A DNA stretch of 64,000 bases from Notolepis coatsorum (taxonomy: Eukaryota; Chordata; Actinopteri; Aulopiformes; Paralepididae). Of this stretch, positions 1 through 64,000 are shown piece after piece. Where the stretch lies: contig OZ020585.1 in the NCBI GenBank assembly GCA_963971535.1, positions 23,872,236-23,936,235 of the forward strand. Reading direction: 5' to 3'. The position numbers were made by a program, and so were the translations under genes. The notes under the pieces are model-generated. The model was not told the origin of the DNA, did not search any database, and saw nothing but the letters and a program-made list of their open reading frames with translations. The first letter of the stretch is position 1. Each line of letters begins with the position of its first letter.

Positions 1-1265
1 AAGGAGGCCGATCCCAACAGTGACTCAGTGTCCTTTTGTTCCTTAGCCATAATGGTACAAGTGGAATCTATTGAGTTGAGGGAAACACTAGGACTAATTT
101 TGTGTGTAAGCTTCCGTCTTGATGCTCCTTGCCTGATAGGCATTGCGTTGCACCCCATAGGACTGCAAGGAGTAGTTCTGTTCGTGCCATTGGACTCACA
201 ACTCCATCGACTATGACGTCTTTCAGATCCAGCTAGGGATTCACTCTCAGCCCCAATACCACTGTCCTCACTAAAGAGAGCAGAATCCTCTGGTCCAGGC
301 TTGCGCAGCGAAGCCATTTCAATACGAGACAATAGTTGCATTAGCCTGGCCTCGGCCGCTCGCTTGGCTTTCAGCTTCTCCTCTAAAAGCTCAGAGACAG
401 AGGCAAAGTACTCAACCGCCCCCTCCAAAGCAGTGTCTCCAATTTTTCCAACAGTCTGACCCACATTACGCATCCTCTGCGTGGTATACTGAAGTAGCTG
501 CTGTAACAAATCTGGCGGGGGTTCGATATCAGTGGAACCGGACTTCGAAGGTGAAGACGAGAGGTTTTTACCGTGGCTCGGCCAAGCCAGATGTTCTCCA
601 TTCTCTCTCAGGAGTCTTTCCCCCTCCTCCGCCATTTCCTCCAGTCCGCGATTGATCTCTGCGTACCGTAGAGCCATGAAGGCCACCATAGGCTGCACAG
701 AGACCTGAGTCTGGGTGGTCTGTTCGAAAAGCCCCAGTAGAACATCATATTTAGCAATACTAGGGTTCAAAAAGTCATACACAGCTTGATGGGCTTTGAC
801 CAAAGGTTCAGGGAAGTCCACTTTGTGCTCTGAGAGTGGGGCTTTATTTTCCTTCTGTTTTTTCTTTGTCGGTTTAGTGCCTCTGTTTTTCTTTGGCTTT
901 CTGCCAGACTTCTTGTCAGCTGCATCCTGCTTGTCCCATTGTTTATCCTTTTCTTCTGCCACCGTACAGTTATCCTTTCCTTGACTCGCCGGTTTATCCA
1001 CCGTGACAACTTCTGGGGCCAAGTCTGACACAGGAGACCTCTTCTTCTGCGGCGTAAAAGGAGCGTCCCTCCGAGAAGAGTTGGTGTGCCCGGTTGGCTT
1101 TCTCTCCCTAACATCCTCGTCTGCCCGTCCTGCGGGAACCCCACTCTCACAATCGTCAGACTGGGACTCGCCCGGACTTTCTCGGGTCCCAGGCAGCAGC
1201 GTTCTCCCCCTCCTAAAGGGGCCCTGAGTCCCAAAATGATTACCCTTTGATGGAGAGCAGCCCAT
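1..1265 (-). CDS. pcare: PCARE (photoreceptor cilium actin regulator), N-terminal part, cut by window edge
   Basis: Reading the minus strand from the ATG at 1265-1263 gives about 421 codons with no stop to the window edge. The protein opens MGCSPSKG, the MGC N-myristoylation/palmitoylation-type start of the PCARE family. A Lys/Pro/Ser-rich low-complexity stretch follows. From about residue 147 comes the conserved block VDFPEPLVKAHQ, then TTQTQVSVQPMVAF. From about residue 249 comes PPDLLQQLLQYTTQRM, then a charged helical segment (LLEEKLKAKRAAEA), and near residue 330 the family signature SEDSGIGAES. These match the first quarter of vertebrate PCARE (C2orf71), which acts at the base of the photoreceptor outer segment to drive ciliary membrane expansion through actin. 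PCARE lies in the same human block as TRMT61B and WDR43. The start context (GAGATGG) is good. The large first exon is single and uninterrupted here; the remainder lies outside the window. Confidence 0.93.
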   Translation of the reverse strand, partial: MGCSPSKGNHFGTQGPFRRGRTLLPGTRESPGESQSDDCESGVPAGRADEDVRERKPTGHTNSSRRDAPFTPQKKRSPVSDLAPEVVTVDKPASQGKDNCTVAEEKDKQWDKQDAADKKSGRKPKKNRGTKPTKKKQKENKAPLSEHKVDFPEPLVKAHQAVYDFLNPSIAKYDVLLGLFEQTTQTQVSVQPMVAFMALRYAEINRGLEEMAEEGERLLRENGEHLAWPSHGKNLSSSPSKSGSTDIEPPPDLLQQLLQYTTQRMRNVGQTVGKIGDTALEGAVEYFASVSELLEEKLKAKRAAEARLMQLLSRIEMASLRKPGPEDSALFSEDSGIGAESESLAGSERRHSRWSCESNGTNRTTPCSPMGCNAMPIRQGASRRKLTHKISPSVSLNSIDSTCTIMAKEQKDTESLLGSAS

Positions 1266-2435
1266 CTCAGATGTTTCGGACAGAGGTGATCGTTAGTTCC
1301 TTTGGTCCCACTGAGACAGTGGAGAGTGAAGTGCTGTATATCGTATAGAAATAGAAAGTCCTTAGCCACCTGTTGCACCTGTCATTTTCATATGGCTTAG
1401 GTTGTTCAGTTTGACAAGGTCCCTTTACATGAGGTCACCCAAAACAAAATATAGATAAATCCATCATCCCAGTCTCTTCCACCTATAAGAGATAGACAAG
1501 ATACATCCATAGATGGGTTCTCGTGGTTGTTTATCATAAATTCCCTCGAAACTCATTGCTTGTGTATCCCATGAAGGACAAGCAGCTGAAAGGATTAGTG
1601 AGGCTTTCAGTGAACTCCTCAGCGTGCACATATGTCACGTTAGGCATATAAAACTCACCCACTTGTAAGACCATAAGCTCATTTAGGTAATGAGGGCTGG
1701 CTTCAGGTGGCTTTTTATAGCCTGCACAACAATATATCCCCGTTTAGCCCCGTGGACCGGTTCACTGCCCAAGCGAAGAACCCACACACAACAAGAAAAT
1801 ATTAGATAACTTTGGTTATCACTGCTACAGTTACAGTTGTCACTGTACCCATTACTTTCACAATAAAATACAAATAAAAAGTTCTTTACTTTCTATTCTT
1901 AAGCTTAGTGTATCTACATTTTTTATAATCAAGGGGATTCCTAATGTCCAGGCTTATGAGAGAGAGCACATATATAATCACTAGTGTAATAATCATCTTG
2001 TTTTTTATTCCAGCGCTTGTATTCCTATGCTTTTTTGTTCTTAGCTCTATTATTATTTAAATTTTAAACTGTTCTTATATACTTTAGATACTATTGCTAC
2101 TATGTATGTATGTGTGTTTTATTACATGTATTCACTTGTTCTATTCTCCATCCATCTATCATCCATAGCAACACTAATATCACCAACATCCTGATGAGGG
2201 ATCCCCTTTGAACAGCCCATCTGAGGTTTCTCCCCACCACGTTTTTCTTTATTTATTTTTTATCTTTTACTATTGCTAGGTTTTAGAGAGTCGTTCCTTA
2301 TCTTCATTGGGGGAAGTGTGGGGGTGTTGCAAAATGTGGATTTATGGTGGTTTTTGTTCTGGATCTATTGTGATGTTTCTTCTTTATCTGTGAAGCCCAA
2401 AAGCTTTGCCTTTGTATTTATGTACGTATGTACTT
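1266..2435. other. pcare 5' flank, no gene recognised
   Basis: About 1.2 kb upstream of the pcare start. It is AT-rich with a few poly-T runs. I see no open frame with family resemblance and no clear TATA box. The 5' UTR and promoter of pcare should lie in the first few hundred bases, but nothing in the sequence fixes their limits. Confidence 0.4.
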
Positions 2436-2965
2436 TTTTTTTTTTTATCCACTTTTTCTCCTCTTTTTCAATTTTTCTCCCATCCCAATTCCACTGTGCC
2501 AATTCTTCCCTCCCCTGTCTTGAATGTTGCTTGCATATGCCCCCCCCACTAGCCGGTTGTAGGGAGGATAGAAGCCTTGCATCACGTGTCCCCTCCGATA
2601 CACAAAGTGCTATACACTTTAACAAAGTGCTATACAAATAAAGTTATTACACAAGGAGGCAGCCTGTCACATCTTTTCACCTGCCAGCGCGGACTCTCAT
2701 TGGCGAGGTGTAACGTGTGGGAGGCTCACACTACCCCGGCCATTTCCTGTCTCTGCTCTGCAGGCATCCCCAACCGACCTGTAGGAGTCGCTGTCCACAA
2801 CGTCCAGATTACCACCCATCGACTTCCACCCTTCCAACTCTGCCAATTGAGTTAGTATGACGGCTGGTCCAAGCCGGAGGCAACGCAGACAGCCGGAGTC
2901 GAACCCAGTGTCTCTTGCGTTGGTGACGAGCGCAATGTCCGCTGCGCCACCCAGCCGCCCTGTAG
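2436..2965 (-). mobile_element. tRNA-derived SINE, family B, minus strand
   Basis: The 5' head reads on the minus strand from 2965 as GGCGGCTGGGTGGCGCAGCG, with pol III A-box-like GTGGCGCAGCGG and B-box-like GGGTTCGACTCC. The body and the poly-A/T-rich tail ending near 2436 match the copies at 21560-21985, 24731-25176 and 33835-34110. A short foreign piece (about 2598-2650) interrupts the body. Confidence 0.75.
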
Positions 2966-2966
2966 G

Positions 2967-3100
2967 AGTGTACTTTGTGATTACTCCGCCAAATGTGTTC
3001 TGAAGAGAACATTGGTTTACATTTGTATGAAGATTCTCTATAAATAACAATGTATTAAAAGATCCTTGTGTTTTTAACAATAACTGTGAAAACATCTGAA
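2967..3100 (+). repeat. Inverted diverged copy of the receptor gene 3' flank
   Basis: The reverse complement of this stretch aligns with 8956-9095, just downstream of the stop codon of the family C receptor gene. Shared words include GTTTTCACAGTTATTGTTA, AATGTTCTCTTCAGAACA and GAGTAATCACAAAG. Identity is roughly 80% by eye. Confidence 0.6.
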
Positions 3101-3125
3101 TCTTTTTGTGCAAAATACATACATT

Positions 3126-3250
3126 ATTTATGTATGTATGTTTGGCCTGGGGACTCTTAATATATTGATAATTTCAGTAAACTTCAATAAATTGTGTTTA
3201 TTGGAATTATCTATATTAAGAGTCCCCAGGCCAAACATACATACATAAAT
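3126..3250. repeat. Hairpin with 38-bp perfect arms
   Basis: Arms at 3126-3163 and 3213-3250 are exact reverse complements (core GGCCTGGGGACTC), with a loop of about 49 nt. It could be a foldback mobile element or, if transcribed, a hairpin RNA. Confidence 0.8.
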
Positions 3251-3578
3251 AAGTATCCACATACAGAGAGGAGGCATGTCTAGCACAGAAGTGCATGTTA
3301 CAGTATATAACTCACATTTTGATGATGGTGGCATTATTTGGTACATGATCTGTAATCTGTAAACCGGTGGGGAGGGTTAAGAAGTAATAAGCTACAGTAT
3401 GTAATATGATTACAGTAATGATTACAAAAAAATTAACTAATCCATTACAGTACTTGAAATAAACAATACAGTAGATTAAAGATATTAAAAAGAATATGTG
3501 AATAATTGGACTACTCATATTCGAAGGGGGAGATTAACTACCATATGTTTGGAAAATGAGTCCATTGTGAAAGACAGT

Positions 3579-3999
3579 GAGACACCTCATGGGAGAGGGA
3601 GGTGTTAAGCCACAGTGGAGGCAGTTATTCACTTTGTAAATTTAATTTAACATTTAAATTGGAATAAGTTTCTGGAAATAACATAAAATAATTACATTCT
3701 GTTATTCAATTAGAATTCTCCAGTGGATTATATAACTGATAAAAAAAGAATTAAGAGGGTAATTAGTATGATGTAACACCCTTGTGTATGAGCGTGTGCG
3801 TTGTTTATGTTAGAATAGATCTGCAGGTCCCGTGCAGGAGGCGTCTATTCTTTTACCAACGGATTTCCAGTTCCGCGTTCTGCGATCTGATTGGCCACTG
3901 ACGTTTCTGGTGCGGCCCAATCGCGTGACGCGCCCATTTCCACAGCTTGGTAGTGAATACCTGCCTGTGGCTTAACCCCTCCCTCTCCCATGAGGTCTC
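3579..3999. mobile_element. MITE with ~36-bp terminal inverted repeats
   Basis: The left end GAGACACCTCATGGGAGAGG and the right end CCTCTCCCATGAGGTCTC are reverse complements apart from a few positions. The match extends inward through TTAAGCCACAG / CTGTGGCTTAA. The 421-bp interior has no coding potential. No clear target duplication was found. Confidence 0.65.
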
Positions 4000-4279
4000 C
4001 ACCATTAGACTGCCTGAAAGGAATACTGCAGGCTATTCTCCTCTTTCACAACAGACTTGTTTCCCAATCTCCTGAGTCAGCGGCATGACAGGGCTTTGTT
4101 CAGGCACAGTATAGTGCAGGAAGGAGAGGATGGTGGTGTTTTGTATATGCATAGGACATAAGGAAGAACTTTTTAGTTAAACGTCCTCCATTTATGTAGA
4201 TTTTCTTGAGCAGGATGAATGTGGAAAAACGAGCTGTGCTTCAGGAAGGGAATTGCTTTTTTTGCAGCAGATTTTATTT

Positions 4280-4530
4280 GAGGGGCAACAGTGGCTCGGG
4301 AGATAGAGCAGTCGTCTGGTAATCCGGAGGTTCCCGGCTCGATTACCGCTCCTCCCGGGCAGCGTGTGGAAGTGTCCTTGAGCAAGACACTTAACCCCTA
4401 ACTGCTCCCGATGAGCAGGTTGGCACCTTGCATGGTTGCTTCTGCCATTGGTGTGTGAATGGGTCAAATTGTGAACAAATTGTAAAGCGCTTTGGATAAA
4501 AGCACTATAAATGCACCATTTACCATTTGC
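4280..4530 (+). mobile_element. tRNA-derived SINE, family A, plus strand
   Basis: The head AACAGTGGCTCGGGAGATAG with the B-box-like CGGCTCGATTACC is followed by CTTGAGCAAGACACTTAACC and GATGAGCAGGTTGGCACCTT. The tail ends in AAAGCGCTTTGGATAAAAG, an L2-like 3' end. Other copies lie at 53195-53480 (minus) and 60360-60600 (plus), and a split copy flanks the LTR element near 25.6-26.6 kb. Confidence 0.75.
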
Positions 4531-4584
4531 CAAGTTTGGGAGAGAGGATACTTTTTTTGTTTAAGACAGCTGTATTTAGATAGT

Positions 4585-7190
4585 GTAATAATAATAATAA
4601 TAACTTTATTTGTATTGTACCTTTCATACAGGGGATTGCAGTTCAAAGTGCTTTACATCAGTAAGAAATAAGACATCAAATCTGTGTAAAACAAGTAGCA
4701 AGAGCAAAGCATAAAGTGGGATAAAATAATGCAGATATATTAATCAAATCATATCAGAACCTCACGTTCCAATAGGCTTCTGTAATCTGTTACAAAACGT
4801 GATAAAGGTTATAGTATGCACCCAGCGGATAGTGAGGCGTAAAGATACAAGTAAAATAATAGCAAGGGTCAAATGAGCAGACATATAAAATCACAGTTTT
4901 TCACATTAGGATCTAACATCCCAACAGGCCACCTTTATTTATCACCTTTATTTATGGTGGTTTGATTCAGTTTTAGTAGAATGTAAAAGACATGAATTAT
5001 GAAATGAGCACAAAGTGCAGACATACTATAAAACCACAGTTTCTTTACAGTGCAAAAAAAAATTCTGGATTACTGTTGATGTTTGATTGATGTTTTTTAT
5101 TTCCGTGTCTTACATACAGGTGTATGCCCAGCCCATATGGTCTTACAAGACACATAAACAATAAGTATATAATAGTATACTTGACAAATGATATATAGAC
5201 CAAGATGGCCACAAGAAAAAGAAAATACAATAAAACGTAATATAACACAAGCTGTAAGCAATGTATGTAAACAAAGTATGTAAACAAAGAAACGAGAGGA
5301 ATTCATATACAATTATATAGTAACTTTACAAAGCTGTCTTCTGTTTGGTATCCACAGTTTAAAACCTGACAGTCTTCCCTCCTGCCCGACACCCACTATT
5401 GACCCTTCGAACCTCCTACTCGCGGTTCTAGGCCTGGGTCTTACACAGCTTTAAAGCTTGATACCCACACAGTTTAATACCAGACAGTTTCGAACCTGTA
5501 ATAAAAGCAATAGACAGCGTAAAATAGTGCAGTGCAATAAAAATAATAATACACCAAGACTTGGTCTGTAAAGCCTTTCACATTTCCTGCTCACGGTCCC
5601 AGTAATTGACTAATATGGATGTCCAGCTTCGGATATATAAAATAAAAAAGAATAAAAACATGGGGAATAAAACATAGATAAATAGTGCAATGTCAATCAC
5701 AGAGAAATAGTACAGTATAATAGTATAAAGTCAGTCAAATGCTTTGGTAAAGAGATTTACCAAAACATTTAGTTTTAAGCTGCCTTTTAAAAATGTCTAA
5801 TGTATTGGCTTCCCTCAGTAGCGGCTGATGCCGCTGGTGCCTTGTGGGTCGCAGTTCACGTTAGGAGGTCGAGTTGAAAATGTAATGCTCTGAGATGCTC
5901 TGGAGCAATCTCTCTCTCTGTCTCTCGGATCAATCAAATCAAATAATTAACACATGTATGTTGTCATTTTAAACAACTCACCATTCATTCATTATGCATC
6001 AGCAGCAGCTAAATTAATGTTATAGTTCACAACACAGCAGCGCGTTTTGAATCGCTAGCCTATTATCGTCTCAGCAAGCACAGTCAATACTTTTTCCGTA
6101 GCCGCATTTCGCGGAGACAGCTGTGTATAGCGAGAGAGAGAGAGCGAGAGAGAGAGAGAGAGAGGGAGAGAGACTCACTGTTTAGTTGAAACGTCCAGGG
6201 CAGGAGGGCTTCGCTTGATAAAGTGTATAATCCACTGTTGATGTATTCCAGACCACTGTCCACTGTGTCCAGACTGCATCCGCCATATAGCTTGTTAGCC
6301 AAGTGTTAGCTTGTTAGCACTGCAGTTAGCACCACACAACACAAGTACATTTCTTTGTCCACAGACTGCAAACTACCTGCCGTTCTATCGCCATGCTCTA
6401 AGACAAACTCTAACCTTAACCAACTTTGAAAGAGTGCCTAAGCTTAACAGTCTAAAGAACTTGCAGTCACGCTCTAAGACAAACAGCTGCATCTCACAAC
6501 AACACAACTAGTATCTCTACCACCAACCTAGGAATAAGCTAGAATTGGAACATTAGAAATTGGATTCGGCCAATCAGAGATCGTCTCCGCGAAATTCTGC
6601 TATGGAAAAAAATACTGGCGTCGGCCAATCAGAGAGCGTCTCCGCGAAATGCGGCTACAGAAATTCTTGACGCTGCTGCCTAGACCGCTTCAAATCGCGC
6701 CCGGATTCCAACATAATAGTCATATTTCAACGCACAACGCGTTACGCACTGATTGGCTGCGACGGATACAGCGATCAAACCGTGACGCGCACTCAGAGCG
6801 CTATCGCGTCTAGCCCGGGCTAAAAAAAAAAAAAAAGGTGAGTCACTTCCTGTTCAAGAAAACGAGTCTTTTTTATTTTATATAATAACGTTATATTGTG
6901 CATTGGAAACACAAACATACTTAATATGAGTAAATATTATTAATTTTAAACATGTTTATATTATTTATAGGGCTATAAAACAAAAAACTAAAAAATTATT
7001 TTTCTTGTTCTCTCATATAACCAGGGCAGGGCCTGAGGGGGGGCGGCGCCCGAGCGCCCCTAGTGGCGAGCCGCCACTGGCTTCCCTAATATTGTTGGGT
7101 GACGTGTTCCACAGTTTTGGGGTTATGGAACACAGTATTTTTGGTATTTTATAAACCCATGACAGTTGGGCACTTTATGTGCAATTATCA
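4585..7190 (-). repeat. Old interspersed repeat interrupted by an hAT-like element
   Basis: A TAA microsatellite and the line TTTATTTGTATTGTACCTTTC start a block of unassigned dispersed repeat. The sequence around 5800 (TGTATTGGCTTCCCT) resumes at 7080 (GCTTCCCTAATATTG), showing it was one unit before the 5816-7079 insertion. The family is not identified and there is no open frame of interest. Confidence 0.5.
5816..7079. mobile_element. Non-autonomous hAT-like element with 8-bp target duplication
   Basis: Ends are CAGTAGCGGCT and AGCCGCCACTG (one mismatch), flanked by direct repeats GCTTCCCT at 5808-5815 and 7080-7087. An 8-bp duplication and CAG/CTG ends are hAT hallmarks. The interior contains an inverted-repeat segment (about 6020-6120 versus 6570-6670, sharing CGCATTTCGCGGAGAC) and CCAATCAGAG motifs, but no transposase. 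Confidence 0.8.
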
Positions 7191-7570
7191 AGATAAGATA
7201 TTCCTTTATTGATCCCCTTGGGGAAATTCAGACGTCATAGGGTGAGGGGGGGGGGGGGTACAGGTACAGTATGGGCAGGATAATAGTAGTAGAAGATAAA
7301 TATACAGTAGGCAATACAATTAGATCTGAATATAAAAATATGAGAAAAGATCAGTGTAAACAATATAAATAACTTTAGTAATAAACAGTGTAAACAAAGG
7401 TGCAGATGAGGGTCTGTATGCCCTGTGTTGTATTATTTGTTACAATATATAGGCAATAAAGATTTTCTACCTGAATAGATACTATGAGTAAAAGTATACA
7501 CAAAGTGCTGTATACACAAGGTACTAGCCTTCCTCACCAGCTTGTTCAGTTTGTCTGTGTCCCTTGAGTT
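7190..7570 (-). mobile_element. Rex1-like LINE 3' fragment (continues at 8815-8945)
   Basis: The phrase TTCCTTTATTGATCCCC and the stretch near 7540 (CTTCCTCACCAGCTTGTTCA) are typical of the 3' part of fish Rex1-type LINEs on the minus strand. The same element appears to resume at 8815-8945 (AGCATATAGAGGACGCTGAC), so about 1.2 kb has been inserted within it. Confidence 0.5.
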
Positions 7571-7917
7571 GATTTATACAATGGCATGCAAATTTCTCTA
7601 TGCTGATTGGCTGAAACAGTCAAGTTACACATGGGTATTTGTCATAACCCCACACTCTTGGTCCCAGGACCCGCCCACAACCGAATTACTATCGATCCGC
7701 CGTGCAAGTTTTTAGAAGTGAAAGCAAGATGGCGGACAGTAAACGTTACGAAAGGATATGTTGATAGGGTCATAAAGACTAAATGAAAAACGATTCTGTC
7801 ACGGAGAAAGTGTTAGTTTCTTACACAATGTTGGATTATGTAATTAGTGGGTCATGAGTCATTGTGGAACAAAATAAAAATTGCGCGAATTGATTGATTA
7901 ATTGATGCATATATTTT

Positions 7918-8300
7918 TTTACCTACTTTCTATAGAAGCAGCTGGGAGGTGCGCTGTTTTAAGTGAGCGTGGATTATTGAATTGATTGATTGATTGCAAA
8001 TGTTATTACTGTCCGCCTTGTTTCCAACTGGTTAAGCTTGGCGACTCTTTCGAAGTCGCTTTCTTTCGAAGTTGGTTACGGTTAGAGTTTGTCTTTAGAG
8101 CAGGGGCGATAGACCACCAGCCCTGATTCCAAACTCTAACTTTAACCAACTTCGAAAGAGAGCGACTTCGAAAGAGTCGCCAAGCTTAACCAGTTGGAAA
8201 CAAGGCAGACAGTAATAAAATTAGCAATCAATCAATTCAATAATCCACGCTCACTTAAAACAGCGCACCTCGCAGCTGCTTCTATAGAAAGTAGGTTTAA
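7918..8300. repeat. Large inverted repeat (foldback)
   Basis: The left arm 7918-8090 and right arm 8130-8300 are near-perfect reverse complements. Landmarks are CTACTTTCTATAGAAGCAGC, the GATT repeats and CTTGGCGACTCTTTCGAAG. A short spacer of about 40 nt separates them. The inner arms carry AACTTTAACCAACTTCGAAA, a phrase shared with the foldbacks near 6.4, 44.5 and 47.2 kb. Confidence 0.75.
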
Positions 8301-8410
8301 TTTTTTTTTTAAATCCTCCTATAGGGCAAAGAAATTATATTTTTTTTACCTACTTTCTATAGAAGCATCTAAGAATGAAGTTCTATAGAAAGTAGGTAAA
8401 AAAAACAGAA

Positions 8411-8540
8411 AAGTTGGATGTGCTAGTTTGTTGGATGTCTTAGTTGAAAGACAGTTGGATGTGTTAGTTTGTTGGATGTCTTAGTTGAGAGACAGTTGGA
8501 TGTGTTAGTTTGTTGGATGTATTACTGAGAACAGTTGGAT
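8411..8540 (+). repeat. 41-bp tandem repeat, about three units
   Basis: The unit begins GTTGGATGTGTTAGTTTGTT and ends TTAGTTGAGAGACA. Two full copies and a decayed third are visible. Confidence 0.75.
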
Positions 8541-8694
8541 GCACTTCTGAGCTGCTTCCACATGGAGGCAACTTCTCTTTAATTTTTTTTTGGGAACTAC
8601 TTTTTCGGCGGATGGTTTTGTCAATAAATCTTCAATTAATGTGTCTTTATTGTATAGCAATAAGGTTGGATGACATCGGCCATTGTATAAAAGC

Positions 8695-8809
8695 CATTAC
8701 ACCACGTGCAGTCGTGGGTTATGAGAATTAGACCATGCCTAGGGGGGTCTAACGACCACCCCTAGGCATGGTCTAATTCTCATAACCCACTACTGCGCGT
8801 GGTGTAATG
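8695..8809. repeat. Hairpin with ~50-bp arms
   Basis: CATTACACCACGTGCAG at the left is answered by CTGCGCGTGGTGTAATG at the right. Arms of about 50 bp (core GACCATGCCTAGGGG) differ at only a few positions around a loop of about 12 nt. Confidence 0.75.
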
Positions 8810-9153
8810 CTTTAGTAGCCCCCCCAGCATACCACAGCATATAGAGGACGCTGACTATAGGGACTGGTAAAACTACTCCAGCAGTCTATTGCACACACTG
8901 AAGGACCTCAGGAAGAACACCCTGTTCCCTCTGTCCCTTCCTGGAACGATTCATATGTTTTCACAGTTATTGTTAGAAACACAATGATATTTTAATGAAG
9001 AATGAATTCATAGAAACTTTTGCATACAAATATAAACTAATGTTCTCTTCAGAACATATTGGGCAGAGTAATCACAAAGGACGACACTCACTTATGATTG
9101 GTCAGACATTTGAGCAATTTTCACTTGTTCGATTACAATATAAAATGTTAATA

Positions 9154-12100
9154 TCAAATAGATTTTCTACGAAGTCTTTGCCTAATTTGAGGGGATTGAT
9201 CAAGATCACTTAAATTGTTAATTTCATGGAGTTCGGTAACTGAGGACCTGGAAGAGTCTACAGTGATTACTCCCGAATCTTCAGAACCAATGGTCATCAC
9301 TGAATTAACTACATGTGTCGGAACTGCAGTCCTCAAGGAATCTCCCCCAAAGTCAACAGATATATTCCCCAGTGCTTTGTCGGTGGTATTGATTGAAAAG
9401 TCGTGCACACGGCTCAAGTAAGCTTCCCTACTAATGTCTTCCTTTTTCTTGAAGAGAATCATGTAGCACTTGGGGCAAAAATGACAGCAAATTATGCCAA
9501 AGTTGGAGACTAAAATGCCACAGGCTTGGACAGCAGCGTGCTTCGGAATTTCAGCGACAAATATAGGGATGAAACAGATCCAGACAAAAAGGTAAACGAT
9601 CATGCTAAAGATGATGTAACCCGTTTCATTGAAGCGATGGGGAACCTTCCTAACGTTGAGGGCAAAAACGAAGCAGATGAAGGCAAGCAGTGCAATGTAG
9701 CAGAGCATGAAGCCAAAGCCCCAATTAGATCCTTCATCACATATTAGCAAAATCTCCATGCTCTGCGCCGAGGTCTGTTTCTCAAGCCTTGGAGAATCAA
9801 AAATTAACCAAAAGAGGCAGATAAGCCCTTGGACAGCTGTACCACATATAATTATGACAGGGGGCTTATAAAACCTTTTCAGCCCATGCTGCTTATTTCT
9901 ATCGATAAGGAATGCAAGGAATGTGCGGAAAGCTTTGACCAAGATGCAAGTGATGCATAGTGTGAAGCCGAGGCCGTACATGGTTTGCCGAGCTCTGCAA
10001 TTGTGATCACTGGGCCTGCCAGCAAACAGGGGCACGGCACCAAAGCTAACGGCAAGCCCAGCGATCATGACAAAGCAGAGTTGCCCACCGGCCACTTTGA
10101 AAACGACACTGTGACGACTGACCACAAAGATGACCAGAATGGAAAATAGCATCAGATAACCGATTCCAGTGAAGAAAAGCATGCAAATGGCAAAGGGCAT
10201 ATCCCATTTAAAGTAATCTTCTGTCCTTGGATCACATTTAGTCCAACCTCTCAAAGACCAAGTTTTGTTGGGGCATTTCAGACAGCTGTGGAGGTCTGTA
10301 AAATAATTAAATAAAATAAATATGTCAGATATCACAGCATATCATGCCAAAAACAGAGAATCACTATCAGATAGAAAAGGTATTGTTGTATACTTACTGG
10401 AAACATTGGTGTAAGTTCCTTCTCCACATTTGGTACAGTTGTAGCAGCATTCTATTGTGGAGATTTTTTTGGCTGTTCCAGGGGGGCAGGACTCTGAGCA
10501 TTTTGATTCAGGGATCTGGCAAAAAAAACAGAAAAAAAACTATGAAAGCCAGCGACATCATGGAATGGATCTAATCATGGAATAGAGGCAGGTGTTCTTC
10601 TTACCGTATTGTTTGGAGTTTCCCAGTCTATCGTCTCTGCACTGATATCCACAACACCTGTCATCTGGTTGTACTTTCCCACAACTTTAAAGTCTCGCTC
10701 ATTTCCCTTCCTTATCCAGTTGATCAAGTCATAGCCGTGTGCAAAGTTGCCACTTTCATCAAAGAAAAACTGCCTCCCGTCAAGAGTAAATGTTGTCTTT
10801 TTCAATTCCTGGAGAAGCTGCAAAGAAATGGTTAAAGATTTTAATGTAATGATCGAGTGTTGTTTCAATGTATTTGTGGAAACCTGAAAGGGATGTGGGA
10901 AAATATGCCAAGAATGTCTCTTACTTGCCATGGGGGAAGGTTTCTCCCTCCTGAACAAACAGACTGATTGCATTTGAGAAGTGATCGTAGGGCATGAGCG
11001 ATTGACCATGTGGCCAGTCTCTCAGAATATGCCATTTCCAGATTAACTGCATGTGTCAGGAAGTCATCATTTGCTTTTTGGGGGTTAGGTATTTTGCAGG
11101 CAACTTTAGATTTAATACTAAGGGAGTCTGGCAAAGGACACTGGGCAGCAGAGTTGCTACTGAGGCACTGTTTGTGTTTCTTCAACTCTGGAGAACATCC
11201 AAATCTTAGATCTTTGTACTCCTCAATGAACTTGTTCACAGCTCCTGCACCAGTTGTTAGATTTGTGAGGAAACGCATCAATCCTGGGTTATGACCTGTG
11301 ATGAAGGTGAACCCAAAGATGTCTCCAATCATATTGATTCCATCCATTGAGGCCAAAGAGCGAGACATGGACCAGGCATCGCTGGCAATCCAGGTCCGAG
11401 AAACTCCTCTCTGGATCATCTCTTGGAACAGCAGCTTCACAAGTTCTTCCTTCAGGATGAGTAAGACCACCTGGGCTTCGGAGGACTCAATGCGGTCTGC
11501 CACCTCTCTGATCAGCTCATCGCTGCTGCTGTGGCCTAGGTAGTGGGGTAGAACCTTCTGAAAGGCGGTGCACATGTGCGCACCTTCAGCGGCTTTCAGA
11601 AAGCTCTGAAGAGCAGCCCTGCCGTAGTCGTCATCCCCCGACACAACGCCCACCCAGTTCCACTCAAAACGTGCCATGAGCTGGATCATGGCATGCGTCT
11701 GGTTCTTATCACTGGGTATAGTGCGCAAGAAGGAGGGGTAACGAACTTTATCATCCAGAGGTTCAGCAGATGATGTCGTGCTTATCTATAAGGGAGGAGG
11801 AAATGTTACAAGGGTAACAGCGCCCAATCTCTGTATTCATACATGTAATGGTCTAAGACAGTCCAAAAATCACGTATCTCCTGAATCCAAGAGTGCGAAG
11901 ACTCTAATTTTTGATGTCATCAGATATAAACTCTCAAGCTGCTCGATAGACAATGAATAGGGAGGTGTAGTGGTTACGTCATTTTCGTTTTCCACCCTCT
12001 GTCCAACGCAATGTATTTCCCCATTGCCCATTTCTAAATCGTCTCATTTAAAACAAATAAAGCATGGACATTTGCATGGTGTACCTTTCTGTGCTGATTC

Positions 12101-15100
12101 ATCCACAATCTATAGCTCAACATGAAAATATTCGCAATTAACACATTGGACGCCAGAGGTCGCTGTAGGCGTATGACCGTTTGTGCCAGCGCTGTAATGA
12201 AATGGGGGTAGATCCCGATGTTTGTAGTGCTAAAACTATATAAAATATTATAGCTATGGATCTAATAACAACGTCGATTGTCAGTGAGTTTCTTCTGGTC
12301 AACATGCAAAAAACATAATTTTTTCATCCATACATTTCCATTTTATATATTATATATTTATATTTTTAATATGAGTATAGTTTTAGAGTGATTCTGTGTA
12401 ATCCCGGGAAACAACGCGAAACAGCGTTTTACTGCATTTAATTATAAATCGTGCCATTTCTCGCCTGGATCAATAATCAATCTGAAATCAATGCTAGATT
12501 ATCGGTATTATGTTTCCTCATGCGTGCACGAAAGGGTGGGGGGGGGGGTTGTTTTTCTATGCTTCGATCGCCACCAATGGCATACATTACACAGTACATT
12601 ACAGACACACGCTGCAATCCTGGGGAAAAACTTATCGGATCAACGCAAGATTGATAACATATAGTCCTTACCTTGTCTATGATGTACTGCAAAAAGAATA
12701 ATCCAATTATCTGATCGCCATTCCTAATACTGATTGCGATCGTGTATCCAACGTTATCCAGCATTGCACATGAACGGGGGGGCGGGGACCCTCGTCGATG
12801 CCATCCCTATAAGCGCTTGTCTTTTCGGAATGTTTAGACCCCGCCCACACGCCGCAGCTCGGCCCAGAAAACAAACCACATAGTTTCAAATGGAGTGCAA
12901 TAGCGGCCGCAAGGCGTTAGGCGGCGGTATCGGACCGTTTCGGTCTCAGAAAGAGTGCCACACATTGCCACAGCACAGCAGGATGAATTATGGAATGGAA
13001 ATAGCTAATAAAAGAAATAACAATCCAATAACGTGTATATTCATTGTTGGCAGAATTCGATTGGCGGGCTATAACGAGTACACTCGTCTTTGGTGGGGAA
13101 TGTGTTAATCGTAAAGGTAGCAAAATAACAACGTTTATCACATCGCAGCGACAACCAGAACCTGCAGATTCCTCCTGAGCAACGTCAGAAGGATCCGCCC
13201 CTTCCTGACAAAAGAAGCCACCCAACTCCTCGTCCAATCAACAGTCATCTCCCGCCTCGACTACTGCAACGCACTGCTCGCTGGCCTCCCGGCCACCGCC
13301 ACCAAGCCTCTTCCTATTCTCAGTCCTTGCCCCACAATGGTGGAATGAACTACCCACCCCAGTTAGGACAGCCGAATCCCGTCCAATCTTTCGCCGTCGA
13401 CTAAAGACGCACTTCTTCAACCGTTATCTGAAATAATGAAAAAAATAAAAAATAAATAAAAAAAACTTACCCTAACTAACCTTACTGTCATGCACTTGTC
13501 CTAATAAACTAACCTACACTGTAACACGCAACACTTTGATGAACATTGTTACTCAGCTGATAGAGTTGTACCCTTGCTGATGACTTGTCGTACAGAACTT
13601 GTAAGTCGCTTTGGATAAAAGCGTCAGCTAAATGACTAAATGTAAAATGTAAATGTTATGTTTTCGTTCACTGAGACTACACTCACTTTGGCGCTGCTGA
13701 CTGATGTCACCACAGCGTAGACTCCTGGCTTTAGTCGCAGACCTAGGATCAGATTTCCCTTACATTCCATAAGCTTAACAATTCGTAGAATGGGAAAATA
13801 ACTGACCCTGAATCTGTGGCTAGTATCTGTTTCACCCAACACTAGTGCTCCGGTGATCATAACCATTTATCTCTAAAGCTAACCACTATTTTTAAAAGCC
13901 ACAACCACGTTACCATATTTAGTGTGGGTGACCTGGCGAAGCCAGGTTGCCACCCACACTATAGTAATCTATATTTATCAATAATATATTTATTATTCTT
14001 TCTTTATTCCACCGATCTTGCAAACACTACTCTTGCCAGAGCGTTCGCGCCCAACAGCGCTATTCAAACTCGGAAAGTTTCACCGCACTGTTTGGCTACG
14101 AATCGACTTTAAACAGGAAAATTTCGGTCACATTGGAAATGCATTGCAAGTTAGAGTGCGGCAGCTGAAATAATCTTTTTTCCACTACCTTGGGTAAATT
14201 GCGAGAGTGATTGTGACGTAGAAAAAAAAACACATCAAAACGATGACACGGCTGTCTGTTCGCTCACAAACGAAAAATAAATGGAATTGGACATTTCTAT
14301 CTCAACTGATGACCATTTGTTTGAAGGTTCTCCTCCCCATAGACCCCAATGTAATCTCACTCTAGGAATACAATGATTTTTTAGCTTTTTTCCCCTTCTG
14401 TTCCGATCGCCACCGGGGCCACAATTGTCGAAGGAATGCCACAATATCGCACACAACCCTTCGCCTACTCCTTGAAGTGCTCATGTGCGCTTCACAACGC
14501 TTCATCTCTTATCGTTTTATTTTAATCATCGTGACAATGCAGTCATGCATCTGCCCCCATAGACATGCATTGTATGGAAAGTGCAAGTCATTCGTGATTA
14601 CGTCACCTGTGTGGCTCATGGCTCATGATTGGTTCAGCCTAACAGCTGTGAGGCTCATCTGGCTCAGCTGCCCTGCCAATGACCTCATCGACTTAACCCT
14701 TCATTGCCCCTCTGTGTTGCAGTACTGAATTGCTTGACAGCGCCCTCTGTCTTGCGGGTTGTGTCATTGTACTCAGTAGGGATATCCTCTTTCATTGGTC
14801 GATGTTGACCACCTTTCATTGGTCGATGTTGACCACTCCCCCGATCCTTAGACCACGCCCCCTTAGGCCACACCCTCTCAGTGTATCTCTTGAACCGTTT
14901 GTCGTAGAGACTTGCGGGTTGTTCCATTGTACTCGGTAGGGATATCCTCTTTCATTGGTCGATGTTGACCACTCCCCCTATCCTTAGACCACGCCCCCTT
15001 AGGCCTCACCCCCTCAGTGTATCTCTTGAACCGTTTGTCGTAGAGACTTGCGGATTGTGCCATTGTACTCGGTAGGGATATCCTCTTTCATTGGTCGATG

Positions 15101-18100
15101 TTGACCACTCCCCCGATCATTAGACCACGCCCCTTAGGCCACACCCCCTTAGTCCCGAAAAATTTCAAAAACTCGGAAAAGTCCGAAAACTCTGAAAAAT
15201 CCGAAAACTCGGAAAAATCCGAAAAAGTTCAAAAACACAAAAGTCCGAAAAGTCGGAAAAATCCGAAAACTCGGAAAAATCCAAAAACTCGGAAAAGTCC
15301 GAAAACTCTGAAAAATTCGAAAACTCGGAAAAACCAGAACAATTTCAAAAACTGGTAAAAGTCCGAAAAATTTTAAAAACTCGGAAAAGTCCAAACATTT
15401 TTTTAAACTGAGAAATCCGAAAAATTTCAAAAACTCGGAAAGTATCTTTCATTGGTCGATGTTGACCACTCCCCCAATCCTTAGACCACGCCCCCTTAAG
15501 CCACACCCGTGTATCTCTTGTGTAATAGTGTAATAGTGTGTAATAGTGTAATAGTGTGTAATAGTGTAATAGTGTGTAATAGTGTAATAGTGTAATAGTG
15601 TGTAATAGTGTAATAGTGAGTAATAGTGTGTAATAGTGTAATAGTGTAATAGTGTGTAATAGTGTAATAGTGTAATAGTGTAATATTGTGTAATAGTGTA
15701 ATAGTGTGTAATAGTGTAATAGTGTGTAATAGTGTAATAGTGTGTAAGTGTAATAGTGTGTAACAGTGTAATAGTGTGTAATAGTGTAATAGTGTGTAAT
15801 AGTGTAATAGTGTAATAGTGTGTAATAGTGTGTAATAGTGTAATAGTGTGTAATAGTGTAATAGTGTGCTATGTGACTTGCGGGTTGTGTCATTGCACTC
15901 AGTAGGGATATCCTCTTTCATTGGTCTATGTTGACCACTCCCCTGATCCTTAGGCCGCGCCCCCTTTTTGTATCCTTTGAACCGTTTGTCATAGAGACTC
16001 GCGAGAGACCCTCTCCCATTGGCCGGCGGTGCACAGGCGTCACCCACACTTTCACAATTTCCCCCGCGCGGAATTGTCTAGTTGTATTTATAATTTAAAT
16101 CATATAACGTTATTTCGCTCGATATTAAATCACTGTAAATACTAATGTAAATCATTGTTTCGTTGCACATATTGTGTAAAGTTTATAACATTATTGTTTT
16201 TTACATAACGTTAGTAGTAGTTGTTTCTACTATAGAATAAAGCATAATTTAGATTAAAAAAAAGAAAAAGAAAACAAATGTTCTGTGGATCCACAAAAAC
16301 AATCTCCCATTCATTGTCTATGGAGCAGCTCCAGCCTACATCACACGTTTGATTCTTACTTCTCTGGTTTCTGGCTTTAGGAGAGAGTAGCTCATGTTCA
16401 CAAATATTGATTGAACTTTCTTAGGCCATAGAAATAACATTGGCATTCTTCATTTGAGTGGTGATCCCCTTTAAGTACTTTCTATAGTTTTGAATGTCTA
16501 TATCATTTCCTGCTGCTAACACTAGATACTTTGCTCACCTGAGGGACCATGTAGAGACCCAGGAATCTGGCCACAGCGATCGACACCTCAGAGAAACGTG
16601 CCCCAATGATGGCCTTCACTAATGGCTGTTCTGTAAGGTCACATTGGATGGACAGGGTATCATTGGTGGCTAACAGATGTGCAGCGCTCTGGATGGCCTT
16701 GCTGGCATCTGAGCATGTGTCACAGATGACATAGCCAAGACGAACTCCTGGCAGAAAGCCAGAATCATTGATTGTATCAATAGTGTGGATAACAGCCATG
16801 GTCCGCACAAATGAGATCAAATTGAAACTGGATAGAAAAACAAATAATCAATCACTGAAAAAAACATGCATTTGAATTTACTGAAAATTGGAGCATTGAT
16901 ATACTGGGTGTTCAGCAAGGTTTTCTGCATACACATTATTTGATCTTTGGTCACAATTAATGGGCAACTTGGTTTGGGAGGAGCTGCCACCCCCACATGG
17001 AACAATGTATGCTGATTATTAGTATTGTTATTTTTATTCTCTCAGCCAATGACAAAGCAGAATCACAATCAAACCAATATTATTCCTCTAATATATAGAC
17101 TAAAGGCTCTTGTGACGATGCAATCAGTCGTTTTCTTTTACTTATTCAGTGACTGGTTCAGAACTGTTAGTACTACAGTGAAATAAAGCCATGTCATCAT
17201 CGTCATCGTCAGTGGAGCAAATATCACAGATTAATGCCTGGTTATCTGGTTTTAATTAAGCTGTTTGATATCACAGGAATAACATATGGGAATTTGGTAA
17301 GACTGTAACTTGATACAGCCAGTAAATTATAATGGCTAAGTATCACTGAACTAATGAGGAACCAGCTTCTATGTTAACAAATCGTTAACTAAATTCTGAA
17401 TGTTAACTGTCAGATAAATACTGTACGGTCCTATTTCTTCCTATGCATTGTAACATAGTTCCTCATTAGTTCATAGCTCCTTAATCATTATTTGTGCATT
17501 ATCCTCTTTAATATAGGAATAAGATAGACTGCCAAATAGATGAGTCTACTGGTATGTATTATGCATTGCAAAACGTGTTATTGTTATTTTGTTCTTGCAT
17601 GGCTTGAAATGTCATTCCTATTGCATGAGCTCATGAATCATTGCATAAACATGGGTTATATATCATGTAGCTCCGCTCTGCGTCATACTGTAATACTCTT
17701 CCATATCAGTATTAGCACTGAATACATTTTCACATGCACCTTTACACACCTCATCTGCCTGGCCACACCCCCATCCGCTCCTCTACATAAGCAGGGGTGT
17801 GGCCATACTAACAGCTCCTTCTTTGTTTTCACCACGGCAAGTGTCCGTATACACCACTTTGAGACTAATGAAATATTGAAGAAGAGCTGCGTTGACATTG
17901 TTTCTTGTTTTTTCTCTCTCTCACCAATTTAAGAGAAAAAGCTAAGTTATAATGTCTTCTTCGGGGGGTTCGAGCGCTCGCAACGTCACCCTTCACCAGC
18001 TGTTCTCCATTGCCGCCTCCGCCGTGTGTCGTGGGGCTGTGCTGACTCCGCGGTCGTGGCAGTCAGACGCACCCGAGCGGCGTCCGGTGGAGAGTTTGCC

Positions 18101-20612
18101 TCTCCAAGGAGCTGTTGAGCCAAGGCCGTCTCCTGTGAGATGGCCTAGTTCCAGCTCTGGTTCCCCCGCCGGGGGGGGGGTGCGGCCGATAGGCTGACGG
18201 CTCCTCTGGTAGCGGAGGATCTGAGACGCAAGCTCTTCGCCTCTCTGCCATCTCACAGCCTTCTCTGCCTCGGCCGAGGTTTTTTTTGTGGAGGCTGCGA
18301 CATGGTGCACAGCATGCCAGCATACGCCCCTTCCGCCGGGGTGCTGTTTTCAGCAGACCCCTTTGGCGCCTGTCTAGTCCGCAGTGCTCCAGGCTCAGGT
18401 CGAGTGGCCTGTTGCCTGGATTGAGGGATCGACCTCTTTTGGGGGTTGTCTCCCCGGTGTGCTGCCTGGTCCCGCTGTGGGTGTAGCTTCTTGAGTGCTT
18501 CGGGGCGGCGTGCTGTAGGGGGGAAGGGCCTGCTCTTGGATGGGCCCTGTCCGAATACGCTGGCGATGTGGGGGGTGGTGTCACTAGTGACCGCCTGGTG
18601 GCGTCTCGATGCTGCAGCGTCGTTGGCCTCTCCAGGCCCCCTTTTCCGGGGGGGGGGTCCAGTCCCTTCCTGGGTCTGGGTCCTCGTTCTTGCTCCGCTG
18701 CTACGGCCTTGCCATGGGGTTGGGCTTTTGCTCTTGACCCTGTGATGTTAGGGGTTGTAACGGGGGTTTTGTTCCTTTCCGTTTGTTCCCTAGTGGCATG
18801 TGGGTTGCGCGTTTGTGTAGTCGTGGGTAAGTCCCACGGTCTGCTCACCCTGTGCGTTTGAGTTGCTAATCTCCTCTTCGCACAGTCGGATCCGATACCC
18901 TCCCGTCCTCCATTAGGGGGGTCCGGGGGCTCGGGTCCTCCCCGGGTCTGATGGTTGTGGGGGACCTCAGCGGGTACATTTGTCGAGCTCTCGCTCTGCT
19001 TAGCTCCTGTATTACAGTATGACGCAGAGCGGAGCTACACGATATATAATGTACGGTTATGTCTATAACCATAGTTATATGAGTGTAGTGACACTCTGCG
19101 TCGGACTCACTGAGGACCCCGTGGTCTTACCTTTGTGGTGAAAGACTTGGGAAGGAGCTGTTAGTATGGCCACACCCCTGCTTATGTAGAGGAGCGGATG
19201 GGGGTGTGGCCAGGCAGATGGTGTGTAAAGGTGCATGTGAACATTTATTCAGTGCTAATACTGATATGGAAGAGTATTACAGTATGACGCAGAGCGTCAC
19301 TACACTCATATAACTATGGTTATAGACATAACCGTACGTTACATATATGCCTAGAGTCCTAGAGTTAGTGTAGTCTGGCATTAACTTCTCTATTGTAGTA
19401 GAGAATGTTAAAACTTAAAAGCTACTCCAGGAAACAAGGGCTTGATTGAACCTCTAAGGAGACAGGTTTAACCTAACTATTGATCAGTGTTTTGGGTCAA
19501 TGGAGAAGAATGACTACATGGTTAGCACAGGGGTGTTAAACCTGTTTTAGGTTATGGGCCCCATGGAATCCAATTCCAACTCACACCACTATCATATGGC
19601 AGCAGTCTCACAATACCACACACTCAAGTCCCAACGCTCTCAAGTCCCAACACTCTCAGGTGCCAGGTAGTTTTCAGCAATGCATGTGAATCATAAATAA
19701 TAATTAGTGACAACATATAACCAAAACACAAATTATAAAATTTTATTGGACAAAAGACAATAAGTCTGGCTTAGCTACACACTACCAATAGCCTAGATCG
19801 ATATCAAGTAATGTGATAAAATTATCACTCAATTGGCCTATTTTTATAAATTCAGTTTGGCAAAACTACTGGTAGTACAATATTGCATAATAACGCCTAA
19901 TAAGAAAATATAAATTAGAAAGTTGCAGGGGCGTGGCAAGATTCTTGCAGAGGATCATACAAATATATATATTTATATCTCTATCTTAGGTCAGGATTAT
20001 ATGTCCGGTCTCCAGTGGAGTTAAGGTTAGGGTTAAGGTAAGGTTTAAGTTTGTCAAGGATTGTGTTTGGTCATACTTCCTATGGAGTATTTAACGATTT
20101 AAATGTTTTAATTAATTCATGAATTAATTTAATTGAATGAGATAAGATTTTAATTGCTCATTGAAGTAGATGTATTAAAGGCTTTCTTGACTAATGAAGA
20201 GAGCCTTGGACCCCTTTTTTGGGGGAAAAGGGCTTTTCAATGCAATTAACATACATTGTAAAATCATGATTTAGCATCAATATTGGTAGCTAAAATAATC
20301 TAAATGCAGACTAGACCAGAAATAACAAAACAAACTTAAAACTGTGGTCATGACAGTCACTCGGAAGAATGCACTGTGTAGAAAAATGCATTTAGTATGA
20401 ACTTCAAGCACTTACTCTGTACAGTTGAATCTCTCTGGTTGAATTCGTTCGTGCAGGGTCTCCACCTTAGAATGGCAGGGGCTTAGCACTCCGATAATAA
20501 TGTCTCCAGCACTCCTTGCCCCACAAATGGACTCGGAATAATTATCGCAGCACAAGCCCGAGGCCCAAAGGCCAGTCAAAATCAGAGCACACCAATTCAC
20601 CCAAGGGAACAT
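9154..20612 (-). CDS. gprc6a: Family C GPCR, GPRC6A / goldfish 5.24-like amino-acid receptor (complete, six exons)
   Basis: CDS exons on the minus strand: 20612-20416, 16827-16539, 11785-10925, 10817-10605, 10515-10398, 10295-9154. All borders are GT/AG, phases agree, and the sum is 2820 nt (939 aa). The start at 20612 was chosen because it opens a signal peptide (MFPWVNWCALILTGLW); the frame upstream has no ATG. Exons 1-4 form the Venus-flytrap domain, with GDIIIGVLSPCHSKVE, GYVICDTCSDASKA, STTSSAEPLDDK and WNWVGVVSGDDDYGRA. Exon 5 and the start of exon 6 form the nine-cysteine domain (all nine Cys present). Exon 6 carries seven membrane segments from about residue 592 and a Ser-rich tail of about 100 residues, longer than in most OlfC/V2R receptors. 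The residue pattern is closest to GPRC6A and the goldfish 5.24 odorant receptor, which sense basic L-amino acids and signal through Gq. OlfCa-type olfactory use versus broad GPRC6A expression cannot be decided here. Introns 1 and 2 are inflated by transposons. Confidence 0.9.
12456..13108 (-). repeat. Dispersed repeat with exon-like open segment (paralogous to 23780-24700)
   Basis: In receptor intron 2. The reverse complement aligns with 23780-24700 over several blocks: TTATTTCTTTTATTAGC, the tattgcactcc area, and GGCGATCAGATAATTGGATT. Both copies have a short open segment reading NGDQIIGLF, then about ten residues ending in K, immediately followed by GTAAG. This could be an old exon carried by a mobile element or chance. 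No family was recognised. Confidence 0.45.
13147..13652 (+). mobile_element. L2-type LINE, 3' end with internal deletion
   Basis: Translation gives the end of an L2 reverse transcriptase: LLSNVRRIRPFLTKEATQLL and VISRLDYCNALLAGLPA, then after a deletion SVLAPQWWNELPTPVRTAES and FRRRLKTHFFNRYL followed by a stop. The 3' UTR ends with the diagnostic GTCGCTTTGGATAAAAGCGT and CTAAATGACTAAATGTAAA. The element lies in receptor intron 2 on the opposite strand to the gene. Confidence 0.85.
15153..15442 (+). repeat. Minisatellite of GAAAA/TCGGAAAA words
   Basis: About 290 bp of a degenerate ~17-18 bp word of the type TCCGAAAACTCGGAAAAA. The GAAAA strand is purine-rich throughout. Open frames here are artefacts of the repeat. 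Confidence 0.85.
15520..15868 (+). repeat. (TGTAATAG)n-type simple array
   Basis: About 350 bp of alternating GTGTAATA and GTGTGTAATA words. Long open frames on both strands are composed only of this word and are not genes. Confidence 0.9.
16828..17651. other. Receptor intron 1, left part: nothing recognised
   Basis: AT-rich intronic sequence between the exon 2 acceptor and the DIRS-like element. No repeat family or open frame with resemblance was seen. Confidence 0.4.
17652..19345 (+). mobile_element. Internally deleted DIRS-like retrotransposon with ITRs and internal complementary region
   Basis: Inverted terminal repeats of about 140 bp: 17680-17822 (GCGTCATACTGTAATACTC to ACTAACAGCTCCTTC) and 19152-19291 in reverse. 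Next to the right ITR, at 19009-19103, is a composite block. Its first half is the reverse complement of the left outer end (17652-17690, GTAGCTCCGCTCTGCGTC). Its second half is the reverse complement of the right outer end (19286-19340, CTCATATAACTATGGTTATA). This is the internal complementary region expected of DIRS1-type elements. The interior is GC-rich with a gag-like start at 17952 (MSSSGGSSARNVTLHQLFS) but lacks reverse transcriptase and tyrosine recombinase. It lies in receptor intron 1. Confidence 0.7.
19346..20415. other. Receptor intron 1, right part: nothing recognised
   Basis: About 1 kb of AT-rich intron with no identified repeat. A run of short near-repeats (CAAGTCCCAACGCTCTCA, CAAGTCCCAACACTCTCA) lies near 19625. 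Confidence 0.4.
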
Positions 20613-20622
20613 GATGCACAAT

Positions 20623-20994
20623 AGAGAGGGATAGAGAGCCTATAGGAGGAAATTGTGAACCCGCCGGCTCAACTGTCTCGCTTTTATAGACTGCTTCTCT
20701 CTGCCACGCCCCTCAACCTGTGCGTGCAAACTAGGAACTCAGTTTGATGGTAGTAATGTGACACACACACACATGGAATGTGGTGTTTTCCTTCCAAATA
20801 ATCCCTTAGTGATACAGGTTAGATGAGTGAGTTGATTTACTATGGCCAACTCTGTGGGAGAGCAGAATGGGAGCCATTTTATAACAAGCAGATTATTAAA
20901 CTCCATGAAAGGATGAAGATGAATAGCAATAGCTTGTCTTATAAGGACTGCTACCTTATCGTTCCATTGAGCTGTAATTGACACAAGGATTCAA
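20623..20994 (-). promoter_or_regulatory. Promoter and 5' UTR region of the family C receptor
   Basis: On the minus strand a consensus TATA box, TATAAAA (20688-20682), sits 70 bp before the ATG. Transcription should therefore start near 20655. A GC/CACC-type box, GGGGCGTGGC (20712-20703), lies just upstream. A (CA)n run sits near 20762. This exact 372-bp block is duplicated in inverted orientation at 25682-26053. Confidence 0.75.
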
Positions 20995-21559
20995 CATCCC
21001 CGATGACATCACTGGTGGCCATATTCAATAACTCATGCACTCTTAATAACTGTCAAACTAAATTAATGTGTGCAAAACGGTTTAGAGTTTTTGGACGTGT
21101 GTGAGATTGTTTTTTGGTGAATTGTCAGGCCTGCATTGGATGTGCACTGGGATGAAAGAAGGGCAAGCGAGGAATAATTATAATTATAATTAATTATAAT
21201 AATTTAATAAAAATGTATAATACTTATTAAAAACAGTGTAGGCCTAAAGGGGCTGGGCAACAGGAGGAATAGTGCAACTATAAAAGAAGGAAAGGTCACC
21301 AGGTCAGAATACCAGCGTTCTATGCTCTGCTTGGTGCCAGTTCTATTGAAGCCTAATGTATGTAATGTATCTAATGTCACACGTTAGCTACTAACAAATC
21401 GCCGACTGACATCCGAGGTAACAACTTGTTTAAATGTTATGAACGTAGAGATGACAATCCCCTTCAACTCAATGTTGGCCGATCTGAACGCTTTCCACAC
21501 TTGGCACCAACGTGCGTTCATGCGCTACAAAGTGACGTGATGACTCTTCCTTCATTTTT

Positions 21560-21985
21560 CTCCCATGCCAATTTAGCCGTGCCAATTCTCCCCTCCCCTG
21601 TCTTGAACGTTGCTCGCATGTGCCCCCCACTGTCCGGTTGTAGGGAGGATAGAAGCCCATCGCATGTCCCCTCCGATACATGTGTGGGCAGCCAGTCGCA
21701 TCTTTTCACCTGCCAGCGCGGACTCTCATTTGGCGAGGAGTAACGTGTAGGAGGCTCACACTGCCCCCGCCATTTCCTGTCTCTGCTGTGCAGGCGCCCA
21801 ACCGACCTGTAGGAGTCGCTGTTTACAACGTCCAGATTACCACCCATCGACTTCCCACCCGCTAACTCTGCCAATTGAGTTAGTATGATGGCCGGCCCGA
21901 GCCGGAGGCAACGCCGACAGCCGGATTCGATACCGGTGTCTCGTGTGTTGGGGACGAGCGCAATGTCCGCTGTGCCGCCCTGACT
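21560..21985 (-). mobile_element. tRNA-derived SINE, family B, minus strand
   Basis: Same body as the 2.4 kb copy, including GTCTTGAACGTTGCTCGCAT and ACCTGCCAGCGCGGACTCTC. The head at the right end reads on the minus strand GGCGGCACAGCGGACATTGC with a diverged B box (GGTATCGAATCC). It lies about 600 bp upstream of the receptor promoter. Confidence 0.7.
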
Positions 21986-23336
21986 CTTCCTTCTTTTATA
22001 GTTTCCTTGATGCTACTCAGGACATATGCTGTGCCGTGACTCTGAAGAGATGGGTTTTAAGTCCGGTTTTGAATGTGTGAATGGTATCAGAGTAATGGGG
22101 GGGAGGCTACACAGTTTGGATGCTCGGGGGGAGGCACGGTTTCCAAGTGTACAAGGGTGTAACAGGAGATGTTGGCAATGTACAGTATATAATCTCAAGC
22201 AAAACTGACATTATTATTTAACCCTCTAAAGCCTACATAGACAAAGGTTTGCCTGGACATAGTGTTATATTTTTGCCATTTCTGAGCTTATTCTTTGAGT
22301 CAGTATCAAGTGTAATAGCGTTTATGATTCAGGGGAACCTACCCTTAATTGCTGGTGCAGTGTAAAGTCACCATCATACATTACCTTTGTGTGAGCATAC
22401 AATATTTGACATAATAAAATAAAGTGCATAGTTTACCAAGGAATTATAGTTTTTTTTTCTCAACGTGGAAAGTTCTATTTAGGTGTTTGGTGCAACTGCA
22501 AATACACCTTTTCCTCAGTGAGTTAGAGCCATTTATATGGATATTGTTCTGGGCGTTTTGAGCAGACAATAGGAAAATATATATATTTTGGTGTTGCCTT
22601 CATATTTGGACCACTATCACCTCTGAGAATAAATATAAAAGTATTATATTCCACTGGAAAATAGATAATCTAATCTGTTGACACATTTTATTAATCACTG
22701 CAAACAAAAGTATGACATAATGAATAAGTAGAAGCACATTCCAAACGTACACACTCCTCACTGCAAACAAACTATAAATAATAAATAATAAATAAATAGT
22801 AAAAACACCAAACTTGCACACTGATCTCTTTACACAACAGGAGCCCTCTTGTCATGCCATTCTATAAAACAGTTTCTATGTGAAACAAGACACAGCACAA
22901 TGTCACAGTGACCTGAGTGACGGCACTTTCATGTTGTTGGCCACAGTTTTTTCATTGTTTGCGTCCTTTTGTGACCATATCGCTTGACCTGTGGCGGCCT
23001 TCTCCTGTGCCTGTAGTGGTGGGGGTGTGGGAAGTGGGGCAGTCTCATCATCTGAGCTGAAAGCAAAAATATATAAAAGGTTTCTTTATTAAGTGTAATG
23101 GGGCGAGCATCGTGTAAAAACACGATGAACCATTACAGGAAGGATGGAGAGGAGATAGTAAAGTACTGCAGTCTATGTTTTTGGGAAATGTCAGTGAAGC
23201 AGAAATCATATCCATTGTATCAAAGTCAAAGAATAAGACATCCATTGACAGTGATGGGAATGATAGATATGATTATAGTGAAAAAGACGATTGATTGTAT
23301 TTTTGTATGATTTCTCTGTCATATTTGTAATCTTTC
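21986..23336. other. Intergenic, nothing recognised
   Basis: About 1.35 kb of AT-rich sequence. A short inverted pair (GCATCGTGTAAAAACACGATG) lies near 23107. No gene or repeat family was recognised. Confidence 0.35.
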
Positions 23337-23790
23337 TTTTCAGACAGGTATTTTTCCAGACAGGATGAAGGTATCAAAAGTAATCCCACTTTTCAAAGTA
23401 GGAGATAAGCACAGCTTCACTAACTATAGACCAGTCTCATTGCTCTCACAGTTTTCGAAAGTGCTTGAAAAACAGTTTTCGCATAAGTTAGATGTTTTTG
23501 TGGAAAAGAACAAACTGCTGAGCGAAAGCCAGTATGGCTTTAGGCAAAACAAGTCAACAGCGACTGCCTTAACTCATTGGACGCCAGATTCAGATTTCAA
23601 TTCTATATGAATTGAAAATGGGGGACCCTGATGGAAACAAGACAAACGTCTTTTTCAGGTTCTGCAATCCCTTAACAATTGTGTGTATTGAGCCGTACTG
23701 TATTGTACCCATTCTGCAATCTGTTAAATAACGTTTTCATTCATTTCATTCATTCATTCATTCATTCAGACCCGATGATAGTCGGGTTAA
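23337..23790 (+). mobile_element. LINE fragment: RT fingers region joined to the 3' tail
   Basis: The open segment MKVSKVIPLFKVGDKHSFTN, then YRPVSLLSQFSKVLEKQF and ESQYGFRQNKSTATALTH, is the conserved finger/palm start of a non-LTR reverse transcriptase. It breaks at 23590 directly into the 3' tail shared by this window's main LINE family (AATTGAAAATGGGGGACCCT, TTAACAATTGTGTGTATTGA) and ends in (ATTC)n. The catalytic part is deleted. Confidence 0.8.
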
Positions 23791-23874
23791 CTCGCCGACC
23801 GTTCAGTGCCAATCACGAGTATAGTCAGGTTTTAATCGTTATTTCTTTTATTAGCGATATCCATTGATTTTCAT

Positions 23875-24209
23875 TAGGGATGCTCGATATTGGCTTTTTT
23901 ACCGATACCGATATACCGATATTGTCCAACTCTTAATTTCCGATATCAACCGATATATGCAGGGTCCCCCCCCCCCCCCCCCCAAAAAAAATGAATAATT
24001 TCAGGTAATTAACATTACATAACTCTTAACACAATTAACACAACATTATGCATACTTTGGCAATAAATAAAATTATAATTTGTTCCTACTTGCTTGCCTG
24101 GGTAAATAAAGGTTAAATAAATGTAAAAATGTAAATACAATTTTTAACAGATACCAATATTTTTCGACATTTCTATGCCAATATCGGCCGATAATATCGG
24201 ACATCCCTA
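23875..24209. mobile_element. hAT-type MITE with 8-bp target duplication
   Basis: Ends TAGGGATG and CATCCCTA, with repeated CGATAT/ATATCGG words inside, are flanked by ATTTTCAT at 23867-23874 and 24210-24217. It is inserted in the dispersed repeat paralogous to 12456-13108. Confidence 0.85.
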
Positions 24210-24700
24210 ATTTTCATCCATCCAGCCTGATGTTATCGTTGGGAATGGGTCTGAGCTCGCAAAAGGGCAAATACTGCCCCCTACGCCTTCCGGCTGGTAT
24301 TGCACTCCACTGGGAATGGTATAGTTTTTTTTCTGGGACGATCCAAGGCGTGCGGGCGTGGTTTAAATAATCAGGCGAGGTAACCTGATTTCAACGATAC
24401 ATCTGCAATGCTGCCCCCCGTCATATGAAATGCTGTTGAACGTGGCACGGACCTCTGCGCCCAGTACTTCAAATGGCGATCAGATAATTGGATTATTTCT
24501 TTTGCATTACATCAGATACAAGGTAAGAACATTATATATAAATTTTATCGTTGATCTGATATGTATTTCTACCCGATCGACGCTGTATCTGTGTGTGTAT
24601 GTGTGGCTGTTTTCTGTTGGGTGGGAGGAGGGGGGGGAGCGGCGCGCCGGTCTGAACAACATTGCATGCGTGCACGAGGAAGGATAATAATTATGATCTA
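24210..24700 (+). repeat. Second copy of the 12.5 kb dispersed repeat
   Basis: Continues the homology with the reverse complement of 12456-12900 after the hAT insertion, including the open segment NGDQIIGLFLLHYI followed by GTAAGA. The two copies are well diverged. Confidence 0.45.
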
Positions 24701-24730
24701 GCGTTGATTTCAGGAAGATTCGATAATCAG

Positions 24731-25176
24731 GCGGCTGAGTGGCGCAGTGGGCAAGGCGCTGGCCACTAACGCATGATATGCTGGTATCGAGCCCAGCTCT
24801 CGGCGTTGCTACCGGCAGTGTTAGAGGGTGGGGAAGCCGGTTGGTGGGGATTTGACGTTGTGGACAGCGACTCCTACAGGTCGGTTGGGTGACGCCGATG
24901 CGGCGGAAACAGGAAGTATCGGGGGCAGCGTGAGCCTCCCACGCGTTACTCCTCGCCACAGAGTTCGAGCTGCTGTGGTGAAAAGATGCGACAGGCTGCC
25001 TCCTCGTGTACCGGAGGGGACACGTGATGCAAGGCTTCTATCCTCACTAGAGCCGACCAGTGGGAGGCATAGTCTAGCAACGTTCAAGACAGGGGTGGGA
25101 AGAATTGGAAATACGAAATTGGATGGGAGAAAAATTGAAAATGGGGAGAAAAAGTGGATAGAAAAAATTGATAATC
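24731..25176 (+). mobile_element. tRNA-derived SINE, family B, plus strand, full length
   Basis: The head GGCGGCTGAGTGGCGCAGTG (A box) is followed by GGTATCGAGCCC (B box), a ~350-bp body with GACAGCGACTCCTACAGGTC, and the A-rich tail GGGGAGAAAAAGTGGATAGA. It is the most complete family B copy in the window. Confidence 0.75.
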
Positions 25177-25469
25177 AAAATGACAAGGTGTTTTGTGTAT
25201 TCGACTAAAGGGCTATTATCGCGTCTTTCTCTGGAATTACTAGAAATCTCCAACACTATACTCGTATTCAAAACGGTATAAAACGGAAATGTACTGATGA
25301 AAAAACTATCCGTTTCGTACATGTTGACTGCAAGCAAGTCATTGATAAGCGACGGGTGTATTAGACACATAGCCATAATTTAAGATATAGTTTACTCGCT
25401 CGCAAATGTGCTCGTCCTCCCATTGATTAACGTGGTGGCATCCAAACGATAAATTGTCATATCCGGCTG

Positions 25470-25612
25470 GCAACCAATGTGTTAATGTACTGTTCCACTT
25501 CTACAGACATCTTCGGCCAGAAGAATCTGCTCCTCAGTTGTTCGACAGTACTCTCAATGCCAAGGTGTCCTAAATCGTTGTGCATGGCCTTCAACACCAT
25601 TTCTCTGAACTC
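25470..25612 (-). pseudogene. Retrotransposon integrase zinc-binding (H2C2) fragment
   Basis: Minus strand: VLKAMHNDLGHLGIESTVEQ followed by LRSRFFWPKMSVEVEQYI, the H-x-GH-x-G start and the FYWP-like core of Ty3/gypsy integrases. Only this segment survives. It abuts a SINE family A fragment and lies outside the LTR element that follows. Confidence 0.7.
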
Positions 25613-25681
25613 TTTCCCGGTTCGATTCCCGCTCCTCCCAGCTGTTATGTTAGTTGTTTCCAGCATTCCTAACTGGAATAA

Positions 25682-26053
25682 TTGAATCCTTGTGTCAATT
25701 ACAGCTAAATGAAACGATAAGGTAGCAGTCCTTATAAGACAAGCTATTGCTATTCATCTTCATCCTTTCATGGAGTTTAATAATCTGCTTGTTATAAAAT
25801 GGCTCCCATTCTGCTCTCCCACAGAGTTGGCCATAGTAAATCAACTCACTCATCTAACCTGTATCACTAAGCGATTATTTGGAAGGAAAACGCCACATTC
25901 CATGTGTGTGTGTGTCACATTACTACCATCAAACTGAGTTCCTAGTTTGCACGCACAGGTTGAGGGGCGTGGCAGAGAGAAGCAGTCTATAAAAGCGAGA
26001 CAGTTGAGACGGCGGGTTCACAATTTCCTCCTATAGGCTCTCTATCCCTCTCT
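25682..26053 (+). promoter_or_regulatory. Inverted duplicate of the receptor promoter (372 bp)
   Basis: Aligns end to end with the reverse complement of 20623-20994. I count about five substitutions over 372 bp and no length change. It includes the TATA box (TATAAAA, 25988-25994), the GGGGCGTGGC box and the (GT)n run. It points to the plus strand but has no receptor exon 1 after it; the homology stops 11 bp before the position of the ATG. Confidence 0.85.
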
Positions 26054-26055
26054 TT

Positions 26056-26343
26056 CTTTACAAAAGTGAAATTTTTACTGGGCACAAAGTACTCCTCAAA
26101 CTTTGTCACTAGCTCAGTCAATGTTATATTTCCCTCATCTATCTGAAAGCTGTTGTAAATGTCCAATGCATCTTCTCCTATTACATGCAAAAATATAGAC
26201 GCTTTTCGGTTCTCATCTCCTCCCCCCGCCCCACTTGCAGCCAAGTAAATATTAAATCTCTGCTTAAATCTCTTCCAATTATCAGCAAACATGCCGGTCC
26301 TCTCGCTAGCAGTGCGCACATGTGTGCCTTTGGAATCCAGCAC
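26056..26343 (-). pseudogene. gag fragment of the LTR retrotransposon
   Basis: Minus-strand reading includes FADNWKRFKQRFNIYLAASG, then KASIFLHVIGEDALDIYNSF and ELVTKFEEYFVPSKN. This is the pattern of Ty3/gypsy-type Gag in fish retroelements (a W..F.QRF start and a KFE.Y..P.KN end). It is cut at 26053 by the promoter copy. No protease or polymerase is present. Confidence 0.75.
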
Positions 26344-26660
26344 ATTCCTTCTTCTTGACGTCGATTCAACTCTGCGTTGCCAGTTCCATTATCTGACACC
26401 ATGTTATGTTAGTTGTTTCCAGTATTCCTAACTAGGAATAAACAGGCTAGGGTTTCTTTACTGGCTTTTATTCACACATTCAAGGCACTCTCCTACTACT
26501 CCGGTCCTCGGTCCGGGTACCACAACAACAGGGCGGAACCAATATTATGTATTATAATAACAACACACCAGCAGCGTGTCGAAGACACTTAACCCCTAAC
26601 TGCTCCCGATGAGCTGGTTGGCACCTTTTGCTTCCGCCATCTGTGTGTGAATGTGTGGGT

Positions 26661-26830
26661 GAATGTGTGGCGTCTCTACATTTCGTAGCCGCATTTCTGC
26701 AGACCCCTCTCTGATTGGTTGAACTCCATTTCTGCAGACCCCTCTCTGATTGGTTGAGCGAAGCCCCTCTCTGATTGGTTGAGCGTCATGTGAGCGTAGC
26801 CCCTCTCTGATTGGTTTAGCTCGTCACGCG
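26661..26830. repeat. Tandem CCTCTCTGATTGGTTGAG motifs
   Basis: Four spaced copies of CCCCTCTCTGATTGGTT, each carrying an inverted CCAAT box. They are related to the arms of the foldback at 44.3-44.65 kb and to the interior of the hAT-like element at 5.8-7.1 kb. Confidence 0.65.
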
Positions 26831-26883
26831 GTAAAAGGCAGATGTAATGTTATCATATCAAGAAGATAAGCAGAAATTGATTG

Positions 26884-28430
26884 AATTGATTGAAAAGTTT
26901 ATTAACAGATTGCAGAATGGGTACAGTACAGTACAGCTCAATACATACAATTGTTAAGGGGATGCAGACCAGAGAAAGACTTTCATCTTGTTTACATCAG
27001 GGTCCCCCATTTTCAATTCATCATAACATATATCATCACCATCACTCATCACTTTTATTTATCCGTACATGGAATCACCACAGTCCAACAGTACATATTC
27101 ACATAATTCACAAAAAATACCATGGCCGAAAGGAACAGGAAGAAGAAACAATCTTATATATACCTGCCCCTACACACGTACAACACACCGATAGACATAT
27201 TGTGTAAAACCAAACAGAATATACCCATTTTGCAAAAAATAAATAAAAATTTAACATCAACACAACCAAATTAAATCAACATAAATAAACCCATTTTGTC
27301 TATCTATCAGTCAAACTACATATTTAGGTTAATTCATTTACACACACACACCCCCACACACACACACTTATATAATTATATATATGACATACATGACATA
27401 CAGATAGACAGTACTGCTACATCTATACATTTATGACATATCAGATTTGCTAATACAGTACTGTTTGTGATACAAAAGTGTCCAGAAAAAGAGTGTATAT
27501 ACATTTGGCATAGAAACTGTACATTGGAGGTGGGGGGGGGGGGTGTTGGGTAGGGGACACACACACATTTTACACTGTACATTGGAATACTGACAAAGCC
27601 TTACTTGGTCATTTACTGTACAACTAGCATAATTGCGAAACGTGTTTAGTCCCTTGTTTGAGCCGAATCTGGGTTTTACATGATTTGTGGAGCTCCCTCT
27701 GGTGTTGTGATCGTGGTATTCACTGACCTTTGGGAAGTATTTTGACATGTACATGGGTACCTTGGTCGCGTAGTGTATCTTGTAGACCAGGCCCATTGCA
27801 AGTTGCTGTACTCTGTCGTCTACTCTAAGCCATCCTAGGTTGTCAAAGTGGGCAGGGGTGAGGTGGGTTCTAGGAGTCAGGTCAAGCAGTAGTCTGACTA
27901 GCTTGTTTTGAGATGTTTGTAATTTGTTTTTTAGTGCCTTTGAGGTGCTTTGGTACCATGAGGTGCAAGCATAGTCGTAGTACCCTTGAATGAGTGCTCC
28001 TGCTAGAGTCTTCAGGGTATTCTTGTTTACCAGAGAGGAGATCCGGTACAAGAATCGCATTCGTTGGTTGACTTTTTTTATTACATTGGATACCATTTTG
28101 TCACAGGGAAGATTAGCCTCTAGGATGGAACCCAGGTAGGTAATTTCATCTTTCCTTGTGATAATATTGTCACCCACTGTAACCGAGAAGCCGTCGGTCT
28201 TGCTGAGTTTGTTATTTGAACCGAAGAGAATGGACTCTGTTTTGCCCATGTGTAATGATAGTTTGTTGTCGGCGAGCCATATGCAGATTTTGCCTAGTTC
28301 CGAGCTGAGGGCTTTTTCAACCTGTAACTTGTTCTTGTCAGAGACCAGCAGGGCTGAGTCGTCCGCAAACAGGAACAAGTTGCAGTCACAAGCTGACGAC
28401 ATGTCATTTGCATAAATTAGGAATAGATTC
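26884..28430 (-). mobile_element. Non-LTR LINE, 5'-truncated, RT C-terminal half
   Basis: A 323-codon minus-strand frame starts at the RT catalytic core: [20 protein letters not shown] (FADD box), then NKLSLHMGKTESILFG and [18 protein letters not shown]. It continues through the post-RT domain to [17 protein letters not shown]. The 3' tail has GATTGCAGAATGGGTACAGT and ends in a TTGAATTGA run. Relative to the near-identical copy at 49.5-50.98 kb it lacks about 130 bp near 27630. The clade was not assigned with certainty. Confidence 0.85.
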
Positions 28431-28554
28431 GCGTATAACGTTATTTATTTCGCATGACTTCGCGGTTTATTCATAACGTTATGCACATTTCACAACACAG
28501 CCAGCTGTTAGAAACTGTACATTGTAACATTATATAACATAACGTTATGTTATT

Positions 28555-28995
28555 TCGCGGTTTATTCACATAACGTTATATTGTTTACACTGTATTTCTT
28601 ATATTATAACCCTCCCAAATCATATTCAGAAAGTATCACAGACTCAGAGACTTCTATTGACCAAGGAATTAGTTATTATTTCGCGGTTTATTCACATAGT
28701 TATATTGTTTACACTGTCTTTCTTCTATTATAACCCTCCCAAATCATATTCAGAAAGTATCACTAGACTTCTATTGCCCAAGGAATTAGTTATTATTTCG
28801 TGGTTTATTCACATAACGTTATATTGTTTACACCGTCTTTCTTCTATTATAACCCTCCCAAATCATATTCAGAAAGTATCACAGAGACTTCTATTGACCA
28901 AGGAATTAGTTATTATTTCGCGGTTTATTCACATAACGTTATATTGTTTACACTGTCTTTCTTCTATTATAACCCTCCCAAATCATATTCAGAAA
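28555..28995 (+). repeat. ~120-bp tandem repeat, about four units
   Basis: The unit contains AACCCTCCCAAATCATATTC, GACTTCTATTGACCAAGGAA and CGCGGTTTATTCACATAACG. Landmarks recur at about 28608, 28733, 28851 and 28972. The 177-codon frame across it is made of the repeat. Confidence 0.85.
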
Positions 28996-30146
28996 GGCAC
29001 ACACAACATATTCCAGTTAACGGTATATTTTTTTAATTATTCGTTATGGCGTAATCAATACTTCCATGCGTATAAATTGCGTTCGCAACCTCCATGTTTT
29101 GGGGGTAGTCATCAGAAACCTCGGATCCGGGATTCGCTCCCATCCGTCGGCAAGAACTGTGGGTTTTCAGCCTCTCTCTCTGGAGCTTAAAGGCCAACCT
29201 TCACGTTGTATTTTTGTTCAATAAACAATGTGGACTAGGCCAACAGTGATTTTCATGAAGAAGGGAAAAAAAAGTATTTTTTATCAAACATTTTGTCTGC
29301 CCAACACAATCGCCACGCACGTGGATATTTTAATCAATGGTTCATAATGTGCGTGTGTAATCGAAATGATCTCGTCACAACAGGTGCAGGGCACCAGGGG
29401 GCTCACCAGGGGGCGCTGAGAGTCACACACAGCTAGTGGCAGGCACTGCAGGCAGAGAGCCTTGCTACCATAGATATATGCTTGCTACTACTAGCCGAAT
29501 GAAAATGTATCTGTTTCACCTAACACTATTGCTCAGTGATTATAGCCATCCTAAAGCTAACCACTATTTGTAAAAGCCACAACCACGTTACCATATTTGT
29601 AATAATGTAAATCATTGTGTCGTTGTACACATATTGTGTTTATAACGTTAATAGCTAACATAGCTTAGCTTGGTAGCTATTGTGCTAACAACATATCCCG
29701 ACATCCGGCTCGCTGGCCGGCATGAACGGCCGACCCAAAATGGTTCTCTCCTCTCTGTACACCCCGTCCCCACGGGTACCCTGCCGGGGGGCCCATGGAC
29801 GCGACAACAGCCTGGTGGCAGCCTGTAGGGTGCTCGAGCCCGTAAAGGCTAGTGGTACACGATAGCTATGAGCTAACTAACTACGGCCGCCGCTGTTGTC
29901 GCGTCCACAAGCTCCTCCGCAGGACACCCGCGAGGACGGGGGCACACAAAGAGGACCAGGTCTGATTAGGCTGACCCAGGGCAGGAGTGGCTGCTTAAAC
30001 CAGCCATCCCCACATCACAGCCATATATATATTGAAGTAGCCTAGTAGTTGGTTCAACCATCAAATACATAGAAACGTTTTTAAAAAGTAATTTAAGAGT
30101 CTAGTTAGAGCCACATTAGCTGTGATCCACGACTCCAGGCACTCAC
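28996..30146. other. Intergenic; related empty site and a short inverted pair
   Basis: 29500-29680 is paralogous to the flanks of the Helentron-like element (13840-13920 joined to 16130-16200). At 29805-29905 the words GGACGCGACAACAGC and GCTGTTGTCGCGTCC form an inverted pair in a GC-rich patch. No gene recognised. Confidence 0.45.
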
Positions 30147-30293
30147 CCTCATCGGTTTGGCTCCTCTTATGGATGATGTAGTTGGAGAATCCCTTTTCGG
30201 TGTTGTCGGTGGTGGGGTCATCAACAAGATCCCTGTGTTGGAGGTGATACGGCTGGGCAAGATGTGGCCACAGTATGCTGATGTGGCCGCCCA
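30147..30293 (-). pseudogene. Possible second half of a neuropilin-type CUB exon
   Basis: A 147-nt segment with an acceptor-like CCCTCCACCAG and donor GTGAGT. One frame reads AYCGHILPSRITSNTGILL, resembling the CUB phrase YCG-I-PS-I-S-G. The next part resembles a CUB end only in another frame (DNTEKGFSNYIIHKRS). The frame switch suggests a decayed exon. It is linked to the piece at 31587 by strand, order and similarity only; the middle of the CUB domain is absent. Confidence 0.3.
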
Positions 30294-30534
30294 CTGGTGG
30301 AGGGATGGAGGGAGGGAGGGAGAGGGAGAGAAGGAAAGTCAGTTTTGTAGAGATGACAACTTAGGTCAACAGCACTTATGGTACAGTGGATACATTACAG
30401 AAGTCATGTGTGGTATGGATATGAGAGATAGGCATAACATCATACCACACAAAGTCTTAATGAAAGCAAAGCCAGGTAGGGCCACTATTTCTGACAGAAA
30501 GCCAGGGAGACTTATCCCTTGTGTCTAATAATAA

Positions 30535-30850
30535 TAATAATAATAATAGATATTATAATAATACATGCATCCACATATAACATTAAATGCTTTGGACTGA
30601 TTTTTCTTATTTAATTGTCAATGACAAGCATGGATTATTATGATTTAAGAGTGCAAGTATTCTTCTTCTTCTTTCGTGTAACGTCAGAGGTCCAACTCTG
30701 TACCTTGTAGCCATGCCCTTAACTCTGGTCCCACATCAAAGAGGCTGGCTTCCGAGGGTGGTTTGTATAGGGGGCAGATGGTCAGGATGTGGTCAACAGT
30801 CTGCTCAGGGTCTCCACACTCACATGCAGCGCTGTCTAGAAATAAATGCT
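30535..30850 (-). mobile_element. Non-LTR retrotransposon C-terminal remnant
   Basis: Minus strand near 30835-30690 reads SAACECGDPEQTVDHILTIC then PLYKPPSEASLFDVGPELRA and a stop. The C-x-C, H, C spacing is the zinc-knuckle end seen after the RT domain of several LINE families. Preceded on the plus strand by a (TAA)n run at 30525. Confidence 0.6.
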
Positions 30851-31189
30851 GATTATGCTTATCAGTTATAATAGTTATAATATAGCAGTATTAACAGTGA
30901 ACATTCCTGCAGTTCTGTCACAATTCAAGCACTCATCTATTATAGAATAAAACATCTTGCAGAGGGTACACTATAATCTTCCAATTATTGCAGGCAGTAC
31001 ACTCGTGTACCCAGTGTACCCCTAGAACACTATGTGTGGATGATGGGGTTGTGCTTAGAAGCTTACTGTATCACCTACAAATACTATACCCTGTTATGGA
31101 AATTCAACTTTATGTGTCATATTTCATCCTGGCTCCTATTGTCCGATACAACATGTGGCCAATAGGTGGCATAGTTTAACACTGTATCC

Positions 31190-31545
31190 GGAAAGGATTT
31201 AGAAGTGGGCAAGAGAGTAACCTCGTTTCCAGTTTTATCTCCTCCGTGAGATAAAGCCTGGTAAAGAACTACGGCCGAAAGTGTGTATGGGGTAGAATTT
31301 CCGGTGTATGTACTTCCCCTGGAAGCTGCCTCCGAAAGGACCAAACTTTTCCCGAATCCTGTCAGCAAACAAGCTAGAACGTCCCAGTCCACGTCATGTA
31401 GTAAATTCTTCAGGCAAAGCCGTTGCAGTGGCTTAAACGAGGAAATATTGTGCACTTCACATGTTTCTATAATCGTTTTGTCAAAACCGGAAAGCCTGTA
31501 GCCTGTACTTCCTTTTACACACTTGTCCAGCCTAGCAAGAGAGAG
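31190..31545 (-). pseudogene. RecQ-like helicase fragment
   Basis: Minus strand: SSFKPLQRLCLKNLLHDVDW followed by DVLACLLTGFGKSLVLSEAA. LQ..CL...L-DVL--L-TGFGKSL is the Q-motif/Walker A region of RecQ-like helicases common in fish repeats. The usual residues after the Walker motif are lost and no other helicase motif follows, so this is a relic. Confidence 0.55.
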
Positions 31546-31586
31546 AGTGAATGTGAGAGAGGGAGCAGGAGACACTTACACCTTAC

Positions 31587-31727
31587 TTGCAGTCCGTGTC
31601 TTCCAGATAAAAATGTGGGTTGAAGTTTATGAGTATCTTTTGACTGGGCTTGGTGGCCATGATCACCCAAACGCATTGCTGCGAGGGCAGATAGCCAATC
31701 GGGTAGCCAGGCGTCATGATATCTAGC
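31587..31727 (-). pseudogene. Neuropilin-type CUB domain exon (isolated)
   Basis: Minus strand: TPGYPIGYLPSQQCVWVI, then SQKILINFNPHFYLEDTDC and a GTAAGG donor placed exactly where the neuropilin CUB1 exon ends (before YDYVEV in the family). The phrase INFNPHF-LED-DC is a neuropilin hallmark. Preceded by a plausible acceptor (CGACAGCCCAG). No other convincing neuropilin exon lies at a usable distance, so this is either a duplicated fragment or one exon of a gene whose other exons are outside the window or decayed. Confidence 0.5.
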
Positions 31728-32394
31728 CTGGGCTGTCGATCTCAATGTTATTATGACAGAATTTTTCAACTTGGTTGAGAGGAAATGATAAAGAGGGAGT
31801 TATTGGACTTGATTAGTGAGAATATTAGACTATCCTGATTGATTGAGGCCAAGGACACTGATGATCTGCAGAAGGTGCAAACACAGCCACCGAAAGGTGA
31901 AAATGGTAGGTTGTGCCACTAGGTGCCTGTGTGGACACATAACAGCCTTATGTGTGTTTTTTATTTATTTTTAAACCAGTATGAATATTTCTTGTATAGA
32001 AATGAGGCTATCGAATAACGTATCAAGTATGAATCATTAATTTGATATCGAGACAGCGCTAGTGAATGTAGAGATAAATTAAACTTTATTTTCAGTTGCC
32101 TCTCGCTTTCTTCTAGTTCAGCACTGGTCAGAGCCCACAACCAGTCGCACACACATACCCACACTCAGTAGCTCACCATGAAGATGTGTGTGAGTTAAAC
32201 ACTGGACAGAGTCCAGCAGCTGCTCGCTCACACGCACACCATAAAGTATTTTCTCTGTGTGCCATATGGCGATTAGAAAATGTGACTGCCATTTGAATGC
32301 AAGTAGGAAAAACATATATAGATAAACTGCTTTGCAGTGTCAATGGCAACCAGATAAACAATTAATGTAGACCCAGCTTGAGACTTTTATTTGT

Positions 32395-32548
32395 CAAAAC
32401 ATGTAACCTATGTAGACATATAACCTACTGTAAGTAAACATATAACCTACTGTATGTAAACATGTAACCTACTGTATGTAAACATGTAACCTACTGTATG
32501 TAAACATGTAACCTACTGTATGTAGACATGTAGCCTACTGTATGTAAA
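32395..32548 (+). repeat. 22-bp minisatellite, left part
   Basis: Unit AACCTACTGTATGTAAACATGT, about seven copies. It continues at 33148-33235; the two parts were one array before the 32549-33147 insertion. Confidence 0.85.
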
Positions 32549-33147
32549 TGTAACGGATGGTATCGTGAAGCGCAGTCAAGAAGGGCTGGGGTGAGTAGCG
32601 GTGCTATGGGTTAAACTCACTCTCACATCCTTAAAAGATGCATAGACACGGTACAAAGAAGTGAATTCACCTCTTGGCATAACGGTCTGTGTTGTTGCAC
32701 GTGGCGTGGGGTGACCAGGTGTCCCCCTTTTGGTTGTACTGTCCCACCATTTGAGACCGCGTCCCACATATTGAGAGGATGTCCCTCTTTTCGAAGCAAA
32801 AAATAAAACATCGAACACAAGACATTCCTGTCAAGTGATAAAGTTTGAATATTTAAAACAGATGTTAGGTGGTAACAAGACGGCTGCCAGTGCCAAGATG
32901 AATGTGGAGAGATATAATTCTGTATTTAATTTGTATTTATTTTGATTTAACCTTTATCTATTTGGTGAAGACGAGTTATTCTAATAAAAAAAATTACATT
33001 ATCTATCTGTCCCACTTTGTCCCACCAAAATCTTACTGTTGTCCTGCTTTTGGACTTTTTGCATCTGGTCACCCTAGGCGTGGCAGACCCGTGTTCGAAT
33101 CTCCCTCGGGCATCGAAGTTTGAGGTGACGTTGTCACAACCGTTACA
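32549..33147. mobile_element. Inserted element with TGTAACGG ends, itself interrupted
   Basis: Ends TGTAACGG and CCGTTACA sit exactly inside a minisatellite unit, with TAAA repeated on both sides (32545-32548, 33148-33151). Removing the insert and one TAAA restores the 22-bp periodicity. A B-box-like GTGTTCGAATCTCC lies near the right end. A second element, about 32707-33076, with matched ends TGGGGTGACCAG / CTGGTCACCCTA and the look of an hAT MITE, is nested inside. Confidence 0.75.
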
Positions 33148-33235
33148 TAAACATGTAACCTACTGCATGTAAACATGTAACCTATACTGCATGTAGACAT
33201 GTAACCTAATGTGTGTAAACATAAACATGTAGCCC
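33148..33235 (+). repeat. 22-bp minisatellite, right part
   Basis: Continues the AACCTACTG-ATGTAAACATGT array with more variation between units. Confidence 0.8.
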
Positions 33236-33379
33236 GACTCCAACTCAGCCGATCTCTCTCTCTCCCTCATTCTTTCTCCACCCGTCTTCCTCACTCAATC
33301 CAGTAAAATTGATTGTGACAGAGAGAAAGTGAGACTATAAAGATCAGCAGATAAATACGATGTCATTGTTTAGTGTTAC

Positions 33380-33650
33380 CTGAGCAGATCACCTCCAGGC
33401 TGGAGTAAGGAGAACGAGACTCCTCTAGTCTTCCACACTCCCTGCAGACTCAGAGCCAGAACAGTCAGATAGAAACATCTATACAGGTCGTCTAGCAGAA
33501 CCAACCCTCATTTCTATTGAAACAGCAGAGCCACAGCCCAGCTGTCTGCACATTACAGCTGTTGTCTTCAGGTTCCAGACAGAGCTCCAGGCATCCACTG
33601 GTCTCCAGTCTCCCTGGTGGTTGATCTCCAGTCTCCCAGTACAGCGGGTA
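33380..33650 (-). pseudogene. Broken SRCR (scavenger receptor cysteine-rich) domain exon
   Basis: Minus strand: RCTGRLEINHQGDWRPVDAW, then TTAVMCRQLGCGSAVS and MFLSDCSGSES, the core of a group B SRCR domain. A TAG interrupts between the RPV and MFLSDC parts. After SGSESA a deletion shifts the frame before RECG and YSSLEVICS. A GTAAC donor follows VICS. Fish genomes carry many CD163/DMBT1-like SRCR genes; this is one stray exon on the same strand as the CUB relic. Confidence 0.65.
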
Positions 33651-33834
33651 AGTATCTGTGCTAAATTAATCGTTCCAGCAACAGTAGGCTTCGTTCTATT
33701 CTTATTTTATTTTTTTTAAGATTTTTTTTTAGCGTTTATCGCTTTATTCTACTGGGCAGTCCAGTAGAGAGAGAGATAGAGGTGAAACGGGAGACAGAGT
33801 GGGGGGAAGACATTCGACAAATAACGACGGGTTC

Positions 33835-34110
33835 GGGAATCAGGGCGCCTGCACAGCAGAGACAGGAAAATGGCGGGGGCAGTGTGAGCCTCCTACACGT
33901 TACTCCTCGCCAAATGAGAGTCCGCGCTGGCAGGTGAAAAGATGCGACTGGCTGCTTGCACATGTATCGGAGGGGACATGCGACAGGCTTCTATCCTCCC
34001 TACAACTGGCCAGTGGGGGGCACATGTGAGCAACGTTCAAGACAGGGGAGGGGAGAATTGGCACGGCTAAATTGGGATGGGAGAAAAATAGAAAAAGGAG
34101 GGGAAAAAGT
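33835..34110 (+). mobile_element. tRNA-derived SINE, family B, 5' part diverged
   Basis: Shares CGTTACTCCTCGCCAAATGA, GGAGGGGACATGCGACAGGC and the end AGCAACGTTCAAGACAGGGG with the other family B copies, then an A-rich tail. The tRNA-like head is not recognisable here. Confidence 0.65.
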
Positions 34111-34204
34111 TGATAAAAAAATATATATATAAATATATAACATACAATGCATGTAAAAGACAGTGTCACATTCAATTATATTAACAGTTCTGATATTTAT
34201 TAAC

Positions 34205-35010
34205 TATGCTTTCACCTCATGATACCAAAGCACCTCAAAGGCACTAAAAAGAAGACTACAAACATCACAAAACAAACTGGTCAGACTACTGCTTGACCTT
34301 ACTCCTAAAACACACCTCACCCCAGCCCATTTTGACTACTGGTACCTATATAGCTTAGAGTAGACGACACGAGTACAACAACTTGCAATGGGCCTGGTCT
34401 ACAAGATACACTACACCACTAAGGTACCCATGTACATGTTGAGGTACTTCCCAAAGGTCAGTGAATACCACAACACCAGAGGGAGTTCCACAAATCATGT
34501 GCAACCCAGATTCGGCTCAAACAAGGGACTAAACACGTTTAGCAATTATGCCACATCAATGTGGAACGCCCTACCCTCAGCCATAAAAAAAATCTGCATC
34601 CCTACGCACCTTCAAAACCGCTCTCAAAGAGCACCTACAATTAGCTATTCTAAACTGGCCCCCGTAAATGTCCGAACACCCTCCCACCCCCTCCTAATGT
34701 ACATTTCCCTCCCCCTCGTATGTATATATTTACTGTTAGGATCTGTTTAACAGTAATGTATATCTTGTATGTCACAAATGTAACAGTACTGTATATCTGT
34801 ATGTCATAAATGTCATGATTAGATTAGATTTTTATATCTGTATGTTGTGTATGTCATAAATGTCATTATGAATTGAAAATGGGGGACCCTAATGTAAACA
34901 AGACGAAAGTCTTTCTCTGGTCTGCATCCCCTTAACAATTGTGTGTATTGAGCTGTACTGTACCCATTCTGCAATGTTAATTAAATGTTTCAATCAATCA
35001 ATCAAACCAC
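34205..35010 (+). mobile_element. LINE 3' part, plus strand
   Basis: Same family as 26884-28430 read on the plus strand: [20 protein letters not shown], then [17 protein letters not shown] and MWNALPSAIKKI. The tail AATTGAAAATGGGGGACCCT leads to (CAAT)n. Frameshifts are present upstream of the MGLVYK part. Confidence 0.8.
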
Positions 35011-38000
35011 AGAAAAATACAGCGATATGCCTCTTAGCGGCCAATAGAGGGTGCAATAGGAAAAGCTAAGACGGTACTCCCAATACCAAGAAAATCACCA
35101 ACCTCCTGAAAACAAAATGAACAATTGAGGGATTTTGGTGAAATATATATACATAATAATATACATAACATATGATGTAATGTATAGCATTGTAAGAAAT
35201 AAAAAAAAAACTACAAAAAAAGTCCTTGTCTTACAATAGCATGTACAATGATGCTGTATATATAATGTATCATTGTACATATTAATATTGCAACTCCATA
35301 CAACTCAACTACATACATCTGATTAGCACTATTACTCAGTAGTACTAATTTATATATTCTACCCAGTTTAATCACCTGTACATTGTATGTTACTATTGTA
35401 CTATTGCACTCTGGTTAGATGCCAAACTTATTTTCATGTGCTGTATAATGACAATACATTTAATCTAATACAATTTTGATCAGTCACAAATTGCTTTGGC
35501 ATTGCCTGTGGATTCTTATAAGGAGCTGGCGGGGCGTTATGTATGCAAATTCAGCTGTACGAGAATGCATGTTCAATTTAAAAATCAGTGGCATTCCTCA
35601 TTTGGGGGAGTGCAGCTGAGAACACTTTGGCTGTTTAAGAACACATTTTCACACGTTCATAAGGAGATATTTAAGAATATATTAAGACACTTATGAAAAT
35701 GTTCGAGAACGAGGCCCATTGTTTGGATGTTCGTGTACACATACCAAGCATACTTGCAACATGGACACGTCACATTTATTTAGTTGTTTAGCCCACTTTG
35801 AGTTCATGGTATTATATTAATGTAGCCAATGTATTTATTTATATCTTGCAATGGTGTTGTTGGGACACTTTTATGCAAGTGCAAAAATATACTGGATATG
35901 TTTCATCAGAAAATGAGCTGGTGACAGTTTTTTTGGTGAATACAGTATAAAGGTATATGCAGTATGCTCACAGGGCATAGTATGATACAGGTGGAGTTTT
36001 CAATAAAGGCTATTTGTTTGTGATATTTTATTGTATTCTTGTGTTGTATACTGCACTTATTTGTATATTTTTAAAGGGGCATAACATCCAACAGCCCATA
36101 TAAGGGCCATTGCACCTGTGCGCTGCACTTTGCTCTCATCTACCGGCTCCGGGCTGCATTTTTTTACCCGATCAACCAATACATTGTTTGAAAGTTGAAT
36201 TTGCCGCCTTTCGATTGTCACCACACTCAACCTATTGCGTCCTTCGGGTCTCGAGTTACAAGAAGAAATATCTGGCGAGTATCATTTGACAAGCCGTTCC
36301 TACGAGTGACCACGTCCGGTTGTAAGCGGTCCTGAACTGACCAGTCCCTGCTGATGGCGAAAATGATTGACGACCTAAAGCGATCCCAAACGAGTGCTGA
36401 TTGCAACGAGAAAGGGGCAGAAAAAGACTAACAAGTTATTTGTTTTGACTCGCGCGTCTGAATGAATGGAAGTGGACGGCCATTTTGGATAATCACGCTG
36501 AATTATTGCGGTACACATATTACAAAAAACATTGTTAAACACTCATTTTCCGTGGGATTTTTTATAAACTTTGGACCTGTACTACATACGACTTCAGGCT
36601 ATGGAACCGTTGTGTTTTCCAGCTCCTACCTCTCAGCTGGAACCCAAAAACAGGCATCTGCCAGATTCTGACAAGTCAACACAAAAGGAGCAAATATTTT
36701 ATTTCAGTGTGTTCAAACCTCTGTTTCTCTATTACATTAGCACTCAAAAGTGATTTCTCTTCAGAATGTTACCTTTCAGAAAAGACCAGACTCATGCATG
36801 TACTATATAAAGTATAATAAATTGCTAATTACTTTGGGTATGCAATCGACAGGCGTTTTATGCAAATTTTGCATGACTGTTAAGGGATTATCCTATTGTT
36901 CTGTTGTGAGGACATGTGATAATAATGGATGTTCTGTGCCTCAAAAGAGCTTAGCCGCTGTTTTACAGAAGAGAAGACCTGTTTCCTCGAGTTGGATCTA
37001 CAACAGTTGAAAAGACGTTGAGGAAATAGAGTCTGCCATTCACTAGAGGATGACATCACTCTGCTGAGTTTCTTGGGAGGGCTGAGGCAGCCGAGCTCTC
37101 AAGACACGGAACATTTCTGTATGTTTTCTGTCCAACTATCACATGTCCTCCTCATAACAGAATAATAGGATTTAGGTTGAAAATCTGCTTAATAAAATGC
37201 ATTATTATTAAACATTAAACACATTTTTTAAGTATACATTTGATATAGATATGGAATAAGTGTCCATCAAATTTTCTTTCAACCATCAGGAAATTTGATC
37301 ATGTCCATAGAATTACAATTTCCCTGAAGTTGAAAGCTCATAATCGGGAAAACTCAAAAGAAATATCTTGAGAAGGTTTCAGGAAATCTTCCCAGAACGC
37401 TTTTTAGTGGAATACGTACCCCTTTAGCAGGCTAAAGTACCCATCATTGCTAATTATCTGTCTTTACTAACTCAAAATCCTGCAGGCTATGACTGCTCTA
37501 TTTAACTGTCCAATCTTATGTCCATGCAGATTTGATGATCATGTAATAGTTATTAATTTGTTACTCACAAATACCAAATATATTAAGTTGTCTATATGTG
37601 TCTAAACTGATCCTGGTCAATATTTACATAACCCCTGGCCAAAGGAAATCAGAACTATTTAAGATAGGAAAAAGGTTGGTTGGCATATTTATTGATCAAA
37701 ATACAATAATGGCGTCTGTCCGGAGATCTTCACAGAAGAGCAACTACGGCACACACTTCCTTAGTTTTACCAGGAATGCTGAAAGGAAAGAAAACAAAAC
37801 AAAATAGTGAGCATAAGGTAAATAGCCACATCAAATTTGAGGAATAGTTTAGATTTTAAAGAAGGTACATCCGATTGATCATGAATTCATTTATTTCTAG
37901 TTATTAATCAAGTTATTTCAGTCTATCCGTAAAGCACTTGCACCAGTGGCTGGGTTCTTGAGATATTGGAAGCAGAAATTGTTATCATTTGCATAAAGCG

Positions 38001-39339
38001 GGCCTGGAAATGTAAGGTCCTCTATAAAGTCAGTCTCACATAGCCAGACCTCTCTCCACACTACGTTGATGTTTCACAATAACAGTTATGTTATTGTGAA
38101 AAAGGGAAGATGTACAGGTGTACATATATTTCTGAGACATGCATGAAGGTGTACATATGATATTTCAGAGACATGCCCCCTGACATCCACCCTTTTGATA
38201 AATGCTAAAAATATCTGCTTCCAGAATTTCAGAAAGGATGTGTCATATACAGTAGATGTCTTTGTGATTGCCAAGTCTGTGCATAGTTGTATTCTTAGAT
38301 TGTACAGTATGTGTAGCCAGCACATAGGAGTATTCAGCACATACTTAACATATAGACACAAAACTGCTTCACCAGCACAATGTGGTAAACAAAGGTACAA
38401 GTGAAGTGAAATTAACTCAATGTGAAAAATGTGGGTATAACATATGCACAGTTCAAACACTCCACGAGCACAATCTGAGCATGTGCCATACCCCCATCTT
38501 CCATTGGCTAACTTAGCCACCAATATATTAGCCTTGGTTATATGAAATGCATAAACAAGGCTATATGACATGTCCAGCACAGCAGTTGCTCACATGGATT
38601 GAACTGGTAATACACAAAGTGCCATGCCTAAGAAATGCCACTAGAGGGAGATTGGTAGTCAACTCAGTGTGCAAGTGAGGGAGATGCCCCTTTCACACTG
38701 CCTGTCAAAGCTGGGATTCTTACCCCATTATTCCGTCACACCGTTCTGTGTGAAAGGTACGAACATGGAATGGGGGTTGATATGGCATTATGCCTCAACG
38801 TCTTCAGGTATAGTGAATTTAGGCTAACCACATGATGTAATAATGCGTCAGCTAAATTACTAAATGTAAAAGTACTAAATGTAATGTCTAATTCATTTAG
38901 CGAGAAGACGCAAAAATTGTCTCGTACACCAGTCTTGAGAAAAAACAGTAACACTGCATCATCTACTTTGGAATAGGGCTATTTTTGGGACAAGTAAATG
39001 TAGGTAAATGTGAAATAACATTTAATGGGGGCAGGGGTAATGCCTGGAATGCACTAGATGCAATTTTTTAAGTTATGCAACATAACGCACCATTTGATGT
39101 AGCATTTCTATTAAGAAAAGGAAGGGGAAAAACACACATAAGAAACATGCCAACATTCCGGCTGCAAGCTAGCCTAGCTTAGCGCAAATTAATGGAAGCG
39201 GATAAGGACTTTTTTTGTTTTTATGTGGTAGTGGGTAGTGGTCCGTATCAGCTTCCATTAATTTGTGCTAAGATAGGCCAGCTTGCAGCCGGATAGCTTT
39301 CTACTGAACGCACAGAGAGGAAATTGAAGTAGGAAGTAT
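35011..39339. other. Intergenic region with scattered repeat fragments, no gene found
   Basis: Mostly AT-rich. 36480-36870 belongs to a dispersed family whose inverted relative is at 54030-54370 (shared GCTCCTACCTCTCAGCTGGA, CATTTTCCGTGGGA). 38845-38882 is an L2 3' end scrap. 39157-39293 is a hairpin (CCGGCTGCAAGCTAGCCTAG and its complement, ~50-bp arms). I searched this region on the minus strand for the missing trmt61b C-terminal exons and did not find them. Confidence 0.4.
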
Positions 39340-39416
39340 AAAGTAGAAAGCTTTATTGTCATTGCACAATACAGTACAACGGCAATACAGTACAACGAGA
39401 TTGGTTCGTGCAGCAC
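39340..39416 (-). mobile_element. LINE 3' tail fragment
   Basis: AGCTTTATTGTCATTGCACA and ACAGTACAACGAGATTGG are a common fish LINE 3' terminus read on the minus strand. Only about 80 bp remains. Confidence 0.5.
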
Positions 39417-39636
39417 CTAAAACAATGATACCCACTCTACCACACAACACATCCATGATGTACCTATAGACCCACTACCATACATACATTTGTTGTGCCC
39501 ATACTCACTGACACACCACACATTCATGTACCCACTCAAACCCTCTGCTACAGAGAGGAAATTTGTATCTTCTTGTCCGACTCTGGAGGAGACAGTACGG
39601 GCATTTCCCATAATGTTGGCATGTTCGGTTACGTAC

Positions 39637-42600
39637 TTAGCCAAGTAGACGGTGCAGACGGCTCCTGGGCGGAGATGTGGGATCACAGTGGGTAACACCA
39701 GGTGGGGGTGGAGCATGTCAAGAGCAACCTGCAAGGCAGGACATTCACCTCAAAACCTTGTCACCAATGACACTGTGAAACGACCTGGTGGTGGCATCAT
39801 TTGTCTTGTTACAATTACCATCTTTCCACAGTCTTCATACAGTCATATTCGGTAACCTTGGAACTAATTGCTTGCATAATAATAGCCTCCACTGTGACCA
39901 CTGATGTTGTAAATTATGGTCACTCAGTTCAAGAGGAGGATGGGGGGGGTGGGGTGGTAATTCTGCTTAATTAAGATATTTTACGACGACAGGCATATAT
40001 GGGTAGGCAGGGTGGGGGGGTAACTGTACATTGGATTATCGACGAAACCTAACTTGGTCCCAAGAAGAGGGTCTCGTGTATTATTTGGTTAGGACATTTA
40101 CTGTACATTGGAGGGGGTTGGGTTAGGACATTTACCGGGGCCAGTTTCGAATTGCGGCCTCCCGTAGGTGCTCTTGAGAGTGGTTTTGAAGGTGGGTAGG
40201 GATTCACATTATTTTACGGCTGTGGGTAGGGCGTTCCACATTGTTGTGGCATAATTGGTTTAGTCCCTTGTGTAAGCCGAATCTGGGTTGAACATGATTT
40301 GTGGAACTCCCTCTGGTGTTGTGATCATGGTATTCACTGACCTTTGGGAAGTATTTCGACATGTACATGGGTATCTTAGTGGTGTAGTGTATCTTGTAGA
40401 CCAGGCCCATTGCAAGTTGCTGTACTCTAAGCCATCCTAGGTTGTCAAAATGGGCAGGGGTGAGGTGGGTTATAGGAGTAAGGTCAAGCAGTAGTCTGAC
40501 CAGTTTGCGATGTTTGTAATCTTGTTTTTAGTGCCTTTGAGGTGATTTTGTACCATGAGGTGCAAGCATAGTTGTAGTACCCTTGAATGAGTGCTCCTGT
40601 TAGTCTTCAGGGTATTCTTGTTTACCAGAGAGGAGATCCGGTACAATAATCTTGTTTGTTGGTTGACTTTTTTGATTACATTGGTTGCCATTTTGTCACA
40701 GGAAAGATTTGCCTCTAGGATGGAACCCAGGTATGTAATTTCATCTTTCCTTGTGACAATATTGTCACCCACTGTAACAGAAAAGCCGTTGGCCTTGCTG
40801 AGTTTGTTATTTGATCCAAAGAGAATGGACTCTTGTTTTACCCTAGGTGTAATGATAGTTTGTTATCAGCGAGCTAGGTGCAGATTCTGCCGAGTTCTGA
40901 GCTGAGGGTTTTTTCAACCTGCAACTTGTCCCTGTCAGAGACCAGCAGGGCTGAGTCGTCCGCAAACAGGAACAAGTTGCAGTCACAAGATGACGACATG
41001 TAATTTGCATAAATTAGGACCAGTAACGGTCCTAGTATGCTTCCTTGTGGAACACCACAGCTCACTGGGAGGGGGATAGTGTACCGTTTACCTCCACCAC
41101 CTGTTCTCTCCCCTCCAGGTAGGATTGCATCCAGCTCACTGATGAACTATCAAAACCAATTGCTTTTAGCTTGTCAATCAGAATGGAGTGATTGCCAGTG
41201 TCAAGGACTAACACCAGACAGCAGCTACTGTAAGTATCAGTTCTTAATTCTATTCGCTGTATTTTGTGGGTGTAAATGATTTGTTTACATTGGTGATGTT
41301 TGTAACTAGAGTGAAACAGATCTATATTATTATGTACAAAGGGTTATGAAAGTTACAAATAGCATATTTTCCATCTGCGTCTGGAGACATCAGGTTGAGC
41401 CAGCAGCTAGTCCCAGCAAGAGTCCTGGCGCAAAATACAAGGACTCCTACAAGATGTGTGACATATAAGCGATTGAGCCTCCATGACTTCAGAGCATTAA
41501 AAAGGCGGAAAAGTAAGCAGACTGACCGAATCGAATCTCCGTCCGGCGAGGAGCGATGAGGCCGTGCGGAGGTCGGCGTGGTGGAACTGGACGTTGTCGG
41601 GCCACTCACCTCGCCGCAGGCTCCAGGACGCACGCCAGCGCTTGTAGTTGAGCACAGCTCTCTTGAGGTGGTCCTCCCTGACCTCCAGGCTCACCACACT
41701 GCCCTTGGAGCCCACTGGAGGGGACACACACACACACACACATAAACAAACCAAAAAAATATATCGGAATCATGAATTTGCCAAATCCAATTAATGGAGA
41801 GCAGTTAGTCTCGGTCACGATGGTGCAAAGGCATTATAAAGTTAATTATATCACGTAGTTCCACAGTACGATCGATTAACACACAGGGTGAAATGACAAG
41901 AGGATCTCACATAACGGGGACGGCACGACAAAGCCTTTCAGTACCATGTCTGCATTGCTTTTTAATAAGGGTACACACTAGGGAAATGGAACCCCTAACC
42001 CTGACAGTGTTAGTGCCTTGTTCTACACATTGCGCTCCAGAGGGAATTGAACCCCTAACCCTGGCAGTGTTAGTGCCATATTTTACCGTTTGAGCTCCAC
42101 AGGGAATGGAACCCCTAACCCTGGCAGTGTTAGTGCCTTGCTCTACCTATTGAGCTACACAGGGAATGGAACCCCTAACCCTGGCAGTGTTAGTGCCATA
42201 TTTTACTCTTTGAGCTCCACAGGGAATGGAACCCCTAACCCTGGCAGTGTTAGTGCCAAGCTCTACCCATTGAGCTCCACAGGGAATGGAACCCCTAACC
42301 CTGGCAGTGTTAGTGCCAAGCTCTACCCATTGAGCTACACAGGGAATGGAACCCCTAACCCTGGCAGTGTTAGTGCCATGCTCTACCCATTGCTACACCG
42401 GATCACAGGAACAAAGGTCTGGAAACATTAAAGAGTATATATGTGTGTGTCTGTGTGTGTCTGTGTGTGTCTGTGTGTGCATGCGTGGTCCAGACCTGCT
42501 CGGGACAGAAAGAGTGCCATAGCCCCAGAGCCAGAGCCCGACTCCAACACACAGTCTCCCTCTGTGACGTCCATCATCATCAGCATAATGCTAACGTCCT

Positions 42601-43879
42601 GAGGAGGGACATCAAAAACACACAATGGATCATTTGCAATAAATTACTTGTTATTGACAGGCAGCTCGAAGACAAATAATTGAGTCCCTAAGTCAGCATG
42701 TGATGTTATAGTAGGCCTATCTGATAATGAGTTACTATTAAATGTGCATGCTTTTAATTTAACAACCGTCTGGTCAACAGGGGGTTCCTACATTTTCCAT
42801 GTAAAATGTCCATACTTTCCCCCAGAACTTAAAGCCCTGTACCCTGTAGTACCATATAAATGTAGGCTATTTTCATATACATTCTTCAAGAGTTTGATCT
42901 GTAGATTTTGGAACTATCATACAGCATTTTACTTTTTCATTTTTGTTGGCAACCAACGTTATTTGTCAGCACTACTACTATTTCTAATAAACAAACTTGG
43001 CCCTAATGTGGAAACGTGTTATTTGGTAACTGGAATCTGGGCCACACACACACACAATACCTTTGGATAAGCGATGGCTGGAGCCCTCCTCATATACAGT
43101 ACATAATCATCCAGACTGACACCGCGTATGAGGATGGGCATTCCAAGGGAAGTCTTTACGAAAACACCCGCGGGTTTCCCGGCAATGTCATCGTGCGCGA
43201 TAATCCCCCACTTGCTTTGCAGACGTACCCTTTCCTGAAGCTGGAACATCTTCCTGAACTCCACCCGCCCTCCCTTGCGATACTCCGCAACGAGCAGCTC
43301 CCCGAACGTAAGCAAGCGCTCCCCATCAAGAGTGGCCATGGTTGCCATGTACCTGCCCTCAGGGGGCAAAGGGCCATATCCCTGAGCTTCTGAACTATTC
43401 TGCTCCACAGTCGTGTCAAATGCACCATAAAGATGTGTAACATCCTCTTTTGCCATTTGGTATACATATCTTGTGTATGCCTCAGTATGCCCCATGTCAT
43501 ATTGTTCCACTTCTGGTTCTTCTTGGTTCTGCTTTCTCAACTGCTCCACCTCGGGGCTCAAGGAATCCTGGGGCAAAAGGCGAGTGATCCTCTCCAGAGG
43601 GGACAGAGGACGCCTCCTGCCATACAGTGACCCCCCTTTTCCGAGGGTCGGACTAGGGTTCAGGAGCGAGGGGTCTTCATCACCCCCATTCTCATTACCC
43701 CCTTTGGGACCAGCTGACAATGTTCTCACAATCCAGGTCTGTTTAGGTCTATGTATTTGCCTATATCCTTGTTGTGCTCCTAAGCCAGTGCATATTCGCC
43801 CCAGTCTGTGCATAAAGAGAGCCCCTCCGAACGACATGTGTCTATATCCTGTTAAAGTTCTGATTATACTAGTAAACAT
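39637..43879 (-). CDS. trmt61b: TRMT61B, mitochondrial tRNA m1A58 methyltransferase (first four exons; C-terminus not found)
   Basis: Exons on the minus strand: 43879-43061 (273 codons, phase 0), 42598-42496, 41714-41527, 39728-39637; all GT/AG with matching phases. The ATG at 43879 is the first after an in-frame stop and opens an Arg-rich, acid-free leader ([20 protein letters not shown]), fitting a mitochondrial presequence. Exon 1 ends [10 protein letters not shown]. Exon 2 gives the SAM-binding motif [18 protein letters not shown] near residue 290. Exon 3 gives [20 protein letters not shown]. Exon 4 gives [20 protein letters not shown] and ends in VYLA plus a split Asn codon. In humans TRMT61B methylates A58 of mitochondrial tRNAs and sits divergently beside WDR43, as here. 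The last 100-plus residues (ITQV...DWLV...HTAFLV in the family) were not located: a very long intron or a truncated gene are both possible. Confidence 0.88.
40010..41090 (-). mobile_element. LINE in trmt61b intron 3, decayed copy
   Basis: Minus strand: [20 protein letters not shown], then [20 protein letters not shown] (catalytic FADD) and [20 protein letters not shown]. Frames are broken several times. It is an older copy of the family at 26.9 and 49.5 kb, in the same orientation as trmt61b. Confidence 0.8.
41981..42400 (-). repeat. Seven-unit 60-bp tandem array of tRNA-Val-like sequence
   Basis: Exact 60-bp period in trmt61b intron 2. On the minus strand each unit reads TGTAGCTCAATGGGTAGAGC (A box, D arm), TGGCACTAACACTGCCA (perfect 5-bp anticodon stem, seven-base loop CTAACAC giving anticodon AAC) and GGGGTTCCATTCCC (B box, T arm). 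Acceptor strands are missing, so units are head-to-tail tRNA cores rather than tRNA genes. Units at 42061 and 42181 share a variant D arm (CATATTTTAC), implying that a two-unit block was duplicated. Confidence 0.8.
42428..42482 (+). repeat. (TG)n microsatellite next to trmt61b exon 2 donor
   Basis: TGTGTGTCTGTGTGTGTCTG-type run lying 14 to 68 bp downstream (minus-strand sense) of the exon 2 donor. Confidence 0.85.
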
Positions 43880-44321
43880 AAGCAAAGCCTCATACAAGGA
43901 AATATCTGACGTCACAATTCAATCTTCAGCCCTTTTGCAATGTCCCCTGCCCTGAGCCCTGATACAATTCCAAACATATTCTCTGATCTTATGGATCTAG
44001 ATTATTAAGATGTATTCAAAGCCCTTCACGGGTTGCCTGCAAAATATTATGAACCTTGATTTTATGCCACTATTGAGTGATGGCCCGATCGGACAGTAAC
44101 CTACAACATTACAGCTGTCAGTGACATTGACTAAAATATTTGTAATAAGTTGTATATTACACGCGAAATAATACAAAGTGAAGAGGCTGAAAGTGGCGCC
44201 CTGTAAACGCAATTTACTCCTTCAGAAATCGGCTAACATTCTTCTGACACCCGTTTTCTGGCATTTACGGAGGCAGCCATGCTGGATGAAGACACTACGT
44301 CAAGACTGGGCGACGCCGACG
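43880..44321. other. trmt61b 5' flank, left part of the divergent interval
   Basis: About 440 bp upstream of the trmt61b start. No TATA box is evident. This should contain the trmt61b promoter, but no element can be assigned by eye. Confidence 0.35.
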
Positions 44322-44649
44322 CGTGATTCTTTCCCCGTAGCCTTTGTTTGCGAAGACGCTCTCTGATTGGCTAGCCCGCGTACAGCGAATACCCTCTCTG
44401 ATTGGTTTAGCTCCGAAAGGTCTCTTCCGCCTTGTACATAATATTCTCTGCTTCGAAGTGGTTATGCTTTTTAGAGTTAGCCATAACCCTAACTCTAAGC
44501 ATAACCCACTTCGAAAGAGGGCCAAAGCATAACCACTTCGAAGCAGAGAATATATATGTACAATTCGGACATTTCTATCGCAGAGCCCTTCGGAGCTAAA
44601 CCAATCAGAGAGGGTCTTCGCAAACAAACGCTACGGAATAAAATCACGC
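44322..44649. mobile_element. Foldback element, ~160-bp arms
   Basis: Almost perfectly self-complementary: CGTGATTCTTTCCCCGTAGC at the left is answered by GCTACGGAATAAAATCACG at the right. The centre reads AGAGTTAGCCATAACCCTAACTCT. Both arms carry CTCTCTGATTGG / CCAATCAGAGAG. Confidence 0.8.
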
Positions 44650-44796
44650 GACGGGGTTTTACGGCGGTCGGCCACCAACTGTTTGTGGCATTACCGGCAT
44701 CTTCTGGTATCCTTTACCTCCTACAATGTCCATTTTGCATTCACCATCATGAAGTGCAGCTAATGCTGCAGAGGAAGATGTTTCGTAGCTCGCTCT

Positions 44797-44802
44797 ATTT
44801 TG

Positions 44803-44875
<73 letters not shown>

Positions 44876-45022
44876 AATTGAAAATTTAAAATTAACAGAT
44901 TGCAGAATGGGTACAATACAAGTACAGCTCAATACACACAATTGTTAGACCAGAGAAAGACGTTCGTCTTGTTTACATGCAGTGATGCAGGGTCCCCCAG
45001 GCCCCATTTTCAATTAATCGTA
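44797..45022 (-). mobile_element. LINE 3' tail with long (TTGA)n
   Basis: About 19 units of TTGA followed by AACAGATTGCAGAATGGGTA and the antisense of GGGGGACCCTG. It is the 3' end of the main LINE family, minus strand. Confidence 0.75.
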
Positions 45023-45025
45023 AAT

Positions 45026-45850
45026 ATCTGCCTCTACCACCTGAGACAGTTAAGGAAGTTCAGAGTATCGGGGAAGATACTCCAGTCCTTCTACTCAGGA
45101 GCTGTAGAGAGCATCCTGACCGGAAACATCACTGCCTGGTATGGAAACAGCACAGCACAGGACAAGAAGGCCCTACAGAGAGTGGTGCGCTCAGCCGAGC
45201 GTACCACGGGTATTGCACTACCTCCCCTGCAGGTTCTATACAACAAGAGGTGCAAATCCAGAGCCTGCAGAATAATGAAAGACCCCCACCACCCCAATAA
45301 CAGCCTGTTTCAGCTGCTGAGGTCAGGCAGACGCCTGCGAACCCCAGCTACTAGGACAGAGAGGCTTAGGCTTAGCTTCTTCCCCCAGGCCATCAGAGTC
45401 CTGAACAATGAACATTGAGTACCACAGAACACTGAACTATCCACACATAAGCACACATGAGCACACACACGACACGCACGCTGTGCACGCTCACACACTA
45501 GCAGCCACTTTAACACTTCAACATGAGCGGGCACACACTCATGCGCACACACTCACACTTATTGCCAAAAGGAAAAGCCACTTTAAATCAGTATTAGCAA
45601 CAGTAACAGTGTATTGCACTACCAAAGCTACCTAGCATGTCCTATATGCTCTGTAAATAACTATGTACAGATACCGATTTTGATGTCACACCATGTTACC
45701 TGTTACCTGTTATTGCACAATTTTTTTTGTATTGGTGGATTCTATTATATGTTGTACCCACTGTATTGCACATCGTTGCGGGCAAGACCACCCGCATTTC
45801 ATTGTATACTCGTATGCCGTGACAAATAAAACTCTTGACTTGACTTGATA
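45026..45850 (+). mobile_element. LINE C-terminal fragment of a second family
   Basis: Plus strand: ICLYHLRQLRKFRVSGKILQ, then SILTGNITAWYGNSTAQDKK, VVRSAERTTGIALPPLQ and RLSFFPQAIRVLNN. This is the post-RT domain of a fish LINE (CR1/L2/Rex group). The 3' UTR ends GACAAATAAAACTCTTGACT TGACTTGA. Confidence 0.75.
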
Positions 45851-45859
45851 TGTTATATC

Positions 45860-46830
45860 AAATATGTCAGGACTAAATTGGCACGGAGTGTTGGTGTTCT
45901 ATGCAAGATAAAACACATTCTAAACCAAAAAACACTGTATACACTGTACTGCACACTCGTGCGGAGGTGTGGGGTAATACCTACAAAAGCACTCTACAGC
46001 CAATATGCACCATGCAAAAAAAAAAGCAATAAGAATAATCAACAATGTAGGATATTATGAACACACCAATAACTTATTTATAAATCTACAAGCATTGAAA
46101 TTTATGGACCTAGTGGATTACAAAACTGCCCTCATTGTATACAAAGCCAGATATAAACTAATCCCAGGCAACATTCAAAAATGGTTCAGAGACAGGGAAG
46201 GAGAATATAACTTAAGAGGGAGAGGGAATCTTAAACAACCAATGGTAAACACCACGCTGAAAAGCATGTGCATCAGTGTGTGGAGTGAAGTTGTGGAATA
46301 ATTTACCCGAATACATCAAACAGAGTAAACATGTGGCACAATTTAAAAAGCAGCTAAAAAAAATACACATTGGAAAAATACAGAAATGAGTATTGAGCAT
46401 AAACAAAGTTATGTTATATTGCGTAGTGCTGTACTATATTCACTGCTGTCAAGTGAATCAAGTTTTTTTTTCTTGTAATCTTTTAATATAAGTAAAAGTA
46501 TATTCTATATTGTAATACACTAAATTATGTTATATCTAGTCAAATTAATGGAAGAACAAATATAAATGTAAGGGGGTAGGTATCAATAAGCTTAGCTTCC
46601 CTCTACTCCTTTTTTGGACATGTCTGCTAACCAAACACATTGCTCTTGACCTTTTGTTTATAATTCCTTATTTTTTTTTCTTTTTTTTAATGTTTTTCTC
46701 TTAATGTTTTTTTTTATTTGTTGCTATGATTGTTTGGTTCGACGGAACAAGATGTCGTGAGTTGTTTGGAGAAATATGGAGAATAACATGTCCAAAAATA
46801 AACTTTTTCATTCATTCATGTTTTTCCAGA
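45860..46830 (+). mobile_element. LINE C-terminal fragment of a third family
   Basis: Plus strand, two frames: VLCKIKHILNQKTLYTLYCT and AIRIINNVGYYEHTNNLFIN, then KARYKLIPGNIQKWFRDREG. The 3' end is AAATAAACTTTTTCATTCAT. Relatives lie at 47930-48360 (minus) and 48573-48700 (plus tail). Confidence 0.7.
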
Positions 46831-46982
46831 AGGAAATGCTAGTCAGAAAAGAAAACCACGTGGCACTAAAACACCCTGCTGACTGAGTAGTATAAAGTGA
46901 ATTCAGAAATAGTTTTTGGGGTAGAAACACAATAATACATTATAATATAGCTGGAATAATGAAAACGACAGCAGCAGATGGA

Positions 46983-47830
46983 TTTGATGCTGTTGCTGTG
47001 AGAAGCATGCAGCTACAGAGCCGCAGAGCGGCGCTCTCAGGTCCTCAGGACCGGCGGCGTGTAGCTTTATGCCAAGCAAGCAGTGCAAAAATTTACCGTA
47101 GTGGCATGCAGTAATGCGCCTTTCATTTTCCGCCGCCCAGCGCCCAGGTCGCGCGGAAATAGGCTGTCTATTGCCATTCTCTTTGACAAACTCTAACCTT
47201 AACCAGCTCCTTAACAACGCCTAAACTTAACCGTTCTAACCTTAACCAACTCCGAAACAATGCCTAACCTTAACCTTAACCTTAACCATGCCTAACCTTA
47301 ACCATAGAAATTATATTGCCATTCTCTTTGACAAACTCTAACCTTAACCAGCTCCTTAACAGCGCCTAAACTTAACCGTTCTAACCTTAACCAACTCCGA
47401 AACAATGCCTAACCTTAACCTTAACCATGCCTAACCTTAACCGGCGAAAGAATACACGTTAATAAAAAATCACGTTAAAAAATATTTTCGATGGGATTCG
47501 AACTCGCCAGCAAACAAGCCATAGGATCCACAGCCATGTGTCCTTGCCAATTGAGCTATTGCTAGATACTGAATAAGGGGCGGTGACTTATATATATTGA
47601 GCTCCGCAAGGCGGGATCTCATGCGCATGCGCGGGCACCTCGCGCGAGCACGCCGGCGCACGCACGCACCTGAGCGAGCACGCCGCCGCCGGTGCACGCA
47701 CGGTAGCATTTGTCTGAAAAGAAGGGCGCTTTACCGCACTAGCGTGCGGTGACGAATGCGGAAGCATTTTTGCACTGCTTGCTTGGCATTAACGTACAGG
47801 CGGACCGGCGCTCTGAGGGCCGCTCAGCAG
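46983..47830. mobile_element. Foldback/TIR element with internal TTAACC-rich duplication
   Basis: The inverted pair CCAAGCAAGCAGTGCAAAAAT (47072-47092) and its complement (near 47767-47787) sits in longer imperfect arms. Inside, 47170-47300 and 47312-47440 are a tandem duplication rich in CTAACCTTAACC. A tRNA-like stretch at 47492-47572 is annotated separately. Confidence 0.6.
47492..47572 (-). other. tRNA-like sequence (pol III box pair)
   Basis: Minus strand: AATAGCTCAATTGGCAAGGA (A box) and, about 40 nt on, GAGTTCGAATCCC (consensus B box). The acceptor arm does not pair and the anticodon arm is irregular, so this is a tRNA-derived fragment or pseudogene, not a functional tRNA. Confidence 0.5.
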
Positions 47831-47929
47831 CGCCACCCACCCAATGGCTGAATTGGAGTATTGCACTGTGCGGGCACAGCTGTGAGATCCGCGCGAGGCC
47901 AGATATCTTGAATTAATGCATTTATTTAT

Positions 47930-48360
47930 TTCGAACATAAATTGAAAATAAATAATAATAAAAAACAAGTAACAAAGGAGTAGGATGAAGTAGGAGTAGG
48001 ATGAAGTGTAAACGTATGTATTCCCCTGGCTACCCCATTCACACCCTATTATCTTATGCAACTCATATTCACTCCACAAACTGAAATATATATACATTGT
48101 TGAATGAACAGCCTGTTTCTTGAAGTTAGACTCTCCTCTAAATTGTAACCCCCCTCTCTATAACAGAATCTTTGGATGTTACCCGGGAGTGAATTGTTTC
48201 GTGCTTTAAACATGATTTGTGCAGTCAGGTCCAGGATAAATTCAGCCAGGTCCCCGAGTTTCATGGCATGTGATTTAAAAAATAGTGTGTTTGTGTGGTC
48301 CAGATATCCTACCTTATTGATAATCAAATCAAAATCAAATTTATTTGTAAGGCCCGACAT
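47930..48360 (-). mobile_element. LINE fragment, third family, minus strand
   Basis: Minus strand: INKVGYLDHTNTLFFKSHAM, then IMFKARNNSLPGNIQRFCYR and EGGYNLEE. Related to 45860-46830 and frameshifted. Confidence 0.65.
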
Positions 48361-48384
48361 GTATGTCATGTATGTCATATATGT

Positions 48385-48515
48385 TATGATGAATTGAAAA
48401 TGGGGGACCCTGATGTAAATAAGACGAAAGTCTTTCTCTGGTCTGCATCCCCTTAACAATTGTGTGTATTGAGCCGTACTGTATTGTACCCATTCTGCAA
48501 TCTGTTAATAAAGTT

Positions 48516-48568
<53 letters not shown>

Positions 48569-48572
48569 GGGG
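48385..48572 (+). mobile_element. LINE 3' tail with (CAAT)n, plus strand
   Basis: TGAATTGAAAATGGGGGACC through TTAACAATTGTGTGTATTG to a CAAT run. It is the 3' end of the main LINE family. Confidence 0.75.
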
Positions 48573-48744
48573 GTAGGAATACACGTTTACACTTCATCCT
48601 ACTCCTGCTTGTTTGTTTTTTAATCTGTTTATTACTTGTTTTTTTATTATTATTTGTTTTCAATTTATGTTCGAAATAAATAAACGCATTCATTCAAGAT
48701 ATTGTGTGAGCAAAAGTATAGTTCATTTACTCATGTATGTTATG

Positions 48745-48962
48745 TACATCCTCTGGCCTCGTGCGGATCTCACAGCTGTGCCCGCACAGTGCAATACTCC
48801 AATTCAGCCATTGGCAACTCAGCCATTGGGTGGGTGGCGCTGCTGAGCGGTCCTCAGAGCCACGCAGTCCGCGTGAATACTTTACCCAAGGCAGTTGTCC
48901 TTCCACGTTCGGTTTGCGCGCCCTGATTGGCCTCTCAGCGCCCAATCGCGTTGCGCCTAGCT
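48745..48962. repeat. GC-rich inverted-repeat block
   Basis: 48757-48860 is the reverse complement of 47810-47905 (shared GCCCGCACAGTGCAATACTC). 48840-48962 is the reverse complement of 51112-51230 (shared AAGGCAGTTGTCCTTCC). These are arms of nested foldback elements separated by later LINE insertions. Confidence 0.65.
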
Positions 48963-48980
48963 TTCAGTTCCACAGCCCAA

Positions 48981-49431
48981 GTCCTCGCCCATTTCCTCGT
49001 ATTGTTTTCATATCAATCGATATCACATCAATATACATAACGTAGTGTTTTCATCTCAGATATTAACATAACACGCTATTCATATCAATCGGCATCACAT
49101 CAATATAAATAACGTAGTGTTTTCATCTCTTCATATCAATCGGCATCACATCAATATAAATAACGTAGTGTTTTCATCTCTTCATATCAATCGGCATCAC
49201 ATCAATATAAATAACGTAGTGTTTTCATCTCAGATGTTTTCATCTCAGATATTAACGTAACGCGCTATTCATATCAATCGGCATCACATCAATATAAACA
49301 ATGTAGTGTTTTCATCTCTTCATATCAATCGGCATCACATCAATATAAATAACGTAGTGTTTTCATCTCAGATATTAGCGATAGTGAGTTGAGTGATAGT
49401 TAGTTTCCAATACGAGGAAATGGGCGAGGAC
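48981..49431 (+). repeat. 51-bp minisatellite bounded by 24-bp inverted repeats
   Basis: About six units containing ATCAATCGGCATCACATCAA and AACGTAGTGTTTTCATCTC. The array is framed by GTCCTCGCCCATTTCCTCG (48981) and its complement CGAGGAAATGGGCGAGGAC (ending 49431), so it may have moved as one element. Confidence 0.8.
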
Positions 49432-49499
49432 AGTTGAGTGATAGTATGAATCTATATGAATTGAAAATGGGGGACCCTGATGTAAACAAGACAAACGTC

Positions 49500-50975
49500 T
49501 TTCTGATTGATTGATTGATTGAAAAGTTTATTAACAGATTGCAGAATGGGTACAGTACAGTACAGCTCAATACATACAATTGTTAAGGGGATGCAGACCA
49601 GAGAAAGACTTTCGTCTTGTTTACATCAGGGTCCCCCATTTTCAATTCATCATAACATATATGACATACATGACATACAGATAGACAGTACTGCTACATC
49701 TATACATTTATGACATATCAGATTTGCAAATACAGTACTGTTTGTGATACAAAAGTGTCCAGAAAAAGAGTGTATATACATTTGGCGTAGAAACTGTACA
49801 TTGGAGGAGGTTGGGTGGGTGGGGTGGGGTTGGGTGGGTTGGGTGAGGGCTGTACATTGGAGGTGGGGGGGGGGGGGGGGGGGTTGGGTAGGGGACACAC
49901 ACACATTTTACACTGTACATTGGAATACTGACAAAGCCTTACTTGGTCATTTACTGTACAACTAGGTTAGGACATTTGTAGGGGCCAGTTTTGAATTGCA
50001 GTCTCACGTAGGTGTTTTTTGAGAGTGTTTTTGAAAGTGGGTAGTGATTCACATTCCTTTACAGCTTTAGGTAGGGCGTTCCACATTGATGTGGCATAAT
50101 TGCGAAACGTGTTTAGTCCCTTGTTTGAGCCGAATCTGGGTTTTACATGATTTGTGGAGCTCCCTCTGGTGTTGTGATCGTGGTATTCACTGACCTTTGG
50201 GAAGTATTTTGACATGTACATGGGTACCTTGGTCGCGTAGTGTATCTTGTAGACCAGGCCCATTGCAAGTTGCTGTACTCTGTCGTCTACTCTAAGCCAT
50301 CCTAGGTTGTCAAAGTGGGCAGGGGTGAGGTGGGTTCTAGGAGTTAGGTCAAGCAGTAGTCTGACTAGCTTGTTTTGAGATGTTTGTAATTTGTTTTTTA
50401 GTGCCTTTGAGGTGCTTTGGTACCATGAGGTGCAAGCATAGTCGTAGTACCCTTGAATGAGTGCTCCTGCTAGAGTCTTCAGGGTATTCTTGTTTACCAG
50501 AGAGGAGATCCGGTACAAGAATCGCGTTCGTTGGTTGACTTTTTTTTATTACATTGGATGCCATTTTGTCACAGGAAAGATTAGCCTCTAGGATGGAACC
50601 CAGGTAGGTAATTTCATCTTTCCTTGTGATAATATTGTCACCCACTGCAACCGAGAAGCCGTCGGTCTTGCTGAGTTTGTTATTTGAACCGAAGAGAATG
50701 GACTCTGTTTTGCCCATGTGTAATGATCGGCGAGCCATATGCAGATTTTGCCTAGTTCCGAGCTGAGGGCTTTTTCAACCTGTAACTTGTTCTTGTCAGA
50801 GACCAGCAGGGCTGAGTCGTCTGCAAACAGGAACAAGTTGCAGTCACAAGCTGACGACATGTCATTTGCATAAATTAGGAATAGTAGCGGTCCTAGTATG
50901 CTTCCTTGTGGAACACCACAGCTCACTGTGAGGGGGGGGGGGGTAGGGTACCGTTTACTTCCACCATCTGTTCCC
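49500..50975 (-). mobile_element. Non-LTR LINE, 5'-truncated, young copy
   Basis: Minus strand from [20 protein letters not shown] through the FADD box ([20 protein letters not shown]) to [20 protein letters not shown] and the 3' tail. A small deletion near 50728 breaks the frame. It is nearly identical to the 26.9-28.4 kb copy where they overlap. A 45-bp piece of a plus-strand copy (49455-49500) abuts it tail to tail. Confidence 0.85.
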
Positions 50976-50984
50976 TCCCCTCAG

Positions 50985-51112
50985 GTCTGCAACCCCTTAA
51001 CAATTGTGTGTATTGAGCTGTACTGTACCCATTCTGCAATGTTAATTAAATGTTTCAATCAATCAATCTGCAATCTGTTAAATAAAGTTTTTATTCATTC
51101 ATTCATTCATTC
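50985..51112 (+). mobile_element. LINE 3' tails, plus strand (two scraps)
   Basis: CAACCCCTTAACAATTGTGT through CATTCTGCAATGTTAATTAA to CAATCAATC, followed by a second tail ending in (ATTC)n. Confidence 0.65.
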
Positions 51113-51454
51113 ATTAAGGCCAATCAGGGCGCGCAAACCGAACGCGGAAGGACAACTGCCTTGGGTAAAGTATTCACGCAGCCGGTCCTGAGGACCTGCA
51201 GCGGCTCTGCAGCTGGATACTATTGGTTGCTGTTGTTGCACTTTACCGTAAACGTGTTCCGAACACGCCCATTGTCTAACAGCAGCCAATGGGGGAAGAC
51301 GTAAATGAAGCCGACGACGTGCCACGGCGCCAGTCCGTGGAGGAGGAGGACCACGTGGTTTCCCCACACACACACGTCACGCACACAGACAGAGACCACG
51401 TGGTGTTCCCACACGCTCACACAGACCGAGACTGAAGGAGCACTAGCTTCACAA

Positions 51455-54400
51455 ATGGCGGCCGACGGTGGCAGCAGCTCTACGCTGGTGGGGCTACCCT
51501 GCGTTTTCTCACCCAAATCACGACAGTACCTCGCGTTGTGTGCCCAGGACGGCAGGCTTCGCATTTGGAACACGGACAATAAAACACTTCACCAAGAATA
51601 CGTGCCTTCTGCCCATTTGAGTGCCACTTGCACCTGCATAGCATGGGGACCATGCCGGACAGTCAAGGTAATAACGTGGGGATGATGTGGAAGAGAAGCT
51701 AACGTTAGCTTTAGGCCTCCGGCGCGACCCTGGTGTGAAAACGGTATCTAACCCGTGTCTACGGTTGATCGAGAAAGGTGTCAGTCTCATTTTACTTGCA
51801 TTGGCGATCTGTGTCGCCGTTCTTGTCCGTTCACCGTGATGTTAACGTGATAGAGGAGGGGTGTTCGTGTGATAGCTCGCCTCCCAACATTAACTGCGCA
51901 GGACGACGCACATGTTTGTGGCACATGGTGGTCGTTGGACAAATTGTGCCACGATTTGTCTTTTTAGTTCATCATTCCATAGCGAATTTAACTTTAAAGG
52001 TTACTTCGTATAGCTGACTTACCACAACTACGGTCTTACCCGTCATTTTGTAGTGTTTGAAGTTAAAATGTCGTTCGTGATGAGTTCCATCTAGCTAAGC
52101 GTGTTAGCCCTAGCAGCCATTATGACACTTTGAGTTGACGTTCAATAAAGTTTAGTCTCTTGGTCATGTTGTTACCCTGATTCATGATGTAACGTTAAAC
52201 GTGTCTCTCGATCATCTAGCTAATTGGCCGTCTCCAAAACACGTTAGATAATACTAATAATACACAAAGTAATCTACACAATAAACCGGGGAAAATAAAG
52301 GGGAGAAAGCAAGGTGGTCTCATACTTCAATACAGTTTTGTCTCGGTCATGTTACCCTGATCATGTAAACGTGTCGGTGTCTGTCTAGAATGATCATCTA
52401 GCTAATTGTTGTGTGTGACTGTGTATCATAAACAGAAAGCAATAACTATCCTGACATGCTATCTTAATGTAGCTATATCTCATTGCCATGCTATAGCTAG
52501 CAGTTTGGGCGACCACCTCTATTCTTCTTACTCTATTAACTTGTCAAATGTGTCGCATCATGTGTTAATTTAATTTCACATTTGTTAGCGGTTAATCTTA
52601 TTGGGAATGGGTCTCGATTTAAATCTTAGCTGTGTTTAATTAAAGTATAAGCTGTTGACTCATTTAGGCCCCACAGGGGACAGCCATCTCGTCATCAGTT
52701 CATTTGTGTAATGGGTCCTGATTTCATGTTATAATACTGATTTCTTAAGATTTATATAGCGCCATGGGTCTCATGAAAGGCGCTAATATAAATCTAATAA
52801 ATCATTATGTTGGGTTGCGAGCGCTGCTCTATAATGATGGCAGCCCGTGTTATATGTATAAAAGACAAACTGGTCAGAATTTGCCTTGCATTTGGTTCTT
52901 GCACCTCAAACCTCCCAAGCATGATTATTGATCATCATTGTCAATCGCTGGAACGCCTAACCCCATGTCAGACGTGAAACCGTGTGGACTGGTCAACAAT
53001 GTATTGTGTGTGTGATGTTCCAGGAGGGACCTCAGAGGAAGAAGCGGAAATCGGAGGCAGCAGGGCAGGTGGAGGAGAAGGCAGACCTGCTGGCAATGGG
53101 CACAGCAGCCGGCAGTGTCCTCATCTACAGCACAGTGAAGGGGGCACTGCACTGCACACTAGTGAGTTTGTTATTATCCTCTGCATGTTTTATTAAATGG
53201 TAAATGGTGCATTTATATAGCAGCTTTTATCCAAAGCGCTTTACAATTTGTTCCTCACATTTTACCCATTCACTCACACATTAACACACAGATGGCAGAG
53301 GCAACCATGCAAGGTGCCAACCTGCTCATCGGGAGCGGTTATGGGTGAAGTGTCTTGCTCAAGGACACTTCGACACGCTGCCCAGGAGGAGCAGGAATCA
53401 AACTGGGAACCTTTCGATTACCAGACGACTGCTCTTCCTCCCAAGCCACTGTCGCCCAATATTGGGGATTATATTAGGGATGCACAGATACCCATACTGG
53501 CATTGCATACATGGCTGATACCAGGGTAAAATAAGGCATCAGCATGGGTGGATTTTCCCATTACTTAAAACCAATACCAACATACCAAGGCTGGTAGAAA
53601 TCAAAGCAGACATACTCCGTTTTCTGTGTTTGTTACATTGAAGCATGTTAACTTTGGTCTCGAAATGGAGTGAATTCAAATAATCGTTGGTACTAGCAGT
53701 TCTAGGAAGGTTACTGATTACTATGTGTGAAGTGGCCTCCAGGTCAAAATATTGGTTCTGACAAATTACATGCTAGTGCCACCAACTGATCACCAACATA
53801 CCAAAATTATGACTACGATACCTGCCTAAACTGTCTTGATACTGAAACGATATGGCAAAAACGCAAAACATCAGGAAAAGTAATAATAAGGAATAATCTA
53901 TTAGATGACAGCCCTGACATGACACACATAAATGGATTTATACATGGACAATGGAGGATAGGTATGTACACTAAGTTTGAGCTCTTTTATTAATTGTACA
54001 ATTGATTAACTCCTTATGCTGAGGGCACATTAGCATAAAACGCTTGATGATTGCATACCCAAAGTAATTTGTGATTTTCTACTTGAACCACTTGTAGCAC
54101 ATGCTTGAGTCTGGTCTCTTTTTAAAGGAAACCTTCTGAACTTTCTTCCAGAACAGGAGAATAATCGCTCTTGAGTGCTAATGTAATACAGTTGGCGGTT
54201 TGAACACAATGAAATAAAAGTTACTCATGTTTTGTTTACTTGTTGCTAGATGCCTGTTTTTGAGTTCCAGCTGAGAGGTAGGAGCTGGAAAACATAATGG
54301 TTCCAGAAGTCTTATCTACAGTACACGTCCAAAGTTTAACAATCCCACGGAAAATGAGTGTTTTACACAACTTTTTCTAATGGCATGTTTATGCGTTTTT

Positions 54401-57400
54401 CCAAAATGGCCACTTGGAGTCTCCAAATGGCCATTTGAAGACCCTATGTCTCCAAACGCTATAACTCTTGAACGCTTCAATGTACAGTCAAAATCTTGGG
54501 CTCTAATGAAAGGTTAAAATAGAGCAAGTGAAGCATAAACGCATCCCATTGACAAACAAAGCACAGGCCCCTCCCCCTTCGAGCCCCAAACTAACAAAAT
54601 AAATATTTACTGTATGAAGAATAATCTCAGAACGAAGCATTTTAAATACATGGCTTTCGTTATATATCCCAGTTTGCAGAATTTCATTGGCTACAAAAGT
54701 GGCCATCATTTTCACCGGTCAGACGTGATTGGACCGATTACCGGAAGGCGAAACAGGAGGTGGTCACTTTTTCAGAATGACACTTGTTGGTTGTTTCATC
54801 TTATTCCCGGAGATTGCGGGCACCTAATACGTTGAGTAGGGTGTCAATCGAACGGTGACAATCTTAGCTTTCAAGCAATGTATTGGTTCATTGCATTGGC
54901 ATAAAAGCATTGGATCGCCTTTGATGCCTTAACCCAGTGGTCGGCAACCTGCGGCTCTTTAGCCAATCAGCTGCAGCTTTTTTTTTTTTCTTTTTGGATA
55001 TCGATGTCATACTGTGACTAGAGCTGCCGCGATTACCGCATTACCGCGGTATCGCTGTTACATCACGGCCACCGCAGAGTAGGCTGAATACCGCGTCACC
55101 GCTGTTTTTTATAATAATAATAATAAATTACCCTCCTCTCGTTGGGCTTGCGGCTCTGCAGATATACCCTACTCCTCTATCGAGGTTCCAAGCGACCCTA
55201 TTGGGTACCAGAAAAGTCACGTGAAACATTGCAGACCACTGATTGGTCAGAAGAGAGACGCGTCACACGTTGTAGCGTCATGCAGTGTGTTACCACCAAT
55301 CGGCAAGCGCGTATTAGGTTTTTACTTCCTGAATGTCAGCTCATCACAACACGGCTAATAACGTTAGCTTTAACTCTCCGCCGGAGTGGACTACCATCGC
55401 TCCTAAGGAGTACTAAACGAGACATAATGATTTTACTGTCTGCAACGAATGTTATAATAAAAGCCCTTCGTTCTATACACTTGTCTGATTGAAAACTTTA
55501 TTAACAGACCGCAGAATGGGACAACTCAGCACGCTCTGAGCAAAGAAAGGAACTGAGATATGAATAGAGTATTGCTTGCCTTGCTATTGTCCGGTAAATA
55601 CGCTGATGTTATTGAACGTATAACTATATAATGTTAATGCCACAAAACGAATGCCTTTATTATAAAGTAGTAACTTTATAGTAATAATAATAAGAAAGGG
55701 TCGGGGGGGTTAGGGGTAACCACCCCTGCCGCGACACCGAGTGAACGGCGCACGACCAGAGGGGAAACTTCGAATCCGTGTTTCACTTTCAATAACTAAT
55801 GCGTGCTTGCTGAATCCCAAACAATATTCATGCTGCAAAGTCATCCTCTAAAAATAGACATTTAGACTAGAGGCAGGCTATATGCTATAAAGAGTAGACT
55901 ACTACTAAAAAAAAAATGCATTTTTTGTGTGCGTGCGGTAATAACCGCGGCGGTAGGAAATATTTTGCAAATTTGTGCGGTAAGGAAATCATCGATACCG
56001 CGGCAGCTCTAACTGTGACACTGAAATGAAAAAATATTTCATCAACTAAGATATTTAGTCAACAAAAGGCTTACCTGTATGCCTGATATGTGGTGTGAAA
56101 TTTGCGAACAACGATAAAATGTACTTTTTATTTGATAGATTTTCCACAAATAAGGGAAGGACTCTAATAGAGCTGCATAGTTCAGGGTTTTATTTCAAAG
56201 TAGGTTTACAGATGCAAGTGTTTTTTCTCCTTTTCTGTGTTTTATTTCAAAGTAGGTCTACAGTACACATGCTAGTCTTTTTTCAAAGTAGACTACTTTT
56301 ATTTTATAAATGTTCCACAAATAAGGGAAGGACTCAAATATACCTGAATAGTTCAGGGTTTTATTTCAAAGTCGGTCTACAGACACCAGTGTTTTGTCTC
56401 CTTCTGTTCTTTATTAAAAAATAGGTCTACACAGCCAGTATTTTTTCTCCACTTCATAAGAGTTTGAGGTTTTACTTTGTTATAACAGGTAAAAACGGCA
56501 ATTAAAAAGTCAAACATTTTCTTTTTGTTGCTTTATAATCCCATTAATGCAACAAACTGTGTGCTGTGTGTATAAAGTATAATACATCGCAAATTACTTT
56601 GGGTATGCAATTGTCAGGCGTTTTATGCTAAATGTGGGGTATGCTTGGGGATATATAAAATGTTATACACTGTTATCTTTATTTTAAGGGTAAATAGGTT
56701 GTGCGGCTCCCTGAGCATTTTATTTTGTGGGACGGGGGAAAAGTGGCTCTTTTGATAGTAAAGGTTGCTGACCCCTGCCTTAACCTGTTAAGCCCTAGCC
56801 CTATTTTCTGAAAATCAGCCTAAAATACATAAGTAAATGGAAGATTGCTCCACTTCTACAAGGTCCATTTGCATGTTCTTGGTATCTAGGGACATCTATG
56901 GACCTCAGGGAATGTATTCCCAATGTCTGAAATATTGTGTCTGTTACTAGGCTTGAGTACATTGTGATGAAACAAAGGAGAATATAAATAATGATTTTTC
57001 TTTGCATCTTTGACGGTGAATAACACCATGCTAAAAATGACCAGGCATGAAAAACTCATTCAGCACCTTCTTGAGATCACGTGTACAAAAAATCTAAGGA
57101 AATTAATAAAGGGAAGATGATTAAACAGAAGGTTTTGTAGATACAGTACTGAATTCTGCTATCCGGATACATGCAATTTGAAATATTATTATAGAATATA
57201 AATTACCTTATTATAGCCAACCCGCACATCTATGTATCGGGCCAAATCTCCTCTTTCAAATGGCAGAGTTCAATTTGGATTTAGTATCACCAGGCCACCG
57301 AGAATGAAGAATGAAATCGACTGCATGTACAGTTTGATCTTGTTTTCATGATCGTGGGAAGCCAAAATTGAAACTTGATTAATCGCCCAGCTCTATTGGA

Positions 57401-60400
57401 AGTTGGAATCAAAATGCTTGAATCTTCCCAGAGACGTGCAGGGGTTTTAGCAAAGGCCTGTGTCAAGCGAGCAGCAGGATCGTTAACTTTCAGTCAGTGT
57501 AACTGAGGGGTACAATTCCCTGACTGTATTGTTAAGTATGGTATTATTAAACCACTACCTCTTGTACTTTAACTTCTGGCCATCCAGTACATGATATAGA
57601 TATGATGAACACTTTCCCACCTGATGAAACGAAGTCCACACAAATGTACAAATCAGCGTTTCCGTTAGCCGGTAATTACCGGTATTTGACTGGCAAAATC
57701 TGTTGAAGTCCGACAAATTTAATCTCTCCGGTCATAGTGTCCGGTGAAAATAGTTCCCTCTGGGCACAGTTTGATTATTTGAATTGTATTTGGATGGGCT
57801 GGAGTTGGGTGGCCTATGCGATGAACGAAACAATCATTGCGTTTGTTGTCGTTGCTTCGCTCAGCGAGAGCTTGCTGCTGGATTTGCGGAAGGCATGCAG
57901 CTGCAGACCCACAGAACCCACCAGCTTTGCTGGCACAGTGCGGTCCCCAGACCTGGAAAGCTGCTCTGCGGGTCTGCAGCTGGATGCTTCTTGCAAACTA
58001 ACTGCGGCGCTCGCGCTGATATTGTTGGACCGGCTGCTTGGTGGAGCAACGATGAAACGAATGTAATGAATCGTTCGTCGCATGGGCTATTTAATTTTGG
58101 CCTGTTTTGGTACGGTTCGGGTGGTCAAGTTGTGCTTGGAGGGAGTTGTTTTCACCGGACATTATGACCAGCACCAAGTCGTTGGGACTAGGTGGAGATA
58201 TACATCACGCAAACCCACGATAATGTTGCCGTCTCTCTGCCAAATTTCTCAGTTCTTCGCTTGATATAATTAATACAAATGTCCAATATAACGGAATTCG
58301 TTAGCTCATAAATGTGATTATAACAGACTGCTGTTTATTAATGTCGGGCCGACTGCCCACAGACACAGGTCTATTTGATTTAAAGTCGGCAGCAGCACGG
58401 AGTCTCTGGACTTATTTTATTTGGAATATAATGACTGTATACGCAAAAGTAGCCTAGCTTTAAGTTAAAATATTATAAATCTACATGCCTTGAGGATGTC
58501 ATTCTTTATATAGCCTGTTGTTTTTAAGCTCAATAAACTCTGACCGGAATTTCTCTCATTTGACCGGTAGATAAAAATCTACCGGACCCTGAGACCGGCA
58601 ACAATTTTTTCTAACGGAAACCCTGGTACAAATCGAATATTTAATATAGCAAAAGGTATATACAACGTTCACTTGTTTACACTTATGATTTGAAATGCAC
58701 TTGTATGGCAAATGAGTATTCGTAGGTAAATCAACATTGAATGTCCAATCTCTGGTTACGCAGGGAGTAAGTATACAACCCGGTTCTTTAGGAAACTATA
58801 GCGATGGTACTTAAATGATTATAGCTGGATACACTAAGGGGGGGGGGGGGGGGGGGGGGGTCCCGCTGGTTGTAAGACAGTAGGAGGGGGGGGTTAGAGA
58901 AGCCGCTGGCGGTATCCCATCTGGCCGACGATTTCTTGGGAGAATTCAAAGTCTTGAACACGGTGCCCACAGAACCTCGGTCCGCAGACGAATACAGCTG
59001 GACCCTCTGGTGGACGGTAGCTGCCGGTCCACAACGGAGAGACGTGAGGCGACCTCACTGGTGTAGAGCGCTGTCTCACCTGGAGTCCTCTCCGGGGGGT
59101 AGTTCCAACACTCCGCAGTGTTGGCCGTTATCCATGGAATAATCAAAGCACCCAAAGCATAATCCAAGCCGTGGAAGGCTCGCCGTCGTCCGGGTAGAGT
59201 AATCCAATGTACAGGTCCAGTCGCCCTGGCCCGGAGCTCCTCGGATGCAAGCACCACTAGTGGTCTGCCCAGCCTGGTTAAGACTCCAGATAACGTCAGG
59301 AACGATGGGGGTGCTGCTCACTTTATAACTCTAACCGACGATGCACCATACATAAATAGACTATTATTAGCTTAATAGAATACGTCCAACTCGACGGTAT
59401 AGTGCCAAACTATGACAATTCAACTATTAATCCACACGATATCTCAATGCCTATTCTGAGGCCAAGTAGGCCTTACTGCACCACACGTGCGTCGTGGGTG
59501 AGGCTTCGCGTCTGTTACTCGGTTGGAGGGTAAAGAACTAATGGACTAAAAGAAAGTTCTACTTTACTTGCGCCATATATATATGCGCTGTGAACAAATA
59601 GTACCATTCGTATTTCGCCAGACGTATTCCTACGCGGAACCGGGCTTGCCTCGGCATGTTGGGCGGCACGATTGAACTTGAACCTAGGGGTATGGCTGCT
59701 GGCGCCAGGTTCTCGTCCAATGGTAAAATGAAACTATTATGGGCTGTTTAGTAGACTAAAGGGATATTCAGTGCATATTGTACAAGGAATATACAGGGGA
59801 TATCAAACGATATACAAATACTATTTAAATATATATATATAAATAAATATATATATTCGGTTTAATCTGATCCTTCACAACAGTCAGTATTTATCTAAAT
59901 AAAAGCTGCAACGTTTGCGGTTTCAGCTTTTTTGGGGTGCCGATAATATCTTATTTTTCTTAAAGGAAAATTCCAACATTTTGGGAAATTAGCTTATTTG
60001 GCATCTACCCTGGAGTTAGACAAGAAGATACATACCCTTTTTCTTCTCTGTGCATGCAGTAGGAATAGGAAGACACGCACCGTTAGCCTAGCTTAGCGTC
60101 AGTCACTGGAAGTAGGTTCCTCCATTAGCCTAGTTCCAAACGTCTTCCTACTCCTACTGCATGCACAGAGAAGAAAAAGGTATGCATCTTCTTGTCTAAC
60201 TCCAGGGTAGATGGCAAATAAGATAATTTCCCAAAATGTTGGAGTTTTCCTTTAAAGCAATATTGTCGGTGTTGGCCTCTTCTGCAAAGTTTATCTTTTG
60301 ACTATTCCGACTTCACTTACTCCTGCAAACAAACATCAGTCCCTTCATCTTGCAAATGCATCAAGGGGTGACAGTGGCTCAGGAGGTCATCTGGTAATAT

Positions 60401-62631
60401 GAAGGTTCCCGGTTTCGATTCAAAGTGTTCTTAGGCAATACACTTAAGTTACTTAACCCCTAACTGCTCCCAATGAGCAGGTTGGCACCTTGCATGGTTG
60501 CCTCCACCATCGGTGTGTTTGAGTGAATGGGTGAATGTGAGGCACAAGTTGTAAAGCACTTTGGATAAAACCGCTATATAAATACAGTCCATTTACCATC
60601 GAGGTGAAAAGAAGGCTCGCACGAAAAACATGACGTGTGACGTGAGGCCCTTGATCTACTCAACCAAGTTTTATGTCTGCCTGGTTTAGGGATGGGTACC
60701 GAATTCGGTACTTTTAAAGGTACCTACCGAAACACGTCAGTACTACCGAGTATCGATTCACGTGAGATCCACCGGTCCCAACTTTCGGTACTATGCGCAA
60801 AAAAAATAACAAATCCGATGACGTCACGTTTTGTTGACCACAAAAACGAAACCGCACGTTAAGGCACAATACATGTTCTCAAACTCTCTTTGTGTGTTTG
60901 CAATTCATGGGGACTGGGGAGTATACGTCTCTGATATCTATCTTGGTAGTGGGCAGGTTGTTAGAAAGTGTAGCTCAGTTTCCACATCTGCTCTGTCTGA
61001 CATGGCTGTTAGCCTAGCCACGGAGCGTCTTTAGAGGAGAGGAGATTGAATCCAGGACACAATGGGACACTGGCTCTGTTCATTTATTTACTACAGATGA
61101 CAAACGTGTTGTTTCTGTTTTTCTTTTTTACATACTTGCGCCACACGGAACAACTGATCACTACAGCCCAGCATCATATTACTGTAGCCAGTCTCTTGAA
61201 ACACCACTATCTCCAAACGTTCTTTTGCTATGTGCTCGCGCTGCCACGGTGGGTTTTATTTTTAGCGGTCGGCTTACTCCTTCCATAGTTTCACATATTT
61301 GTAACCCGTTTAACGTTCTTAAGCTGACGTAGGGCTGGGCGATATGGAAAAAAATTATATCGCGATAACGATATGATAATTTTATTTTATTTCTCGATAT
61401 CGATAATTATCGAATTGTTATAAGTATATAAAAAAAAATTTTTTTTTTTTTTTTTTTTTAACAACAGATGTATGTTTATTTTGCAGCAATTCTTTGTCAT
61501 TGCCGCCATCTTTAGTGTTACATCCCCTCACACTCCAGTTCTCAGGCTGCAGCTGGTTTAAAAGCTAAAGTAAACCGGCTTCTCTGCTGGCTGTGGCTCC
61601 AGAGGAGTTGAACAGTTCTGGCTCTGCTCGTTTATTTTCGATCTTTTGGCGCTTTTTTGGTGGACAAACCACCGCACATGTGCACTGTGACTCGTGACTG
61701 GAGTCTAGTTCTGCTAGCACACATAGCCTACTGTGTACAGACGGTTTCAAAATGTATTTTAAATTAGAAAGCAAACAAAATAAATGGACAAGAGAAAAAG
61801 AAATCTGAATTTGGTCAGTATTGTCATTTGGACAAGCAAAGCCATTACTTTAAGTTGCAGGCAAGAAAGACAAGTCTGTCCACTGTCTCTGGTTTTAAAA
61901 CTGCCCTGTTGCAGGTAAATAATAAAAAAAAAAAAAAAAACACGATTTTTCGATTTTTTTTTAATTTCGATATTCGATATCGATTATTAAAATATATCGC
62001 GATATTTATCGTTATCGTTATATCGCCCAGCCCTAAGCTGACGTTAGCTAAGCTAACCGTCGGACATAACGTTAGCTCCTAGGGCTACAGTGCAAGCCGG
62101 CACAACTCGGGACAGAAGAGTAGAGGATGTGACGTCGGTAAACAAGCCACACACACACACCGCAGCAGAGCGGGTCTTCTCCAAGCGGGAGTGGAGCAAA
62201 AAGAACTGCTAGAATACTCAATCAGCAGCAGAGTAGTTCATTGCTGCTAGATTGTTTGTTTGTTTAATCAGTTGTAAAATACTTTACATTAGTAAGTAAT
62301 AATAAAGTAATAATAATACATTATTTATTTATTAAATATTAAGTTTGGATTTTTTTTTTACAACTGAGGTAGGTAGATAACATTTTTAGAGACTAAAGTA
62401 CCGAAAAAAGGTACCGTTGGGTACCGGTATCGATTCACAGGTATCGGTTCAAATGTGAAAGGTACCCATCCCTAGCCTGGTTGCTAATGTGTGTTCTTCT
62501 GTCTGGCAGGATGGAGGTCACAGTGGAGGGGTGAACTCTGTCCAGTGGCACCCTGAGGACAACCTCTTGTACAGCGGCTCAGACGACACGCACATCGTGG
62601 AGTGGGACCTGCAGACGGGCAAGACACGCTG
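51455..62631 (+). CDS. wdr43: WDR43 (UTP5), first three exons; continues beyond the window
   Basis: Exons: 51455-51667 (71 codons), 53024-53161 (46 codons), 62510-62631 (40 codons plus 2 nt); GT/AG borders and phases agree. The start at 51455 gives [20 protein letters not shown], aligning with the family N-terminus. The frame stays open to an ATG at 51305, but that extension has no family match. Exon 1 encodes the first WD40 blades ([20 protein letters not shown]). Exon 2 encodes the basic linker [10 protein letters not shown] and [19 protein letters not shown]. Exon 3 encodes [20 protein letters not shown] and [13 protein letters not shown]43 is the UTP-A (t-UTP) subunit of the nucleolar small-subunit processome, needed for pre-rRNA transcription and early processing. 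It is divergent from trmt61b as in human. Intron 2 (9.3 kb) is loaded with hAT-like insertions. Confidence 0.95.
51668..53023 (+). other. wdr43 intron 1
   Basis: No coding sequence. A diverged local duplication pairs 52140-52230 with 52330-52410 (shared GATCATCTAGCTAATTG). Near 52750 is a scrap of the TTTATATAGCGCC-type repeat. Confidence 0.5.
53195..53480 (-). mobile_element. tRNA-derived SINE, family A, minus strand
   Basis: Reads on the minus strand from the tRNA-like head (near 53455, GGGCGACAGTGGCTTGGGAG) to the tail ending GCGCTTTGGATAAAAG near 53225. It lies 34 bp after the exon 2 donor of wdr43. Confidence 0.75.
54030..54900 (-). repeat. Dispersed repeat, inverted relative of 36150-36870
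   Basis: Shares, in reverse, CATTTTCCGTGGGATT, GCTCCTACCTCTCAGCTGGA and TACTTTGGGTATGCAAT with 36480-36870. A further scrap lies at 56570-56650. The class is unknown. Confidence 0.5.
54935..56777. mobile_element. hAT-like element with perfect 8-bp duplication, interrupted
   Basis: Ends CAGTGGTCGGCAACCT and AGGTTGCTGACCCCTG, flanked by CCTTAACC at 54927-54934 and 56778-56785. It has the terminal type of widespread hAT non-autonomous elements. A second element (55019-56011) is nested inside. No transposase frame. Confidence 0.9.
55019..56011. mobile_element. hAT-like element nested in the previous one
   Basis: Ends TAGAGCTGCCGCG and CGCGGCAGCTCTA, flanked by ACTGTGAC at 55011-55018 and 56012-56019. 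The interior has CCGCGGTA words and, near 55490-55545, a LINE tail scrap (AAAACTTTATTAACAGACCG). Confidence 0.9.
57654..58625. mobile_element. hAT-like element with 8-bp duplication
   Basis: Ends CAGCGTTTCCGTTAG and CTAACGGAAACCCTG, flanked by GTACAAAT at 57646-57653 and 58626-58633. The interior includes a GC-rich palindromic block (57890-58060, CAGCTGCAGACCCACAGA answered by TCTGCGGGTCTGCAGCTG). Confidence 0.9.
58640..59959. other. wdr43 intron 2, unassigned block with long poly-G
   Basis: A G run of about 22 at 58839. The following ~1 kb is less AT-rich than its surroundings and looks like part of a larger repeat (possibly a retroelement end), but no ends, coding motif or family could be established. 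Confidence 0.3.
59960..60255. mobile_element. MITE with ~110-bp inverted repeats and TTAA ends
   Basis: Left TTAAAGGAAAATTCCAACAT and right GTTGGAGTTTTCCTTTAA. Arms extend through AACTCCAGGGTAGATGGCAA and GCATGCAGTAGGAATAGGAA with their complements. TTAA at both ends would fit a piggyBac-type duplication. Confidence 0.75.
60360..60600 (+). mobile_element. tRNA-derived SINE, family A, plus strand
   Basis: GGGGTGACAGTGGCTCAGGA, CCGGTTTCGATTC, CTTAACCCCTAACTGCTCCC and AAAGCACTTTGGATAAAACC in family order; a small deletion lies in the middle. Confidence 0.75.
60687..62474. mobile_element. hAT-like element ending 35 bp before wdr43 exon 3
   Basis: Ends TAGGGATGGGTACCGA and GGTACCCATCCCTA, flanked by GCCTGGTT at 60679-60686 and 62475-62482. 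A further element (61330-62035) is nested inside. The wdr43 exon 3 starts at 62510, so only the duplication, TTGCTAATG (a possible branch site) and the pyrimidine tract separate them. Confidence 0.9.
61330..62035. mobile_element. hAT-like MITE nested in the previous element
   Basis: Ends TAGGGCTGGGCGATAT and ATATCGCCCAGCCCTA, flanked by AGCTGACG at 61322-61329 and 62036-62043. The interior is rich in CGATAT words and A/T runs. Confidence 0.9.
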
Positions 62632-64000
62632 GTCAGTACCTTCCGCCTCACTCGCCACAGGGTGGAGATGAGCACCTCCGTCAGTGTTTTGACTTGGGTG
62701 AAAATGCACAGGCAAGGTTTTGAGTGGAATAATGTGTTAAAACTTTTGCTGTCCTACAGGGCCATTCCTAACAGTTTCTTAAGACTTTTTCTGGCCAGGC
62801 TGACTTTATTTTTTTTATGTCACAGATATTCTCAGTTGGTGGCACTAGCACGTAATTTGTCTGTCAATATTCTGGCCTGGAGACTACTTCACACATAGTA
62901 ATAAATAATGTTCCCAGAGCTGCTAGTAACAACTACTTTAATCGATTCATCCAATGATTACTTTGAATGATTAAGCGGTGTGTGTAAACAATTCATTTTA
63001 ATCCCCAAAAAAGGTAAATTGAACATCTTAAGTTTCCTTGCATTTAATTTTTCCTGTGAATGCCTGCTGGAATTTAGCTAAGTTTAACAGGGTCTTTTAG
63101 AGTATCTTTGAACGATCTTAGTGTTTCTGAATTAAATGACTATTGTTCTTTTGTATTTCCATCAGTCTAGACTTTTACATTTAACATTTAACTGCCACCA
63201 GCTGCCAGCAGTCGTTTTTAAACTATTTATTTTTGGCAATCGAGTTATACCATTGATTCAGGCAATTAATGGTGACACCCTAAATGTTCATACATCGATA
63301 CATGTCGTCTTGGGTTGAAATGATTGTGCCGCCGTGGCTAGACAATGCCATTATCATGCACCATTTAGATGGAGGCTTCTTTCTTGCTCTCTCGCTCTCT
63401 CCAGTGCCACTCATTTCCTTTTCCAAAAGGAAATGTCCAGGTCCTTCTGTGCCACAGACGGTAGTCCCAAAGTTATGACAAAGGGGAAAAATTAGATGAT
63501 TGGTTATCTCATGGAAAAGGCCGTCTCTTTTCCCACAGGAATGGCTCGTGGCTGAGATGTTGCAAATACAGGCTCATGGCTGAGATACTGCCATGCAAGT
63601 CTTGTCTGTACTGTTCTCGAAATGGTTACAGGGAAAACGAAGGTCGCCGATTTGACTACAAAGTTTAATCACAAAGCACTCTATTGTAAAACACTGAAGT
63701 GTGAAATTCCTTTGGGACAGATAAGATTTCTCCTGCTATGACACAGTGCTACAATTTACTTCTGAACGCTAAGGGACCTTCGCAGAAAAAAATTTGAAAC
63801 GGAATATTGTGATAGACTTGTAATACATTTATATTTGGGGCGGGGGGGGGGGGGGGGGGCGTGGTAATACAAATGTTTTGTGCTGAATGTTGATTTACTG
63901 GTGCTAGTAAATTTTGTGCTGGTGCCACTAAAACCATAAGTAGGTAGCATTAGGGTTTGGTAACTACATCTCTACCAAGTACCGGTCCGATTCAAGTTGG
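62632..64000 (+). other. wdr43 intron 3 (start), nothing recognised
   Basis: Intronic sequence to the window edge. A poly-G run lies at about 63840-63860. No further WDR43 exon or clear repeat was recognised. Confidence 0.45.

What the first reader, a model, noticed from the sequence alone, without database searches (positions are those of the whole stretch)
25643..26567. Receptor promoter captured inside a small LTR retrotransposon
An LTR element with 5-bp duplication CCAGC, a 166-bp LTR, a primer binding site and gag has lost its pol region. In its place is an inverted copy of the family C receptor promoter (25682-26053 = reverse complement of 20623-20994, about five differences in 372 bp, TATA box intact). 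Junctions are sharp: one falls inside the left LTR, the other at gag codon sequence, and the copy stops 11 bp before the receptor ATG. A near-identical, intact promoter is now aimed at new sequence only 5 kb from its source. Possible routes are transduction by template switching during reverse transcription, or repair using the nearby promoter as template.
Basis: partly seen in the sequence, partly recalled or inferred. Interest (0 to 1): 0.85.

Follow-up and report, generated by a model that had tools for sequence, protein, structure and literature searches.

The report
Receptor promoter pasted into retrotransposon scar
A 372-letter copy of a nearby receptor gene's promoter was pasted backwards into a young, gutted retrotransposon, most likely by faulty DNA repair; this is a neat but ordinary kind of mutation, with no sign yet that the copy does anything.

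Summary
Window 25682-26053 is the reverse complement of 20623-20994, 367 of 372 bases identical. Its proximal 274 bp were found only at these two places in the 3.42-Gb assembly. The block sits in an LTR retrotransposon with a 5-bp target duplication. Against a 5,055-bp relative, 4,355 bp are missing between LTR position 40 and mid-gag, replaced by the block plus up to 7 filler bases.

The receptor locus is the donor: a dispersed repeat half inside the block runs on past the junction there.

Best explanation: repair in place inside a young integrated element, copying a template 4.7 kb away. Transduction by reverse transcription is disfavoured: the 3' LTR is a 39-bp stub, no second chimera was found, and the donor is next door. 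Element and copy look similarly young (2 private substitutions in 539 bp; 1 to 4 in 372 bp).

Downstream on the copy's strand, 30 kb gave no Pfam match above cut-off; the first recognised coding frame, WDR43-like, lies 25 kb away. The receptor is family C; an olfactory role is unproven. A new example of a known kind.

The parts
20623..20994 (-). Donor: 372-bp promoter region of the family C receptor gene on the minus strand (TATAAA at 20688; ATG at 20612)
20899..21112 (.). Dispersed palindromic (MITE-like, label recalled) repeat that forms the distal end of the donor promoter and continues past the copied end
   Evidence: 6 of 39 repeat matches compared, L003-L008; longest matches 84-87% identical; extent approximate
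20412..20612 (-). Inferred exon 1 of the receptor: open frame from ATG, with a GTAAGT donor-like site at its end
   Evidence: no Pfam match on its own
16503..16820 (-). Frame holding a receptor exon, start of ANF_receptor domain
   Evidence: E 1.8e-15
10865..11728 (-). Frame holding a receptor exon, ANF_receptor domain
9154..10335 (-). Frame holding a receptor exon, 7tm_3 domain
25638..25642 (.). Left target-site duplication CCAGC
25643..25681 (-). 39-bp stub of the 3' LTR of the element (minus-strand orientation), terminal part of the LTR
25682..26053 (+). Inverted copy of the receptor promoter block; TATAAA at 25988 points rightward
26054..26060 (.). Seven bases matching neither donor nor gag relatives in register; partly gag-like if a gap is allowed
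26061..26401 (-). gag remnant and leader, with a primer-binding-site-like start beside the LTR (tRNA match not tested); lacks about 142-154 bp around 26288-26296
26402..26567 (-). 5' LTR of the element, 166 bp
26568..26572 (.). Right target-site duplication CCAGC

Best explanation
A Ty3/gypsy-like LTR element, about 5 kb in its relatives, integrated in a dispersed repeat (SINE-like, label recalled) about 5 kb upstream of a family C receptor gene. Soon afterwards a double-strand break or fork collapse inside the integrated element removed about 4.35 kb, from 40 bp inside one LTR to mid-gag. The gap was filled by copying 372 bp of the receptor's promoter DNA from 4.7 kb away, in inverted orientation. 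It was sealed with a blunt join on one side and up to 7 filler bases on the other, most simply by end joining. The result is a templated-insertion repair scar that happens to carry a complete core promoter; it is most likely without function. Shown: anatomy, donor direction, the unique part found at only two places, youth. Inferred: the break, the pathway, one step rather than two, and lack of function. The confidence is for templated repair in place, whatever the pathway.
For: Both LTR outer ends and the TSD are intact while the interior is replaced. The relative at C1:162878371-162883425 is 5,055 bp, with 4,355 bp between the two junction points. The element interrupts a dispersed repeat whose two sides lie together in L059 and L060. 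The block's left end lies inside another dispersed repeat that runs on to about 21112 at the donor, so the receptor locus is the source. Only two places with the unique part were found genome-wide. The left junction shares no base; the right has up to 7 added bases. Class 2 templated insertions are described with microdeletion, microhomology and non-templated additions (PMC5110952, passages). Similar youth: 2 private substitutions in 539 bp of element (11 LTRs and 19 gag copies compared); of 5 copy-donor differences, 25707 is copy-derived and 20964 donor-derived.
Against: No reads were seen, so assembly error is not formally excluded, though five differences and family-typical flanks speak against it. 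Deletion and insertion could be two events: another copy (C29, L045) has a plain internal deletion that also starts inside the LTR. The right junction is ambiguous: a gapped alignment to L046 makes part of the 'filler' gag-like, so end joining is less firmly supported there. The private-change count used 11 of 39 other LTR matches (two of the 11, L038 and L041, are the two LTRs of one element) and 19 of 39 other scored gag copies, ignored indels, and counts only changes seen in none of the relatives.
Confidence: 0.85

Rival explanations
1. Retroviral-style transduction: the promoter was joined to the element by template switching during reverse transcription, and the chimera then integrated.
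For: The TSD and LTR ends show real integration. Element and copy are of similar age. LTR elements can pick up host sequence (established knowledge).
Against: The 3' LTR keeps only its terminal 39 bp, after the AATAAA at LTR position 96; standard strand transfers would restore a full LTR. The block covers upstream promoter DNA, not expected in mRNA. No second copy was found. Reinsertion within 5 kb of the donor would be improbable.
Confidence: 0.03
2. Replication-based template switching (MMBIR/FoSTeS): a stalled fork in the element jumped to the opposite-strand template 4.7 kb away, copied 372 bp and jumped back past 4.35 kb. This is a pathway variant inside the best explanation, so its odds overlap with the 0.85.
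For: Inverted orientation and local donor fit the four-point template-switch picture (PMC7954356, passages). The right junction could hide a short shared stretch if aligned with a gap.
Against: No microhomology at the left junction; MMBIR-linked templated insertions are described as flanked by microhomology and within 100 bp of their template (PMC8421209, passages).
Confidence: 0.25
3. Two steps: a plain internal deletion of the element first, then an unrelated templated insertion at or near the deletion junction.
For: Internally deleted copies exist: the C29 locus L045 retains LTR and gag with a large deletion and no insert. The window element has a further gag deletion.
Against: Both block ends coincide with the two deletion ends apart from 7 bp, so one event is simpler.
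Confidence: 0.12
4. Assembly or haplotype artefact.
For: No read data were available here.
Against: Five differences between copies, LTR and gag flanks typical of the family, and a 5-bp TSD.
Confidence: 0.03

Closest known systems
Class 2 templated sequence insertions (TSIPs) and other break-repair patches
   Same: A copied segment from elsewhere fills a break; loss of local sequence; blunt or filler junctions; no TSD or poly(A) of its own
   Different: The donor is 4.7 kb away on the same chromosome, DNA upstream of a gene, and inverted; class 2 TSIPs in the paper (passages read) come from distant regions and are linked to RNA
Template-switch / MMBIR inverted templated insertions
   Same: Inverted copy of a nearby template, original retained
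   Different: 372 bp at 4.7 kb rather than events within 100 bp; no microhomology at the left junction (PMC8421209 and PMC7954356, passages)
Transduction/transduplication by LTR retrotransposons
   Same: Host sequence inside an LTR element flanked by a TSD
   Different: No mobile chimera found, 3' LTR reduced to a stub, single locus, promoter not transcript
Ty3/gypsy-type LTR retrotransposons (that the host is a fish is my guess, not tested)
   Same: 5-bp TSD, TG..CA LTRs, a relative with RNase H before integrase
   Different: This copy has lost its pol region and part of gag and cannot be autonomous

Membership tests
Templated-insertion repair scar | Inserted segment is a copy of sequence still present elsewhere | tested here: met
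Templated-insertion repair scar | Junctions without a transposition signature of the insert itself, with end-joining features | tested here: met
   left junction blunt, right up to 7 added bases (ambiguous with a gap); the TSD belongs to the LTR element, not to the block
Templated-insertion repair scar | Break and repair event itself | not testable with these tools
   Fossil event; needs population or sister-species alleles
MMBIR/FoSTeS templated insertion | Microhomology at both switch points | tested here: not met
   left junction 0 bp; the right junction is ambiguous
LTR-retrotransposon transduction | Both LTRs complete and alike after integration | tested here: not met
   3' LTR is a 39-bp stub
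LTR-retrotransposon transduction | Chimera present at more than one locus | tested here: not met
   the unique part was found at the donor and the copy only, in one assembly
Ty3/gypsy-like LTR element | RNase H precedes integrase in pol | tested here: met
   on one relative at C1: RT_RNaseH E 8.7e-27; rve E 1.3e-05 but 25.8 bits, below its cut-off of 32.6. The order is shared with other LTR groups (recalled)
Ty3/gypsy-like LTR element | Phylogenetic placement of RT | not tested
   RT region not examined
Family C GPCR (donor gene) | ANF_receptor ligand domain plus 7tm_3 | tested here: met
   E 2.3e-28 and 5.3e-61; calcium-sensing and T1R receptors
Olfactory V2R/OlfC receptor | Member of a large olfactory cluster or olfactory expression | tested here: inconclusive
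   other genomic matches 21-56% identical over partial stretches; this gene is not among the matches clustered at C1:307 Mb; no expression data

The most novel reading that the evidence does not exclude
The captured promoter is active and, in cells that express the receptor, drives a new plus-strand transcript from near 26020. The capture took place during repair of the element's own integration intermediate, which would explain why element and copy are of about equal age.
Probability: 0.08. Interest if true: 0.5.

Novelty: new member of a known kind. Interest (0 to 1): 0.3.

Why it matters
It is an unusually readable scar: donor, recipient element, junctions and relative ages can be read from one window and its genome. 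It shows how DNA repair can duplicate a whole core promoter to a new site without any transposon carrying it. That is a way to seed new transcription starts, although here no recognised gene lies close in its path.

Tried and rejected
Whole block as a repeat: rejected; two full copies among 41 matches, the other 39 confined to its first ~104 bases (40 of 453 candidates scored), and two matches for the proximal part. Polarising all five differences: only the two in the repeat part could be polarised, since the proximal part has no other relative. The gag remnant against Pfam: only two weak matches below cut-off (DUF1028, DUF2996).

Plus-strand genes downstream. Long 5,000-residue frames found nothing and proved insensitive: the 51305 WD40 frame detected was missed. 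I therefore repeated the scan in 3-kb chunks over 26061-56062 in three frames (30 chunks). Four weak matches appeared, each below its curated cut-off: DUF4905, ALKBH8_N, WDR90_beta-prop_4th and WD40_WDHD1_1st, the last two on one stretch of the WDR43-like frame. So even a real exon scores below cut-off in this scan, and small exons without a Pfam domain would be missed.

Papers: eight searches. Their listings, capped at 3 to 15 rows each, showed no paper on a receptor promoter copied into an LTR element; only these listings and passages of three papers were seen.

Full report
Observation. The arms 20623-20994 and 25682-26053 form an inverted pair of 372 bp with 367 of 372 positions identical; the differences lie at 25707, 25712, 25872, 25892 and 26009. 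It is the longest of the 16 inverted pairs of 100 bp or more listed for the 64-kb window (ungapped). The proximal 274 bp (25780-26053) match only these two places in the 3.42-Gb assembly (2 of 2 candidates scored). The full-block search returned 41 matches: two full-length, and 39 confined to about the first 104 bases at 80-91% identity (40 of 453 candidates scored, so the repeat count is a lower bound).

Donor. At the receptor the ~94-bp repeat part continues beyond the copied end, to about 21112, as part of a palindromic dispersed repeat (6 repeat copies compared), whereas at the copy it stops at the LTR stub. The receptor locus is therefore the donor. The receptor frames match ANF_receptor and 7tm_3 and are closest among solved structures to calcium-sensing and T1R taste receptors or calcium-sensing receptors. 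In one search the 7TM frame had 48 matches, itself included. The best-scoring other is at C46 (39% identity); a gene at C8:144.28 Mb matches in two pieces (48% and 56%); the nearest on the same contig is 2.4 Mb away. Many other matches cluster at C1:307 Mb. So 'family C receptor' is supported, but 'olfactory' is not shown.

Recipient. The right LTR 26402-26567 and a 39-bp left stub 25643-25681 bear the same outer end and are flanked by CCAGC on both sides. The LTR has 39 other matches (40 of 166 candidates scored). A relative on C1 spans 5,055 bp with 180-bp LTRs, its own 5-bp duplication (CTGGG), and pol with RNase H (RT_RNaseH, E 8.7e-27) followed by an integrase-core match below its curated cut-off (rve, E 1.3e-05). 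Relative to it, the window copy lacks 4,355 bp between LTR position 40 and gag, and about 142 bp (154 bp against L013) within gag. That last stretch is bridged in 39 of 39 other scored copies, each of which matches the query in two separated pieces (40 of 76 candidates scored, the window copy included). The element interrupts a dispersed repeat: in L059 and L060 the two flanks lie together.

Junctions. Left: LTR sequence up to ...GGAATAA, then donor TTGAATCC..., with no shared base. Right: donor sequence ends ...CCCTCTCT, then seven bases TTCTTTA, then gag CAAAAGTG.... Of 19 gag relatives looked at, 18 were displayed (L016 was missed by the exact motif): 17 have TATCTCT just before CAAAAG and L025 has one base changed. 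A further copy, L046, has TATCTTT and aligns with the window from 26055 on if one gap is allowed. So the filler is seven bases in register, but may be fewer.

Age. Against 11 LTRs (two of them from one element) the right LTR has 1 private substitution in 166 and the stub 1 in 39; against 19 gag copies, 0 in 228 and 0 in 106 for gag and leader; together 2 in 539, indels not counted. The copy carries between 1 and 4 of the five copy-donor differences: 25707 is copy-derived (repeat column C in 5 of 6, T in 1) and 20964 donor-derived (A in 6 of 6). Element and copy look similarly young; the numbers are too small to order them.

Mechanism. The intact TSD and outer LTR ends place integration before or at the replacement. 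In element orientation the surviving 3' LTR piece starts at LTR position 128, after the AATAAA at 96. Normal reverse transcription would have rebuilt a whole LTR, so a pre-made chimera is very unlikely. The block includes DNA upstream of the TATA box, which the receptor mRNA should lack. Repair inside the integrated element, copying the nearby promoter and closing most simply by end joining, explains all of this. Published class 2 templated insertions show microdeletion, microhomology and added bases (PMC5110952, passages). MMBIR-type insertions are described as flanked by microhomology (PMC8421209, passages), which is absent at the left junction. The exact pathway cannot be settled from one scar.

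Function. The copy keeps TATAAA at 25988, pointing right. No Pfam match above its cut-off was found on the plus strand over 26061-56062 in three frames, but that scan scored even the WDR43-like exon below cut-off, so its sensitivity is limited. The nearest recognised plus-strand coding frame is at 51305-51685, which matches residues 2-72 of WD repeat-containing protein 43 (PDB 7mq8, E 6.7e-24), 25 kb away; a frame with the TR61B FKBP-like domain at 43019-43915 is on the other strand. Function is therefore unlikely, though RNA data are lacking.

Verdict. The striking reading (promoter transduced by a retrotransposon) is disfavoured, and the ordinary one (templated repair) is favoured.

Noticed in passing
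window 25482-25615: A 134-bp fragment of another high-copy repeat (97-98% to L051 and L052; pol-like by eye, not tested) ends abruptly at the SINE-like fragment just left of the LTR; on its left another high-copy repeat ends at a TTAA, as piggyBac-like elements do (label recalled). The site has had more than one break.
   Followed up: partly
window 20899-21112: The distal part of the receptor's upstream region is a dispersed palindromic MITE-like repeat.
   Followed up: partly
window 43019-43915 (-) and 51305-51685 (+): A TRMT61B-like frame (TR61B FKBP-like domain) and a WDR43-like N-terminal frame lie head to head; that the two are neighbours in other vertebrates is recalled, not tested.
   Followed up: partly
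L045 (G000:C29:45465200-45468700): Another copy of the LTR family with a plain internal deletion that starts inside its LTR, without any insert there.
   Followed up: partly
window 7985-8236: Hairpin: two 120-bp arms, 90% complementary, 12 bp apart.
   Followed up: no
window 15345-16047: Long low-complexity frames rich in TLLHYYT-like repeats.
   Followed up: no
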